Position numbers and translations under genes: made by a program. Below the pieces are notes generated by a model, which saw nothing but the letters and a program-made list of their open reading frames with translations, was not told the origin of the DNA and made no database searches. DNA of 44,890 bases, taken from contig CAJCIS010000041.1 in the NCBI GenBank assembly GCA_903970435.1, positions 1-44,890 of the forward strand. Reading direction: 5' to 3'. Below, piece by piece: positions 1-44,890 of the stretch. The DNA is from Acidobacteriota bacterium (GTDB lineage: Bacteria; Pseudomonadota; Alphaproteobacteria; Acetobacterales; Acetobacteraceae). Position 1 is the stretch's first letter; each line of letters opens with the position of its first letter.

Positions 1-860
1 AGATCGAGCGCGGCGTCGATGGCGCCGAGGATCGGTGGGGGCAAGGCGGTGGTGTAGATGAAGCCGGCGCAGGCGTTTTGCAGAAAGTCGATGAGAGGGC
101 GGCTGGCGGCGACGTAGGCGCCGAAACTTCCCAGCGCCTTGCTGAAGGTTCCCATGACGAGGTCGATGCCGGGGAGGTGGGCGCACAGGCCCATGCCGGC
201 GGTGCCGAGCACGCCGGTGGCGTGGGCTTCGTCGATGTAGAGGAAGGCACCGTGCTGGGCGGCCAGGTTGGTGAGGGTCGCGATGTCGGCGCGGTCGCCG
301 TCCATGGAGAACACGCTTTCGGTGACGATGAAGCGGCGGCCGGGGCGGTTTTCGTTCTCTTCCAGCAACGCAGCGAGGTGCCGCGTGTCGTTGTGGCGGA
401 AGCGGATCGGTTTGATGCCGGCCAGGCGGGCGCCGTGCACCAGGCTGGAATGGTTCAATTCGTCGGCGAACAGTTTTGTGTCGGGGCCGGCGAAGCGCAG
501 CAGGGCGCCGAGCACGGCGGCGTTGGTTTGCCAGCCGCTGGCCAGCAGCATGGCGGCGCCGTGGCCCTTCAGGGCGGCGATGCGGGCCTCGATGGCGGCA
601 TGCTGCTCGAAGGTGCCGCACACGAGGCGCGAGGCCCCTGCCCCGGTGCCGAGCGTGGCGCTGTATTCGGCGGCGCGTTCGGCGAGGTGCTTGTGGCGGG
701 ACAGCCCGAGATAGTCGTTGGACGAGAAATTCAGCAGATGGCGGCCGTCGCGAATGACGGAGCCAGCAATGTCGGGGCGTGTGGCGACGAGGCTGCGGCG
801 GAGGCCGGCGGCTTCGAGGCGATCTAGTTCAGCGGTGAAGAGGTGGTCGAAGCGGGACAT
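1..860 (-). CDS. bioF: 8-amino-7-oxononanoate synthase (BioF), 3' end cut by window edge
   Basis: Condenses pimeloyl-ACP or pimeloyl-CoA with L-alanine to 8-amino-7-oxononanoate, the first committed step of biotin ring assembly (PLP enzyme, cytosol). Reading the minus strand from the ATG at 860 gives at least 286 codons without a stop. The translation starts MSRFDHLFTAELDRLEAAGL and continues with NFSSNDYLGLS (about 44-54), a glycine-rich GTGAGASRLVCG (71-82), DEAHATGVLG (210-219, PLP-contacting Asp and His) and GTFSKALGSFG with the Schiff-base Lys at about 241. These are the diagnostic motifs of the alpha-oxoamine synthase family, and the order and spacing fit BioF rather than 5-aminolevulinate synthase. 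The C-terminal roughly 90-100 residues lie beyond position 1. bioB and bioA sit 1.3-2.3 kb to the right, which supports the assignment. Confidence 0.93.
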   Translation of the reverse strand, partial: MSRFDHLFTAELDRLEAAGLRRSLVATRPDIAGSVIRDGRHLLNFSSNDYLGLSRHKHLAERAAEYSATLGTGAGASRLVCGTFEQHAAIEARIAALKGHGAAMLLASGWQTNAAVLGALLRFAGPDTKLFADELNHSSLVHGARLAGIKPIRFRHNDTRHLAALLEENENRPGRRFIVTESVFSMDGDRADIATLTNLAAQHGAFLYIDEAHATGVLGTAGMGLCAHLPGIDLVMGTFSKALGSFGAYVAASRPLIDFLQNACAGFIYTTALPPPILGAIDAALD

Positions 861-918
861 TGGCCTTTGGAGGGTTGGCAGATGCGCGTGGTGCGCGGCG
901 GCGCATGGATAAGAAGAA

Positions 919-1039
919 AGGAAGTAGTTCTTTTTTGAAAAAAAGAACCAAAAAACTTTTATCGATTTAGCCCCACAACAAGCAAGCCGAACAGCCAAAA
1001 GTTTTTTGGTTCTTTTTTTCAAAAAAGAACTACTTCCTT
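919..1039. repeat. Family A palindromic element, inverted pair
   Basis: Two copies of the AT-rich element face each other (919-960 and 997-1039) with a 36-base spacer. Each contains a 10-bp-arm palindrome (arm GTTCTTTTTT, arm AAAAAAGAAC) flanked by GGAAGTA on one side and CAAAAAACTTTT on the other. The right copy begins directly at the stop codon of the minus-strand reductase gene ending at 1039. The left copy lies upstream of bioF. The two copies together can fold into one long hairpin. Confidence 0.9.
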
Positions 1040-2085
1040 CAATCCTCCCACGGCATCAAAACAATCTTGCCGCCCACGCCACCCGCATCGATACGCGCAT
1101 GCACGCTGCGCGCGGCGCCGAGGGGTAGGCGGTCGACGACAATCGGGTGGATGGCACCCGTGCGGAGAAGTTCGAACAAGGCGGCGAGGTCGGCCTTGAA
1201 TTCGTCCGGGTGCGTCGTGCGGCGGGCCGTGATGGCGTAGAATTCGGCGCGGCGGTTGCTGAACAGGAAGGGAAGTGCGTTCCACAGCTTGAGGCGGGCC
1301 ATGCCGAGGGCGGCAGACGGGAGGCCTGCGCGGCCTTGCGCCATGGTTTGCGCGCCGTAGCCGATGAGCAGGCCGCCGGGGCCCAGGCAGGCGAATGAGC
1401 GGGCGAAATGGGCGCCGCCGATGGCGTCGAAGGCGATGTCGACGCCGGGGCCGCCGGGGTTGTGGGCGGTGAGGCGGCGCACTTCGGGGACGAAATCGTC
1501 GGCGTGGTAGTCGATGCCGGTGGCGCCAAAGTGCGCCACGACGGGGAGGTTGGCGGCGGAGCAGGTGCCGATGGCGTTCAGACCGAAATGGCGCGCAAGG
1601 TCGAGCAGGGCGGTGCCGACCGTGCCGGAGGCGCCGATGACGAGGATGGTGGCGCCGGGCGGCAGCAGGCGATAGCGGGTGAGCATCTGGAACGCGGTGA
1701 GGTAGGCGAGCGGCATGCAGACGGCTTCGGCCGGATCGAGGCTGCGCGGTACGGGCACGAGGTATTGCGCGGGGCGGATGGCGTATTGGGCGTAGCCGCC
1801 GGTGATGCTGAGGTCGGCAACCACTTGGCCCGGGGGCGGCGCGGTGACGCCGGGGCCGGTTTTCTCGACAATGCCGACCAGGTCGTAGCCGGGGGTGAAG
1901 GGCAGCTTGCCTTTGAAGCCGGGATAGCGGCCGCGGCGGATGAAGGTGTCGGTGAAGCCGGTGCCGGCGGCGAACACCTTGATGCGGACTTCGCCGGGGC
2001 CGGGTTCGGGGACGGTGTCCTGTTGCGAGAGTTGCAGGACTTCGGGGCCGCCGAAGCGGGCGATGGTGATGTGGCGCCAGGACAT
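1039..2085 (-). CDS. Zinc-independent medium-chain dehydrogenase / NADPH:quinone reductase-like protein
   Basis: 348 aa, full length for the quinone oxidoreductase branch of the MDR superfamily. The N-terminal GroES-like half runs to about residue 120 (PGYDLVGIVEKTGPGV). It is followed by a Rossmann nucleotide-binding domain with the signature ILVIGASGTVGTALLDLAR (about 146-164). The catalytic-zinc Cys/His pattern of alcohol dehydrogenases is absent, which points to an NAD(P)H-dependent reductase of quinones or enones; the substrate is unknown. The ATG at 2085 is preferred to the longer reading-frame alternatives because the family's N-terminus (MSWRHITIARFGGPEVLQL) begins there. It is divergent from bioB, with 84 bp between starts, and is not a known biotin gene, so it may only be a passenger in the bio locus. 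Confidence 0.85.
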   Translation of the reverse strand: MSWRHITIARFGGPEVLQLSQQDTVPEPGPGEVRIKVFAAGTGFTDTFIRRGRYPGFKGKLPFTPGYDLVGIVEKTGPGVTAPPPGQVVADLSITGGYAQYAIRPAQYLVPVPRSLDPAEAVCMPLAYLTAFQMLTRYRLLPPGATILVIGASGTVGTALLDLARHFGLNAIGTCSAANLPVVAHFGATGIDYHADDFVPEVRRLTAHNPGGPGVDIAFDAIGGAHFARSFACLGPGGLLIGYGAQTMAQGRAGLPSAALGMARLKLWNALPFLFSNRRAEFYAITARRTTHPDEFKADLAALFELLRTGAIHPIVVDRLPLGAARSVHARIDAGGVGGKIVLMPWED

Positions 2086-2169
2086 CGGGGCGGTGTAGCC
2101 GTGATCGGGGCGGTTGTCGCCGTTGGGTGGGCGCCATCACGCTTTGTCATTGGGGCGTCCTGCGGCTAA

Positions 2170-3138
2170 ATGGCGCGCATGAACGCCATTCCTCCTGCGA
2201 CGCTGCGCCACGACTGGTCGACTGCCGACATCCAGGCCCTGCTGGAGGCGCCGTTTCCGGAATTGATGTTTCGGGCGCAGGCGGCGCACCGGGCGCATCA
2301 TGATCCGTGCCGGGTGCAGATCAGCACCTTGCTCAGCATCAAAACCGGCGGCTGCCCGGAGGATTGCGCGTATTGCCCGCAGAGTGCCGCCTACGAAACC
2401 GGCGTGGCCGCCAGCAAGCTGATGGACGTGGGCGCGGTGCTGGCCGAGGCGCGGGCGGCGCGGGACGCAGGGGCGACGCGGTTCTGCATGGGTGCGGCCT
2501 GGCGCAGCCCGAAGGATCGCGACCTGGACGCGGTGTGCGCCATGGTGGAGGGCGTGCGCGCGCTGGGGCTGGAAAGCTGCGTGACCTTGGGCATGCTGAC
2601 GGCGCCGCAGGCACAGCGGCTTGCGGCGGCGGGGCTGGATTACTACAACCATAATCTGGATACATCTCCGGAATATTATCGCGATATCATCACCACGCGG
2701 ACGTATCAGGATCGGCTCGATACGCTGGGGCATGTGCGGGATGCCGGTATCAATGTGTGCTGCGGCGGCATTGTGGGGATGGGCGAGGCGGCAGCCGACC
2801 GCGCCGGACTGATTGCGGCGCTGGCGAGCCTGCCGAAACATCCCGAAAGCGTGCCGATCAATGCGCTGGTGCGGGTGGCGGGCACCAAGCTGGCGGACGC
2901 GGCGCCGATCGATGCGATCGATTTCGTGCGGGTGATTGCGGCGGCGCGGATCAGCATGCCGCTGGCCTATGTGCGGCTGTCCGCCGGCCGCGAGGGCATG
3001 ACCGACGAGGCCCAGGCGCTTTGTTTTCTGGCCGGCGCCAACTCGATTTTTTATGGGCCGCGGCTGCTGACAACGGCCAATCCGGCGGCCGATCGCGACC
3101 GCGTGCTGCTGGGGCGGCTGGGGATGCGGGCGCAATGA
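2170..3138 (+). CDS. bioB: Biotin synthase (BioB), radical SAM
   Basis: 322 aa. Inserts sulfur into dethiobiotin to form biotin using SAM, a [4Fe-4S] cluster and an auxiliary [2Fe-2S] cluster. The radical-SAM motif CPEDCAYC supplies Cys62, Cys66 and Cys69. Further family motifs are [12 protein letters not shown] (about 158-169), the 'CGGIVGMGE' turn (about 198-206), '[14 protein letters not shown]' and the C-terminal '[16 protein letters not shown]'. The length and these motifs are typical of alphaproteobacterial BioB. Two starts are possible: ATG 2170 (MARMNAIPP) or ATG 2179 (MNAIPP); neither has a strong Shine-Dalgarno. A family A element follows 31 bases after the stop, then bioA, so bioB-bioA probably form one unit. 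No bioD or bioC is in view. Confidence 0.96.
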
Positions 3139-3169
3139 CGCGCGACTTCTACTAAGCAAAAACAAGGGC

Positions 3170-3213
3170 AAGGAAGTCGTTCTTTTTTGAAAAAAAGAAC
3201 CAAAAAACTTTTG
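3170..3213. repeat. Family A palindromic element overlapping the 5' end of bioA
   Basis: Single copy in the GGAAG-first orientation relative to bioB. Its AAGGAAG (3170-3176) resembles a Shine-Dalgarno, and a TTG inside the palindrome (3187) opens the frame that continues into bioA. The element therefore spans the spacer and the translation start of the next gene. Confidence 0.88.
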
Positions 3214-4491
3214 TCTGTTCGGGGGGGCGGCTCGGCTCATCCGGACTTCAGCGTTTGGCGCCCCTACACGCAAATGCGCACTTCACTGCCGCCGCTGCGC
3301 GCGGTGCGCACCGAGGGGGCGCGGATTCATCTCGATGACGGACGCGTTCTGATCGACGGCACGGCAAGCTGGTGGACGGCGTGTCACGGCTACAACCACC
3401 CCCACATCCGCGAAGCCGTGGCGCGGCAATTGGCAGTCATGCCGCACGTCATGTTCGGCGGCCTGACGCATGATCCCGCGGAGCAGCTTGCCGAGCGCCT
3501 GACGGCGCTGCTGCCAGGCGACCTCAACCATGTGTTTTTCGCCGATAGCGGATCCGTCGCGGTTGAGGTGGCGATGAAGATGGCCGCGCAATACTGGCTC
3601 AATCAAGGCATCCGCACGCGCACGAAATTTCTGGCGTTCGCGGGTGGTTATCATGGCGATACGTTCGCCACGATGGCGGTGTGCGACCCCGAGGAAGGCA
3701 TGCACGCGCTGTTCGGGCCGTTGCTGCCGCGCCATGTCATCCGGCCGTTGCCGCGCGATGCGGCGGGTGCGGCGGCCTTGGGGCAGTTCCTCGATGAGCA
3801 TGCGGAGTCGCTGGCGGGCATTCTGGTGGAGCCGCTGGCGCAAGGCGCGGGCGGGATGATTTTTCATGAGGGCGAGGTGCTGCGCTGCTTGCGGGCCCTG
3901 GCCGACCGGCACGGGCTGCCGCTGATTTTCGATGAGATATTCACCGGGTTCGGGCGCACCGGCAGCCTGTTCGCCTGCGAGCAGGCCGGCGTGGTGCCGG
4001 ATATCATAACGCTTTCAAAGGCATTGACCGGCGGGACCATGGCGCTGTCGGCCGCCATTGCGCGGACGCATATTTTCGCGGCGTTTCTGAGCGAGAATGC
4101 CGGCCATGCGCTGATGCACGGGCCGACCTACATGGCAAATCCGCTGGCCTGTTCGGCAGCGTTGGCGTCGCTGGAGCTGTTTGCCGCCGAGCCGCGGCTG
4201 GCGCAGGTGGAAGCGATCGGCGCGGCAATGGGCGAACAGCTGGCGCCGTGCCGCTGCCTGCCCGGGGTGCGGGATGTGCGGGTGCTGGGTGCGATCGGGG
4301 TGGTGGAGTTGCACAGGATCGCGGACATGAATGCGCTGAAGGCCGCGCTGGCCGCGGCTGGGGTGTGGGTGCGTCCGTTCCGCAACATCGTGTATCTGAC
4401 CCCGGCCTTTACCATCGCGGCGGAGGAGCTGGCGTTCCTGTGCGGTGCGGTGAGGCGGGTGCTGGAGCGGGCACCGGGCAACATTGCGTAG
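3187..4491 (+). CDS. bioA: Adenosylmethionine-8-amino-7-oxononanoate aminotransferase (BioA)
   Basis: Transfers the amino group of SAM to 8-amino-7-oxononanoate, giving 7,8-diaminopelargonate (PLP class III aminotransferase). Motifs: VWRPYTQM (about 23-30), [62 protein letters not shown] and LSKALTGGT with the PLP lysine at about residue 278. The length is normal (434 aa). The start is odd: no ATG lies upstream of WRPYTQM in this frame. The frame opens in a family A element, either at TTG 3187 (AAGGAAG ten bases upstream; N-terminus MKKRTKKLL coded by the repeat) or at TTG 3211. Both place the first conserved Trp at a plausible distance (residue 24 or 16). The identification is secure; the start is not. 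Confidence 0.94.
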
Positions 4492-4580
4492 GGCATAGAA
4501 GCGGACCGCCGGGCGAAAAAGGCTGACATGGGCGGGGCGATGGACGCGTCGCTGGCCTTCCTCCCGGCGTTCAGGACCGC

Positions 4581-4586
4581 TATAAG
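4581..4586 (+). promoter_or_regulatory. Possible -10 box of the tRNA-Leu promoter
   Basis: TATAAG stands 10 bases before the first base of the tRNA, the spacing expected if transcription starts just upstream of the mature 5' end. At the usual 17-base distance only a weak -35 (TTCCTC, 4558-4563) is seen, so this is tentative. Confidence 0.35.
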
Positions 4587-4596
4587 GCCCGCGGCG

Positions 4597-4682
4597 GCGG
4601 GTGTGGCGAAATGGTAACCGCATCTGACTCAAAATCAGACGGGGGCAACCCCTTGCCGGTTCGAGTCCGGCCACCCGCACCA
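4597..4682 (+). tRNA. tRNA-Leu (anticodon CAA)
   Basis: The acceptor stem GCGGGTG (4597-4603) pairs with CACCCGC (4672-4678), followed by the encoded ACCA. The anticodon arm TCTGA-CTCAAAA-TCAGA places CAA at loop positions 34-36, reading UUG (Leu). A long variable arm (CGGGGGCAACCCCT region) marks it as class II, and the T arm has the usual GGTTCGAGTCC. Length is 86 bases including CCA. No duplicated 3' end that would indicate an integration site was found in the window. Confidence 0.95.
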
Positions 4683-4694
4683 ATCCGCATGGAT

Positions 4695-4738
4695 AAAAGT
4701 TTTTTGGTTCTTTTTTTCAAAAAAGAACTACTTCCCTT
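4695..4738. repeat. Family A palindromic element between tRNA-Leu and the efflux lipoprotein gene
   Basis: Near-consensus copy 12 bases after the tRNA. Its GGAAG side faces the stop codon of the minus-strand gene ending at 4746, the same stop-proximal orientation seen at most other gene ends. Confidence 0.88.
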
Positions 4739-4745
4739 CTTTCCT

Positions 4746-6248
4746 TCAACGCCCCGCATCAGCCACCTGACGCAAGCCTCCGGTCCACCCGCCCGCGGTC
4801 GCAACAAACAAACGCGCGACGTCGACATATTGGCGCGCGGTGGCGTCCACCAGGGCGATCTGGGCGCGCTGATATAGACGTTCCGCATCAAGTACATTCA
4901 ATATTCCCGCGTTGCCCGCTTCGAAGCTGAGGCGCGACAGGTCGCGGTTGCGCGTGGCCGTCTGCGCCGCATCCTGCTGGTTGCTGACCGAGCGCTGATC
5001 GTTCTGCAGGGCGTCAAGCAGGTCGGCAACCTGCTGAAACGATTCAAGGACGGTCTGGCGATAGGCGGCAGCGCTCGAACGGGCAGCGTCCACCGCGGCA
5101 CGTTGTTGCGCTTTCAGCGTGCCGCCATGGAAGATCGGCGCTGTCAGGCCGGCGAACAGGTCGAAGCTGCGGAAACTGTTGGAAAACAGGCCGGCGGCGG
5201 CCGGCGCCGCGGTGCCAAGCGTGCCGCCCAGCGTCACGTCCGGGTACAAAGCCGCGGTGGCGACACCGATTGCGGCCGTGGCGGCGTGCAGATCCGCCTC
5301 CGCCTGCAGAATATCAGGCCGCTTGCGGACAAGCACCGACGGGATGGCCACGGGCACGTCGCGCGGCAGCGTGAAATGCGACAACGCGAAATCGGCGGGG
5401 CCGAGATCGGCCGGGGCCTCGCCCAGCAAAATTGCCAGCATGTGCCGCGCCGCGTCGCGCTGCTGGACCAGCTGGGGGAGGTCGCCACGATCGTCGGCGA
5501 GCTGGCTTCGTGTATTGAGAACTTCCACCAGCGTGCCTTCGCCGGCGCGCCGCCGTTCCTCGGTCAGATCGACCAGGCGCTGATCGTCGGCCAGCAGGGC
5601 CTCGTACGTCGCAATGCGCGCCTGGATGGCCGCGATCGTCAGCGCCGCGTTGACCACCCGCCCGGCGATGACGAGGTGGGCCGCTTCGGTCTGGCGGCGC
5701 TGCGCATCCGCCTGCGCCCGCGCCTGTTCGAGGCGCCGGCGGCTGGCGCCGAACAGATCCGCATCGTAACTGATGCCGCCGCCCACGGTGTAGAGGCTCA
5801 GGGTGGGATTGCCGAGGCCGGGAAAACTGGCCGGATCGAAACCGAACGCCTCCAGATTGATTTCCTCGCGCTCTACCCGCGCATTTCCATCCACTTGCGG
5901 ATAAAGCCGCCCCGCGGCGGCGGCCACTTGCGCCTGCGCGCGGGCCAGGGTCGCGTTGCTGCCGGCGAGGCTTTGATTATGGGCGATCGCCTGGTCAACC
6001 AGGGCGTTCAGAGCCGGCGAGCCGAACGACATCCACCAGCGCGGCCCGGGGCCATCACCGAGATCCGGACGTGGCGCGCCTTGCATGGGCGCGGCCGCCT
6101 CGGCGGACCCGACATAGGCGGTCGCCGACGGAGACTTTGGCGCGCGAAAATTCGGCCCGACCATGCAGCCGCCGAGGACAAGCGTGCAGGCAAGAAAGGA
6201 AGTATTTCTTTTTTGAAAAAAAGAAACAAAAAACTTTTGCTGACTCAA
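4746..6248 (-). CDS. RND/EmrAB-type efflux outer membrane lipoprotein, NodT family (TolC-like channel)
   Basis: About 500 aa. Outer membrane channel of a tripartite efflux pump. It has a lipobox LVLGGC followed by the family signature MVGPNFRAPKSP, and two repeated outer-membrane-efflux domains rich in long helices (for example SLAGSNATLARAQAQVAAA and VLRKRPDILQAEADLHAA, the latter diagnostic of NodT/OprM proteins). It lies downstream of the pump and adaptor genes in one operon. The start is unusual. No ATG precedes the lipobox. A TTG at 6248 has a good GGAG (6255-6258) six bases upstream and gives a 27-residue signal peptide. About 13 of those residues (FFVSFFQKRNTSF) are coded by a family A element. 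Longer TTG starts at 6293 or 6317 are possible. Identity is certain; the start is probable. Confidence 0.9.
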   Translation of the reverse strand: MSQQKFFVSFFQKRNTSFLACTLVLGGCMVGPNFRAPKSPSATAYVGSAEAAAPMQGAPRPDLGDGPGPRWWMSFGSPALNALVDQAIAHNQSLAGSNATLARAQAQVAAAAGRLYPQVDGNARVEREEINLEAFGFDPASFPGLGNPTLSLYTVGGGISYDADLFGASRRRLEQARAQADAQRRQTEAAHLVIAGRVVNAALTIAAIQARIATYEALLADDQRLVDLTEERRRAGEGTLVEVLNTRSQLADDRGDLPQLVQQRDAARHMLAILLGEAPADLGPADFALSHFTLPRDVPVAIPSVLVRKRPDILQAEADLHAATAAIGVATAALYPDVTLGGTLGTAAPAAAGLFSNSFRSFDLFAGLTAPIFHGGTLKAQQRAAVDAARSSAAAYRQTVLESFQQVADLLDALQNDQRSVSNQQDAAQTATRNRDLSRLSFEAGNAGILNVLDAERLYQRAQIALVDATARQYVDVARLFVATAGGWTGGLRQVADAGR

Positions 6249-6310
6249 AGGATTCTCCGAACAGAGTAAAAGTTTTTTGGTTCTTTTTTTCAAAAAAGAA
6301 CGACTTCCTT
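6197..6310. repeat. Family A element, inverted pair inside the efflux operon
   Basis: Copies at about 6197-6240 and 6268-6310 in opposite orientation. The right copy follows the stop codon of the pump gene (6314). The left copy lies inside the signal-peptide region of the downstream lipoprotein gene. The spacer carries that gene's GGAG ribosome-binding site and TTG start. Folding of the pair would place the start region in a loop, which could control translation. Confidence 0.85.
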
Positions 6311-6313
6311 TCT

Positions 6314-7846
6314 TCAATCCGGATGAATTTCAAGCCGCAATTCATCCCCCCGCGTGCGCGCCGGGCGCAGCAGCAGCAGAAAGGGCATGATCAGCAGGAT
6401 CATCACAAACAAAATCCAGTACCCGTCGAGATAGGCGACCATGCTGGCCTGCCGGGTAATTTCCGCATCCATGCCGGCCACCGCGCCGGGGGCGGCGAAA
6501 TCGAAGCCCGGCGCACGCAGGTCGAGAACCGGATTGTCGGGCCTGATGCCCTCCACCAGCCGTGCATGCACAATTTCGGCGTTGCGCGATGTCAAGGTCT
6601 GCAGCACCGAAATCCCGACCGCCGAGCCGACGTTGCGGATCAGCGTGTACATCGCGGTACCTTCGTTGCGGTAACGTTTGTCGAGCGTGGCGAACGCCAT
6701 GGTTGCCAGCGGCACGAAGATCAGGCCGTTGCCGAACCCGGCCGCCACGCCGGACCAGACGACCATGCGCGAATCCATTTGCAGCGAAAAGCCCGCCATC
6801 AGATGCAGCGAATACGCCACCAGGCTAAAGCCGGCGAACATCAGGATGCGTGCATCCACCCGCCGGATCAGGGAACCCACCACCATGGTGGAGAGCAGGG
6901 TGCCGACCCCGCGGGGCGCGGACACCAGGCCGGTCAGCACAACCGGGTAGCCCATCAGGCGCTGAAGCATGGTCGGCAGCAGCGCCAGGACGGAAAACAG
7001 CAGCACGCCGAACATGAAACCGTACAGCGCGCCAATCAGAAAATTACGGTCCTCGAACAGCGCGAAATCGATAAAGGGGTCGCGCGTCGTCAATGCCTGC
7101 ACGACGAAGCAATAAAAAAAGAACAGCGACAACGCGGCCTCGACGCAGATTTCGGTGGACGAGAACCAATCGAGCTGCTGGCCGCGATCGAGCATGAGCT
7201 GCAACAGCCCGATGGCCAGGGCGAGCATGAAGAAACCAGCCAGATCCAGTCTGGCGGGCCGGCCGCCGCGGCTCTCCTTCAGGAAAGTGGCCACACCGAG
7301 GAAGGTCAGGATGCCGAACGGCACGTTGACGTAGAATACCCATCGCCAACTGAAATTCTCGGTCAGCCAGCCGCCGATCACCGGGCCCATGATGGGGGCG
7401 AACATCGACCCCATGCTGAAAATGGCCATCGCCTGGCCGTGGCGTTCCGGCGGATTGATGTCGAGCAGGATCGCCTGGCTCATGGGGATGAGGGCGGCGC
7501 CGAAAATGCCTTGCAGGGCGCGGAAGGCCACGAGTTCACCGAGGCTGGTGGCGACCCCGCAAAGCGCTGATACGACCGTGAAGCCGAGCACGGAGACGAG
7601 CACCAGCTGCTTGCGGCCGTAGCGATTGGCCAGCCATCCGCACAGAGGAATGAAAATCGCGCTGGCCACGATATAGGAGGTGAGCACCCAGGTAATTTCG
7701 TCCTGCGATGCCGAGACGCTGCCTTGCATGTGCGGCAGGGCGACGTTGGCGATCGTGGTGTCCAGCGCACTCATGAACGTGGCGGTGGTCACCGACAGGG
7801 TAAGAAACCGCCGCGTGACCGGATCAGGGTAGGCATGCCCTGTCAT
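6314..7846 (-). CDS. DHA2-family MFS multidrug transporter (EmrB/QacA type)
   Basis: 510 aa, inner membrane, 14 predicted transmembrane segments; proton-driven export of hydrophobic compounds. Family markers: LDTTIANVALPHMQGSV (TM1, motif D1 of DHA2), GWLANRYGRKQL (motif A after TM2), 'RALQGIFGAALIPMSQA' (motif B), 'APIMGPVIGGWL' (motif C) and 'NFSWRWVFYVNVPFG'. It starts at ATG 7846, 97 bp after the adaptor gene's stop, with a family A element between. Operon order is adaptor, pump, outer membrane channel, as in EmrAB-TolC-like systems. The substrate is not predictable; the neighbouring catabolic region could make it an exporter of toxic substrates or intermediates. Confidence 0.94.
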   Translation of the reverse strand: MTGHAYPDPVTRRFLTLSVTTATFMSALDTTIANVALPHMQGSVSASQDEITWVLTSYIVASAIFIPLCGWLANRYGRKQLVLVSVLGFTVVSALCGVATSLGELVAFRALQGIFGAALIPMSQAILLDINPPERHGQAMAIFSMGSMFAPIMGPVIGGWLTENFSWRWVFYVNVPFGILTFLGVATFLKESRGGRPARLDLAGFFMLALAIGLLQLMLDRGQQLDWFSSTEICVEAALSLFFFYCFVVQALTTRDPFIDFALFEDRNFLIGALYGFMFGVLLFSVLALLPTMLQRLMGYPVVLTGLVSAPRGVGTLLSTMVVGSLIRRVDARILMFAGFSLVAYSLHLMAGFSLQMDSRMVVWSGVAAGFGNGLIFVPLATMAFATLDKRYRNEGTAMYTLIRNVGSAVGISVLQTLTSRNAEIVHARLVEGIRPDNPVLDLRAPGFDFAAPGAVAGMDAEITRQASMVAYLDGYWILFVMILLIMPFLLLLRPARTRGDELRLEIHPD

Positions 7847-7892
7847 TGCTGGCTATCCGTTACGCGCATGGCCGGCAGCAACGGACAACAGA

Positions 7893-7936
7893 CAAAAGTC
7901 TTTCGGTTCCTTGTTTCAGGAAAGAACTGCTTCCCT
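7893..7936. repeat. Diverged family A element between adaptor and pump genes
   Basis: Recognisable but substituted copy (GGTTCCTTGTTTCAGG core) directly after the stop of the adaptor gene (7943, minus strand), in the usual GGAAG-proximal orientation. Confidence 0.75.
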
Positions 7937-7942
7937 CGCCGT

Positions 7943-9127
7943 TCATTGCGGTAAAGCTCCGGAAATCTCGGTGGCCGGCGCGAACAGATGTCGCACATGG
8001 AACGTGTCGATGGACACGCTGGCACTCAGACCCGCATGCAGCGCCAGATCGGCCGGAAGCCGGTCGAAATCGAGATCCACGGTCAGCCGCTGCACCACTT
8101 TCACCCAGTTGCCGGTGGCATTCTCGGCCGGCAGCAGGGCAAAGCTGTTGCCGGTGCCCGGGCTGAAGCTCGCGACATGCGCGCGCAACGGCCGGTCCGG
8201 ATACGCATCGACAATGACCGTGGCGGGTTGCCCGATGCGCATGTGAAGCAGTTGGCTTTCCTTGAAATTGGCCTCCACCCACACATGCTGTCCCACCAGG
8301 GTAAAAACCGGCCGCGCGGCGGTGACGTAATTACCCAGTTGAAGCTGGTTCACCCGCGTGACGACGCCCGGCTGCGGGGCGCGGACGATGGTGTAGCCGA
8401 GGTCGAGTTCGGCACGGTCGAGCGCGGCCTGGGCCGCCCGCACGGCCGGCTGGCGCTCGGTGGGCGCCGCCGCGTCGCCGGACAATAGGGCGCGCACGCT
8501 TTCCGCCTGTTGCGTGCTGGTTTGCACGGCCTGGTGCCCGGTTTGCACCGCGAGCGCCGCCTGGTCGTACTGGTCCTGCGAGGAAATGCCTTTCGCCAGC
8601 AGCCTCTTTTGCCGGGCGGCTTCGGCGATGGCGTAGGCGAGGCGGGCCTGCGCCGCCTGCACCTCGGAGCGGCCCTGCTGATAACTGGCGCGGCGCGCAT
8701 CCACCTGCGCGCGCGCATCGGCGAGCTGCGCGGCGGCCGCGTCGACGGCGATCTGAAAGGGGCGGGGATCGATCCGGAACAGCACGTCGCCGGTGCGCAC
8801 CGCCTGGTTGTCGCGCACGTCGATGGCGATGACCGGCCCGCTGACATTGGCGGCGATGGCGGCCTCGCCGGCCAGCAGGTAGGCGTCATCCGTCGTTTCG
8901 TAGCGGCCGCCACGCAGGTAGAAGACCACGCCGGTCAGCACCAGAACGGCCAGGCCGGCCAGCAACAGGGGCGTTCGCAAGCGTGCCCGCGTGACGCCGC
9001 GGCGGCCGGGCGGCGGCGTGGCAGCCGGGATGGACGGCGCCTCCGGCGCGGACGACAGCAGCTCGTCGCCGACCACGTCGTGGCCGTATTCGTGGCCGCC
9101 GCGCGCCCGATCGTCCGTGCTGTCCAC
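7943..9127 (-). CDS. HlyD/EmrA-family membrane fusion protein
   Basis: About 394 aa. Periplasmic adaptor joining the DHA2 pump to the outer membrane channel. A cytoplasmic Pro-rich N-terminus precedes one membrane anchor (LLLAGLAVLVLTGVVFYL). Next come the biotinyl-lipoyl-like half motif ETTDDAYLLAGEAAIAANVSG, typical of EmrA, a coiled-coil hairpin (about residues 110-200) and a barrel domain ending PLRAHVASFSPGTG, again EmrA-like. The start is uncertain: the frame is open to ATG 9232, but GTG 9127 leaves room for the divergent promoter. It is the first gene of the efflux operon and is divergent from LysR, its likely regulator. Confidence 0.9.
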   Translation of the reverse strand: MDSTDDRARGGHEYGHDVVGDELLSSAPEAPSIPAATPPPGRRGVTRARLRTPLLLAGLAVLVLTGVVFYLRGGRYETTDDAYLLAGEAAIAANVSGPVIAIDVRDNQAVRTGDVLFRIDPRPFQIAVDAAAAQLADARAQVDARRASYQQGRSEVQAAQARLAYAIAEAARQKRLLAKGISSQDQYDQAALAVQTGHQAVQTSTQQAESVRALLSGDAAAPTERQPAVRAAQAALDRAELDLGYTIVRAPQPGVVTRVNQLQLGNYVTAARPVFTLVGQHVWVEANFKESQLLHMRIGQPATVIVDAYPDRPLRAHVASFSPGTGNSFALLPAENATGNWVKVVQRLTVDLDFDRLPADLALHAGLSASVSIDTFHVRHLFAPATEISGALPQ

Positions 9128-9207
9128 TACACAATGCCAATCCTGAACGGCCGGCAAGCCGCTTCCTGCCGATTTCCGCGCCAAACAGATTTCCCTAAAT
9201 GGCGGGC

Positions 9208-9232
9208 TCATGTAAGCCAAATGAATAATCAT
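9208..9232. promoter_or_regulatory. Possible LysR-type operator in the divergent efflux/LysR spacer
   Basis: TCAT-N9-ATGA (9208-9224) is a perfect dyad of the T-N11-A type bound by LysR proteins. It overlaps a second dyad ATGA-N4-TCAT (9221-9232). It lies 15 bases before the lysR start and upstream of the HlyD gene, where autoregulation and control of the divergent operon are usual for this family. This rests on pattern only. Confidence 0.35.
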
Positions 9233-9246
9233 CCGGCCTGAGATGA

Positions 9247-10161
9247 ATGCCCTTCATGAGAGCCGACCTTAACCTGTTGCGCATATTCGACATCCTCATG
9301 GAGGTGCGCAGCGTCAGCCGGGCCGCGGTGCGGCTGGGCCTGACCCAGTCGGCGGTGAGCCACGCCCTGGCACGGCTGCGCGAGCAGCTCGGCGACCCGC
9401 TGTTCATCCGGGTGCGCGGCGGATTGCGGCCGACGCCGCGCGCCAGCGAAATTGCGCCGTCCATCCGGGAAGGCCTGTCGCGGCTACAGGACGCGCTGTC
9501 TTTCGCGCCGTTCGAGCCGGCCTGCACGCCACGCAGCTTCGCGATCAGCGCAAGCTCGTATTTCTGTGTAACCTTGCTGCCGGCCGTGATCGAGCGGGCG
9601 CGGGCGGAGGCGCCGTTCGCCCAGTTCCGCATCAGCGCGCCCAACAACGATTTGCTGTCCGGGCTCGACGCCGGCACGCTCGACCTGGCACTCGGCACGT
9701 TCGGCCCGTATGTCGGACGGTTCGCGAAAAGCATATTGTTCATGGAACGGCTTGTCTGGGTGGGCCGCGCGGGCAGCGCCCGGGACGACATTCCCACGCG
9801 GCCGCGCCTGTCGATGTCCAGGGCGCCGCAGCCGTCCTTCGCGGACGAACCGCCTTTGCGCGACGGCCTGGAACAGCGGATCGGCAGCGCGCCGAGCACG
9901 TCGTTTCCGCCCGGCCCCAGCCCGGTGACGGTGCATGATCCGCTGAGCGTGGGCGCCATGATCGCCGGCAGCGACCTGGTGACGCTGCTGCCGAAGCAGC
10001 TGGCGACGATGATTACCGCGCGCGGGCGGGTCGACGTGCTGGCGCCGAGCGATCAGGGCGACATCGAAATATCGATGCTGTGGCATTCGCGCGCGACGAC
10101 GGATCCGGCGCATATGTGGTTGCGGGGGATTGTTGCGGCGACGGCGGCTACGCTGGGGTGA
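9247..10161 (+). CDS. LysR-family transcriptional regulator
   Basis: 304 aa (or 301 from ATG 9256). The N-terminal winged helix-turn-helix MRADLNLLRIFDILMEVRSV, then SRAAVRLGLTQSAVSHALAR (about 22-41) and LGDPLFIRVRGGLRPTPRA, is typical. The wording DLNLLRIFD and the LREQLGDPLF segment place it near the NodD/LeuO-like branch. The C-terminal periplasmic-binding-like co-inducer domain spans about 95-300. It is divergently arranged with the efflux operon, so it most likely senses a pump substrate and controls that operon. A family A element follows 8 bases after the stop. Confidence 0.93.
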   Translation: MPFMRADLNLLRIFDILMEVRSVSRAAVRLGLTQSAVSHALARLREQLGDPLFIRVRGGLRPTPRASEIAPSIREGLSRLQDALSFAPFEPACTPRSFAISASSYFCVTLLPAVIERARAEAPFAQFRISAPNNDLLSGLDAGTLDLALGTFGPYVGRFAKSILFMERLVWVGRAGSARDDIPTRPRLSMSRAPQPSFADEPPLRDGLEQRIGSAPSTSFPPGPSPVTVHDPLSVGAMIAGSDLVTLLPKQLATMITARGRVDVLAPSDQGDIEISMLWHSRATTDPAHMWLRGIVAATAATLG

Positions 10162-10169
10162 AGGGAAAA

Positions 10170-10213
10170 AGGGAAGTCGTTCTTTTTTGAAAAAAAGAAC
10201 CAAAAAACTTTTG
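10170..10213. repeat. Family A element between convergent lysR and VOC genes
   Basis: Consensus copy between two convergent stop codons (10161 plus strand, 10214 minus strand). The GGAAG side faces lysR; the CTTTTGCTATTTT end supplies the TAG stop of the VOC gene. Confidence 0.88.
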
Positions 10214-10681
10214 CTATTTTGAGGGTGCACCCAACTGCAACCACCGCTCCTCCGTCATCCAGGTATATTCCAGGAAATGACCCAGAAACTGGCGCGCATC
10301 GAGATACAGGAACCTCAGCGCCTCGTTGCCGCCTTCCAGCACAATCGGATACGGCTGAGTGTCGACCCGGTCGCGGAACGGCTCCCAAGCCGGGACACGC
10401 ATGCAGATGTGGTGGAACACCAGTCCGTCGCCGGCGGGCAGCGCATCGCGATAGATATCCACCGCCCCGGAAATCGGTTCAATGAGTTCGTATTGAAGAT
10501 CGCCAATCCAAATGAAAGCCAGCTTGCATGATTGAACACCGGGACCGCTTCGGGTCACCACCTCAGTCGCGCCTTCATAGGTGATCAATCGATCTATGTC
10601 AGCGCGCAGCTTGAATGTTTCGATCCACCTGCCGATGTCGCGCGTTACGTAGGCATTCTGATAATGGTGGCCTTCGAGCAT
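10214..10681 (-). CDS. VOC-superfamily (glyoxalase/dioxygenase fold) protein
   Basis: 155 aa. Two beta-alpha-beta-beta-beta modules: an N-terminal one starting MLEGHHYQNAYVTRDIGRWI and a C-terminal one starting LVFHHICMRVPAWEPFRDRV. Likely metal ligands are His5/6, Glu in LQYELIEP, His in VFHHICMRV and Glu in LGHFLEYTW, the HxE/HxE arrangement of glyoxalase-fold metalloenzymes. The role is unknown (isomerase, epimerase or lyase possible). The start ATG 10681 has GGGGAGAG upstream, so the longer open frame is ignored. It sits 38 bases downstream of the sulfotransferase gene on the same strand and is probably co-transcribed. The stop codon lies in the adjoining family A element. Confidence 0.8.
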   Translation of the reverse strand: MLEGHHYQNAYVTRDIGRWIETFKLRADIDRLITYEGATEVVTRSGPGVQSCKLAFIWIGDLQYELIEPISGAVDIYRDALPAGDGLVFHHICMRVPAWEPFRDRVDTQPYPIVLEGGNEALRFLYLDARQFLGHFLEYTWMTEERWLQLGAPSK

Positions 10682-10719
10682 CACGCTCTCTCCCCTGTCT
10701 GCGGATCGGCTTTGGATTC

Positions 10720-11883
10720 TCAGCCCTCGCGTTCGACATCGTAGCTTGACAAATAGCGCTCGAAGAGGGGCTCGAGGGCTTGCTGGGTAAGGCCGAATTC
10801 CGCGAGCTTGTATTCGTGGCGGCCGAATTTGTCCTGCGGATTGGCATCCAGCCATTCCTGCATGCCGGCGTGCGCCGCTTCGGTGAATTCGTCGCCAAGC
10901 TGTGCATAGACGCGGCGCATGGTCTGCACCGGATCGCGCATCATGTCCCCGTAATGAACATCGATGATGCGATCCTGCCCGATGGCCTCGCGGGCATCCA
11001 TGGCGCGGTCCGCGTGCGCGGCCACCTGCCTTGGATAATTCGCCGCAATCCACGCGCGGTCCACCCGGCCCACGTAACCGAGGTGCCCGAGCGAAATCAG
11101 GCTGCACAACGAACCGGTTGCCGAGAAGGGGTCACGATGCGTCCAGATCAGCCGCGCATCGGGAAACACGCGCAGCAGCGCCGGAATGAACAGGCTGTGC
11201 GACGGCATTTTGAGGTTCCAGATGCCGGGTGCCGCGGACTGCAGCAATTGCAAATAGCGCTTTTCATATTCGTAGGCCGAAGTGAGGTCGGTGGAAAGCA
11301 TGAACGCGCTGTAACCCGGCAGTTTGCCGCGCGATTCCCACATCAGCGTCTTGAATTCATGGGCATGGATGAAAACGCATTCGTTCGGATAAATCGCTGA
11401 GCCGCGATAGTACTTTCCCATCTCCGGCCGTGCCGCCAGCATCTGCCGTTCCGCCTCCAGCCGCGCCAGGGCGCGCGGGTCGTTGCGCAAAGTGGCGGTT
11501 GTCGCGGGGGGCACCGGATTGTCGATTTCCCAGGTGAGCGGTGACCGCCGGGCCGGGTCGGCGGCCAGCAGATTGCTCAGCAGGGTGGTGCCGGTGCGCG
11601 GCATTCCGAGCACGAACACCGGCCGCTCGATCGGGCGTTCGAGCAGGCCGGGGTGTTTGTCGAGATAATCGATCACTGTCAGGCGCGTCGACAACGCACG
11701 AACAAGGTCGGCCCTGAAGCGCGCAATGAAAGACGGCGCCCGTTCGGTGTCGCGATTGACATCCGCCACCAGGATCTCGAGACCCTCGCGAAAGCTCTCG
11801 CCGCCGAACCGATCCAGCCCGGTGGTTCGGCACGCCTCGTCAATCATGTCATCGACGATCAGCGACTTTGTCATGGCGTCCAT
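10720..11883 (-). CDS. PAPS-dependent sulfotransferase family protein
   Basis: 387 aa. Transfers a sulfuryl group from PAPS to a hydroxyl. The 5'-phosphosulfate-binding loop VFVLGMPRTGTTLLSNLLA has GMPRTGTT at residues 93-100, and the 3'-phosphate-binding segment is RLIWTHRDPFSATGSLCSLI. The long C-terminal part with NLKMPSHSLFIPALLRVFPD matches the bacterial Sulfotransfer_3-like family often found in lipid or xenobiotic clusters. It starts at ATG 11883 (or ATG 11874) and is followed by the VOC gene. Its pairing in this region with an alkylsulfatase-like gene (14955-16202) suggests sulfate esters are intermediates, although such proteins sometimes have other acceptors or functions. Confidence 0.88.
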   Translation of the reverse strand: MDAMTKSLIVDDMIDEACRTTGLDRFGGESFREGLEILVADVNRDTERAPSFIARFRADLVRALSTRLTVIDYLDKHPGLLERPIERPVFVLGMPRTGTTLLSNLLAADPARRSPLTWEIDNPVPPATTATLRNDPRALARLEAERQMLAARPEMGKYYRGSAIYPNECVFIHAHEFKTLMWESRGKLPGYSAFMLSTDLTSAYEYEKRYLQLLQSAAPGIWNLKMPSHSLFIPALLRVFPDARLIWTHRDPFSATGSLCSLISLGHLGYVGRVDRAWIAANYPRQVAAHADRAMDAREAIGQDRIIDVHYGDMMRDPVQTMRRVYAQLGDEFTEAAHAGMQEWLDANPQDKFGRHEYKLAEFGLTQQALEPLFERYLSSYDVEREG

Positions 11884-12281
11884 ACAACCTGCCCTTTCGC
11901 GGCTTTATTATTCCGCACTTGCCATAACTTCCGACACAAGCCGGTTTTCTTTCGGAGTCGTTTCATGATGGTTCAACGGACGAACGCGCGGCCCGGCGCC
12001 CATCCTATTTGCGTCCTTGTGCCGCGACAATGGCTGGCGCTCGGCACCACCGCCATGGATTTGGAATTCTGCCGCGGCGGTGCGTCGCGCCGACCGTGCG
12101 CGGCGCGCAATCCGCCGTCTACGAAAGTGAGGCATCGCTGGGGCGATGCAAACGGCCGCCCCGAGACCGTGCACGTGCGGCCGCCAGGCGGCGCCACGGG
12201 GAAGACAAACGCGCCATTGTTCGGCAGGATCGCTGTCATCAAACTGTGCAACATGGTCTACGCGGCCGGGAGTCGAGTGAA
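11884..12281. other. 398-base divergent intergenic region, no gene recognised
   Basis: Separates the minus-strand sulfotransferase from the plus-strand hydrolase cluster and should hold promoters for both. Reading frames here have no recognisable domain or good ribosome-binding site. I see no tRNA, strong hairpin or family A element in it, which is unusual in this window. Confidence 0.5.
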
Positions 12282-12995
12282 GTGGCGACCTATGTCCTGG
12301 TGCATGGCGGGGGTCATGGCGGATGGTGCTGGCAGCGCGTTGCCAGACGCCTGCGGCAAGCGGGGCACGATGTGTACACGCCGACATTGACGGGGCTTGG
12401 CGAACGGGCACATCTATTGCGCCCGGGCATCAACCTCACGACGCACATCGCCGATGTCGTGGGTGTCATGAAATATGAAGACCTGCACGAAATCATACTT
12501 GTTGGGCACAGCTATGGCGGAATGGTGATTACCGGTGCTGCCGACCACGCCGGCGGCCGCGTGGGACATATCGTCTATCTTGATGCCGCGCACCCGCGAG
12601 ATGGCGAGTCGCTGGCCGATGTGGCACCCGATATGATGGCAATGGCACGCAGCGAGGCACGCATTGTCGACGGCGTGGAATTGGTCCTGTGGCCCTCGTC
12701 CCAGGCGGTGCAATATTACGGGGTCACCGATCCCGAAGATATCGCCTGGATGATGGATAAACTCACGCCGCATCCGTGGGACTGTTTCGCGCAAGCGTTG
12801 CGCCTGTTGGATCCCGCGACTGTCGGCCGCCTGCCGCGCACCAACATCAACACCACCCCGTCGCTGCGCATGTCGCAGGCAGAGGCTCTCGCGCGGCAAT
12901 TGGACGCCCCGCGAAACTGGGAGATCGATACAGGACATGATTTGATGATTACCGAACCGGAGGCCGTCACGGAGATGCTATTGCGCCTCGCGTAA
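12282..12995 (+). CDS. Alpha/beta hydrolase (esterase, hydroxynitrile-lyase/methylesterase-like)
   Basis: 237 aa from GTG 12282, with GGGAG nine bases upstream; the longer frame to 12009 lacks conserved sequence. N-terminus YVLVHGGGHGGWCW holds the oxyanion-hole HGGGHGG. The nucleophile elbow is GHSYGG (75-80, Ser77). The catalytic Asp is probably within the LDPATVGRLP-ARTNI region, and the His is in DTGHDLM near residue 219. This branch (EstC, plant methylesterases and hydroxynitrile lyases) hydrolyses small esters. It is first in a co-directional run of catabolic genes (12.3-19.6 kb), so an ester or lactone of the island's substrate is a reasonable target; this is inference. Confidence 0.85.
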   Translation: MATYVLVHGGGHGGWCWQRVARRLRQAGHDVYTPTLTGLGERAHLLRPGINLTTHIADVVGVMKYEDLHEIILVGHSYGGMVITGAADHAGGRVGHIVYLDAAHPRDGESLADVAPDMMAMARSEARIVDGVELVLWPSSQAVQYYGVTDPEDIAWMMDKLTPHPWDCFAQALRLLDPATVGRLPRTNINTTPSLRMSQAEALARQLDAPRNWEIDTGHDLMITEPEAVTEMLLRLA

Positions 12996-13114
12996 GCGGA
13001 TGCGCACATCGCAGGGTGGCGGCATTGCGGGTGCATTTGGCTTGCTGAAGACAGGGGCGATAAAGAACATGACCACGGAACCGGCGTGCGACCGGCGGGC
13101 GATTGGAGGAATGC

Positions 13115-13897
13115 ATGGCCAAGGGGCTATTTGATCTGAGCGGCAAGGTCACCTTGGTGACCGGCGGCAATGGCGGCATTGGCCTTGGTTTTGCGCGCGG
13201 CGTCGCCAGGCAGGGTGGTGACGTCGTGATCTGGGCGCGCTCGGCGGAAAAGAATGCGGCGGCGAAGGCCGAACTCGAAGCATTCGGCGTGCGGGTCGCA
13301 ACCCGCCAGGTGGATGTCGTTTCGGAGCAGGAAGTCGCCGCGGGCTACGATGCGCTGATGGCGGAATTTGGCAGGATCGATTGCGTCTTTGCCAATTCCG
13401 GCATTTCGGCAAAGGCTCAGTCGCTGCTCGATCTCAGCAGCGAGGAATACCACGCCCTCATCAACGTCAACATGCACGGCGCCTTCTACGTGCTTCGCGA
13501 CGCCGCCAAATTGATGGTGCAGCGCGCGCAGGAAGGTGACCCAGGCGGTTCGCTGGTGGCCTGCGGCAGCCTGTCGATGTATATGGGCCTTTCCGGCAAG
13601 CAGCATTACGCCGGTTCCAAGGCGGCGCTCGGCGCAATGATTCGCGGCATGGCGGTGGAATTCGGCAAATATGGCATACGCGCCAATGCAATCGCGCCGG
13701 GTCTGATCCGCACGCCGATGACCGGCGAAGAGGGCAGCCCGGTGGAAAAATTCATGGCGTCCAGAACGCCCATACCGCGCGTTGGTTTGCCTTCCGATTT
13801 CGAAGGTATCGGCGCCTATCTGGCGAGCGATGCGTCAAGTTTTCACAGCGGCGACACCATTGTCATTGACGGCGCCTATCTCGTCAGGCCGATGTAG
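13115..13897 (+). CDS. SDR-family NAD(P)-dependent oxidoreductase
   Basis: 260 aa. Classical short-chain dehydrogenase: cofactor motif TGGNGGIG (16-23), ANSG in place of NNAG (about 93-96), and catalytic Ser152/154, Tyr165 and Lys169 (HYAGSKA). C-terminal APGLIRTPMTGE and DGAYLV fit the family. ATG 13115 has GGAGG six bases upstream. Probably oxidises a secondary alcohol or 3-hydroxyacyl intermediate. 41 bases separate it from the next dehydrogenase gene, so it is part of an operon. Confidence 0.92.
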   Translation: MAKGLFDLSGKVTLVTGGNGGIGLGFARGVARQGGDVVIWARSAEKNAAAKAELEAFGVRVATRQVDVVSEQEVAAGYDALMAEFGRIDCVFANSGISAKAQSLLDLSSEEYHALINVNMHGAFYVLRDAAKLMVQRAQEGDPGGSLVACGSLSMYMGLSGKQHYAGSKAALGAMIRGMAVEFGKYGIRANAIAPGLIRTPMTGEEGSPVEKFMASRTPIPRVGLPSDFEGIGAYLASDASSFHSGDTIVIDGAYLVRPM

Positions 13898-13938
13898 ATC
13901 GGCGGATGCGCGTACGGGCGGCGACACGGAGAGCTGAC

Positions 13939-14958
13939 ATGCATGTTCTGAATATCCACGGCGTGAACGATGTGCGGCTCGACCCGGCAGCGAAACCGTC
14001 GCCGGGCAGCGCCGATGTGGTGATCAAGGTGAAAGCGTGCGGTATTTGCGGCAGCGATCTCAGCTATATCAAGATCGGCGGCATTCACCGCAAACCGGGC
14101 GGTGTCACGCCCATCGGCCACGAAGCGGCCGGTGAGGTCATCGCCGTTGGCGCCGATGTGAGGGATATTGCGGTCGGTCAACGGATGGTCATCAATCCGA
14201 TGAACACGCCGAGTTATATCGGCAGCGGCGGGCCGGAGGGCGCCTTTACCAACGAATTGCTGGTACGCGGCGCCCGCGCGGGCGACAGCCTGCTGCCAAT
14301 CCCTGATGATCTGCCCTACGAAATCGCCGCTCTCACCGAACCTTTCGCGGTGGCGCTGCACGGCGTCAACCGCGCCGAAGCCGAGCCCGGCGACAAAATT
14401 GTCGTCTTCGGCTGCGGCCCGATCGGGCTCGGCATGGTGCTCTGGCTGATCGATCGCGGCGTGACCGACGTGGTCGCGATCGATCTGGCGGACGAACGGC
14501 TGGCCCGCGCCACGGCGCTCGGCGCCCGCGCCGTCATCAATCCGCAACGCGAAGATGTTCGCGCACGTCTGGCCGAACTGCATGGCACCGCCCGCGTCTT
14601 TTCGCGGGAGGCGGTTGGCACCGACGCCTATATCGACGCGGCCGGCGCCCCTTCCCTTCTGTCGGACGTGGTTCGAATGGGGAAATACCACGCCCGCATG
14701 GTTGTTACGGCAGCGTATATGCAACCGGTACCACTCGATCTCGGTGCTATGCTTACCACCGAAATGACAATTACGACCGCGGTTGGTTATCCGACCGAAA
14801 TGCCCGAAGTGCTGGCGGCCTTGCCGCGGCTGCGCGCCAAGGCCGAGCCACTGATCAGCCATCGCTTTCCGCTCGACCGGGTAATTGAGGCGCTTGGCGT
14901 CGCCGGCACGCCGTCCTCGGCCAAGGTAATGATTGAAATGCGGGAGGATCGGGTATGA
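13939..14958 (+). CDS. Zinc-type medium-chain alcohol dehydrogenase, structural-zinc lobe missing
   Basis: 339 aa. GroES-like domain with the catalytic-zinc residues Cys37 (ACGICGSD) and His61-Glu62 (IGHEAAGEV), then a Rossmann domain with FGCGPIGLGM (about 156-165). Similar to threonine/sorbitol dehydrogenase-like MDRs. The usual four-cysteine structural zinc loop after the GHE motif is replaced by INPMNTPSYIGSGGPEG, so only the catalytic zinc is expected. ATG 13939 is preceded by ACGGAGAG. Its TGA overlaps the next ATG (ATGA at 14955-14958), indicating translational coupling with the metallohydrolase. Substrate unknown. Confidence 0.9.
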   Translation: MHVLNIHGVNDVRLDPAAKPSPGSADVVIKVKACGICGSDLSYIKIGGIHRKPGGVTPIGHEAAGEVIAVGADVRDIAVGQRMVINPMNTPSYIGSGGPEGAFTNELLVRGARAGDSLLPIPDDLPYEIAALTEPFAVALHGVNRAEAEPGDKIVVFGCGPIGLGMVLWLIDRGVTDVVAIDLADERLARATALGARAVINPQREDVRARLAELHGTARVFSREAVGTDAYIDAAGAPSLLSDVVRMGKYHARMVVTAAYMQPVPLDLGAMLTTEMTITTAVGYPTEMPEVLAALPRLRAKAEPLISHRFPLDRVIEALGVAGTPSSAKVMIEMREDRV

Positions 14959-16202
14959 GCGGCGCAACCGAAGCGAGCTCCAAGCAAATGCCACCGCTCG
15001 CCGGTCTCGTGCTCGCCGGCGATGCCCAGCTTCAGGCCACGGCGATCACTGACTTCATTTTCATGGCAAAGGACATATCGAACGCCTACCTGGTAACGAC
15101 CGGCGACGGTGACGTTCTGATCAACAGCGGTTTCATGGACAATGCCACACGAACAAAGGCGCTGCTCGATCCGGTGCGCAGCGGTCCGCTGCGGGCGATC
15201 ATCCTGACACAGAGCCATGCCGACCATTATGGTGGTGTGCCGACGCTGCGCGAGCCGGACACCAAGATCGTTGCGCAAAGCCGCTTCGTCGACAATTGGC
15301 AGGACATGTTGTATCTGCAACCATATTTTGCGCCGCGCACACGCAAGCTGTGGGGCACGACGATCAAACGCGGGTCAAGTCCCCAACCGGCGCCGCAAAT
15401 CTTTCCCGACATCGTGGTCGACCGCGACTACACCTTCGAGCAGGGCGGCCGCCGTTTTGAAATATTCTCGACCCCCGACGGGGAAACCACCGATGCGCTT
15501 ACAGTGTGGCTGCCGGATGAGCGAATCGCATTCACAGGCAATTTGTTCGGGCCGGTGTTTCTGTCCATGCCGTTCCTTTGCACCTTGCGCGGCGACAAGC
15601 CCCGCTCGGTGCGAAGCTATCTGAGCTCACTCGACCGCGTGCGCCGACTTGGCGCGGAGATTCTCGTCACCGGCCATGGCGATCCGATCCGCGGTGCCGA
15701 CGAAATTCGTGCGGGGCTGGACCGGATGCATGCAGCCGTTACTTATGTGCGCAACGAGACACTCAAAGGCATGAACGCCGGCAAGGATGTGCACACGCTG
15801 ATGCGTGAAATCCAGCTGCCACCGGACCTGCTGATCGGCGAATATCATGGCAAAGTAAGCTGGGCGGTGCGAACCATCTGGGAGGAATATTCCGGATGGT
15901 TCCATTACGACTCGACGACGTCTCTCTACGGCGTGCCGCGATCGAGCATAAATGCGGACCTCGCGGAGCTTGCCGGTGGCGCCGGCGCGCTTGTGACGCG
16001 GGCCCGCGCCAAGCTCGACCAGGGGCGTCCGCTGGAGGCCATCCATCTGCTGGATATTGCACTCGGCGTGGACCCGAAAAATGCCGACGGGCTTGCGGTG
16101 AAGAGGGCAGCACTTACTTTCCTGACTGCGGAATCGGGCGGGACGAATTTAAGCGAGACGATGTGGCTTCGGTCGGAGATAGCAGCCGTTGAGGGGGCGT
16201 GA
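14955..16202 (+). CDS. Alkylsulfatase-like MBL-fold metallohydrolase
   Basis: 415 aa. Metallo-beta-lactamase domain (about 40-260) followed by a helical region resembling the alkylsulfatase dimerisation domain (SLYGVPRSSI, then VTRARAKLDQGRPLEAIHLL). The SCP2-like C-terminal domain of SdsA1 is absent. Metal motif: TQSHADHYGG (85-94), where the first His of HxHxDH is Gln86; the later GHGDP (about 234-238) is present. SdsA-type enzymes cleave primary or secondary alkyl sulfates. With the sulfotransferase upstream this suggests sulfate-ester chemistry, but the motif change leaves the activity uncertain; a hydrolase of another ester is possible. A family A element starts at the stop codon. Confidence 0.8.
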   Translation: MSGATEASSKQMPPLAGLVLAGDAQLQATAITDFIFMAKDISNAYLVTTGDGDVLINSGFMDNATRTKALLDPVRSGPLRAIILTQSHADHYGGVPTLREPDTKIVAQSRFVDNWQDMLYLQPYFAPRTRKLWGTTIKRGSSPQPAPQIFPDIVVDRDYTFEQGGRRFEIFSTPDGETTDALTVWLPDERIAFTGNLFGPVFLSMPFLCTLRGDKPRSVRSYLSSLDRVRRLGAEILVTGHGDPIRGADEIRAGLDRMHAAVTYVRNETLKGMNAGKDVHTLMREIQLPPDLLIGEYHGKVSWAVRTIWEEYSGWFHYDSTTSLYGVPRSSINADLAELAGGAGALVTRARAKLDQGRPLEAIHLLDIALGVDPKNADGLAVKRAALTFLTAESGGTNLSETMWLRSEIAAVEGA

Positions 16203-16338
16203 AGGAAGCCTTCTTTCTTGAAAAAAAGAAGCAAGAAACTCTTATCTGTTTGGTTGCGCGATCCGATTCGAATTGCGGTGCGCGTGCCAACAGGTAAAAG
16301 TTTCCTGGTTCTTTTCTTCAAAAAAGAACATTTCTCCA
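16202..16338. repeat. Family A element, inverted pair
   Basis: Diverged copies at 16202-16249 and 16294-16338 facing each other across a 44-base spacer, between the metallohydrolase stop and the next hydrolase start (16352). The left core reads CTTCTTTCTT with arm AAAAAAGAAG, so the outer pairs have changed together relative to consensus. Confidence 0.8.
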
Positions 16339-16351
16339 GGGATTTACAGGC

Positions 16352-17332
16352 ATGGACGATAACCGCGCCCTCGTAGCACCCGAGCTGCGGCCGTGGCTCG
16401 ACATATTCCCCAAGTTGCACCTGGCGGACGACACTCTCGCGCTTATGCGCGCGCCCGCCCCCGATCAGCGCGCGTTTGCCGCACCCGCCCTGTCGCCGGC
16501 ACAACAATCCGTGCAATGCGACGTACGTTTTATTAAGGCAACGGTCTGCGCGCCTGACGTACGCGTGCTGATCTACACACCGCCCGGCGCGGCAACCGGC
16601 CGCCCGGCCTATCTGCACATGCACGGCGGCGGCTTCGTACTCGGCATGCCGGAAATCAACGATGGCGCCAACCGCACGATTGCCCTGGAACACCATTGCG
16701 TCGTCGTCTCGGTCGATTACCGGCTTGCGCCAGAAACGATTTTTCCGGGCGCTCTGGAGGATTGTTACACAGTACTCGGCTGGATTCACCGTGACGCGGA
16801 GACGCTCGGCGTCGATCGCGCGCGCATTGCGATCGGCGGCGAGAGCGCCGGCGCAAGCCATGCCGCGTCGCTGGCGCTGCTGGCCCGCGATCGCGGCGAG
16901 TTCGCGATTTGCTTTCAGCTTCTCGACTCGGCCGCGCTCGATGACCGAACCGGTAGCGGCGCCGACCCGCACCCGTTCTGCGGCACGTACGTATGGACCG
17001 CGGCACATAACCGTTTCGGCTGGCGCGCTTTGCTGGGCACCGAACCAGGCGGCGCCGATGTGCCGGCGAAGGCCGTGCCGGCCCGCGCCGCCAGCCTGGC
17101 CGGCCTGCCGCCGACTTTCATGGCAATCGGCGCGCTCGATCTCTTTCTGGAAGAAAATATCGAATATGCGCGCCGACTGATCCGCGCCGGCGTTTCGACC
17201 GAACTGCATATTATTCCAGGAGCTTTCCACGGCTTCGCCTTCGCCGGCACGGATGCGCCACAGGCGCGGGCGTTGATGCGTTACCGTAGCGAGGCGCTGG
17301 CGCGCGCATTCGCACAAAACGCAGCCTCTTAG
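16352..17332 (+). CDS. Alpha/beta hydrolase fold-3 esterase (hormone-sensitive-lipase family)
   Basis: 326 aa. The oxyanion-hole motif HGGGFVLG (91-98) and nucleophile elbow GESAGAS (Ser165) define bacterial HSL/family IV esterases. The catalytic Asp is near IGALDLFLEEN and the His in GAFHGFAFAG. Hydrolyses short to medium acyl esters in the cytosol. The start ATG 16352 follows AGGGATTTACAGG. It is 14 bases from the following SDR gene, so the two are co-transcribed; together they could cleave an ester and oxidise the freed alcohol. Confidence 0.92.
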   Translation: MDDNRALVAPELRPWLDIFPKLHLADDTLALMRAPAPDQRAFAAPALSPAQQSVQCDVRFIKATVCAPDVRVLIYTPPGAATGRPAYLHMHGGGFVLGMPEINDGANRTIALEHHCVVVSVDYRLAPETIFPGALEDCYTVLGWIHRDAETLGVDRARIAIGGESAGASHAASLALLARDRGEFAICFQLLDSAALDDRTGSGADPHPFCGTYVWTAAHNRFGWRALLGTEPGGADVPAKAVPARAASLAGLPPTFMAIGALDLFLEENIEYARRLIRAGVSTELHIIPGAFHGFAFAGTDAPQARALMRYRSEALARAFAQNAAS

Positions 17333-17346
17333 CACTGGATACGAGC

Positions 17347-18108
17347 ATGGAACAGCGATTTGCGGGAAAGATCGTTCTGGTTACCGGCTCGGCGGGCGGG
17401 CTCGGGCGCGGTTTTGCAACCGGATTCGCCCGCGAGGGCGCGCACCTGGTTCTTGCCGATGTCAACATGGCCGGTTTGCAGGAAACGCAGGATGAGCTGC
17501 GGGCTATGGGCGCGCAATGTTCAATGCACCGGGTTGATCTTGCTGTGGAGAATGACATTGAGGCCTTTGCTGCCGACGTCTCCCGGCTTCATCCTCGGCT
17601 CGACGTGCTCATCAACAATGCAGGTCTTGCCTATGGCGAAATCGCCTACGGTTTCGAGGCGCTCGGCCAGGAGAAATGGCTGCACTATTTCGCTGTCAAC
17701 ACGGTAGCGCCACTGCTACTGGCCCAGGCGTTGCGGACTCCGCTTTCGGCCGGCCCCGGGGTCATCATCAACCAGTCGTCCATGGCCAGCTATCTTCCGG
17801 GTACCGCCTATGGCGTTACGAAGGCCGCGCTGAACGCCATGACCTACGGTATGGCCCGTAGCTTCGCCAATCAGGGCATACGGGTCAACGCCATCGCACC
17901 GGGCCTAATGGAGACGCCGGCTAACCGCGCAGGAATTCCACCGGAACATTATGATCGCATTCAGTCGATGCAATTTCTCAAGCTGCATGGCTCCGCCACG
18001 GACATCGTGGCACTCGGCCTGTTCCTGGCTTCCGATGATGCGCGCTTCATCACCAACGAAATCGTGCATTGCGATGCCGGCCACCCGTTCCGTGGATATC
18101 GCGGTTGA
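17347..18108 (+). CDS. SDR-family NAD(P)-dependent oxidoreductase
   Basis: 253 aa. Cofactor motif TGSAGGLG (about 14-21), NNAG (about 94-97), Ser near NQSSMASY and catalytic Tyr155/Lys159 (YGVTKAA). The cofactor-specificity Asp in LVLADVNM favours NAD(H). The C-terminal CDAGHPFRGY replaces the commoner VDGG. The start ATG 17347 lies 14 bases after the esterase stop; a Shine-Dalgarno is weak (ACGAGC). Substrate unknown; likely an alcohol from the island's pathway. Confidence 0.9.
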   Translation: MEQRFAGKIVLVTGSAGGLGRGFATGFAREGAHLVLADVNMAGLQETQDELRAMGAQCSMHRVDLAVENDIEAFAADVSRLHPRLDVLINNAGLAYGEIAYGFEALGQEKWLHYFAVNTVAPLLLAQALRTPLSAGPGVIINQSSMASYLPGTAYGVTKAALNAMTYGMARSFANQGIRVNAIAPGLMETPANRAGIPPEHYDRIQSMQFLKLHGSATDIVALGLFLASDDARFITNEIVHCDAGHPFRGYRG

Positions 18109-18127
18109 AGCCGCCCCTCTCAACGGA

Positions 18128-18170
18128 GAAAAGTTTTTTGGTTCGTTTTTCAAAAGAGCACTACTTCCTT
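18128..18170. repeat. Family A element, CTTTT-side proximal copy
   Basis: Slightly diverged copy (GGTTCGTTTTTCAAAAGAGC core) 20 bases after the SDR stop. Here the AAAAG side faces the stop, opposite to the usual orientation. Confidence 0.8.
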
Positions 18171-18282
18171 GCCGCCCCTCAGAATAACGCCCCAGCGATT
18201 TTAGCGCCGCAAACCACTCAAATAGCCGGTCCCCTCCGGCAAGACGCTATCGTATTGGCCACACGTGCCTCGGGAGGACCTC

Positions 18283-19611
18283 ATGAAGGTTGAAGATCTC
18301 ATCATCGTCAGCGTGGACGACCACATCGTCGAACCACCGACGATGTACGACGCGCATCTCACGCAAGCGCAAAAATCCTTCGCGCCGAAGTTCCTCAAGG
18401 ACCAGAATGGCGCTGATTACTGGTTGTACGAGGGGCGGCGGCAGGGCAATATCGGCCTGAATGCCGTGGTGGGCCGCAACCGGGAAGAATATGGCTGCGA
18501 GCCGGTCTCACTTGAGCAGATGCGCAAGGGTGCCTGGGACATCCATTCGCGCGTGGAGGATATGAACGCCAACGGCATATTGGCGTCGTTGAATTTTCCC
18601 AGCGTGGTCGGCTTCGACGGCGCGCTGTTCCATAAGTTCTCGAACAAGAAGAATGCCCTGACGATATTGCAGGCCTACAACGATTGGCACATCGAAGAAT
18701 GGTGCGGGTCCTATCCCGGCCGCAACATTCCCAATGCCATTCTGCCGTATTGGGATATGAATGCGACGATCGCCGAAATAAACCGCGTGCGGGCAAAAGG
18801 ATGCCACAGCATTTCTTTCACCGACAATCCCGCGCTGAAAGGCTTCCCGAGCATTCACAATGAGCATTGGGAGCCAATGTGGAAGGCGATTGCCGACAAT
18901 AACATGGTGATCAATATTCACATTGGCTCGGGAGCGTCCGCGCCGCACGCTTCGATGGAAAGCCCGATCGAATGCTGGATCATTACGATGCCCATTTCGA
19001 TCGTCAACAGCGCCGCGGACTGGCTGTATCTGCCGGCGCTGCAGAAATATCCGAACCTCAGGATATCACTGTCGGAAGGCGGAATTGGCTGGATCCCCTA
19101 TCTGCTGGAACGGGCGGACTTCACGCACGAACATCACCACGCGTGGACCCATGCCGATCTCGGCAAGCGCAAACCCAGCGAGGTTTTTCGCGACCATTTC
19201 CTCACCTGCTTTATCGACGACAAATTCGGCCTGGATAACCTCGACGCCATTGGCGAAGACATGGTCGCTTACGAATGTGACTATCCCCATTCAGACACGG
19301 TGTGGCCGGAATCAGCCGAACGGCTGCTGGAAACGCTGAGGCATTTGCCGGACCGGCAGATCAACAAGGTCAGCCACGAAAACGCCTTGCGCATCATGCA
19401 GTTCGACGCATTCGGCATATTGGGTGGCCGCGAAAACTGCACCGTAGGCGCGCTGCGCAAGCTGGCGAAACACGTCAGTACTGCCACGCAATCTTTTGGC
19501 GGGCCAGCACCATTGGCGCCGGGGGAAAGACCGCGCGTGGTGACATCTGCAGATATAATCAAGATGTTTGAGAAGGTCAGGGCGAAGGACGAGGCTATGG
19601 AGGAAGTTTGA
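18283..19611 (+). CDS. Amidohydrolase_2-family metal-dependent hydrolase/decarboxylase
   Basis: 442 aa. TIM-barrel amidohydrolase of the ACMSD/gamma-resorcylate-decarboxylase superfamily. N-terminal metal motif VDDHIVEPP (DxH), central His in NIHIGSG, HEHHHAWTHAD, and catalytic Asp in YECDYPHSDTVWPES. Homologs with this long form occur repeatedly in catabolic clusters for steroids, terpenoids and xenobiotics, where they may hydrolyse a C-C or ester bond or decarboxylate; the precise reaction is not known. ATG 18283 has GGGAGG seven bases upstream, which decides the start over GTG 18265. The following element starts 3 bases after the stop. Confidence 0.9.
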   Translation: MKVEDLIIVSVDDHIVEPPTMYDAHLTQAQKSFAPKFLKDQNGADYWLYEGRRQGNIGLNAVVGRNREEYGCEPVSLEQMRKGAWDIHSRVEDMNANGILASLNFPSVVGFDGALFHKFSNKKNALTILQAYNDWHIEEWCGSYPGRNIPNAILPYWDMNATIAEINRVRAKGCHSISFTDNPALKGFPSIHNEHWEPMWKAIADNNMVINIHIGSGASAPHASMESPIECWIITMPISIVNSAADWLYLPALQKYPNLRISLSEGGIGWIPYLLERADFTHEHHHAWTHADLGKRKPSEVFRDHFLTCFIDDKFGLDNLDAIGEDMVAYECDYPHSDTVWPESAERLLETLRHLPDRQINKVSHENALRIMQFDAFGILGGRENCTVGALRKLAKHVSTATQSFGGPAPLAPGERPRVVTSADIIKMFEKVRAKDEAMEEV

Positions 19612-19613
19612 GG

Positions 19614-19661
19614 GAAAGAAGAAAGTATTTCTTTTTTGAAAAACGGAACAAAAAACCCTTG
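19614..19661. repeat. Family A element between convergent amidohydrolase and SDR genes
   Basis: Diverged copy in the GGAAG-like-first orientation directly after the amidohydrolase TGA, ending 4 bases from the SDR stop (19666, minus strand). It separates two convergent genes and could act as a terminator. Confidence 0.8.
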
Positions 19662-19665
19662 GTTC

Positions 19666-20454
19666 TCAGTCGGGTTCGCGGGGTGTCCATTCGCAGTCCA
19701 GCGCATAATCCGAGAGATATTTAGTGGAGCTCCACCCGCCGTCGACCACGATGGTTTGACCGTTGATGAAGCTGCCACCGGGCGAACATAGAAACGCCAC
19801 CGTGCTGGCGATATCCTCGACCGTGCCGAGCCGAGGATACGGTGTCATTTCTACGTTCAGGCGGCGGAACCGTTCGTCATTAAAACGGTCCTGTGTCATG
19901 GCAGTTCGCGTGGCACCGGGTGCCACCGCGTTGCAGCGAATGCCGGAAGCGCCGTATTGACAGGCGATATGTGTCGTGAGGGCGGTGAGACCGCCTTTGG
20001 CGGCGGAATAGGCGCCGCCGCGCCGACCGCCCACGACAGCGAAGGTCGACGTGATGTTGATGATCGCAGAGCCCGGCCGCATGTGCGGAAGAACGTCGCG
20101 TGCGAGCCGAAACGGCGCGCGCAACATCAGGCCGAGGAAATAGTCGAGCGTTGCATCATCGGTTTCGTGCAGCGGTTTCGGACTGCCAACGCCCGCATTG
20201 TTGACCAAAACATCAATTCTGCTCCAGCGTTCCATAGCCAGTTCAACGATTCGCTGCGGCGCGTCGTCCCGCGTCACGTCGATGGCGAGGGTCGCCACGC
20301 GCGCCGGGTCGCCGATGGCGGCGTCAAGGCCCGCGAGCTTCTCAGGGTCACGCCCAACGCCAAGAATCGCCATACCCTGACCCGATAATTTGAGCGCTGT
20401 AGCAAATCCAATCCCGCTACCCGCCCCCGTAATGACAGCAACCTGTGTCGTCAT
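19666..20454 (-). CDS. SDR-family oxidoreductase
   Basis: 262 aa from ATG 20454 ([12 protein letters not shown]); the longer GTG start adds only five residues. TGAGSGIG cofactor motif (about 10-17), NNAG, Ser in ITSTFAV, and catalytic Tyr/Lys in YSAAKGG, then [10 protein letters not shown]. Complete classical SDR, dehydrogenase or reductase of a hydroxyl/keto intermediate. It is the last gene of a minus-strand group with the KstD-like flavoprotein (76 bases upstream), suggesting that both act on the same ring system. Confidence 0.92.
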
Positions 20455-20471
20455 GTCAGCGCACGCCAACG

Positions 20472-20518
20472 GAAAAAAGTTTCTTGGTGCTTTTTTTCAG
20501 GAAAGGACACCTTCCTTG
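20472..20518. repeat. Diverged family A element between flavoprotein and SDR genes
   Basis: Copy with altered outer stem (GGTGC and GGACACC), following the stop of the flavoprotein gene (20530, minus strand) in the usual orientation. Confidence 0.75.
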
Positions 20519-20529
20519 TTCTCTTGCTT

Positions 20530-22206
20530 TCATCGTGCGTTCGCCCGCGCCGCATGTTGCGCCGCCACGAATCCCCAGGTAAAAGCCGGTCCCACGCTGG
20601 ACCCTGCCCCCGGATAGGCTCTGCCCATCACCGAAGCGGTCGACGTGCCCGTCGCATAAAGCCCCTGGATGATGGAGCCATCCTCGCGCAGCACGCGGGC
20701 GTTTTCGTCCGTAACGACGCCGCCATAGGTGCTCACGTCGCCCGGCACCACCGGTACGGCGTAGAACGGTGCTTCCGCGATGGTGCCAAGCGTTTCGGAA
20801 GGACGATGATAGGGATCTCCCAGCCACCGGTCGTAGGCGCGCGCGCCGCGGCCGAAATCCTCGTCGCAATTCCGTGCCACGAATCCGTTGAATCGCGCCA
20901 CCGTTGCGGTAAGTGTTGCCGGATCGATATCGAGCAACGCCGCCAGCTCACCGACCGTTGCCGCCTCGCGCAAATAATTTTGCGCGCGCCAGCTGTCCGG
21001 CTTTTTGCTGCCGGGCATGGTGCCCGCCAGCATGTAATTGCGCAGGAACGCCGCATCGAAAATCGCCCAGCTCGGCACGGCGGGTACGGTCTTGTTCCGC
21101 GCCAGCATTTTTCTGCAATATTCCATGTACGAGCCGCCTTCGTTCATGTAGCGCACGCCGCTCTGGTCGACCAGAATGGCATGCGGCGCGGCGGTCAGGC
21201 TTTGCGCCGGCGGCTTCACGTCGTTGTTCTCCGTGCCCGGCGCCAGCGTACTTTGGTAGCCGACCATTTCCTCCATCTGGCCGATGGCTGCACCATGCCG
21301 CATCATCTCTTCGATCATTTCGCCTGTGTCGCCCTCGGCCGCATTGGTCCAAAGCACCGACGTCCCGGGCTGATATTTGTCGCGCATCGCCTGGTTGCGC
21401 GCGAAACCGCCGGCATTGACGAGCACGCCTAGTTGCGCGCCGATCGCCCACGGCCGCCCATCCTTGACCGTCAGCACGCCGGTCACCACGCCGTTCTCCA
21501 CAACCAGTTCCCGCACCGGACTTTCGGTGCGGATGTCGATCCCCGTCTTCAGGGCGGCGCGCAGCATCTGCCCCTGCAGCGCAGCCCCCGCCGAAACCAG
21601 GCGCTTGCCGGCCAACCGGCTCACAACCGTCCGCAGCATCACTTTCAGCATCAGGAACTTGCCGGACCATGCCTGCTTGTAGGTCGGCAGTTGCATCAAT
21701 TCCTCGAGCGACGCGGCGTACGTAACAAATCCCGGCCGCAATTTTTCCTTCCACGGCCCCAGTTCGTTCACGTCGAATAATTCCGCCACCACGGTGCGGC
21801 CGGCCTCGGTGCCGCCTTCACGCTCATCGTAATAGTCCGGCCACGATTTCACGCGGGTTAGCTTAATGCCTTGGCTGAGCAGGAACGCTACCATGCGCGG
21901 CGCCTCCGCGACATAGGTGCGTCGACGCGCCGGCGTGGTGCCGGGCGCGTCTTCGGCGTCGCCAACCACGGCGTCGAGATAGGCGGAAGCTTTTTCCGGA
22001 CTGTCCTCCACCCCGTCGCGGCGCATGAAGGGATTGTTCGGTATCCACATCACGCCGCCCGAACGCGCCGTTGTACCGCCAACGAGGCTGGTCTTTTCCA
22101 GGATCACGACGCTTCGGCCGCTGGCGCGCATGAAGAGGCCGCCGCACATCGAGCCGCCGCCGCTGCCCACGACCACGAAATCGAACGTCTCGTCGAACGC
22201 CTGCAT
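20530..22206 (-). CDS. FAD-dependent 3-ketosteroid dehydrogenase-like flavoprotein (KstD family)
   Basis: 558 aa. N-terminal FAD-binding VVVGSGGGSMCGGLFM (about 11-26) and VILEKTSLVGGTTARSGGV, then the FAD-binding C-terminus GLYATGTSTASVMGRAYPGAG. The Tyr and Gly of the RAYPGAGSS segment correspond to catalytic residues of KstD (delta-1-dehydrogenation of 3-ketosteroids); the SVGPAFTWGFVAA tail also matches. Related flavoproteins dehydrogenate other cyclic ketones, so a non-steroid alicyclic substrate is equally possible. The ATG at 22206 starts the conserved FAD domain; upstream the frame runs through a family A element and the adjacent CoA-transferase in the wrong frame. A short relic of a similar gene lies at 34416-34499. 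Confidence 0.88.
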   Translation of the reverse strand: MQAFDETFDFVVVGSGGGSMCGGLFMRASGRSVVILEKTSLVGGTTARSGGVMWIPNNPFMRRDGVEDSPEKASAYLDAVVGDAEDAPGTTPARRRTYVAEAPRMVAFLLSQGIKLTRVKSWPDYYDEREGGTEAGRTVVAELFDVNELGPWKEKLRPGFVTYAASLEELMQLPTYKQAWSGKFLMLKVMLRTVVSRLAGKRLVSAGAALQGQMLRAALKTGIDIRTESPVRELVVENGVVTGVLTVKDGRPWAIGAQLGVLVNAGGFARNQAMRDKYQPGTSVLWTNAAEGDTGEMIEEMMRHGAAIGQMEEMVGYQSTLAPGTENNDVKPPAQSLTAAPHAILVDQSGVRYMNEGGSYMEYCRKMLARNKTVPAVPSWAIFDAAFLRNYMLAGTMPGSKKPDSWRAQNYLREAATVGELAALLDIDPATLTATVARFNGFVARNCDEDFGRGARAYDRWLGDPYHRPSETLGTIAEAPFYAVPVVPGDVSTYGGVVTDENARVLREDGSIIQGLYATGTSTASVMGRAYPGAGSSVGPAFTWGFVAAQHAARANAR

Positions 22207-22357
22207 GCGTCTGCCTTCCTGCCATTTCGTAGTCATAATAATGACTGCGCTGTTGCCAGCCGCCGGGCTATACATTGGCCGTCGTGGCGCGGCCACAATC
22301 GGTATCGGGGCCGGGGAAATATCGCTCGGGGGATGTTGCGCGTAAGTGACAAGAAGA

Positions 22358-22400
22358 AAGGAAGCAGTTTTTTTTGAAAAAAGGAACCAAAAAACCTTGG
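22358..22400. repeat. Family A element between CaiB gene and flavoprotein gene
   Basis: Copy lying 4 bases from the CaiB stop (22404) and about 150 bases upstream of the flavoprotein start. It has one asymmetric loop change (poly-T of eight). Confidence 0.8.
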
Positions 22401-22403
22401 CCA

Positions 22404-23561
22404 TTAAACAAGGGGGGCAAGTTCCGCCAGCACCTCTTGCGTGTGTGCGCCCAGGGTCGGCGCCCCTGCGGCGACCCGGCCCGGCGTGCGCGAAAACCAC
22501 GTCGGGACACCGGGAAAGCGGACTTTGCCTTGCGGCGTGTCCACCGTCTCGAACAAGCCGACGGCATTCAAATGCGGGTCGTCGAACAGTTCGGCGGGGC
22601 TTCGAATCGGCGCAGCCGGTATATCCAGCGCCCGGAACAGATCGAGCCATTCCTGGGTCGTTCGCTCGATGATGGTGCCGGCCAGAAGGCCGTACACCGT
22701 GTCGATCTGACGCGCCCGCTGCTCGATCGTTCTGAATTGATCATCAGCCCAGGGCGGTTGCACCGCATCGACGAAGGCCGCCCATTGCTTATCGTTGTAG
22801 ATCAATGCAGCAATCTGGCCATCGCGCGTCCGATACGGCCGCCGATTGGGCGCCACCGCACGGGGATAGATCGCGGGGCCGAGCGGCGGGTCGAACATGG
22901 CGCCGTTGGCGTGTTCCACCAGCATGAACGCCGCCATTGTTTCGAACATGCTGACTTCAACCTCCTGCCCCGCGCCGGTCCGCTCTCGATGAAACAACGC
23001 CATCACCGTGGCATAAACCGCGGTCATGCCCGCGATCTTGTCGGCCATGATGGTGCCGACATAATTTGCCTCGCCTGTCAGCATCTGTTGCACCGCCGGC
23101 AATCCGCACTCCGCCTGGATCGTGTCGTCGTACGCCGTCAGGTCCTTGTTCGGGCCGCGGCGGCCATATCCATAGCAGTTGGTGTAAATGATGGCCGGAT
23201 TGATTTCTGCAACATCTTCATAGCCAAACCCGAGTTTGGCGATCGCCTTGAACCGCATCGAATGAATGAATACGTCCGCTTTCGCAATGAGACCCCGCAG
23301 GGACGCCCGGTCCGCTTCCGAACGCAGATCAAGAACGACGCTGCGTTTGCCACGATTGACGTTGATGAAAACGCCGCTCATTCCAGGCTCCGGCCCGACG
23401 GAAATGCGCCGTGTGTTGTCGCCGGCCGGCGGCTCGATCTTGATGACGTCCGCGCCCATGTCCGCCATGATCTGGGTGCAATACGGACCCATCACCATGG
23501 CGGTGAGGTCAACCACCCGCACGCCCGCCAGCGGCCCTGCACCCTTCGCGCGGTTGCTCAT
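22404..23561 (-). CDS. CaiB/BaiF-family (class III) CoA-transferase
   Basis: 385 aa. Transfers CoA between acids by a ping-pong acyl-Asp mechanism. N-terminal GVRVVDLTAMVMGPYCTQIM and ADMGADVIKIEPPAGD are family signatures. The catalytic Asp is at about 174 (TIMADKIAG), followed by the domain EVEVSMFETMAAFM. Likely activates a carboxylic acid of the pathway using succinyl-CoA, or recycles CoA from a product. It is divergent from the acyl-CoA dehydrogenase gene (165 bases between starts), so a shared regulatory region is expected there. Substrate unknown. Confidence 0.93.
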   Translation of the reverse strand: MSNRAKGAGPLAGVRVVDLTAMVMGPYCTQIMADMGADVIKIEPPAGDNTRRISVGPEPGMSGVFINVNRGKRSVVLDLRSEADRASLRGLIAKADVFIHSMRFKAIAKLGFGYEDVAEINPAIIYTNCYGYGRRGPNKDLTAYDDTIQAECGLPAVQQMLTGEANYVGTIMADKIAGMTAVYATVMALFHRERTGAGQEVEVSMFETMAAFMLVEHANGAMFDPPLGPAIYPRAVAPNRRPYRTRDGQIAALIYNDKQWAAFVDAVQPPWADDQFRTIEQRARQIDTVYGLLAGTIIERTTQEWLDLFRALDIPAAPIRSPAELFDDPHLNAVGLFETVDTPQGKVRFPGVPTWFSRTPGRVAAGAPTLGAHTQEVLAELAPLV

Positions 23562-23726
23562 CCCGATCTCCTTGCCAATGGAGCGCAGCTAGCGGATTTT
23601 GCGCGCTGCAACCATGGATATCTCGACAGCCCCCGCCGATATCGGCACGGCGTGGCCGGCGTTGCCGCGGCGCGCAATGGCTGTTAGATCGGTGCCCGCA
23701 GATTCCCGCTTCCGTGGCGCCCCAGG

Positions 23727-24893
23727 ATGGATTTTTCACTCACCACCGATCAGCAGAACATCAGGGATACGATCCTGAAGCATTGTTCGCGGTTTGGGGA
23801 CGATTATTGGCTCGCGCGAGACCGGGAAGCCATCTTTCCGCACGATTTCTACAAATCGCTGGTTGATGGCGGCTGGCTCGGCATTGCGATACCGGCCGAA
23901 TTTGGCGGCTCCGGTTTAGGCGTCACGGAAGCCACGGTCATGATGCAGGCGATTGCCGAATCGGGGGCCGGCATGACCGGTGCGTCGAGCGTCCATATTC
24001 CGGTGTTCAGCCTGCAGACCGTTGTGCTGTTTGGCACGGAAGCGCAAAAAGCACGCATGCTGCCGCCCGTGGTCCGCGGTGAAGACCAGGTTTGCTTTGC
24101 CGTCACCGAGCCCAATGCAGGGTTGAATACCACGGAAATCAAAACCCGGGCGGAACGGCGTGACGGCGCCTATGTGGTGAACGGTGAGAAAATCTGGATT
24201 TCCACGGCGCAGGTCGCCAACAAGATGCTGCTGCTCGCGCGCACCACGCCGCTCGACCAGGTCAAGCGCAAGGCCGATGGGCTTTCGCTTTTCTACACGG
24301 ATTTAGATCGATCAAGAATCGACGTGCGGCTGATCCACAAAATGGGCCGTCACGCTGTCGATTCGAACATGCTTTTCATCGAAAACCTGATCGTGCCCGA
24401 GGAGGACAGAATCGGCCCCGAGGGGGAAGGGTTCAGGCTCATTCTTCACGGCCTCAACCCGGAACGAATCCTGATCGGCGCCGAGGCGGTTGGCATCGGC
24501 CGGGTGGCCATTGCGCGCGCCGCGCGCTACGCGCGGGAACGCATCGTTTTCAACCGGCCGATCGGCATGAACCAGGGCATTGCCCACCCGCTCGCCAAAT
24601 GCTGGGCGCAGCTCGAGGCGGCCAACCTGATGGTCATGAAAGCCGCCACCCTCTACGATCGCGGCGAAGAATGCGGGGTCGAGGCCAATGCGGGCAAATA
24701 CCTGGCGGGCGAATATGCGTTCGAGGCCTGCCACACCGCCATGCTGACCTTGGGCGGCATGGGCTACGCGCAGGAATATCATGTCGAACGGTATTTGCGC
24801 GAATGCCTGATACCCCGAACCGCGCCTGTGAGCCCGCACATGATCCTGAATTTTCTGGCCGAGAAGGTGCTGGGACTTCCCAAATCGTACTGA
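23727..24893 (+). CDS. Acyl-CoA dehydrogenase
   Basis: 388 aa, full length. N-terminal helical domain (MDFSLTTDQQNIRDTILKHC), the FAD-binding middle motif CFAVTEPNAGLNTTEIKT and WISTAQVAN, and the C-terminal QYLGGMGY-like LGGMGYAQEYHVERYLRE. The usual catalytic Glu of the YEGT position is replaced: the segment reads RTAPVSPHMILNFLAEKVLG, a form seen in an acyl-CoA dehydrogenase subfamily with branched or cyclic substrates. Oxidises an acyl-CoA to an enoyl-CoA, passing electrons to ETF. First in a plus-strand run with a CoA-ester lyase, a CoA-transferase and an enoyl-CoA hydratase. Confidence 0.93.
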   Translation: MDFSLTTDQQNIRDTILKHCSRFGDDYWLARDREAIFPHDFYKSLVDGGWLGIAIPAEFGGSGLGVTEATVMMQAIAESGAGMTGASSVHIPVFSLQTVVLFGTEAQKARMLPPVVRGEDQVCFAVTEPNAGLNTTEIKTRAERRDGAYVVNGEKIWISTAQVANKMLLLARTTPLDQVKRKADGLSLFYTDLDRSRIDVRLIHKMGRHAVDSNMLFIENLIVPEEDRIGPEGEGFRLILHGLNPERILIGAEAVGIGRVAIARAARYARERIVFNRPIGMNQGIAHPLAKCWAQLEAANLMVMKAATLYDRGEECGVEANAGKYLAGEYAFEACHTAMLTLGGMGYAQEYHVERYLRECLIPRTAPVSPHMILNFLAEKVLGLPKSY

Positions 24894-24910
24894 TGATGAC
24901 ACGCCAAACA

Positions 24911-24985
24911 GATAAAAGTTCTTTGCTTCTTTCTTTCAAGAAAGAAGAATCTTCTTTTCTGAAGAAAAGAAGCAAAAGACTTTTG
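24911..24985. repeat. Two adjoining family A elements with altered but intact stems
   Basis: Back-to-back copies (24911-24949 and 24950-24985) between the acyl-CoA dehydrogenase and lyase genes. Stems are CTTCTTTCTT/AAGAAAGAAG and CTTCTTTTCT/AGAAAAGAAG. Both differ from consensus at several positions yet stay perfectly paired, which argues that pairing is kept by selection. Confidence 0.85.
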
Positions 24986-25009
24986 CTCATTCAGGAGAGG
25001 AACATCAAC

Positions 25010-25888
25010 GTGACCGACACTGCCGCACGTTCATGGCTGTTCGCGCCGGGCGACAGCGCGCGGAAGATGGAGAAAGCGACCGCCGGCGCCGCGGATATCG
25101 TCATCATCGACCTCGAGGATGCGGTCGCCGAAGACGCAAAGGCCGGCACGCGGCCCATCGTTGCGGAATTTCTGCACGCGCACGCGGCACAGCGCCGGCG
25201 GCTCTGGGTGCGGATCAATCCAATCCAGTCGGCGCACGCGCTTGCCGACCTCGCCGCCATCATGCCGGCCGGTCCGGGCGGCATCATGTTGCCGAAGCCA
25301 CGCGGGCGCGCGGACGCGGAACTGTTGCACCATTATCTGACCGCTCTGGAAGCCGCAGCCGGTCTTTCTCAAGGCGCCACCAAGGTCATTCTCCTTGTGA
25401 CCGAGACGCCCGAAAGCATGCTGGCCACAGGCAGCTACGCCGGTGTGCCCCGCGTCACCGCCATGTCCTGGGGTGCGGAGGATCTTGCGACCGCGCTCGG
25501 CGCCATTGACAATCGTAACGCGGACGGCAGTTACGAATTCACCTATCAACTGGCACGCAGCCTCTGCCTGGTGGGTGCGGCTTCGGCCGGTGTGTCCGCT
25601 ATCGAGACAATTCAAGGTGATTTCCGCGACGAGGCCGGCCTGCGCCGCCGGGTGGCCGAGGTGCGGCGCGCCGGATTCCGCGGCATGCTGGCGATCCACC
25701 CGGCGCAGGTCGATGTGATCAACGAGGCTTTTACGCCGAGTGAAGCGGAACGCGCATCGGCGCAGGAAATTGTCGATCTGTTCGCGGCCAATCCTGGTGC
25801 CGGCACAATTGGCCATAAGGGTGCCATGCTGGACCGGCCGTATCTGATACGGGCACAGGCAGTGCTGGCGCTTGCGGCGTCGCGATGA
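25010..25888 (+). CDS. HpcH/HpaI aldolase-like CoA-ester lyase (CitE family)
   Basis: 292 aa from GTG 25010, with AGGAGAGG (24993-25000) nine bases upstream. Motifs: RSWLFAPGDSARKM, DIVIIDLEDAVAEDAK (metal-binding Glu/Asp), LWVRINPIQSAHA, VTETPESML, SWGAEDLATALGA and MLAIHPAQVDVINEAF. These are the markers of CitE-like malyl/citramalyl-CoA lyases. Cleaves a beta-hydroxyacyl-CoA into two smaller pieces, typically releasing acetyl-CoA plus a keto acid. Its TGA overlaps the ATG of the CoA-transferase (25885-25888). The pairing resembles RipC (lyase) with RipA (transferase) in itaconate degradation. Confidence 0.9.
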   Translation: MTDTAARSWLFAPGDSARKMEKATAGAADIVIIDLEDAVAEDAKAGTRPIVAEFLHAHAAQRRRLWVRINPIQSAHALADLAAIMPAGPGGIMLPKPRGRADAELLHHYLTALEAAAGLSQGATKVILLVTETPESMLATGSYAGVPRVTAMSWGAEDLATALGAIDNRNADGSYEFTYQLARSLCLVGAASAGVSAIETIQGDFRDEAGLRRRVAEVRRAGFRGMLAIHPAQVDVINEAFTPSEAERASAQEIVDLFAANPGAGTIGHKGAMLDRPYLIRAQAVLALAASR

Positions 25889-27159
25889 CACTTTCAACGG
25901 ATGCCGACAGGCTAAGGCTCGATGAATTTCTGCGCCGGGGGGACCGCATCGTGTGGGGCCAGGCGTGCGGCGAACCCACAACGCTGGTTGAGGCGCTCAT
26001 TGCTCAGGCGGACAGTATCGGCGACCTCTCGGCGTTCGCGGCCACCAGTTTTTCGGGCATCCTGAATGCGGCGGCGGCGGCAAAACTCAACCTCTCCAGC
26101 ATGGGCGCCATCGGCGCGTTGCGCACCATCGCCGCCACCGGGCAGCTTGGCATTGTGCCTTGTCATGTCAGCCAAGTCGGGCCGATGATCGCGCAGGGGC
26201 TGATCGGGTGCGACGCCGCGTTTGTGCAGGTCAGCCCGCCGGATGCGAACGGAAATCACAGTTTTGGCCTGATCAACGATTTCGTGCAAGCCGCCGTGGC
26301 GAAGGCCCGCGTGGTCATTGCTGAAGTGAATGTGTGCGTGCCGTTCACGCTGGGCGATGCTATGCTGCCGGCCGCACGGATCGACTGCGCGGTGCACGTC
26401 GCGCGGCCGCCGGTGGAGGTTGCGCCGTCACCGATCGCCGACACCGACCTTGCCATCGCCAGGATCGTTGCCGGCTATATCGGCGACGGCGCCGTGCTTC
26501 AGGTGGGGATCGGTGCGGTACCGGACGCGATTCTGCGGCTGCTGCACGACCGAAGCGACCTCGGTGTTCATTCCGGCATGATTGGCGATGGGCTGGTCGA
26601 TCTGGTGCAGGCAGGTGTAATCACCAACGCGTCCAAGCCGATCGACGCCGGCATTTCCATCACCGGCGCACTGATCGGCACCAAGATTCTATATGATTTC
26701 GCCGACCGCAATCCGCAGATCGGCATGCGCGCTTCCAGCTACACACACGATGCCGAAGTGCTCGCGCGCATCCGGCGATTCGTTACCATCAACTCGGCGC
26801 TCGAAGTGGATTTGACCGGGCAGGTGAATGCCGAACAGAGCGGCAATAATTATCTCGGCGGTACCGGCGGGCAGGTGGATTATGTGCGTGCCGGCAGCCG
26901 TTCGCCGGGCGGCCGTTCCATTATCGCACTCCCCGCGACGGCGCGGGGCGGCAAGCTCAGCCGCATCGTGGCCACCCTGTCCGGCCCCGTCACGACCGCC
27001 CGCGCCGAGGTGGACGTGATCGTCACCGAGTTCGGCGCGGCCGAGCTCCGGGGCCAAACGCTCGCCGAACGCACGCGCCGCCTGGTCGCCATTGCCCATC
27101 CGGATTTTCGCGACGCGCTGGACCAGGCAGCGCACGCCATTCAACGCAGAGGTTTCTGA
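25885..27159 (+). CDS. Acetyl-CoA hydrolase/transferase-family CoA-transferase (Cat1/RipA-like)
   Basis: 424 aa. Class I CoA-transferase related to 4-hydroxybutyrate CoA-transferase. Markers: QVSPPDANGNHSFGLINDF, VLQVGIGAVPDAIL, HSGMIGDGLVDL, NSALEVDLTGQVNAEQSG (contains the catalytic Glu) and TEFGAAELRGQTLAER. Moves CoA from succinyl- or acetyl-CoA to an organic acid. It is translationally coupled on both sides: its ATG overlaps the lyase stop, and its TGA overlaps the hydratase ATG (27157-27161). This lyase-transferase-hydratase unit suggests activation, hydration and cleavage of a short dicarboxylate or branched acid. Confidence 0.9.
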   Translation: MTLSTDADRLRLDEFLRRGDRIVWGQACGEPTTLVEALIAQADSIGDLSAFAATSFSGILNAAAAAKLNLSSMGAIGALRTIAATGQLGIVPCHVSQVGPMIAQGLIGCDAAFVQVSPPDANGNHSFGLINDFVQAAVAKARVVIAEVNVCVPFTLGDAMLPAARIDCAVHVARPPVEVAPSPIADTDLAIARIVAGYIGDGAVLQVGIGAVPDAILRLLHDRSDLGVHSGMIGDGLVDLVQAGVITNASKPIDAGISITGALIGTKILYDFADRNPQIGMRASSYTHDAEVLARIRRFVTINSALEVDLTGQVNAEQSGNNYLGGTGGQVDYVRAGSRSPGGRSIIALPATARGGKLSRIVATLSGPVTTARAEVDVIVTEFGAAELRGQTLAERTRRLVAIAHPDFRDALDQAAHAIQRRGF

Positions 27160-27926
27160 TGAACGACGCAGTTCTGTTCGAGGCGCGCGACGACGGCATC
27201 GCCGTCATCACCCTCAATCGGCCGGACGCCAGGAACGCCCTCGGCAAGGATATTCGCGACGGCCTGTTTGCCGCGTGGGATCGTTTTGAGCGCGATCCGG
27301 CACTGCACGTCGCCATCCTGACCGGCACGGGCGACCGCGCTTTTTGTGCCGGCGGCGATTTGAAGGAAATGACCGAGCTGCACCTCACCGTGCCGCCGCG
27401 GGACATGTTTCCGGTGCCGGGCGACACGATCGAGGTGAGCAAGCCGACGATCGCGGCAGTGAACGGCGTGGCCTTCGCCGGCGGCTGGATGATTGCGCAG
27501 GCCTGCGACTTGTGCGTTGCCAGCACGCATGCGCAATTCGCCATTACGGAAGTGAAGGTGGGCAGAAGCTCGCCGTGGGCGGCGCCGCTGATCCACATGA
27601 TTCCGCAACGCATCATGATGGAAATCGTGCTCACCGGAAAACCGATTACCGCGCAGCGCGCCTACGAAATCGGCCTGGTCAATCGCCTGGCCGAACCCGC
27701 GCGGTTGATGGAGGTGGCGCTGGCGCTGGCCGCCGACATCCTGGCCGGCGCGCCGCTATCGGTGCGGGCGGCGCGGGAGATGGTGATGCTCGCCACCGAA
27801 ATGGGCCGGACGGCCGCTCTGCGCGCCGCGCGGCATGCGTCGGAGACAGCTTATCGCAGCGACGATGCGCAGGAAGGTCCAAAGGCGTTTGCCGAAAAAC
27901 GAAGGCCAGAGTGGAAGGGAAGGTAA
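27159..27926 (+). CDS. Enoyl-CoA hydratase/isomerase (crotonase family)
   Basis: 255 aa. Hydrates an enoyl-CoA to the 3-hydroxyacyl-CoA. Oxyanion-hole motifs are AFCAGGDLKEM (about 66-76) and AVNGVAFAGGW (about 101-111). A Glu lies in the FAITEVKVGRSSP segment at the position used by catalytic Glu144. The second catalytic Glu position (rat ECH Glu164) is not obvious here. Starts at the ATG overlapping the CoA-transferase stop. The TAA at 27924-27926 sits at the edge of a family A element. Confidence 0.92.
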   Translation: MNDAVLFEARDDGIAVITLNRPDARNALGKDIRDGLFAAWDRFERDPALHVAILTGTGDRAFCAGGDLKEMTELHLTVPPRDMFPVPGDTIEVSKPTIAAVNGVAFAGGWMIAQACDLCVASTHAQFAITEVKVGRSSPWAAPLIHMIPQRIMMEIVLTGKPITAQRAYEIGLVNRLAEPARLMEVALALAADILAGAPLSVRAAREMVMLATEMGRTAALRAARHASETAYRSDDAQEGPKAFAEKRRPEWKGR

Positions 27927-28064
27927 GAAAGAACCTCTCTTTTGAAAAAAAGAAGCAAAAAACTCTTGTCTCTGGGCGCGCGCAGCTCAATTCGAATTGA
28001 TCCGCGTGTGCCAATGAGCAAAAGTTTTTTGGTTCTTTTTTTCAAAAAAGAACGACTTCCTTCC
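27921..28064. repeat. Family A element, inverted pair
   Basis: Copies at about 27921-27970 and 28018-28064 facing each other, between the hydratase stop and the CoA-ligase start (28082). The ligase has no clear Shine-Dalgarno because the right copy's pyrimidine-rich end lies directly upstream. Confidence 0.85.
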
Positions 28065-28081
28065 TTTTCTTGACTTGGACC

Positions 28082-29593
28082 ATGACAAGCCAATTAAACC
28101 CCGAACGGGTGCTGATCATCGACGGCGCGCACCGGCTAGATTGCCGCACTCTGCACGACCAGGCAACAAGCCTTGCTCAGTCGATCCTCGCACGTATGCC
28201 GGCCGGCAGCGTGGTGTCCTTCATGCTGCCGAACTGGCACGAGGCTGCCATCATCTATCACGCCGCGTCGCTCGCCGGCATGGTGGTGCACCCAATCCTG
28301 CCGTCGTTGCGCGACCGTGATCTGCTGTTCGCGCTACAGGATACGGCCAGCCGCATGGTTTTCATTCCGGTACAATTTCGCAACCACGATTTCGTGGCCA
28401 TGCTGGGCCGGGTCGCCGCGCAATTGCCGGCGCCGCCGGAAATCGTGCTGGTTCGAGGCCATGAAGGCGGGCACACGCAATTTGCGACACTGCTGCATGG
28501 CGATCCGGCGCAGGCGCTGCCGCATGTCGATCCCGATGCGGCGCGAATAGTGCTCTACACGTCCGGCACCACCGGCCGCCCCAAAGGCGTGCTGCACAGC
28601 CATAATTCGCTGCATGCGCTGGCGCGCCAGATCGGCGACAATTGGCTGGTGGCGGAAGGCGATCGCTTCCTGGTGCCATCGCCGATCAGCCATATCGGCG
28701 GATCCATTTACGCGTTCGAATGCCCCCTCCTGCTGGGCGTCACCGCGGTGCTGATGGATCGCTGGAATGCCGACGAGGCCGTGCGGCTCGCGTCCACCGA
28801 GCGCTGGACGCACATGGCCGGTGCCACGCCGTTTCTGGAGCAGTTGCTCGCCGCTTCCCGCAGTGCGGACACAAGGCTGCCCAATTTGAAACTGTTCATC
28901 TGCGGTGGCGCGTCGGTGCCGCCGTCGCTGATCCGCGAGGCGGCCGGACATTTTTCGCAAGCGGTCGTGACACGCGTTTACGGCTCGACCGAAGTGCCGG
29001 TCACAACAATCGGCTCGGTGGATCGCGGGGACGTTGCGCATGCCGCCACCACCGATGGCCGCGCCGGCATTGCCGGCATCAAGCTCGCCGCGCATCCGGG
29101 CGCGCCGCAGGGTGAGGGAGAAATCCGCGCGCGCGGCCCGCAAATGTTCGTGGGCTATCTGCACGCCGAAGACGAAGCCGGGGCGTTCGACGAAGAAGGT
29201 TATTTTTGCACCGGCGACCTCGGCCGCTGGGAAGATGGCGACTACCTCGTCGTGACCGGCCGCGCCAAGGACATCATCATCCGGCTCGGTGAAAACATTG
29301 CGCCGAAGGAGATCGAGGACGTTCTGATCCATCACCCCGCCATTGCCGAGATTGCCATCGTTGGCCTTCCCGACGCCAGAACGGGGGAGCGGGCGTGCGC
29401 GGTCATTGTCCCGGCTGGCGACCCGGCCCCCACGCTTGCCGACCTGCGTGTATTTCTGGAAGCGCAAGGATTGGCCCGCTTCAAATTCCCCGAACAGGTC
29501 GTTCTCCAGGACAATCTGCCCCGCAACGACGCCGGCAAGATCCTCAAGGACCGCCTGCGGGCCGCCATCCTGGCAAAGATGAAGAAGCAATGA
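28082..29593 (+). CDS. AMP-forming acyl-CoA synthetase
   Basis: 503 aa. Activates a carboxylic acid through an acyl-adenylate to its CoA thioester. Motifs: P-loop VLYTSGTTGRPKGVLHSH (about 157-174), RVYGSTEVPVTT (A5), YFCTGDLGRWEDGDYLV (A7 Asp), RAKDIIIRLGENIAPKEIE (A8) and NDAGKILKDRL with the catalytic A10 Lys. Similar to cyclohexanecarboxylate/medium-chain CoA ligases; exact acid unknown. ATG 28082 is preferred to the upstream TTG 28070. Its TGA overlaps the ATG of the SDR (29590), so the pair is translationally coupled. Confidence 0.93.
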   Translation: MTSQLNPERVLIIDGAHRLDCRTLHDQATSLAQSILARMPAGSVVSFMLPNWHEAAIIYHAASLAGMVVHPILPSLRDRDLLFALQDTASRMVFIPVQFRNHDFVAMLGRVAAQLPAPPEIVLVRGHEGGHTQFATLLHGDPAQALPHVDPDAARIVLYTSGTTGRPKGVLHSHNSLHALARQIGDNWLVAEGDRFLVPSPISHIGGSIYAFECPLLLGVTAVLMDRWNADEAVRLASTERWTHMAGATPFLEQLLAASRSADTRLPNLKLFICGGASVPPSLIREAAGHFSQAVVTRVYGSTEVPVTTIGSVDRGDVAHAATTDGRAGIAGIKLAAHPGAPQGEGEIRARGPQMFVGYLHAEDEAGAFDEEGYFCTGDLGRWEDGDYLVVTGRAKDIIIRLGENIAPKEIEDVLIHHPAIAEIAIVGLPDARTGERACAVIVPAGDPAPTLADLRVFLEAQGLARFKFPEQVVLQDNLPRNDAGKILKDRLRAAILAKMKKQ

Positions 29594-30393
29594 TCGGCGA
29601 AGACCCGCTGGATCTGGGCGGACAGGTGGCTTTCATTTCGGGGGCGGGCCAAGGCGCCGGCCGGGCGATCGCGCTCGCCCTTGCGCGGCACAATGCAGGC
29701 GGGGTCGCGGTAAATGATTTCATGCCGGAACGGGCGGCTGCCGTTGCGATGGAAATCAAAACGCTGGGCGTGCCGGCGGTGGCAGCGCCGGCCGACGTGG
29801 GTGATCACGCAGCGGTCGCATCTTCCATGGCGGAGGCCGCATCCGTGCTAGGCCCGATCACCATCCTTGTGAACAATGCGGGAAATGCCGGGCCACATTC
29901 CGTGATGGGTCTGTCCCCGCTTTTCTGGGAGAGCGATCCAAATGACTGGGACCGCTATTTTCGGACCAATCTGCAAGGGGTGATGAATTGCTGCCACGTC
30001 GCGGTGCCGGGCATGATTGCGCAGGGCAAGGGGCGGATCGTCACGATCGTTTCGGATGCGGGGCGCGCGGGCGAGGCGCGGCTCGTTGCGTATTCAGCGG
30101 CAAAGGCCGGGGCGGCGGGATTTGTGCGCGCCTTGGCGCGGGAAACCGGCAGGTTCGGCATTACCGCGAACGCGATTTCGCTCTCCACGCTGGAGCCGCC
30201 GCTCGACGGGTCGGCCAGGGCGGAATTCCTTGCCAGTGACCGCGCCCGCGCTCACGTCGCGCGCTACGTGATCCGCCGTTTCGGCACGCCGGACGATGTG
30301 GCCAATATGGTGCTTTTTCTGTGCTCGGACGCCGCGTCGTGGATTACCGGGCAAACCTATCCCGTGAATGGCGGTTACGCGTTTGCGCTGTAG
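29590..30393 (+). CDS. SDR-family oxidoreductase
   Basis: 267 aa. SGAGQGAGRA cofactor motif (about 17-26), NNAGNAGP, IVTIVSDAGRAGE with the catalytic Ser, and YSAAKAGAAG with Tyr/Lys. A 3-hydroxyacyl-CoA or ring-alcohol dehydrogenase is likely given coupling to the CoA ligase. The ATG at 29590 overlaps the ligase TGA; the open frame upstream lies within the ligase and is not used. Convergent with the MarR gene across a family B region. Confidence 0.92.
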   Translation: MIGEDPLDLGGQVAFISGAGQGAGRAIALALARHNAGGVAVNDFMPERAAAVAMEIKTLGVPAVAAPADVGDHAAVASSMAEAASVLGPITILVNNAGNAGPHSVMGLSPLFWESDPNDWDRYFRTNLQGVMNCCHVAVPGMIAQGKGRIVTIVSDAGRAGEARLVAYSAAKAGAAGFVRALARETGRFGITANAISLSTLEPPLDGSARAEFLASDRARAHVARYVIRRFGTPDDVANMVLFLCSDAASWITGQTYPVNGGYAFAL

Positions 30394-30513
30394 GAAGAAG
30401 GCCGGGGCTCTGTCCCCGAACCCGTTACGCGAATGCGTGCTTCGCACGCACCCGTTACGCGAATGCGTGCTTCGCACGACGGGGCCTGAGGCCCCAAACC
30501 CCATTTGGAAACA
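30394..30513. repeat. Family B GC-rich hairpins with a 2 x 30-bp tandem repeat
   Basis: Between convergent stops. The first hairpin region has GGCCGGGGCTCTGTCCCCG. It is followed by two nearly identical 30-base units (30421-30450 and 30451-30480, differing only in the last two bases), each with a 6-bp stem GCGTGC-TTC-GCACGC. GGGGCC-TGA-GGCCCC (30481-30495) then forms another stem. Compare the element at 35312-35559. Confidence 0.8.
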
Positions 30514-30530
30514 GCCATGTTGCCCGGTCC

Positions 30531-31025
30531 CTATTCCCTGACCTCCCCGCACGAAACAGGTTCCAAGGACTTGTCCTGAGCGGGGTCCCGCGCACCGAGA
30601 TTCTGCGCTATCCTGCCGAGCAGGGTGTTGAGCAAATCGATGTCCGAATCATCGAGGTTTGCAAACACCGCGGCTTCGTAGGAAGCGGCTTCCGTCGCTA
30701 TTTTCGCCAGCAAGGGTTCGGCGGCCGGAGTCAAAGCGACGCGGTAGGCGCGGCGATCCTGCGGATGCTGCCGCCGTTCGATCAGCCCGTCGGCAACCAG
30801 GCGATCGATCAGCCGGCAGGCGGTCACGTCGGTGACTTCGAGCCGCGCCGCGAGTTCGCGCTGCGTCGCGTCCGGGTTGCTGGACACAGCGGCAATGAGC
30901 ACCCATTTGGCGCGGGTCACGCCGATCGCCTCCACCCGCTCGTCAAAACCCTGCCGAAGCTGACGGGCCAGGACCGTCATCTTGAGGCCGATCGACCGTT
31001 TGCGCCCACTATGCGGCAGGTTCAT
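30531..31025 (-). CDS. MarR-family transcriptional regulator
   Basis: 164 aa from ATG 31025. Winged helix-turn-helix: ATQRELAARLEVTDVTACRL (recognition helix), IDRLVADGLIERRQHPQDRR (wing with the family's D-R-R) and AYRVALTPAAEPLL. MarR proteins are dimeric repressors that often respond to aromatic or lipophilic acids or their CoA esters. It could regulate the adjacent E1 alpha/beta genes or the CoA-ligase operon. Convergent with the SDR gene; no operator was identified. Confidence 0.9.
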   Translation of the reverse strand: MNLPHSGRKRSIGLKMTVLARQLRQGFDERVEAIGVTRAKWVLIAAVSSNPDATQRELAARLEVTDVTACRLIDRLVADGLIERRQHPQDRRAYRVALTPAAEPLLAKIATEAASYEAAVFANLDDSDIDLLNTLLGRIAQNLGARDPAQDKSLEPVSCGEVRE

Positions 31026-31056
31026 GCCATAAGAAGTAGAGCGCGCCCCCAAAAAG

Positions 31057-31100
31057 CAAAAGTTTTTTGGTTCTTTTTTTCAAAGAAGAACGGCTCCCTG
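31057..31100. repeat. Family A element after the E1 beta gene
   Basis: Near-consensus copy directly after the E1 beta stop (31108, minus strand), GGAAG-like side proximal, with one arm mismatch (AAAGAAGAAC). Confidence 0.85.
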
Positions 31101-31107
31101 CCTTTGC

Positions 31108-32100
31108 CTACCCCATAACAGAAAGCACCGCCGCAACAACCGCATCCGGCTGCACAAGGAACGCATTTTCCAACGGCTTGGAAAACGGCACCGGCGAATA
31201 AGGCGCCCCCAGCCGCCGCACCGGGCCCTTCAGCAGACCGAACAACGCCTCATGGATGGTTGCCGCAATTTCGGCGCCGACGCCAAAGCTGCGCACGGCT
31301 TCGTGCACCAGCACCGCGCGCCCGGTTTTGCGCACCGAGGCCAGAACGCAGTCGCGGTCCCAGGGCGCCACGGTGCGCAGGTCGATCAGCTCGGCCGAAA
31401 TGCCCTCCTCGGCCAGCTTCTTGACCGCCTCGCGGGCCGTGATCACCATGCCGGAATAAGCAACGATCGTGACATCGTTGCCTTCCTGGATGATATTCGC
31501 GCGGCCCAGCTCGATGGGCCCCTGATCGTCCGGCACGTCTTCCGGCACGAACAACGTCCGCATGCTCTCGATGAAAATGCAGGGGTCGGGATCGGCAATG
31601 CAGGAGAGCATCAGGCCCTTGTAGTCGGCCGGGCAGGAGGGTGCGACAACTTTCAGCCCTGCGGTATGCGCGAACCACGCTTCCAGGTGATCGGCGTGCT
31701 GGCCCGCGGTGGAGGCGCCGGCGCCGGTCAGCATATGGATCGTGATCGGCACCTGGCTTTGCCCGCCGGACATGAAACGAAGTTTGGCCGCGTGATTGAC
31801 GATCATGTCCATGGCAATGGTGGTGAAATTCATCAGCATGATTTCGGCGATCGGCCGATAGCCGCCGAGTGCGGCGCCGATGGCGGCGCCGATGATGGCC
31901 TGCTCGGAAATCGGCGTGGATTTTACACGATCATCGCCAAACCGGGTCGACAATCCGCGCGTGGTGCCGACAACGCCGCCGCCTTCCGGATCGGCCACAT
32001 CCTCGCCCAGCAGGATCACTTTCGGATCGGCGGCCATTGCCTCGGCAATCGCGGCATTCACCGCCTGCAGCGCATTCATTTTCGTGGTCGGGGCGCTCAC
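31108..32100 (-). CDS. 2-oxoacid/acetoin dehydrogenase E1 component, beta subunit
   Basis: 330 aa. Transketolase-like pyrimidine-binding domain: ALQAVNAAIAEAMAADPKVI, LLGEDVADPEGGGVVGTT, STPISEQAIIGAAIGAALGG and the C-terminal LIDLRTVAPWDRDCVLASV with HEAVRSFGVGAEIAATI. Forms an alpha2beta2 ThDP enzyme with the E1 alpha gene, whose TGA overlaps this ATG (32097-32100). In a catabolic island the AcoB-like form may act on acetoin or a branched 2-oxoacid. The complete complex would also need E2 and E3, which are not in this window. Confidence 0.93.
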   Translation of the reverse strand: MSAPTTKMNALQAVNAAIAEAMAADPKVILLGEDVADPEGGGVVGTTRGLSTRFGDDRVKSTPISEQAIIGAAIGAALGGYRPIAEIMLMNFTTIAMDMIVNHAAKLRFMSGGQSQVPITIHMLTGAGASTAGQHADHLEAWFAHTAGLKVVAPSCPADYKGLMLSCIADPDPCIFIESMRTLFVPEDVPDDQGPIELGRANIIQEGNDVTIVAYSGMVITAREAVKKLAEEGISAELIDLRTVAPWDRDCVLASVRKTGRAVLVHEAVRSFGVGAEIAATIHEALFGLLKGPVRRLGAPYSPVPFSKPLENAFLVQPDAVVAAVLSVMG

Positions 32101-33098
32101 AGGGCAATCTCCGTGGCGAACACATCGCGCCGCAATTCATCGACCGAGGGAAATTCGCTGCCAAGCGCAAACTGCATCGCATCCTCGACTTCGGCGGTTA
32201 TGTCCTTGTGCATGTCGGCGAGCCCCTGTTCGGTGGCGACGCCGCTTTCCAGCAGGCGCGCGCGGAAGGCGGGGATCGGGTCGCGCGCCATGGCGGCCGC
32301 CTTTTCCGCCTTGTCCATGTACTTGTCGTCGTCGCCGAACACGTGGCCGAGAAACCGGAACGTTATCGCCTCGATCAGCGTCGGGCCGCCGCCGTCGCGC
32401 GCGCGTTCGATGGCCTCGCGCGCGGCCGCGTACATTTCGAACGGGTCGTTGCCGTCCACCGTCTCGCCCGGCATGTCGTAGCTGCCGGCGCGCTTGGCGA
32501 CACGGTCCACCGCGGTGCATTTATCGAAACGGCTATGCTCGGCATAGCGGTTGTTCTGGCACACGAATATGACCGGCAATTTCCACAGCGAAGCGAGGTT
32601 CAGGCTTTCATGGAAGGCCCCGATGTTGGAGGCGCCGTCACCGAAATAGGCGACCGTGACGCGGCGGCTGCCGTCGAGTTTCGCCGCCCAGGCCAGGCCG
32701 TTGGCGATCGGCATCGAGGAGCCGACGATGCCCGTGGTGACCATCACACCGCTTTCCGGGTGCGTAATATGCATCGGGCCGCCCTTGCCCTTGCACGTGC
32801 CGGTGACACGTCCGGCGATTTCCGCCCACAGCGGACGCAGCGGCACGCCCTTGGCAACCATGTCGTGTATGCCACGATAAATCGTGCAGATCGTGTCGTC
32901 CGGATTGAGATTGACCGAAACGGCGGACGGGATCACTTCCTGGCCGCGCGCGGAGTAATAGGGCATTTGCAGCCGGCCCTGCTTGATGGTGCGGATGGTT
33001 GCATCATCGTTCCGCTCGATGCGGATCATGCGCCGGTAGATGTCCAGCTGCGTTGCCGCGTCTGGCATCGCGCGGTTCGCGCCTCGTTCCTGGTGCAT
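32097..33098 (-). CDS. 2-oxoacid/acetoin dehydrogenase E1 component, alpha subunit
   Basis: 333 aa. ThDP-binding motif GDGASNIGAFHESLNLASLW (GDG at 153-155) ending in NNRYAEHS (Asn182-183), as in AcoA/PdhA. Other matches: RGIHDMVAKGVPLRPLWAEI and KGKGGPMH. The start ATG 33098 has AGGAG five bases upstream. Overlaps the beta-subunit gene by four bases. A free lipoyl-domain gene lies 69 bases upstream in the same operon, separated by a family A element. Confidence 0.93.
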   Translation of the reverse strand: MHQERGANRAMPDAATQLDIYRRMIRIERNDDATIRTIKQGRLQMPYYSARGQEVIPSAVSVNLNPDDTICTIYRGIHDMVAKGVPLRPLWAEIAGRVTGTCKGKGGPMHITHPESGVMVTTGIVGSSMPIANGLAWAAKLDGSRRVTVAYFGDGASNIGAFHESLNLASLWKLPVIFVCQNNRYAEHSRFDKCTAVDRVAKRAGSYDMPGETVDGNDPFEMYAAAREAIERARDGGGPTLIEAITFRFLGHVFGDDDKYMDKAEKAAAMARDPIPAFRARLLESGVATEQGLADMHKDITAEVEDAMQFALGSEFPSVDELRRDVFATEIAL

Positions 33099-33119
33099 GG
33101 GGCTCCTAGACGTCTATGG

Positions 33120-33164
33120 AAGGAAGTCGTTCTTTTTTGAAAAAAAGAACCAAAAAACTTTTAT
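33120..33164. repeat. Family A element between lipoyl-domain and E1 alpha genes
   Basis: Consensus copy filling most of the 69-base spacer. GGAAG side faces E1 alpha, the CTTTT side faces the lipoyl gene stop (33168). It could tune read-through within this operon. Confidence 0.88.
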
Positions 33165-33167
33165 CTG

Positions 33168-33398
33168 TTATTCGATCGTGCCCAGGACGGTGCCGACTTC
33201 GTAGGTGGCGCCTGCGGGCTTGAGGATGCGAAGCGTGCCGGTGGCGGGGGCCTCTATCTCATTGGCGGATTTTTCCGCCTCCAGCAAGAAAAGCGCCTGG
33301 CCCTCGCTGACGGTCTGCCCGTCCTCGGCCAGCCATTCGGCCAGATCACCCTCCGTCATGGCGAAGCCAATCTTGGGGAGCAGAATTTCGGTTGCCAT
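33168..33398 (-). CDS. Stand-alone lipoyl/biotinyl-domain protein
   Basis: 76 aa from ATG 33398. One lipoyl domain: ILLPKIGFAMTEGDLAEWLA, then the modification loop LLEAEKSANEIEAPATGTL with the acceptor Lys43 (EKSAN), then AGATYEVGTVLGTIE. E2 acyltransferase catalytic and E1/E3-binding segments are missing. The long open frame upstream of the ATG (to 33485) has no homology. Lies at the head of the E1 alpha/beta operon, so it probably serves as the swinging-arm carrier for that E1, which is unusual without an E2 core. A biotin carrier role is less likely because the EKSAN context and the neighbours point to lipoyl. Confidence 0.88.
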   Translation of the reverse strand: MATEILLPKIGFAMTEGDLAEWLAEDGQTVSEGQALFLLEAEKSANEIEAPATGTLRILKPAGATYEVGTVLGTIE

Positions 33399-33577
33399 GA
33401 TGATGAAAAACCCCTGCGACTCCCCGCGACGCTTACCCCATCCGAAACCAATGTGGCGGCCCGAGGGCGCGCGGCGGCCACTCATCGCTCGAGCGATGCT
33501 GGGGCCCGATCACCGCTGCGGCCTTGCCTTTCCGCCGGGCCCCCGGTGAACGAAGCACAGCCATCCGCGAGCCAGCA

Positions 33578-34342
33578 ATGACCTTGTATACAACCCTGCA
33601 TCTGCACAATGTCCCGGCCGGGCGCGAGCCGGACTACAGCGCCTGGTTCGACGGTCCGCATCGCGCCGCGCTCGCGCACCTCCGCGGGTTTCACGCGGCC
33701 GATCGTTATGAGGTAACGCCCCAGCAGATCATGTCGGCCATCCCGCAGCCCTGGCGGTTTCTGTCGGTTTATGATTTCGACCTCCCCGATCCCGCCATCG
33801 ACGTCCCCGCCCTGGGGCCCCTGGTCGCCGCCGCCCGCGACACCGGCCTGATCGCGGATGACGATACCGAGCGGCTCTACACCTACCACATGCGCGCGGA
33901 TTGGAAGCCGAGCCCGAATTGGCGTCCGGGCCAGCCATTCTCCGGCGTCAGCATCATTCTCGGCAACTATGTCGCGGGCAGAAAGCAGGAATACCACCAT
34001 TGGTACGACGAGGTGCACAGCGCCGAAGTTACCAACGTGCCGGGTCACGTGGCCATGAAGCGCGGCGAATTATCCCATATCCAGATCGAACCGCGGCATT
34101 ATTGCCCCGGCGATCAATTGGTGCTCTGCGCGCAGCAGACCGACGACCTTGCCTTTACGGTAAAGGATTTCAGCGATCGTGCCGGCGGCAGAAGCCCGAG
34201 CGGCATTGCCATGGCGCCGCGTTCCGACAGCGGCTCGTTCGCCCGCACGGTGCATTATTTCCGCAAAATCAGCGGTGCGGTTTTCTGGCCCGGTGGTGTT
34301 GCGTATGCCGGCGATCTCTCGCTCTATCCGAACAAGGCATGA
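33578..34342 (+). CDS. Tandem EthD-like (dimeric alpha/beta-barrel) domain protein
   Basis: 254 aa. Two copies of a ferredoxin-like module: YSAWFDGPHRAALAHLRGFH (about 18-37) and YHHWYDEVHSAEVTNVPG (about 136-153), each with the W-Y/F-D-x-x-H signature of EthD-like domains, the kind that form dimeric barrels. Fused copies could form the barrel within one chain. EthD accompanies a P450 in ether degradation; many relatives have unknown roles. No P450 gene is in the window, though two ferredoxins are. ATG 33578 is preferred. Followed by a relic of a KstD-like gene (34416-34499). Confidence 0.7.
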   Translation: MTLYTTLHLHNVPAGREPDYSAWFDGPHRAALAHLRGFHAADRYEVTPQQIMSAIPQPWRFLSVYDFDLPDPAIDVPALGPLVAAARDTGLIADDDTERLYTYHMRADWKPSPNWRPGQPFSGVSIILGNYVAGRKQEYHHWYDEVHSAEVTNVPGHVAMKRGELSHIQIEPRHYCPGDQLVLCAQQTDDLAFTVKDFSDRAGGRSPSGIAMAPRSDSGSFARTVHYFRKISGAVFWPGGVAYAGDLSLYPNKA

Positions 34343-34415
34343 GCCGCCGGTCGTCACGGCGCACAACAAGCGATGCGCGCACTCGTTTCGTACGAATGGC
34401 GATTGCCGATGGGGA

Positions 34416-34499
34416 TTGGCGATAAAGGTTGATAGCCGGTATCCGCAACGCTACATGCTCGGCGGCTCGATGCCCGGCCCGAAAAAGCCGATTTTGTGA
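34416..34499 (+). pseudogene. Relic of a KstD-like flavoprotein gene
   Basis: The frame TTG 34416 to TGA 34499 encodes LAIKVDSRYPQRYMLGG, then SMPGPKKPIL. It matches the intact flavoprotein of this window around its AIFDAAFLRNYMLAGTMPG-SKKP segment: the shared core is YML-x-G-x-MPG-x-KKP. No ATG, FAD-binding motif or remaining domain is nearby. It looks like the remains of a deleted second copy rather than a gene. Confidence 0.55.
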
Positions 34500-34540
34500 A
34501 GGAGTTCATGCTTTATGCGCTGTGGCTGTGAGCAGGACCC

Positions 34541-35311
34541 ATGGCACAAGCCGGGCGCGGCCTGATGCCGGGTTCCCGCGCCGTCCCACGCGACAGTCCA
34601 GGACACACGCCCCGCAAAACCGCGGCACCGGCCAAACCCGCCGCCGATCAGGCGCCCCTCAGTCATAACCTGCTCGGCCAACGGCTCGGGCGCAAAGGCC
34701 GCGACACGCGGGAACGCATTCTGGCGGCGACCGGGCGGCTGCTCGCGGCGCCCGATACCGTGATTTCGCTCAGTGGCGTCGCCCGCGAGGCGTCGCTCGG
34801 CATGACGTCGCTTTACCTCTATTTCAGCGACCTCACCGAGCTTCTTATCGCCGCCCTGGAACCCATCATGGCCTCGGCGGAAGATTCGTATATCGCGCGC
34901 TTGCGGGTGCGCTGGCCGGACACCGATCTCGGCTCCCACTGCACGGCGTTCGTGCGCGCCTACGAGGCGTTCTGGCAACGCCATACGCGAATTCTCCATC
35001 TCCGCAACAGCATCGCCGACGCGGACGACAAACGCATGCGCCTTCACCGTATCGAAGCGTCAGCCCCGGTCGCGCGGCTGCTGGTGCTGCAAATGGACGG
35101 CGATAGTTCGGTATACGATTCGAACGCCAGCTGCATGGCAACCGTGCTCCTCACCGGAATCGAGCGCCTGATCACGATCACAACAGATGCCCAATTCCCC
35201 TACGTCCCGCTCGAGAAGCCAGCCGCCCACATCGACAACCTGCTACAGGCCGAAGCGCGCCTGCTGGAAATCGCCATCCGCGATTGCCGCGACCGCCGCG
35301 TCGCGGCGTGA
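34541..35311 (+). CDS. TetR-family transcriptional regulator
   Basis: 256 aa. The N-terminal 50 residues are Pro-rich and poorly conserved; the HTH is about 62-105 (TRERILAATGRLLAAPD, LSGVAREASLGMTSLYLYFSD, with the characteristic LYxYF). The C-terminal ligand-binding domain contains ATVLLTGIERLITITTDAQF. ATG 34541 is used (AGGA three to four bases upstream); ATG 34568 is an alternative. The TGA at 35309-35311 is part of the long family B palindrome that extends to the converging GMC gene. Confidence 0.9.
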   Translation: MAQAGRGLMPGSRAVPRDSPGHTPRKTAAPAKPAADQAPLSHNLLGQRLGRKGRDTRERILAATGRLLAAPDTVISLSGVAREASLGMTSLYLYFSDLTELLIAALEPIMASAEDSYIARLRVRWPDTDLGSHCTAFVRAYEAFWQRHTRILHLRNSIADADDKRMRLHRIEASAPVARLLVLQMDGDSSVYDSNASCMATVLLTGIERLITITTDAQFPYVPLEKPAAHIDNLLQAEARLLEIAIRDCRDRRVAA

Positions 35312-35559
35312 TTGTTGGGTTGCCGGGAGAAGAAGGCCGGGGGCTCTGCCCCCTGGACCCCCGCTAAGGACAAGTCCTTAGAACCTGTTACTTAAGGGAG
35401 GTCAGGGGAGAAGGAGGGGGCACACGGACCGTTCGGACGGAGCGCGTGCCCCCCTCCTTCTCCCCTGACTTTCTTAAACAAATGGGGTCTGGGGACTTGT
35501 CCCCAGCGGGGGTCCAGGGGGCAGAGCCCCCGGCCTTCTTCTTCCTGCTACCCCAACAA
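35312..35559. terminator. Family B giant inverted repeat, likely bidirectional terminator
   Basis: About 250 bases between two convergent stop codons form a near-perfect palindrome centred near 35432. Both arms begin with the stop codon sequence TGATTGTTGGG and hold GGCCGGGGGCTCTGCCCCC, a local hairpin CTAAGGAC/GTCCTTAG in the left arm (CTGGGGAC/GTCCCCAG in the right), and an AGGAGGGGGCAC stretch. The local stems differ between arms but remain paired. The two transcripts would share this structure, fitting bidirectional termination. Confidence 0.85.
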
Positions 35560-37170
35560 TCACGCACGCCGGTCTTCGATCGCCATGGTGGCGCCTTTCT
35601 CGCCGATCATGATTGTGGGGGTGTTGGTGTTGCCGGATGTAATGGCCGGCATGATTGAGGCGTCCACGATGCGCAGGCCATCGAGTCCGATACATCGCAG
35701 GCGTTCGTCGACGACGGCCATGGGATCGGATTTGGGTCCCATCCTGGCGGTGCCGACGGGGTGAAAGATTGTCGTGCCGATATCGCCCGCCGCGCGCACG
35801 AGTGCGGCCTGGTCGTCGCCCACATCTGGCCCGGGCACATATTCTTCGGGATGGAAGCGGCTGAGGGATTTTTGCCGCATCAGTTGCCGGGTGACGCGGA
35901 TGGCGTCGGCCGCGACGCGCAGATCGTCCTCGGTCGAAAGGTAGTGCGGCGCGATGAGGGGTTTGTCTTCGGGCGATGCGGAGCGCATCCGCACCGTGCC
36001 GCGCGACGATGGCCGCAAATTGCAGGCGCTTACCGTGATGGCCGCAAAACGGTGCAGCGGGTCGCCGAACTTGTCGAGCGAGAGCGGCTGGACGTGAAAC
36101 TCGATATTCGGACGTTCGTGCTCGGCGGAGGATTTGGTGAAAATGCCAAGCTGCGAGGGCGCCATGGTGAGCGGCCCGGTCCGCAGCAGGCCGTATTCCA
36201 GTCCCATCAACCCACGCCGCGCGAGCGAGTGATAGGACGTATTGAGCGTGCGGGTGCCGGCGACTTTGTAAACCACCCGCTGCTGCAAATGATCCTGCAA
36301 ATTGCGGCCGACGCCTTGCCGGTCGAGCACCATTTCGATGCCGTGTTCGGCGAGCCATTCGGCCGGCCCCACGCCGGAACGTTGCAACAGCAGCGGCGTG
36401 CCGATGGCACCCGCGCACAGAACGATTTCCCCTTCCGCCCGCGCTTGGATCACCTGCCCATCCGCGCGCCGGAAGCGCACACCGGTGGCGCGGCGTCCCT
36501 CGAACACAATACGTTCGGTCAGCGCGTTGGTTTCCAGCCGCAGATTGGGCCGGCGGAGCGCGGGTTTCAGGAACGCGCGTGCCGCCGACCACCGCAGGCC
36601 GCGTTTCTGATTGACGTGGAAATAGCCGACGCCGCCGTTCTCGCCGGTATTGAAATCCGGCGTCGCCGCGACACCCATTTCGACGGCGGCGGCGGCCACC
36701 GCGTCCAGCACGTTCCAGCGCACCCGCGGCCGCTCCACGCGCCATTCGCCGGCCGCGCTGTGATGCTCCGTTTCGCCAAGAAAATGGCAATCCAGGCGCC
36801 TGAACACCGGCAACACGTCGTTCCAGCCCCAACCGGGAAGGCCCAATTGCCGCCAATGGTCGTAGTCGGCGGCCTGGCCGCGCATCGAAATCATGGCATT
36901 GATCGCCGAACAGCCGCCGATCACCTTGCCGCGCGGATATTTCAGGCTGCGCCCGTTTAGGCCCGGTTCCGGCTCCGTTTCGAACATCCAGTCCGCGCGC
37001 GGATTGCCGATGGCAAACAGATAGCCGATCGGCACATGAAACCAGATCCAGTTGTCGTAGCCGCCGGCTTCAATGATAAGAACCCGCGTACGCGGATCGG
37101 CCGAAAGCCGGTTGGCCACCACGCAACCCGCGGAGCCGGCGCCGACGATGATGTAATCGAAATCTTGCAT
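35560..37170 (-). CDS. GMC-family FAD-dependent oxidoreductase (choline/alcohol dehydrogenase-like)
   Basis: 536 aa. N-terminal FAD motif YIIVGAGSAGCVVANRLS (about 6-23) and LIIEAGG; GMC signature 1 PRGKVIGGCSAINAMISMRG (about 79-98); signature 2 GAIGTPLLLQRSGVGPAEWL (about 255-274); C-terminal HPVGTARMG with active-site His and LRIVDASIMPAITSGNTNTP. Oxidises a primary alcohol to the aldehyde, donating electrons to the respiratory chain or a quinone. ATG 37170 is clear but lacks a good Shine-Dalgarno because a family A palindrome sits 8 bases upstream. The last stop falls in the family B element. Confidence 0.94.
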   Translation of the reverse strand: MQDFDYIIVGAGSAGCVVANRLSADPRTRVLIIEAGGYDNWIWFHVPIGYLFAIGNPRADWMFETEPEPGLNGRSLKYPRGKVIGGCSAINAMISMRGQAADYDHWRQLGLPGWGWNDVLPVFRRLDCHFLGETEHHSAAGEWRVERPRVRWNVLDAVAAAAVEMGVAATPDFNTGENGGVGYFHVNQKRGLRWSAARAFLKPALRRPNLRLETNALTERIVFEGRRATGVRFRRADGQVIQARAEGEIVLCAGAIGTPLLLQRSGVGPAEWLAEHGIEMVLDRQGVGRNLQDHLQQRVVYKVAGTRTLNTSYHSLARRGLMGLEYGLLRTGPLTMAPSQLGIFTKSSAEHERPNIEFHVQPLSLDKFGDPLHRFAAITVSACNLRPSSRGTVRMRSASPEDKPLIAPHYLSTEDDLRVAADAIRVTRQLMRQKSLSRFHPEEYVPGPDVGDDQAALVRAAGDIGTTIFHPVGTARMGPKSDPMAVVDERLRCIGLDGLRIVDASIMPAITSGNTNTPTIMIGEKGATMAIEDRRA

Positions 37171-37177
37171 GGTAAAG

Positions 37178-37214
37178 AAGAAGTAGTTCTTTTTTGAAAA
37201 AAAGAACTACTTCC
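37178..37214. repeat. Family A short symmetric element, supplies stop codon of enoyl-CoA hydratase
   Basis: Perfect extended palindrome with arm AAGTAGTTCTTTTTT and its complement. It covers the TAG stop of the hydratase gene ending at 37207 and stops 8 bases before the GMC ATG. Confidence 0.88.
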
Positions 37215-38013
37215 TTTCCTTCTCCTTGCCGATCGCTGCAATATATTTCTCCATCCCCGCCAAATAATCCGGATTGAGCATCAGCGAACTATTCGCCATC
37301 CGCTCGACGTTGCGCGCCTGCGCCAGGCCCATGTCGCGCGCCATTTCGATGGCGAGTTTGGCGGTGCCCATCTGCTCGCCATTCTGTTCCGCCAGATGAC
37401 GGCAGAAATTCATGACATCGTGCTGAAACGTCTCGTCGGGAAACACCTCGTGCACCAGGCCCATGATCAGCGCACGGTCGGCATCCGCCGGCTTGTTCGC
37501 CATGATCAGATAGCGCGCCCAATGCGTGCCGACGATGCGGGTCAGGCGGCTTACCCCGTTGGACGCCGGCAGCACGCCGAATTTGCCTTCCGGGAACGCG
37601 TAGCGCGCGCTCTTCGCCGCCAGGCGAAAATCGCACGACAGCGACAATTCCAGGCCGCCGCCCACGCAGGTCGCATGATGGGCCACGACGAACGGTTTTT
37701 CGATCGCTTCCATTTCGTCGTACATGCGGTGCATGCCGTGCAGCCCACGGCGGTGCGTTTCGCGGATGGCCGACCCGGTGCGGTTGGCCCCGGCCCCGCT
37801 ACCGGACCGCAGATCGGCGCCGGCGCAGAAATAGCGCCCCGTCGCGCGGGTCAGCATCACCTTGAGCGCCGGCGTGTCGCGGAAACGGTGAACCGCCTGC
37901 TCGTACAGCCCCAGCATCGCGCCGTTCAGGGCATTGAGCTTGTCGGGCCGGTTGAGCGTGGCGATCAGGATCGGCCCGTCTTCCTCGACCAGCAATGGCG
38001 GGACTTCTGACAA
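37207..38013 (-). CDS. Enoyl-CoA hydratase/isomerase family protein
   Basis: 268 aa from TTG 38013 (ACGGAG seven bases upstream); the longer frame to 38097 overlaps the ferredoxin gene. Crotonase fold: ILIATLNRPDKLNALNGAML, YFCAGADLRSGSG and CVGGGLELSLSCDFRL (oxyanion-hole residues), then YAFPEGKFGVLPASNGV with the family's catalytic-Glu position. A long loop (GSGAGANRTGSAIRE) follows the first oxyanion motif. Hydratase, isomerase or other crotonase activity is possible. The stop codon lies in a family A element. Located between ferredoxin and GMC genes on the same strand. Confidence 0.88.
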   Translation of the reverse strand: MSEVPPLLVEEDGPILIATLNRPDKLNALNGAMLGLYEQAVHRFRDTPALKVMLTRATGRYFCAGADLRSGSGAGANRTGSAIRETHRRGLHGMHRMYDEMEAIEKPFVVAHHATCVGGGLELSLSCDFRLAAKSARYAFPEGKFGVLPASNGVSRLTRIVGTHWARYLIMANKPADADRALIMGLVHEVFPDETFQHDVMNFCRHLAEQNGEQMGTAKLAIEMARDMGLAQARNVERMANSSLMLNPDYLAGMEKYIAAIGKEKERK

Positions 38014-38054
38014 AATGAACTCCGTATCAGGCGCGCTACCGCGGCCGCCCGGCG

Positions 38055-38255
38055 CTATGTCGTCGTATCGTCGACGACGATGATGCGTTCGGGACAAGCG
38101 CGCGCGCCGCGCCGCGCGAGGTCCTCGCTGCCGGGCGGCACATCTATTTCGGCGACAGCGATATAGCCTTCATCGTCGAGCGGATAGAGGTCGCCGGCCA
38201 CCGCCGCGCAACGCGCGTTCCCGACGCACCTGGCTTTGTCGATGCGAATTTTCAT
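38055..38255 (-). CDS. Single-cluster ferredoxin ([3Fe-4S]/[4Fe-4S], P450-type)
   Basis: 66 aa. Cysteines at 10, 16 and 54 in CVGNARC and RACPE, with the RIDKARCVG start and DDEGYI middle of bacterial P450 ferredoxins. Such proteins pass electrons to a cytochrome P450. No P450 gene is in this window; the partner may lie elsewhere. First gene of the ECH-GMC operon, upstream by 41 bases, and divergent from the thiolase gene. The C-terminal VVDDTTT is unremarkable. Confidence 0.9.
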   Translation of the reverse strand: MKIRIDKARCVGNARCAAVAGDLYPLDDEGYIAVAEIDVPPGSEDLARRGARACPERIIVVDDTTT

Positions 38256-38340
38256 GTCACGCCCAACATCCCGGACGCATGGTGGCAGGATTTCGCGCGT
38301 CGCTGAAGCCAGCCCCGATCGAAGCGACAGACCATCGGGT

Positions 38341-38358
38341 GGGCGTTATTCAACGCCC
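38341..38358. other. Perfect short inverted repeat in the divergent ferredoxin/thiolase region
   Basis: GGGCGTT-ATTC-AACGCCC, a 7-bp stem with a 4-base loop. Position between divergent genes suggests an operator or attenuator rather than a terminator; no U-run follows. Confidence 0.5.
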
Positions 38359-38383
38359 GTGACCCGGTGCGCCCCAAAACAGA

Positions 38384-38445
38384 CAAAAGTTTTTTGGTTC
38401 TTTTTTCAAAAAAGAACATCCTTCCCTTCCCTTCCCTTCCCTTCC
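38384..38445. repeat. Family A element with attached (CTTCC)5 microsatellite
   Basis: Consensus element (38384-38425) whose terminal CTTCC is expanded to five perfect pentamer copies (38421-38445) and an imperfect sixth. The tract ends 17 bases before the thiolase ATG (38463), a place where copy-number change could alter expression. Confidence 0.85.
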
Positions 38446-38462
38446 CTTTCCGAAAGAAATCG

Positions 38463-39629
38463 ATGCGTGAAGTTGCGGCGCAAAGCTACATCACCGGCAT
38501 CGGCCAATCCGAAATCGGCGTGCGGCTGGCGCGCCATCCGCTGCTGCTGACACGCGATGCGGTGATCGAGGCGCTCGCCGACGCCGGCCTCACCATCGGC
38601 CAGATCGACGGCGTCTCCACCTATCCCGGCAAGATGGCCGGCTATCTCGGCTTTTCGCCCGTGGGCGCCGACGAACTGATCGATGCGCTCGGCATCCGCG
38701 CCACCTGGTATGCCGGCGCCGCGGAAATCACCTCGCAGCTCGGCGCCGTCGTTGCCGCCGCGGGCGCGATCGCGACCGGCCAGGCGCGGCATGTCATCTG
38801 CTTTCGCACGGTCTATGAGGCGGCCGCCATGTCGCGCCCGGCGGACTTCCCGCCGCCGCAGCGCAAGCGGGTGGAAGGCAATTCGCAATGGACGGCGCCG
38901 TTCAACGCCATTTCGGCCGCGACCTGGACCGCCCAGTACGCCATGCGCCACGTCAAGCGCTACGGCCTGACGCGCGAGCAGCTCGCCCAGGTCGCCCTCA
39001 CCGACCGCGCCAACGCCATGCTCAACCCGCGCGCCCTGGTGCGGGAGGCGCTGACGATGGACACCTACATGGCGGCGCGCATGATTACCACGCCGCTTTG
39101 CCTGTATGATTGCGACCGCTATACCGACGCCTCCACGGTGCTGATCGTTTCGGCTTCCGACGCGCTCGACGAGGTCTCCGCCGCCCCCATCCGCATCGCC
39201 GCCATGGCCGGCACGGTCGAGCGCCATAGCTGGGACCAGGCCGAATGGCTCGCCAGCTATCCGACCGGCGCCGATCTCTGGAAGCGCACCGACTACACGC
39301 CGGCCGACGTCGATACCGTGCAGCTGTACGACGGCTTCAGCTTCTACGTCATAAGCTGGCTGGAAGCGCTTGGCTTCTGCGGCGTCGGCGAGGGCGGCGC
39401 CTTCATCGAAGGCGGCACCCGCATCGCCCTCGATGGCGAATTGCCGCTCAATACGTTCGGCGGCCAGATCGGCGCCGGCCGCCTGCACGGCTTCGGCTTT
39501 GCGCATGAATCCGTGGTGCAACTCCGCGGCCAAGGCGGCGCGCGCCAAATCAAAGGCGATCCGCGCGTCGCCGTCTGCACCTCCGGCGGCGGCCCCCTGG
39601 CGACGGCCCTGTTGCTCGCGCGGGATTAG
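38463..39629 (+). CDS. Thiolase-like protein (SCP-x/lipid-transfer type) lacking the nucleophilic Cys
   Basis: 388 aa. N-terminal ITGIGQSEIGVRLARHPLLL and C-terminal GGQIGAGRLHGFGFAHESVV mark the SCP2-thiolase/acetyl-CoA acetyltransferase fold. Where a thiolase has its nucleophilic Cys (about residue 80-90), this protein reads ATWYAGAAEITSQLG; no Cys. It therefore probably does not cleave by classical thiolysis. Related Cys-less proteins include Ltp2-type aldolases, which use Tyr and a DUF35 partner; such a partner is not in the window. A Tyr in LYDGFSFYVI could be relevant. Start ATG 38463 follows the microsatellite. Confidence 0.82.
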   Translation: MREVAAQSYITGIGQSEIGVRLARHPLLLTRDAVIEALADAGLTIGQIDGVSTYPGKMAGYLGFSPVGADELIDALGIRATWYAGAAEITSQLGAVVAAAGAIATGQARHVICFRTVYEAAAMSRPADFPPPQRKRVEGNSQWTAPFNAISAATWTAQYAMRHVKRYGLTREQLAQVALTDRANAMLNPRALVREALTMDTYMAARMITTPLCLYDCDRYTDASTVLIVSASDALDEVSAAPIRIAAMAGTVERHSWDQAEWLASYPTGADLWKRTDYTPADVDTVQLYDGFSFYVISWLEALGFCGVGEGGAFIEGGTRIALDGELPLNTFGGQIGAGRLHGFGFAHESVVQLRGQGGARQIKGDPRVAVCTSGGGPLATALLLARD

Positions 39630-39636
39630 GGAGTGG

Positions 39637-39705
39637 TGGTTTGGGGTTGCAGGAAGTAAGGCCAGGGGCAGAGCCGCTGGCCTTACTTCCTGCAACCCCA
39701 AACCA
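39637..39705. terminator. Bidirectional hairpin terminator between thiolase and IclR genes
   Basis: Perfect 29-bp arms (39637-39665 and 39677-39705) with an 11-base loop, GGTTGCAGGAAG on one side. It starts 7 bases after the thiolase stop and ends 11 bases before the IclR stop. Its GGAAGTAAGGCCAG interior resembles family B. Confidence 0.88.
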
Positions 39706-39716
39706 TCACGCCGCAA

Positions 39717-40520
39717 TCACGCCGCGTTCGACACGACTTCGCGTAGATCGGACTGGTTGGCGGTGTGGCGGATGCAGCGTTGCACCGAGCTTTGCAGCAA
39801 CTCCACCAGCTTCATGGATTCGATCTGATCGTTCGGTTGGTAAACGAAGCCCATGGCCATCGGGCTTTCCCCCGGCTGCACCGGCAGCAGGATGGCGGCC
39901 ATTTCGGCGCTGCTGCCAAATGCCGCCGGCCCTATGGCGTATCCGCGGCGGCCGCATTCCTGAACGCGCTGCAGCATGGACGCGTAATTGAATTTCCGGT
40001 CGGCCGGCGCCTCGGCGTTGAGGCGGCGGACGACGCGTTCGCAATAGGCCGGCGCGTTCGTGGAGAGCAGCAGCCAGCCCGCGGCGGACTCGCAGAGACG
40101 TTCCTGGGCGCCGCTCGCCAGTTGGCCGCGCTCATGCGCCACATGTTTCGAACCGGCACACCACCGAAATACCTGGGCATTCAGCCGCACCATGCCGAAC
40201 AAAGCCGTGCCAAGGCCGGTTTGCGCGACCAGGCGGTCGATCAGCATGGAGAGCGTTCCGTCGCGCACCAGGCTGGGCTGCGACAGCGATCCCAGGATCG
40301 CGGCACGCGGGGTAAGCGTGTAGGAGCGCGACCCGGAATCCTTGTAGAGCAGCCCGAGCTCCACCAGGCTCGCCAGCAATTCCGACGTGCTCGATTGCGG
40401 CCGGTTGTAGCGGCGGACGATGTCCATAACCGTCACATGACGATGATGCTCATCGAAGAACTCCAGCACTTCGACCACCCGCCGCGCGGTCTTCGCCTTG
40501 TTTCCTTCGAGCGTCGCCAT
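39717..40520 (-). CDS. IclR-family transcriptional regulator
   Basis: 267 aa. N-terminal winged HTH: TARRVVEVLEFFDEHHRHVT, VMDIVRRYNRPQSSTSELLA (recognition helix) and LLYKDSGSRSYTLTPRAAIL. The C-terminal effector-binding domain follows, with CESAAGWLLLST, YAIGPAAFGSSAEMAAILLP. IclR regulators respond to small acids or aromatic intermediates; this one probably controls nearby degradation genes and itself. A candidate promoter/operator lies directly upstream. Convergent with the thiolase gene. Confidence 0.92.
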   Translation of the reverse strand: MATLEGNKAKTARRVVEVLEFFDEHHRHVTVMDIVRRYNRPQSSTSELLASLVELGLLYKDSGSRSYTLTPRAAILGSLSQPSLVRDGTLSMLIDRLVAQTGLGTALFGMVRLNAQVFRWCAGSKHVAHERGQLASGAQERLCESAAGWLLLSTNAPAYCERVVRRLNAEAPADRKFNYASMLQRVQECGRRGYAIGPAAFGSSAEMAAILLPVQPGESPMAMGFVYQPNDQIESMKLVELLQSSVQRCIRHTANQSDLREVVSNAA

Positions 40521-40528
40521 CCCCGCAC

Positions 40529-40586
40529 CTCATTTATTTTCCCCAAGCTAGCCCGAGCCGAACGCGGCTTGTCAAGGATAAATGAG
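40529..40586 (-). promoter_or_regulatory. Putative iclR promoter enclosed by a 9-bp inverted repeat
   Basis: On the minus strand TTGACA (40570-40575) stands 17 bases before GCTAGC (40547-40552), giving a plausible -35/-10 set for iclR. CTCATTTAT (40529-40537) and its complement ATAAATGAG (40578-40586) flank it symmetrically. That spacing would let a regulator dimer pair bind both ends of the promoter. Confidence 0.45.
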
Positions 40587-40587
40587 A

Positions 40588-42030
40588 TCATCTCGTTTCG
40601 TGCCGCCGCGGCCGGTTCACAGGCCGCGCATCATGAACCGGCCGGTTCCCAGGCCGCGCATCATGAACCACGCGCCCGCCGATCACGGTGGCGCGGACCT
40701 GCACGGACCCCAGCGCCATGCGCGCCCGCGACCATGGCCGGTCGAGCAGGCACAGATCGGCCGGCGCGCCGGCCTCCACGCGGCGGCGCATGGCGAGATT
40801 GCGCGGCGCGCATAGGTAGAGATCCAGCGCCGCCTCCGGTGTGAGCGCCTCCGCAGCGCCGAGCGGTGCGCCGGCGCGGGTCTGCCGGGATGTTGCGGCT
40901 TGCATCGCCGTCCAGGGATCGGTGCCGCCGAACGGCGCGTCACTTCCGGCGGCCAAGGTCACGCCGGCGTTGCGGAACGCGCGCAGGCGATAGAGAATCG
41001 GGTGCAGCGCCGGCGCCACCTCGGCGCGGTAGGTATCGCCGCGTTCGGCAATGAAATGCGGCTGCGTCACCACCGCGAGCCCGAGCCGGGCAATCTCCCC
41101 CACCGCCGAGTCCGGCGCCACCGAGGCATGCTCGATCCGGTCGCCCGGGGCGGCGCCGGCCTCCGCGATCGCCGCCAGGGCAAAGACGAGTTCGACTTCG
41201 GTCGCGCAATGGATGGCGGCCGGGCGCCCGGTGGCGTGGGCGCCGCTCACGAAAGCCACCGCCGCCTCGAAGGCCGGCAGCTCCGCTTCATGCAGATGGA
41301 GTTTCGCGGCGCCCAAGGTCATGCCGCCGGCCATGTCGGCCGGGGTCAGGCCAGGCGTGCCGGCGAGGACGATGCGCTGCGGCAACGCGCCGCTGGCGTG
41401 CTCGGCCGCGAAGTGGCGGGCGATGACGGCATCGTTGGCCGGCGTCATGTCCGTCAGGCCCGTCACGCCGGCCCGCGCGAGCCGCGCGCCGACCGCGGCG
41501 AACGAGGGTGGCGTGCCGCGGAGCGCCCGTTGCAGCCACGCATCCGCGTCGAACAGGCGGCCGGTATAGCGGCCCCCCGAGCGCTCCAGGCCCGGCGGCG
41601 GCGCATTCTCCGCCAGCAGGGCATCGAGCGCGGCCGAGTTCAGGAACCACATCCTGCCGGACCGATGTTGCACCCGCACCGGCCGGTCCGGCACCATTTC
41701 GTCCAGCAGGTCGGCATCGAGCCTGCCGGCGACGGATTCATGGTAGCCGGTGGCCCGCAGCCAGCCGGTGCCGGGCGCACGGAGGCGCGCCGCGAATTCC
41801 GCCGCGGTGGTCACCTCGGGCGGCCCGCATGCCACCGAGGCGAGCGCGGCGGCGAGCGACGCGACGTGAATGTGATGGTCGTGCAGGCCGGGCAGCACCA
41901 GGCCGCCCGCGGCGTCGATCACCGGCTCGCCGGGGCGCGGCGACAGCGCGCCGATGGCGGTGATGGTTTCGCCGATGATACGGATAGCGGCGTGGACGCC
42001 GCCTTCCAATTCGGCGTTTTCAATTAGCAT
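40588..42030 (-). CDS. Amidohydrolase-family protein (amidohydrolase 3/YtcJ-like)
   Basis: 480 aa. N-terminal beta-sandwich then a metal-dependent TIM barrel: GLVLPGLHDHHIHVASLA (HxH motif), AKLHLHEAE with Lys, AAIHCATEVE (His), GDRIEHASVAP (His) and TLAAGSDAPFGGTDPW (catalytic Asp). Resembles exoenzyme-regulatory-protein AepA/YtcJ-type hydrolases of cyclic amides, imides or lactones. Same strand as IclR, 67 bases upstream of it. The C-terminus carries a 10-residue tandem duplication (HDARPGNRP then HDARPVNRP) coded by two 30-base repeats at 40611-40640 and 40641-40670. Confidence 0.88.
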   Translation of the reverse strand: MLIENAELEGGVHAAIRIIGETITAIGALSPRPGEPVIDAAGGLVLPGLHDHHIHVASLAAALASVACGPPEVTTAAEFAARLRAPGTGWLRATGYHESVAGRLDADLLDEMVPDRPVRVQHRSGRMWFLNSAALDALLAENAPPPGLERSGGRYTGRLFDADAWLQRALRGTPPSFAAVGARLARAGVTGLTDMTPANDAVIARHFAAEHASGALPQRIVLAGTPGLTPADMAGGMTLGAAKLHLHEAELPAFEAAVAFVSGAHATGRPAAIHCATEVELVFALAAIAEAGAAPGDRIEHASVAPDSAVGEIARLGLAVVTQPHFIAERGDTYRAEVAPALHPILYRLRAFRNAGVTLAAGSDAPFGGTDPWTAMQAATSRQTRAGAPLGAAEALTPEAALDLYLCAPRNLAMRRRVEAGAPADLCLLDRPWSRARMALGSVQVRATVIGGRVVHDARPGNRPVHDARPVNRPRRHETR

Positions 42031-42083
42031 AAGGAGGCAAGGTTTGCCACTGGCTTTTGCATGCGGGGTGCGCCTTCAAAATA

Positions 42084-42127
42084 GCAAAAGTTTTTTGGTT
42101 CTTTTTTTCAAAAAAGAACGGCTTTCC
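42084..42127. repeat. Family A element after second CoA-ligase gene
   Basis: Consensus copy directly after the TAG stop of the ligase (42127, minus strand), in the usual stop-proximal orientation, 54 bases upstream of the amidohydrolase start. Confidence 0.88.
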
Positions 42128-43632
42128 TAAAACTTCTTTCTCACCTCGCGCCGCAACAACTTGCCCATTTCATTATAAGGCAGCGCATCGACCACCAAAA
42201 TCCGTTCCGGCACGCGGGACGACCGGAGCCGGGCCTTGATCAGGCCGCGAATCTCATCCGCCTCGAGCACAGCGTAACCCTCCCGCGGCACCACCGCCAC
42301 ACCCACCGCCTCGCCCCACTCGGCGGAGGGCACGGCCACCGCGGCGGCATCTGCGATGGCGGGATGGCCGAGCAATACATCCTCGATTTCGCCGGGCGAG
42401 ATGTTTTCGCCGCCGCGCACGATCACATCGTCAGCGCGGCCGGCAAGGAACAGGTAGCCGTCCGCGTCCAGCCAGCCGGCATCCCGCGTGGCGAACCAGC
42501 CGGCCGCGTCCAGCGCGCTGCGTTCGCGATATTCGCCGGAGACCTGTTCGCCGCGGACGTAAATCTCGCCACGCGCGCCGGCGGGCAGGCACCGCCCCGC
42601 CGCGTCGCGGATTTCAAGCTCGACCGTCGGCAGCGGCCGGCCAACCGAAGCGAGCCGGGCGCGCGCCGCCGGGTCGGCCGACCGGTGGGCCGCGCGATGT
42701 TCCTCCGGCCCCAGCAGCGCCACGGTGGAACTCGTTTCGGTCAGGCCGTAGGCATTGGTGAAACCCGCGCCGGGGAACAGCGCGAGGGCCCGATCGATCA
42801 GTTCCAGCGGCATCCGCCCACCGCCATAGGCGATGGATTGCAGCGAGGCGATTTCGGCGGTGGCGCCCGCATCCATCCGGCCAATGACGCGGCCCAGCAT
42901 GGTGGGGACCAGGAACGCGTGCGTCGCGCGTTCGGCCGCGATCAGGCCCAGCCACGCATCGGGGTCGAAGGCGGGCAGCAGCAGAATGCGCCGCATGGCG
43001 TAAATCGAGCTCAGCAGGGCTGCAATGCCGGCGATGTGGTACGGCGGAACGCTGACCAGGGCTGCTTCTTCCGGCGCCGCCGCGGCGAACTCCACCGTGC
43101 CGAGAATGTACGACATAAGATTGCTGTGTCGTAATATTGCCGCCTTGGGCGCGGCCGTCGTTCCGCTTGTGAAAAGCTCTACCGCCACGGTCTGTGCCGG
43201 CTCCTCGCGTTCGCCGCCATCGCCGCCCAAAGCTTCGGCGCCCAAAGCTTCGGCGCCGGCCACGAAGCCGCCGCGCGTCAGCACATGATGGCCCGCGCCG
43301 GAACTGAGCCGGTCCACCCGCGGCTTGTCGCCGATAATGAGGGCGGGCGCGATGCGGCCGAGCAGCGCGGCCAGATCGGCGTCGGCCAGCCGGTAATTCA
43401 GCGGCACATAGGGAATGCCCGCGATGGCCGCGCCGAACAGGGCAATGGCCGAGGCTTCGCTGCTTTCATCGAGCAGGGCTACGTGCCCGCAACGAGTATC
43501 GCCGATGAGCCGCGCCGCGCCACGCGCCGCTTCGGCCAGCGCGCCATAGGTCCAGCGCCGCCCGTCACAGACCAGCCCGATCCGGTCCGGCTCTGCCTCG
43601 GCGGCCATTTGCAGGATAAGCGAAATGTTCAT
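42127..43632 (-). CDS. AMP-forming acyl-CoA synthetase
   Basis: 501 aa. P-loop ELFTSGTTAAPKAAILRHSN (about 151-170), A5 FTNAYGLTETSSTVALLG, A7 WFATRDAGWLDADGYLFLAG, A8 RADDVIVRGGENISPGEIE and the A10 Lys in MGKLLRREV. Complete. Activates an acid of the pathway; substrate unknown. N-terminal half contains a 15-base tandem duplication (43226-43240, 43241-43255) coding an extra ALGAE. The start ATG 43632 lies 9 bases downstream of the stop of the small protein gene (43642), so these two form one transcription unit. Confidence 0.92.
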   Translation of the reverse strand: MNISLILQMAAEAEPDRIGLVCDGRRWTYGALAEAARGAARLIGDTRCGHVALLDESSEASAIALFGAAIAGIPYVPLNYRLADADLAALLGRIAPALIIGDKPRVDRLSSGAGHHVLTRGGFVAGAEALGAEALGGDGGEREEPAQTVAVELFTSGTTAAPKAAILRHSNLMSYILGTVEFAAAAPEEAALVSVPPYHIAGIAALLSSIYAMRRILLLPAFDPDAWLGLIAAERATHAFLVPTMLGRVIGRMDAGATAEIASLQSIAYGGGRMPLELIDRALALFPGAGFTNAYGLTETSSTVALLGPEEHRAAHRSADPAARARLASVGRPLPTVELEIRDAAGRCLPAGARGEIYVRGEQVSGEYRERSALDAAGWFATRDAGWLDADGYLFLAGRADDVIVRGGENISPGEIEDVLLGHPAIADAAAVAVPSAEWGEAVGVAVVPREGYAVLEADEIRGLIKARLRSSRVPERILVVDALPYNEMGKLLRREVRKKF

Positions 43633-43641
43633 GCGCGATAT

Positions 43642-43932
43642 TCAGTCGGACGACGGCAGCGGCTTGGCGTCCTTCACCTGCAGCGCGGCGCCGCCGAGCG
43701 AGAGCGAACCTTGTCCCGCCTTCACGCACAGCAATTCCACGCTTGCCTCGGAATCGACATAACGCTTGCCGATTCTGGTGCCTTCGGCAAACGCGGGGTC
43801 GATCTGTCCGCGGTCCGCCGGCTTGCCTTCCACCATCGGCGCGCCGCCGCACGCGATCGTTCCGTCGCCGGCGCGGATGACCATCACCTCGGTGTCGCAG
43901 ACAACGCTCTTCAGTCTTGTTCCCGGCTTCAT
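43642..43932 (-). CDS. Small conserved-type protein of unknown function, linked to the CoA ligase
   Basis: 96 aa from ATG 43932, with GGGGGACAGG just upstream; a longer start at 43968 adds MYCQERVGPGDR. No known catalytic motif. Two similar beta-rich halves are visible: KSVVCDTEVMVIRAGDGTIACGGAP and VELLCVKAGQGSLSLGGAAL, which share a CxxEVxV...G...L.CGGA pattern, with cysteines in the first. It may be a small beta-barrel accessory or carrier protein. It is 9 bases upstream of the ligase gene and on the same strand, so a function in the ligase's pathway is likely. Confidence 0.7.
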   Translation of the reverse strand: MKPGTRLKSVVCDTEVMVIRAGDGTIACGGAPMVEGKPADRGQIDPAFAEGTRIGKRYVDSEASVELLCVKAGQGSLSLGGAALQVKDAKPLPSSD

Positions 43933-44025
43933 CCTGTCCCCCGGCCCGACCCGTTCCTGGCAATACATTACGCGATGCGCGAGCGCCCTCCTGCCGGTGG
44001 CCGGCGAGATCGCGGGCGCGATAAA

Positions 44026-44076
44026 AGAAGAAAGACAGCCGTTCTTTTCTGGAGAAAAGAACCAAAGGACTTTTGA
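44026..44076. repeat. Family A element with compensatory stem changes in the divergent spacer
   Basis: Stem GTTCTTTTCT with AGAAAAGAAC: both arms differ from consensus but remain complementary. Lies between the divergent small-protein gene and the SDR fragment. Confidence 0.85.
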
Positions 44077-44092
44077 TGATACTCTTTAGGGA

Positions 44093-44407
44093 ATGTCCAG
44101 CATGACAGGCATCGTCGTCGTCACCGGAGCTGCCGGGGCGTTAGGCCGCAAGACAAGCGAGGTGCTGGGGCAGCTTGGCTGGAAAGTCGCCGGCATCGAC
44201 CTCGCGGCGGTGCCGGCCGACACTGTGGCGCTGGCGATCGGCGGCGTGGACCTCACCGACGCGGCCGCGGTGCAAGCGGCGATGGCGCGGATCGGCGCGG
44301 CGTTCGGACGGCTGGACGGGCTGGTGAATATCGCCGGCGGGTTCCGGTGGGAAACCACCGCGGACGGATCGGTCGAGGCGCTGTTGCCGGTGGTGGGGCA
44401 GGTTTGA
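44093..44407 (+). pseudogene. Truncated SDR-family gene
   Basis: 104 codons: GIVVVTGAAGALGRKTSEVL (cofactor motif TGAAGALG), AGIDLAAVPADTV and LDGLVNIAGGFRWET (NAG-like). It stops after SVEALLPVVGQV, so the catalytic Ser/Tyr/Lys half (about 150 residues) is missing. The end abuts a family A element. Most likely a deletion remnant. A stable NAD-binding fragment cannot be excluded. Confidence 0.75.
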
Positions 44408-44411
44408 TAAG

Positions 44412-44453
44412 GAAGCAAGCAGTTCTTTTTTGAAAAAAAAGAACTGCTTCTTC
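44412..44453. repeat. Family A symmetric element with changed outer stem
   Basis: Arms AAGCAGTTCTTTTTT and complement (outer AGCAG/CTGCT instead of AGTAG/CTACT), directly after the truncated SDR. The covarying pair keeps the stem. Confidence 0.85.
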
Positions 44454-44466
44454 TTGGAGGTTCACA

Positions 44467-44784
44467 GTGCCCAAAATCATCGTCATCACGCGTGGCGGAG
44501 AAGAAAAAGACGTCCAAGCCATGCCAGGAATGACGGTGATGCAGATCATCCGCGACGCCGGCTTCGACGAGTTGCTCGCCCTGTGCGGCGGCGCGTGCAG
44601 TTGCGCCACCTGCCATGTGCATGTCGATCCCGCCTTTGCGGACCGGCTGCCGCCGATCAGCCCCGATGAAAGCGATTTGCTCGACGGGTCGATGCACCGC
44701 GACGCGTGGTCGCGCCTGTCGTGCCAGATTCCGTTCCGCGCCGAACTCGATGGGTTGAAGGTGCGGATTGCCGAGGAGGACTGA
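44467..44784 (+). CDS. [2Fe-2S] ferredoxin, adrenodoxin type
   Basis: 105 aa from GTG 44467, with TTGGAGG six bases upstream. Cluster ligands Cys40, Cys46, Cys49 ([10 protein letters not shown]) and Cys86 (LSCQIPF). [19 protein letters not shown] and the DESDLLDG region are typical of vertebrate-type/putidaredoxin ferredoxins that feed P450 or other oxygenases. No oxygenase or ferredoxin reductase lies in the window; they may be to the right. Followed by a family A element. Confidence 0.93.
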
Positions 44785-44811
44785 CCGCGGCCTTACCAAG
44801 CGCAAAGGGTT

Positions 44812-44860
44812 AAGAAAGCAGTTCTTTTCTGAAGAAAAGAACCAAAAGACTTTTGCTCTT
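44812..44860. repeat. Family A element after the 2Fe-2S ferredoxin gene
   Basis: Stem GTTCTTTTCT with AGAAAAGAAC, 28 bases after the ferredoxin stop, in the stop-proximal orientation. The remaining 30 bases to the window end show nothing recognisable. Confidence 0.85.
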
Positions 44861-44890
44861 GATGCAATCCCCAACGTATCGGCCATGCCC

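Follow-up and report, generated by a model that had tools for sequence, protein, structure and literature searches.

Does the lyase, CoA-transferase and hydratase gene cluster described here encode an itaconate-type breakdown of C5 acids, or a different route for the cleavage of dicarboxylic acids? The cluster lies in a 44,890-nucleotide stretch of DNA, referred to as the window. An earlier note on this DNA had identified a CitE-like lyase, a Cat1/RipA-like CoA-transferase and an enoyl-CoA hydratase in tandem, with an acyl-CoA dehydrogenase upstream, and had likened them to RipA, RipB and RipC of itaconate degradation. All four genes are where it placed them, and Pfam concurs. Their grouping is not due to chance, as distant bacteria show the same partners beside the transferase.

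Gene content and layout

The conserved set consists of five genes, encoding a CaiB transferase, an acyl-CoA dehydrogenase, the CitE-like lyase, the Cat1-type transferase and a crotonase (Table 1). The CaiB transferase is a newly added member; its gene is divergent in the window. In two actinobacterial loci it is the first gene of a compact operon, which carries the whole set on a single strand with intergenic distances between -16 and +17 bases. In the window, the lyase and transferase genes overlap by 4 bases and the transferase and crotonase genes by 1 base. The dehydrogenase and lyase genes are separated by 116 bases containing a repeated AT-rich hairpin, so that their co-transcription in the window is uncertain. 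The hairpin (folding energy -33.1 kcal/mol for 24911-24995) has partial copies elsewhere in the window, and its region carries terminator-like patterns on both strands; over the whole region such patterns number 6, fewer than in shuffled sequences (mean 8.8). Both the divergent CaiB gene and the position of the hairpin count against the module proposed below. Close orthologs (66-68%) of the AMP-forming ligase were seen only in L005 and L008 among the first set of loci compared, 5-9 kb from the transferase.

Table 1. Positions of the five genes and of associated features in the window.
Feature	Positions	Strand	Evidence
CaiB-type class III CoA-transferase	22404..23561	-	Pfam CoA_transf_3, 388.3 bits; gene order
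Acyl-CoA dehydrogenase	23727..24893	+	Pfam Acyl-CoA_dh domains; alignment to 1ws9
AT-rich hairpin, member of an intergenic repeat family, in the dehydrogenase/lyase gap	24911..24988	.	Fold; partial copies
CitE-like C-C lyase	25010..25888 (GTG start, stop included)	+	HpcH_HpaI, 109.9 bits
Cat1-type class I CoA-transferase homolog, Glu-to-Gly subfamily	25885..27159	+	Pfam AcetylCoA_hyd_C, 184.6
Crotonase-superfamily protein, proposed hydratase	27159..27926	+	Pfam ECH_1, 187.4; alignments
AMP-forming acyl-CoA ligase, loosely associated only	28070..29593	+	Pfam AMP-binding, 208.2 bits

Catalytic residues of the transferase and its partners

The transferase has the fold and sequence homology of the Cat1/4-hydroxybutyrate type. 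Its structural model (mean pLDDT 89.8) matches best, among solved folds, the 4-hydroxybutyrate CoA-transferase 3gk7 (TM 0.92, 36% identity), and its best phmmer match in the PDB has an E-value of 3.3e-85. The catalytic Glu of class I CoA-transferases, on which the glutamyl-CoA intermediate forms, is replaced by Gly231 (26575-26577). Having lost the textbook catalytic residue, the window transferase probably works in an unusual way. Among 84 loci compared, this site is Gly in 70, Glu in 13 and Ala in one; the sample is non-random and favours better-scoring matches, so Gly rows are over-represented and 70/84 is no population frequency. Twelve loci added from the order to which an Amycolatopsis belongs all have Gly as well. 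On the tree, the rows with Glu, which comprise 13 loci and two PDB rows, fall on one side of a single branch (support 100/98, present in 200/200 bootstrap trees). An Asn-to-His change is linked to the Glu/Gly split, the resulting His288 (26746-26748 in the window) being present in 68 of 71 rows, and Glu30 (25972-25974) is invariant in the Gly class (66 of the 66 rows with a letter at that position).

The 84 loci comprise 21 of the 22 loci of the first set (L017, with a transferase cut short, was left out); 11 plasmid matches, chosen from 30 among 247 matching records; 19 places, of 20 requested, from 36 matching genomes that include the source genome; 27 of 28 requested places from 46 matching genomes; four new places of 10 requested, from 16 matching genomes; and two further copies in G397. 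Loci of at most 9 kb, transferases shorter than 330 residues, near copies (at least 98.5%) and copies of the window were excluded.

These residues bear directly on the likeness to itaconate degradation, which, taken as membership of RipABC, fails on the catalytic residue, the HMM cut-off and the tree. The window transferase has Gly231, whereas two true Rip loci of the same family (L066 and L069) keep Glu, and it lies on the opposite side of the fully supported branch from the Glu types. The lyase scores 143.2 bits against a cut-off of 375 for the RipC model (NF038242), which the lyases of L066 (395.4) and L069 (407.2) exceed. For RipB (NF038241, cut-off 340) the same two loci score 374.0 and 367.3, while the window has a crotonase in place of a MaoC-type RipB. 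The RipA model is absent among the NCBIfam matches at L066 and L069, where RipA was named by its neighbours; the RipA mutants E249A and E249D are listed in the PDB.

Two of the partners keep the residues expected of them. In the CaiB transferase, the presumed catalytic Asp is kept by all 27 orthologs that are at least 50% identical; in the lyase, eight checked motif positions, presumed to be Mg-binding or catalytic, do not vary among the 21 orthologs that are at least 60% identical. Both counts include the window. The dehydrogenase, aligned to 1ws9, has no catalytic Glu in the C-terminal loop, where Ala366-Pro367 (24822-24827) stands instead; it has Glu246 (24462-24464) at a site that is presumably that of the isovaleryl-CoA dehydrogenase type base. 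Both features are shared by all 41 orthologs, the window among them, that reach 50% identity. The crotonase departs from the Glu144/Glu164 pair of enoyl-CoA hydratase: alignments place Met111 (27489-27491) at the Glu144 site and Glu131 (27549-27551) at the Glu164 site. In 23 relatives, window included, the former is Met (20) or Leu (3) and the latter always Glu (23/23), while a second crotonase in the window carries Glu at the two sites. The earlier suggestion that a crotonase takes the place of RipB is thus right in gene content, and MaoC does stand there in other relatives, but an enzyme with Met at the Glu144 site need not work by the normal hydratase mechanism; this loss also weighs against the module proposed below. 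For the Gly subfamily, annotations as 'acetyl-CoA hydrolase/transferase' and itaconate-type pathway calls can mislead.

Partners of the transferase in other bacteria

The five-gene set is present in Steroidobacter, Solimonas and Hydrocarboniphaga, on Sphingobium plasmids and in two actinobacterial genomes. All five genes occur together, each partner being at least 58% identical, in 11 of the 84 non-redundant loci, and also in two of the 12 added ones. A dehydrogenase match lies within 6 kb of the transferase at 45 of 70 Gly loci and at none of the 13 Glu loci. Dehydrogenases of at least 50% identity were found at 34 loci, every one of the Gly type; of these, 29 also show a match to CitE or HMG-CoA lyase, and either MaoC or a crotonase ortholog is present at 26. 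The two hydratase families exclude each other: none of the 18 loci with a crotonase ortholog (at least 58%) has a MaoC match within 6 kb, and none of the 13 with MaoC (at least 50%) has the crotonase ortholog. The lyase is replaced in a similar manner, with HMG-CoA lyase standing for CitE in L048, L054 and L166 and in two of the added loci (L188 and L190). A MaoC-CitE version with TRAP transporter genes next to it is found on a Frigidibacter plasmid.

The Gly subfamily is not always bound to the chemistry proposed below, since neither a CitE match nor an HMG-CoA lyase match lies within 6 kb at 36 of the 70 Gly loci; 11 of the 70 are without any searched partner and 13 are near a thiolase. Some neighbourhoods are cut by contig ends, and the search for each partner used one query protein or two, so that distant homologs may escape these counts. 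A Fisher p-value calculated in this partner survey takes no account of kinship and carries no weight here. Five of the 12 added loci (L183-L187) have none of the searched partners. Lyases also occur at three of the 13 Glu-type loci, and the Glu-type L068 carries an HMG-CoA-lyase-like match (36%).

Neighbouring genes were also considered as clues to the substrate. Three proteins, two of them identified by Pfam, recur among 26 compared loci: a Rieske oxygenase (at 6), a TauD protein (at 3) and an apparently FOX2-like SDR (at 6). They indicate no single compound. The 2-oxoacid dehydrogenase genes of the window (31108-33401) were considered as users of a keto-acid product; no match to them is listed at the loci searched, a set that does not take in L050-L167, and among the added loci, such a trio is found in L183, a single case. 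A link to steroid breakdown was considered because of a 3-ketosteroid-dehydrogenase-like gene in the window, which scores 645 bits against a cut-off of 789.

A proposed route and its relation to known systems

The explanation that we favour, with a probability of about 0.5, is a catabolic module of five genes, shared horizontally between bacteria, that degrades beta-branched or ring-derived dicarboxylic acids through CoA shift, dehydrogenation, hydration and cleavage. We infer the reactions, their order and the substrate class from gene content and residues, as follows. The CaiB transferase or a ligase would place CoA on one carboxyl, and the Cat1-type protein may then shift it between the two carboxyls of the same molecule, as ThnP does; in a protein without the Glu, the glutamyl-CoA intermediate cannot form at its normal site. 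The dehydrogenase would oxidise the product at a tertiary beta carbon, the crotonase would add water to give a tertiary alcohol, beyond the reach of normal beta-oxidation, and the CitE-like lyase would cleave this to a keto acid and an acyl-CoA, either acetyl-CoA or another. The earlier proposal that a saturated branched or ring-derived dicarboxylate undergoes transfer, dehydrogenation, hydration and cleavage fits the neighbourhood and two published pathways, and survives without the RipABC membership. Such a module would offer a possible way for bacteria of soil and water to open acids that are branched or ring-derived.

A broader proposal can be put forward only tentatively. The Gly-type Cat1 proteins may make up a large enzyme class of their own, its active site remodelled (Gly for Glu, His for Asn, and an invariant Glu30), which shifts CoA within a dicarboxylate without glutamyl-CoA. 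The class would stand at the centre of a mobile module of five enzymes, shared by Proteobacteria and Actinobacteria, whose point of attack on beta-branched or ring-derived dicarboxylates is a tertiary alcohol; the transferase, dehydrogenase and crotonase would each have dispensed with a textbook catalytic glutamate.

The loss of the Glu could instead mean that the Cat1-type protein is a hydrolase of C-C or thioester bonds, with the crotonase possibly a ring-opening hydrolase like EchA20 or BadI, which we consider unlikely. IpdAB of steroid ring breakdown has a CoA-transferase fold with Gly57-beta at the Glu54-beta site, did not transfer CoA between any of the short acids tested and was assigned as a COCHEA-CoA hydrolase; like the module transferase, its gene adjoins that of a crotonase-superfamily enzyme, EchA20 (PMC5380842). 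His288 and Glu30 could activate water, and the 3-ketosteroid-dehydrogenase-like flavoprotein of the window would suit this reading. However, IpdAB is a two-subunit enzyme of the glutaconate type, and the available text of that source mentions no CitE lyase (PMC5380842), whereas the closer, Cat1-type precedent ThnP moves CoA. Moreover, the set has a C-C lyase of its own, and IpdAB is absent among the best 50 of 128 fold matches with E up to 0.001. That the protein is an ordinary intermolecular CoA-transferase acting through Glu30 or His288, the module being otherwise as the earlier note said, appears improbable. Its fold and length match 4-hydroxybutyrate CoA-transferase and RipA, and Glu30 is invariant in the Gly class, but we know of no class I CoA-transferase that performs intermolecular transfer without the Glu, and the set already has a separate CaiB transferase with its Asp. 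The Glu-less ThnP and IpdAB gave no transfer with the outside donors tried (PMC11659651, PMC5380842).

The substrate might also be a C5 branched dicarboxylate (methylsuccinate, mesaconate or itaconate) handled by non-orthologous enzymes, the Cat1-type protein making an Mct-like C1-to-C4 CoA shift and citramalyl-CoA being cleaved to acetyl-CoA and pyruvate; this seems rather unlikely. The TRAP transporter genes following the MaoC-CitE version in Frigidibacter are consistent with it, and RipC is the lyase's best NCBIfam model, though far under the cut-off that the L066 and L069 lyases pass. Other genes in the window (the 3-ketosteroid-dehydrogenase-like gene, a GMC oxidoreductase, several ligases and SDRs) would suit bulkier molecules. 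In the 3-hydroxypropionate bi-cycle, the Mct step is followed by hydration and then by cleavage with citramalyl-CoA lyase. Mct catalyses an intramolecular CoA transfer, as proposed for the module, but belongs to class III (Frc/CaiB type) and has Asp165 as its catalytic residue, whereas the module protein is of the Cat1 type (PMC9813914). The itaconate/methylsuccinate cluster (Ict/RipA, Ich/RipB, Ccl/RipC and methylsuccinyl-C4-CoA dehydrogenase) has the same roles as the module, namely transferase, hydratase, CitE-like lyase and dehydrogenase (PMC12290011). It differs in a RipA with the catalytic Glu, on a separate branch from the module transferase, in a MaoC-type RipB and in the RipC model that the module lyase misses.

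CitE lyases cut between C-alpha and C-beta, and the genera carrying the module presumably have an aerobic-type lifestyle, unlike culture N47, whose anaerobic naphthalene degradation provides the closest parallel to the proposed dicarboxylate module. There ThnP, a Cat1-subgroup protein with G238 at the catalytic Glu, is an intramolecular CoA-transferase that works with the acyl-CoA dehydrogenase ThnO on a dicarboxyl-CoA and gave no transfer from the outside donors tried (PMC11659651); lyase genes lie next in the thn cluster, and crotonase-type ThnL makes a tertiary alcohol, given as unpublished (PMC12016498). As ThnP is described, the window transferase shares its subgroup and its Gly. The thn lyases (ThnQ, ThnS) are AtuA-like, whereas that of the module is CitE-like; ThnO keeps the loop Glu363 where the module dehydrogenase has Ala-Pro; and the module has a CaiB transferase in addition. 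For ThnQS, the reported reaction is cleavage of a C-C bond in a ring (PMC12016498), so the last step of the module would differ. Since ThnP is reported to be 46% identical to a P. gingivalis enzyme, its Glu-to-Gly change is possibly independent of that of the Gly clade; its candidate replacement acid, E269, lies 31 residues past G238 (PMC11659651), and a simple offset leads to Ala262 in the window transferase. In the literature searched, mainly freely accessible, the combination was not found beyond ThnP, IpdAB, the itaconate/methylsuccinate cluster and Mct. ThnP is the only Glu-less Cat1-type CoA-transferase found characterised there, and its authors leave the mechanism open; to it the present analysis adds dozens of Gly-type relatives, the linked Asn-to-His change, an invariant Glu and an operon setting from which the partner reactions can be predicted.

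Layout and conservation of the gene set

The four genes of the lyase–transferase–hydratase module, which include the acyl-CoA dehydrogenase, lie where the earlier note placed them; the lyase and transferase overlap by 4 bases, the transferase and crotonase by 1 base, and the gene families agree with the Pfam matches. In the source genome (a 4.29 Mb draft of 293 contigs, 94% complete), no second copy of the lyase or of the transferase was found (E ≤ 0.001; each matches only itself), nor was a second Cat1-type gene. AT-rich palindromic repeats of one family recur between genes throughout the window; translated as an ORF, the repeat gives extensions such as SFLKKR.

Scanning genome contigs with the transferase as query gave 22 loci, in many of which a CaiB gene on the opposite strand is followed by the dehydrogenase, lyase, transferase and crotonase. 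Under a strict count (each partner at least 58% identical to that of the window and at most 6 kb away), all five genes are present in 11 of 84 non-redundant loci, at 64–86% identity to the window. The records are labelled Solimonas (3), Steroidobacter (2), Sphingobium plasmid (2), Hydrocarboniphaga (1), uncultured alphaproteobacterium (1) and 'Verrucomicrobia bacterium' (G402, 1), the last of which is listed under the Solimonas order; one more genome of that order completes the eleven. Sinimarinibacterium (L007) and Stenotrophobium (L006) carry the whole set except the crotonase ortholog. A transferase match (E ≤ 1e-70) is present in 21/249 genomes searched from the Amycolatopsis order; in two of the 12 neighbourhoods examined there (L180 and L182), the five genes share a strand and are spaced −16 to +17 bases apart, and the 4-base lyase/transferase overlap recurs. 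This recurrence across genera, with the compact one-strand form in L180 and L182, is good evidence that the five genes make up a functional operon and that it has passed from one phylum to another.

Features of the window and Rip sets of related genomes
Feature	Sequence	Position	Strand	Remark
Metallo-beta-lactamase-fold protein with alkyl-sulfatase dimerisation domain	window	14955-16202	+	module's gene neighbourhood
Flavoprotein, 3-ketosteroid-delta-1-dehydrogenase / 4-oxocyclohexanecarboxylate dehydrogenase type	window	20530-22215	-	scores under the cut-offs of the best 25 of 28 matched NCBIfam models
AT-rich repeat, copy	window	24911-24988		between dehydrogenase and lyase
2-oxoacid dehydrogenase E1-alpha, E1-beta and lone lipoyl domain	window	31108-33401	-	downstream of module; L183 carries a comparable trio (30-41% identity) roughly 4 kb from its Gly-type transferase
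AT-rich repeat, partial copies	window	near 928, 996, 3180, 4692, 6206, 6267, 10180, 16210, 28014, 33130, 38377, 42083, 44042, 44822		
Rip set	L066	7989-10697		
Rip set	L069	6491-9242		

Active site and fold of the transferase

The active site reads H-S-G-M in the window transferase, as against H-T-E-M in solved 4-hydroxybutyrate CoA-transferases, where the Glu is named E238 in the part of PMC11659651 that deals with it. Of the 84 relatives, 70 have Gly at the catalytic Glu site, 13 have Glu and one has Ala; this set favours better-scoring matches and so over-represents Gly. All 12 loci added from the Amycolatopsis order also have Gly. The sole Ala belongs to the third Cat1-type protein (L167) of an Amycolatopsis genome, G397. 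In an 87-row unrooted tree, a single branch (support 100/98; 200/200 bootstrap trees) separates the Glu rows from all others. A second change, Asn to His288, tracks Gly: counting the window, the site is His in 68/71 Gly rows and Asn in the remaining three, while Asn occupies the site in 13/13 Glu rows and in the three solved relatives aligned. For AarC, a related protein, the PDB lists an N347A mutant, and our guess is that Asn347 is the same position. Glu30 is present in 66/66 Gly rows with a letter versus 2/8 such Glu rows. Judged by these residues, the window protein is not a normal Cat1-type enzyme. It is predicted to retain the fold of 4-hydroxybutyrate CoA-transferase and RipA, since the model (mean pLDDT 89.8) matches 3gk7 (TM 0.92) and RipA 3qli (TM 0.91) well.

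Partner enzymes around Gly-type transferases

The hydratase and lyase families swap around transferases with Gly at this site, while the scheme stays constant. Several sphingomonads and a Frigidibacter plasmid carry a set made up of dehydrogenase, transferase, CaiB, MaoC and CitE; the crotonase ortholog and MaoC are mutually exclusive (0/18 crotonase loci, 0/13 MaoC loci). An HMG-CoA lyase stands in for CitE beside the transferase in Rhodococcus ruber, Mycobacterium paragordonae and L166, and likewise in two of the loci from the Amycolatopsis order, L188 and L190. All 34 dehydrogenases at least 50% identical among the 84 loci lie at Gly-type transferases, and at 29 of these a match to CitE or to HMG-CoA lyase is present as well. 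Other loci speak against the scheme: neither lyase was found within 6 kb at 36/70 Gly loci, none of the searched partners was found at 11/70, a thiolase is nearby at 13/70, and a lyase match is also present at 3/13 Glu loci.

The eight motif positions checked in the CitE-like lyase are kept in 21/21 orthologs. Among orthologs of the module's crotonase, Glu144 is replaced by Met or Leu and Glu164 is conserved (both 23/23); a second crotonase in the window has Glu at both. Hydration by the module's crotonase is possible, if not to be granted, because another member of this family, in which position 144 is Gly and Glu164 alone remains, is predicted, in the section of PMC9804861 concerned, to be an isomerase and hydratase. 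The dehydrogenase has Ala-Pro at the loop position of the usual Glu and also Glu246, each in 41/41. Isovaleryl-CoA dehydrogenase uses another site, suiting substrates with a tertiary beta carbon. The loop Glu is absent from isovaleryl-CoA and long-chain dehydrogenases, according to an extract of PMC11659651.

Comparison with the Rip and Thn systems

The earlier note had likened the genes to the itaconate-degradation enzymes RipA, RipB and RipC. The module is real and the kind of chemistry was well guessed, but the assignment to RipABC is rejected: the lyase scores 143.2 bits against a RipC cut-off of 375, and Gly occupies the catalytic Glu site. True Rip sets do occur in the bacterial family of the window, at L066 and L069; their lyases score 395.4 and 407.2 bits, their MaoC proteins 374.0 and 367.3 bits (RipB cut-off 340), and both transferases have Glu.

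We take the set to be a conserved mobile module that would act on beta-branched or ring-derived dicarboxylates; it would combine a CitE lyase with a candidate ThnP-like intramolecular CoA-transferase. A CoA-transferase-fold protein lacking the Glu may instead be a hydrolase, as is IpdAB, which has the same Glu-to-Gly change (the relevant part of PMC5380842). The candidate intramolecular transferase has its precedent in ThnP of anaerobic naphthalene degradation, a member of the Cat1 subgroup in which G238 takes the position of the catalytic Glu (PMC11659651, in its lines on ThnP); like the window transferase, it combines the Cat1 type with Gly for Glu. In the portion of the review PMC12016498 on this cluster, thnO, thnP, thnQ and thnS are consecutive, ThnQ and ThnS are AtuA-like lyases, and, among the candidates for the hydratase, ThnL, ThnU and the MaoC-type ThnI converted the substrate, ThnL being the most specific (marked there as unpublished).
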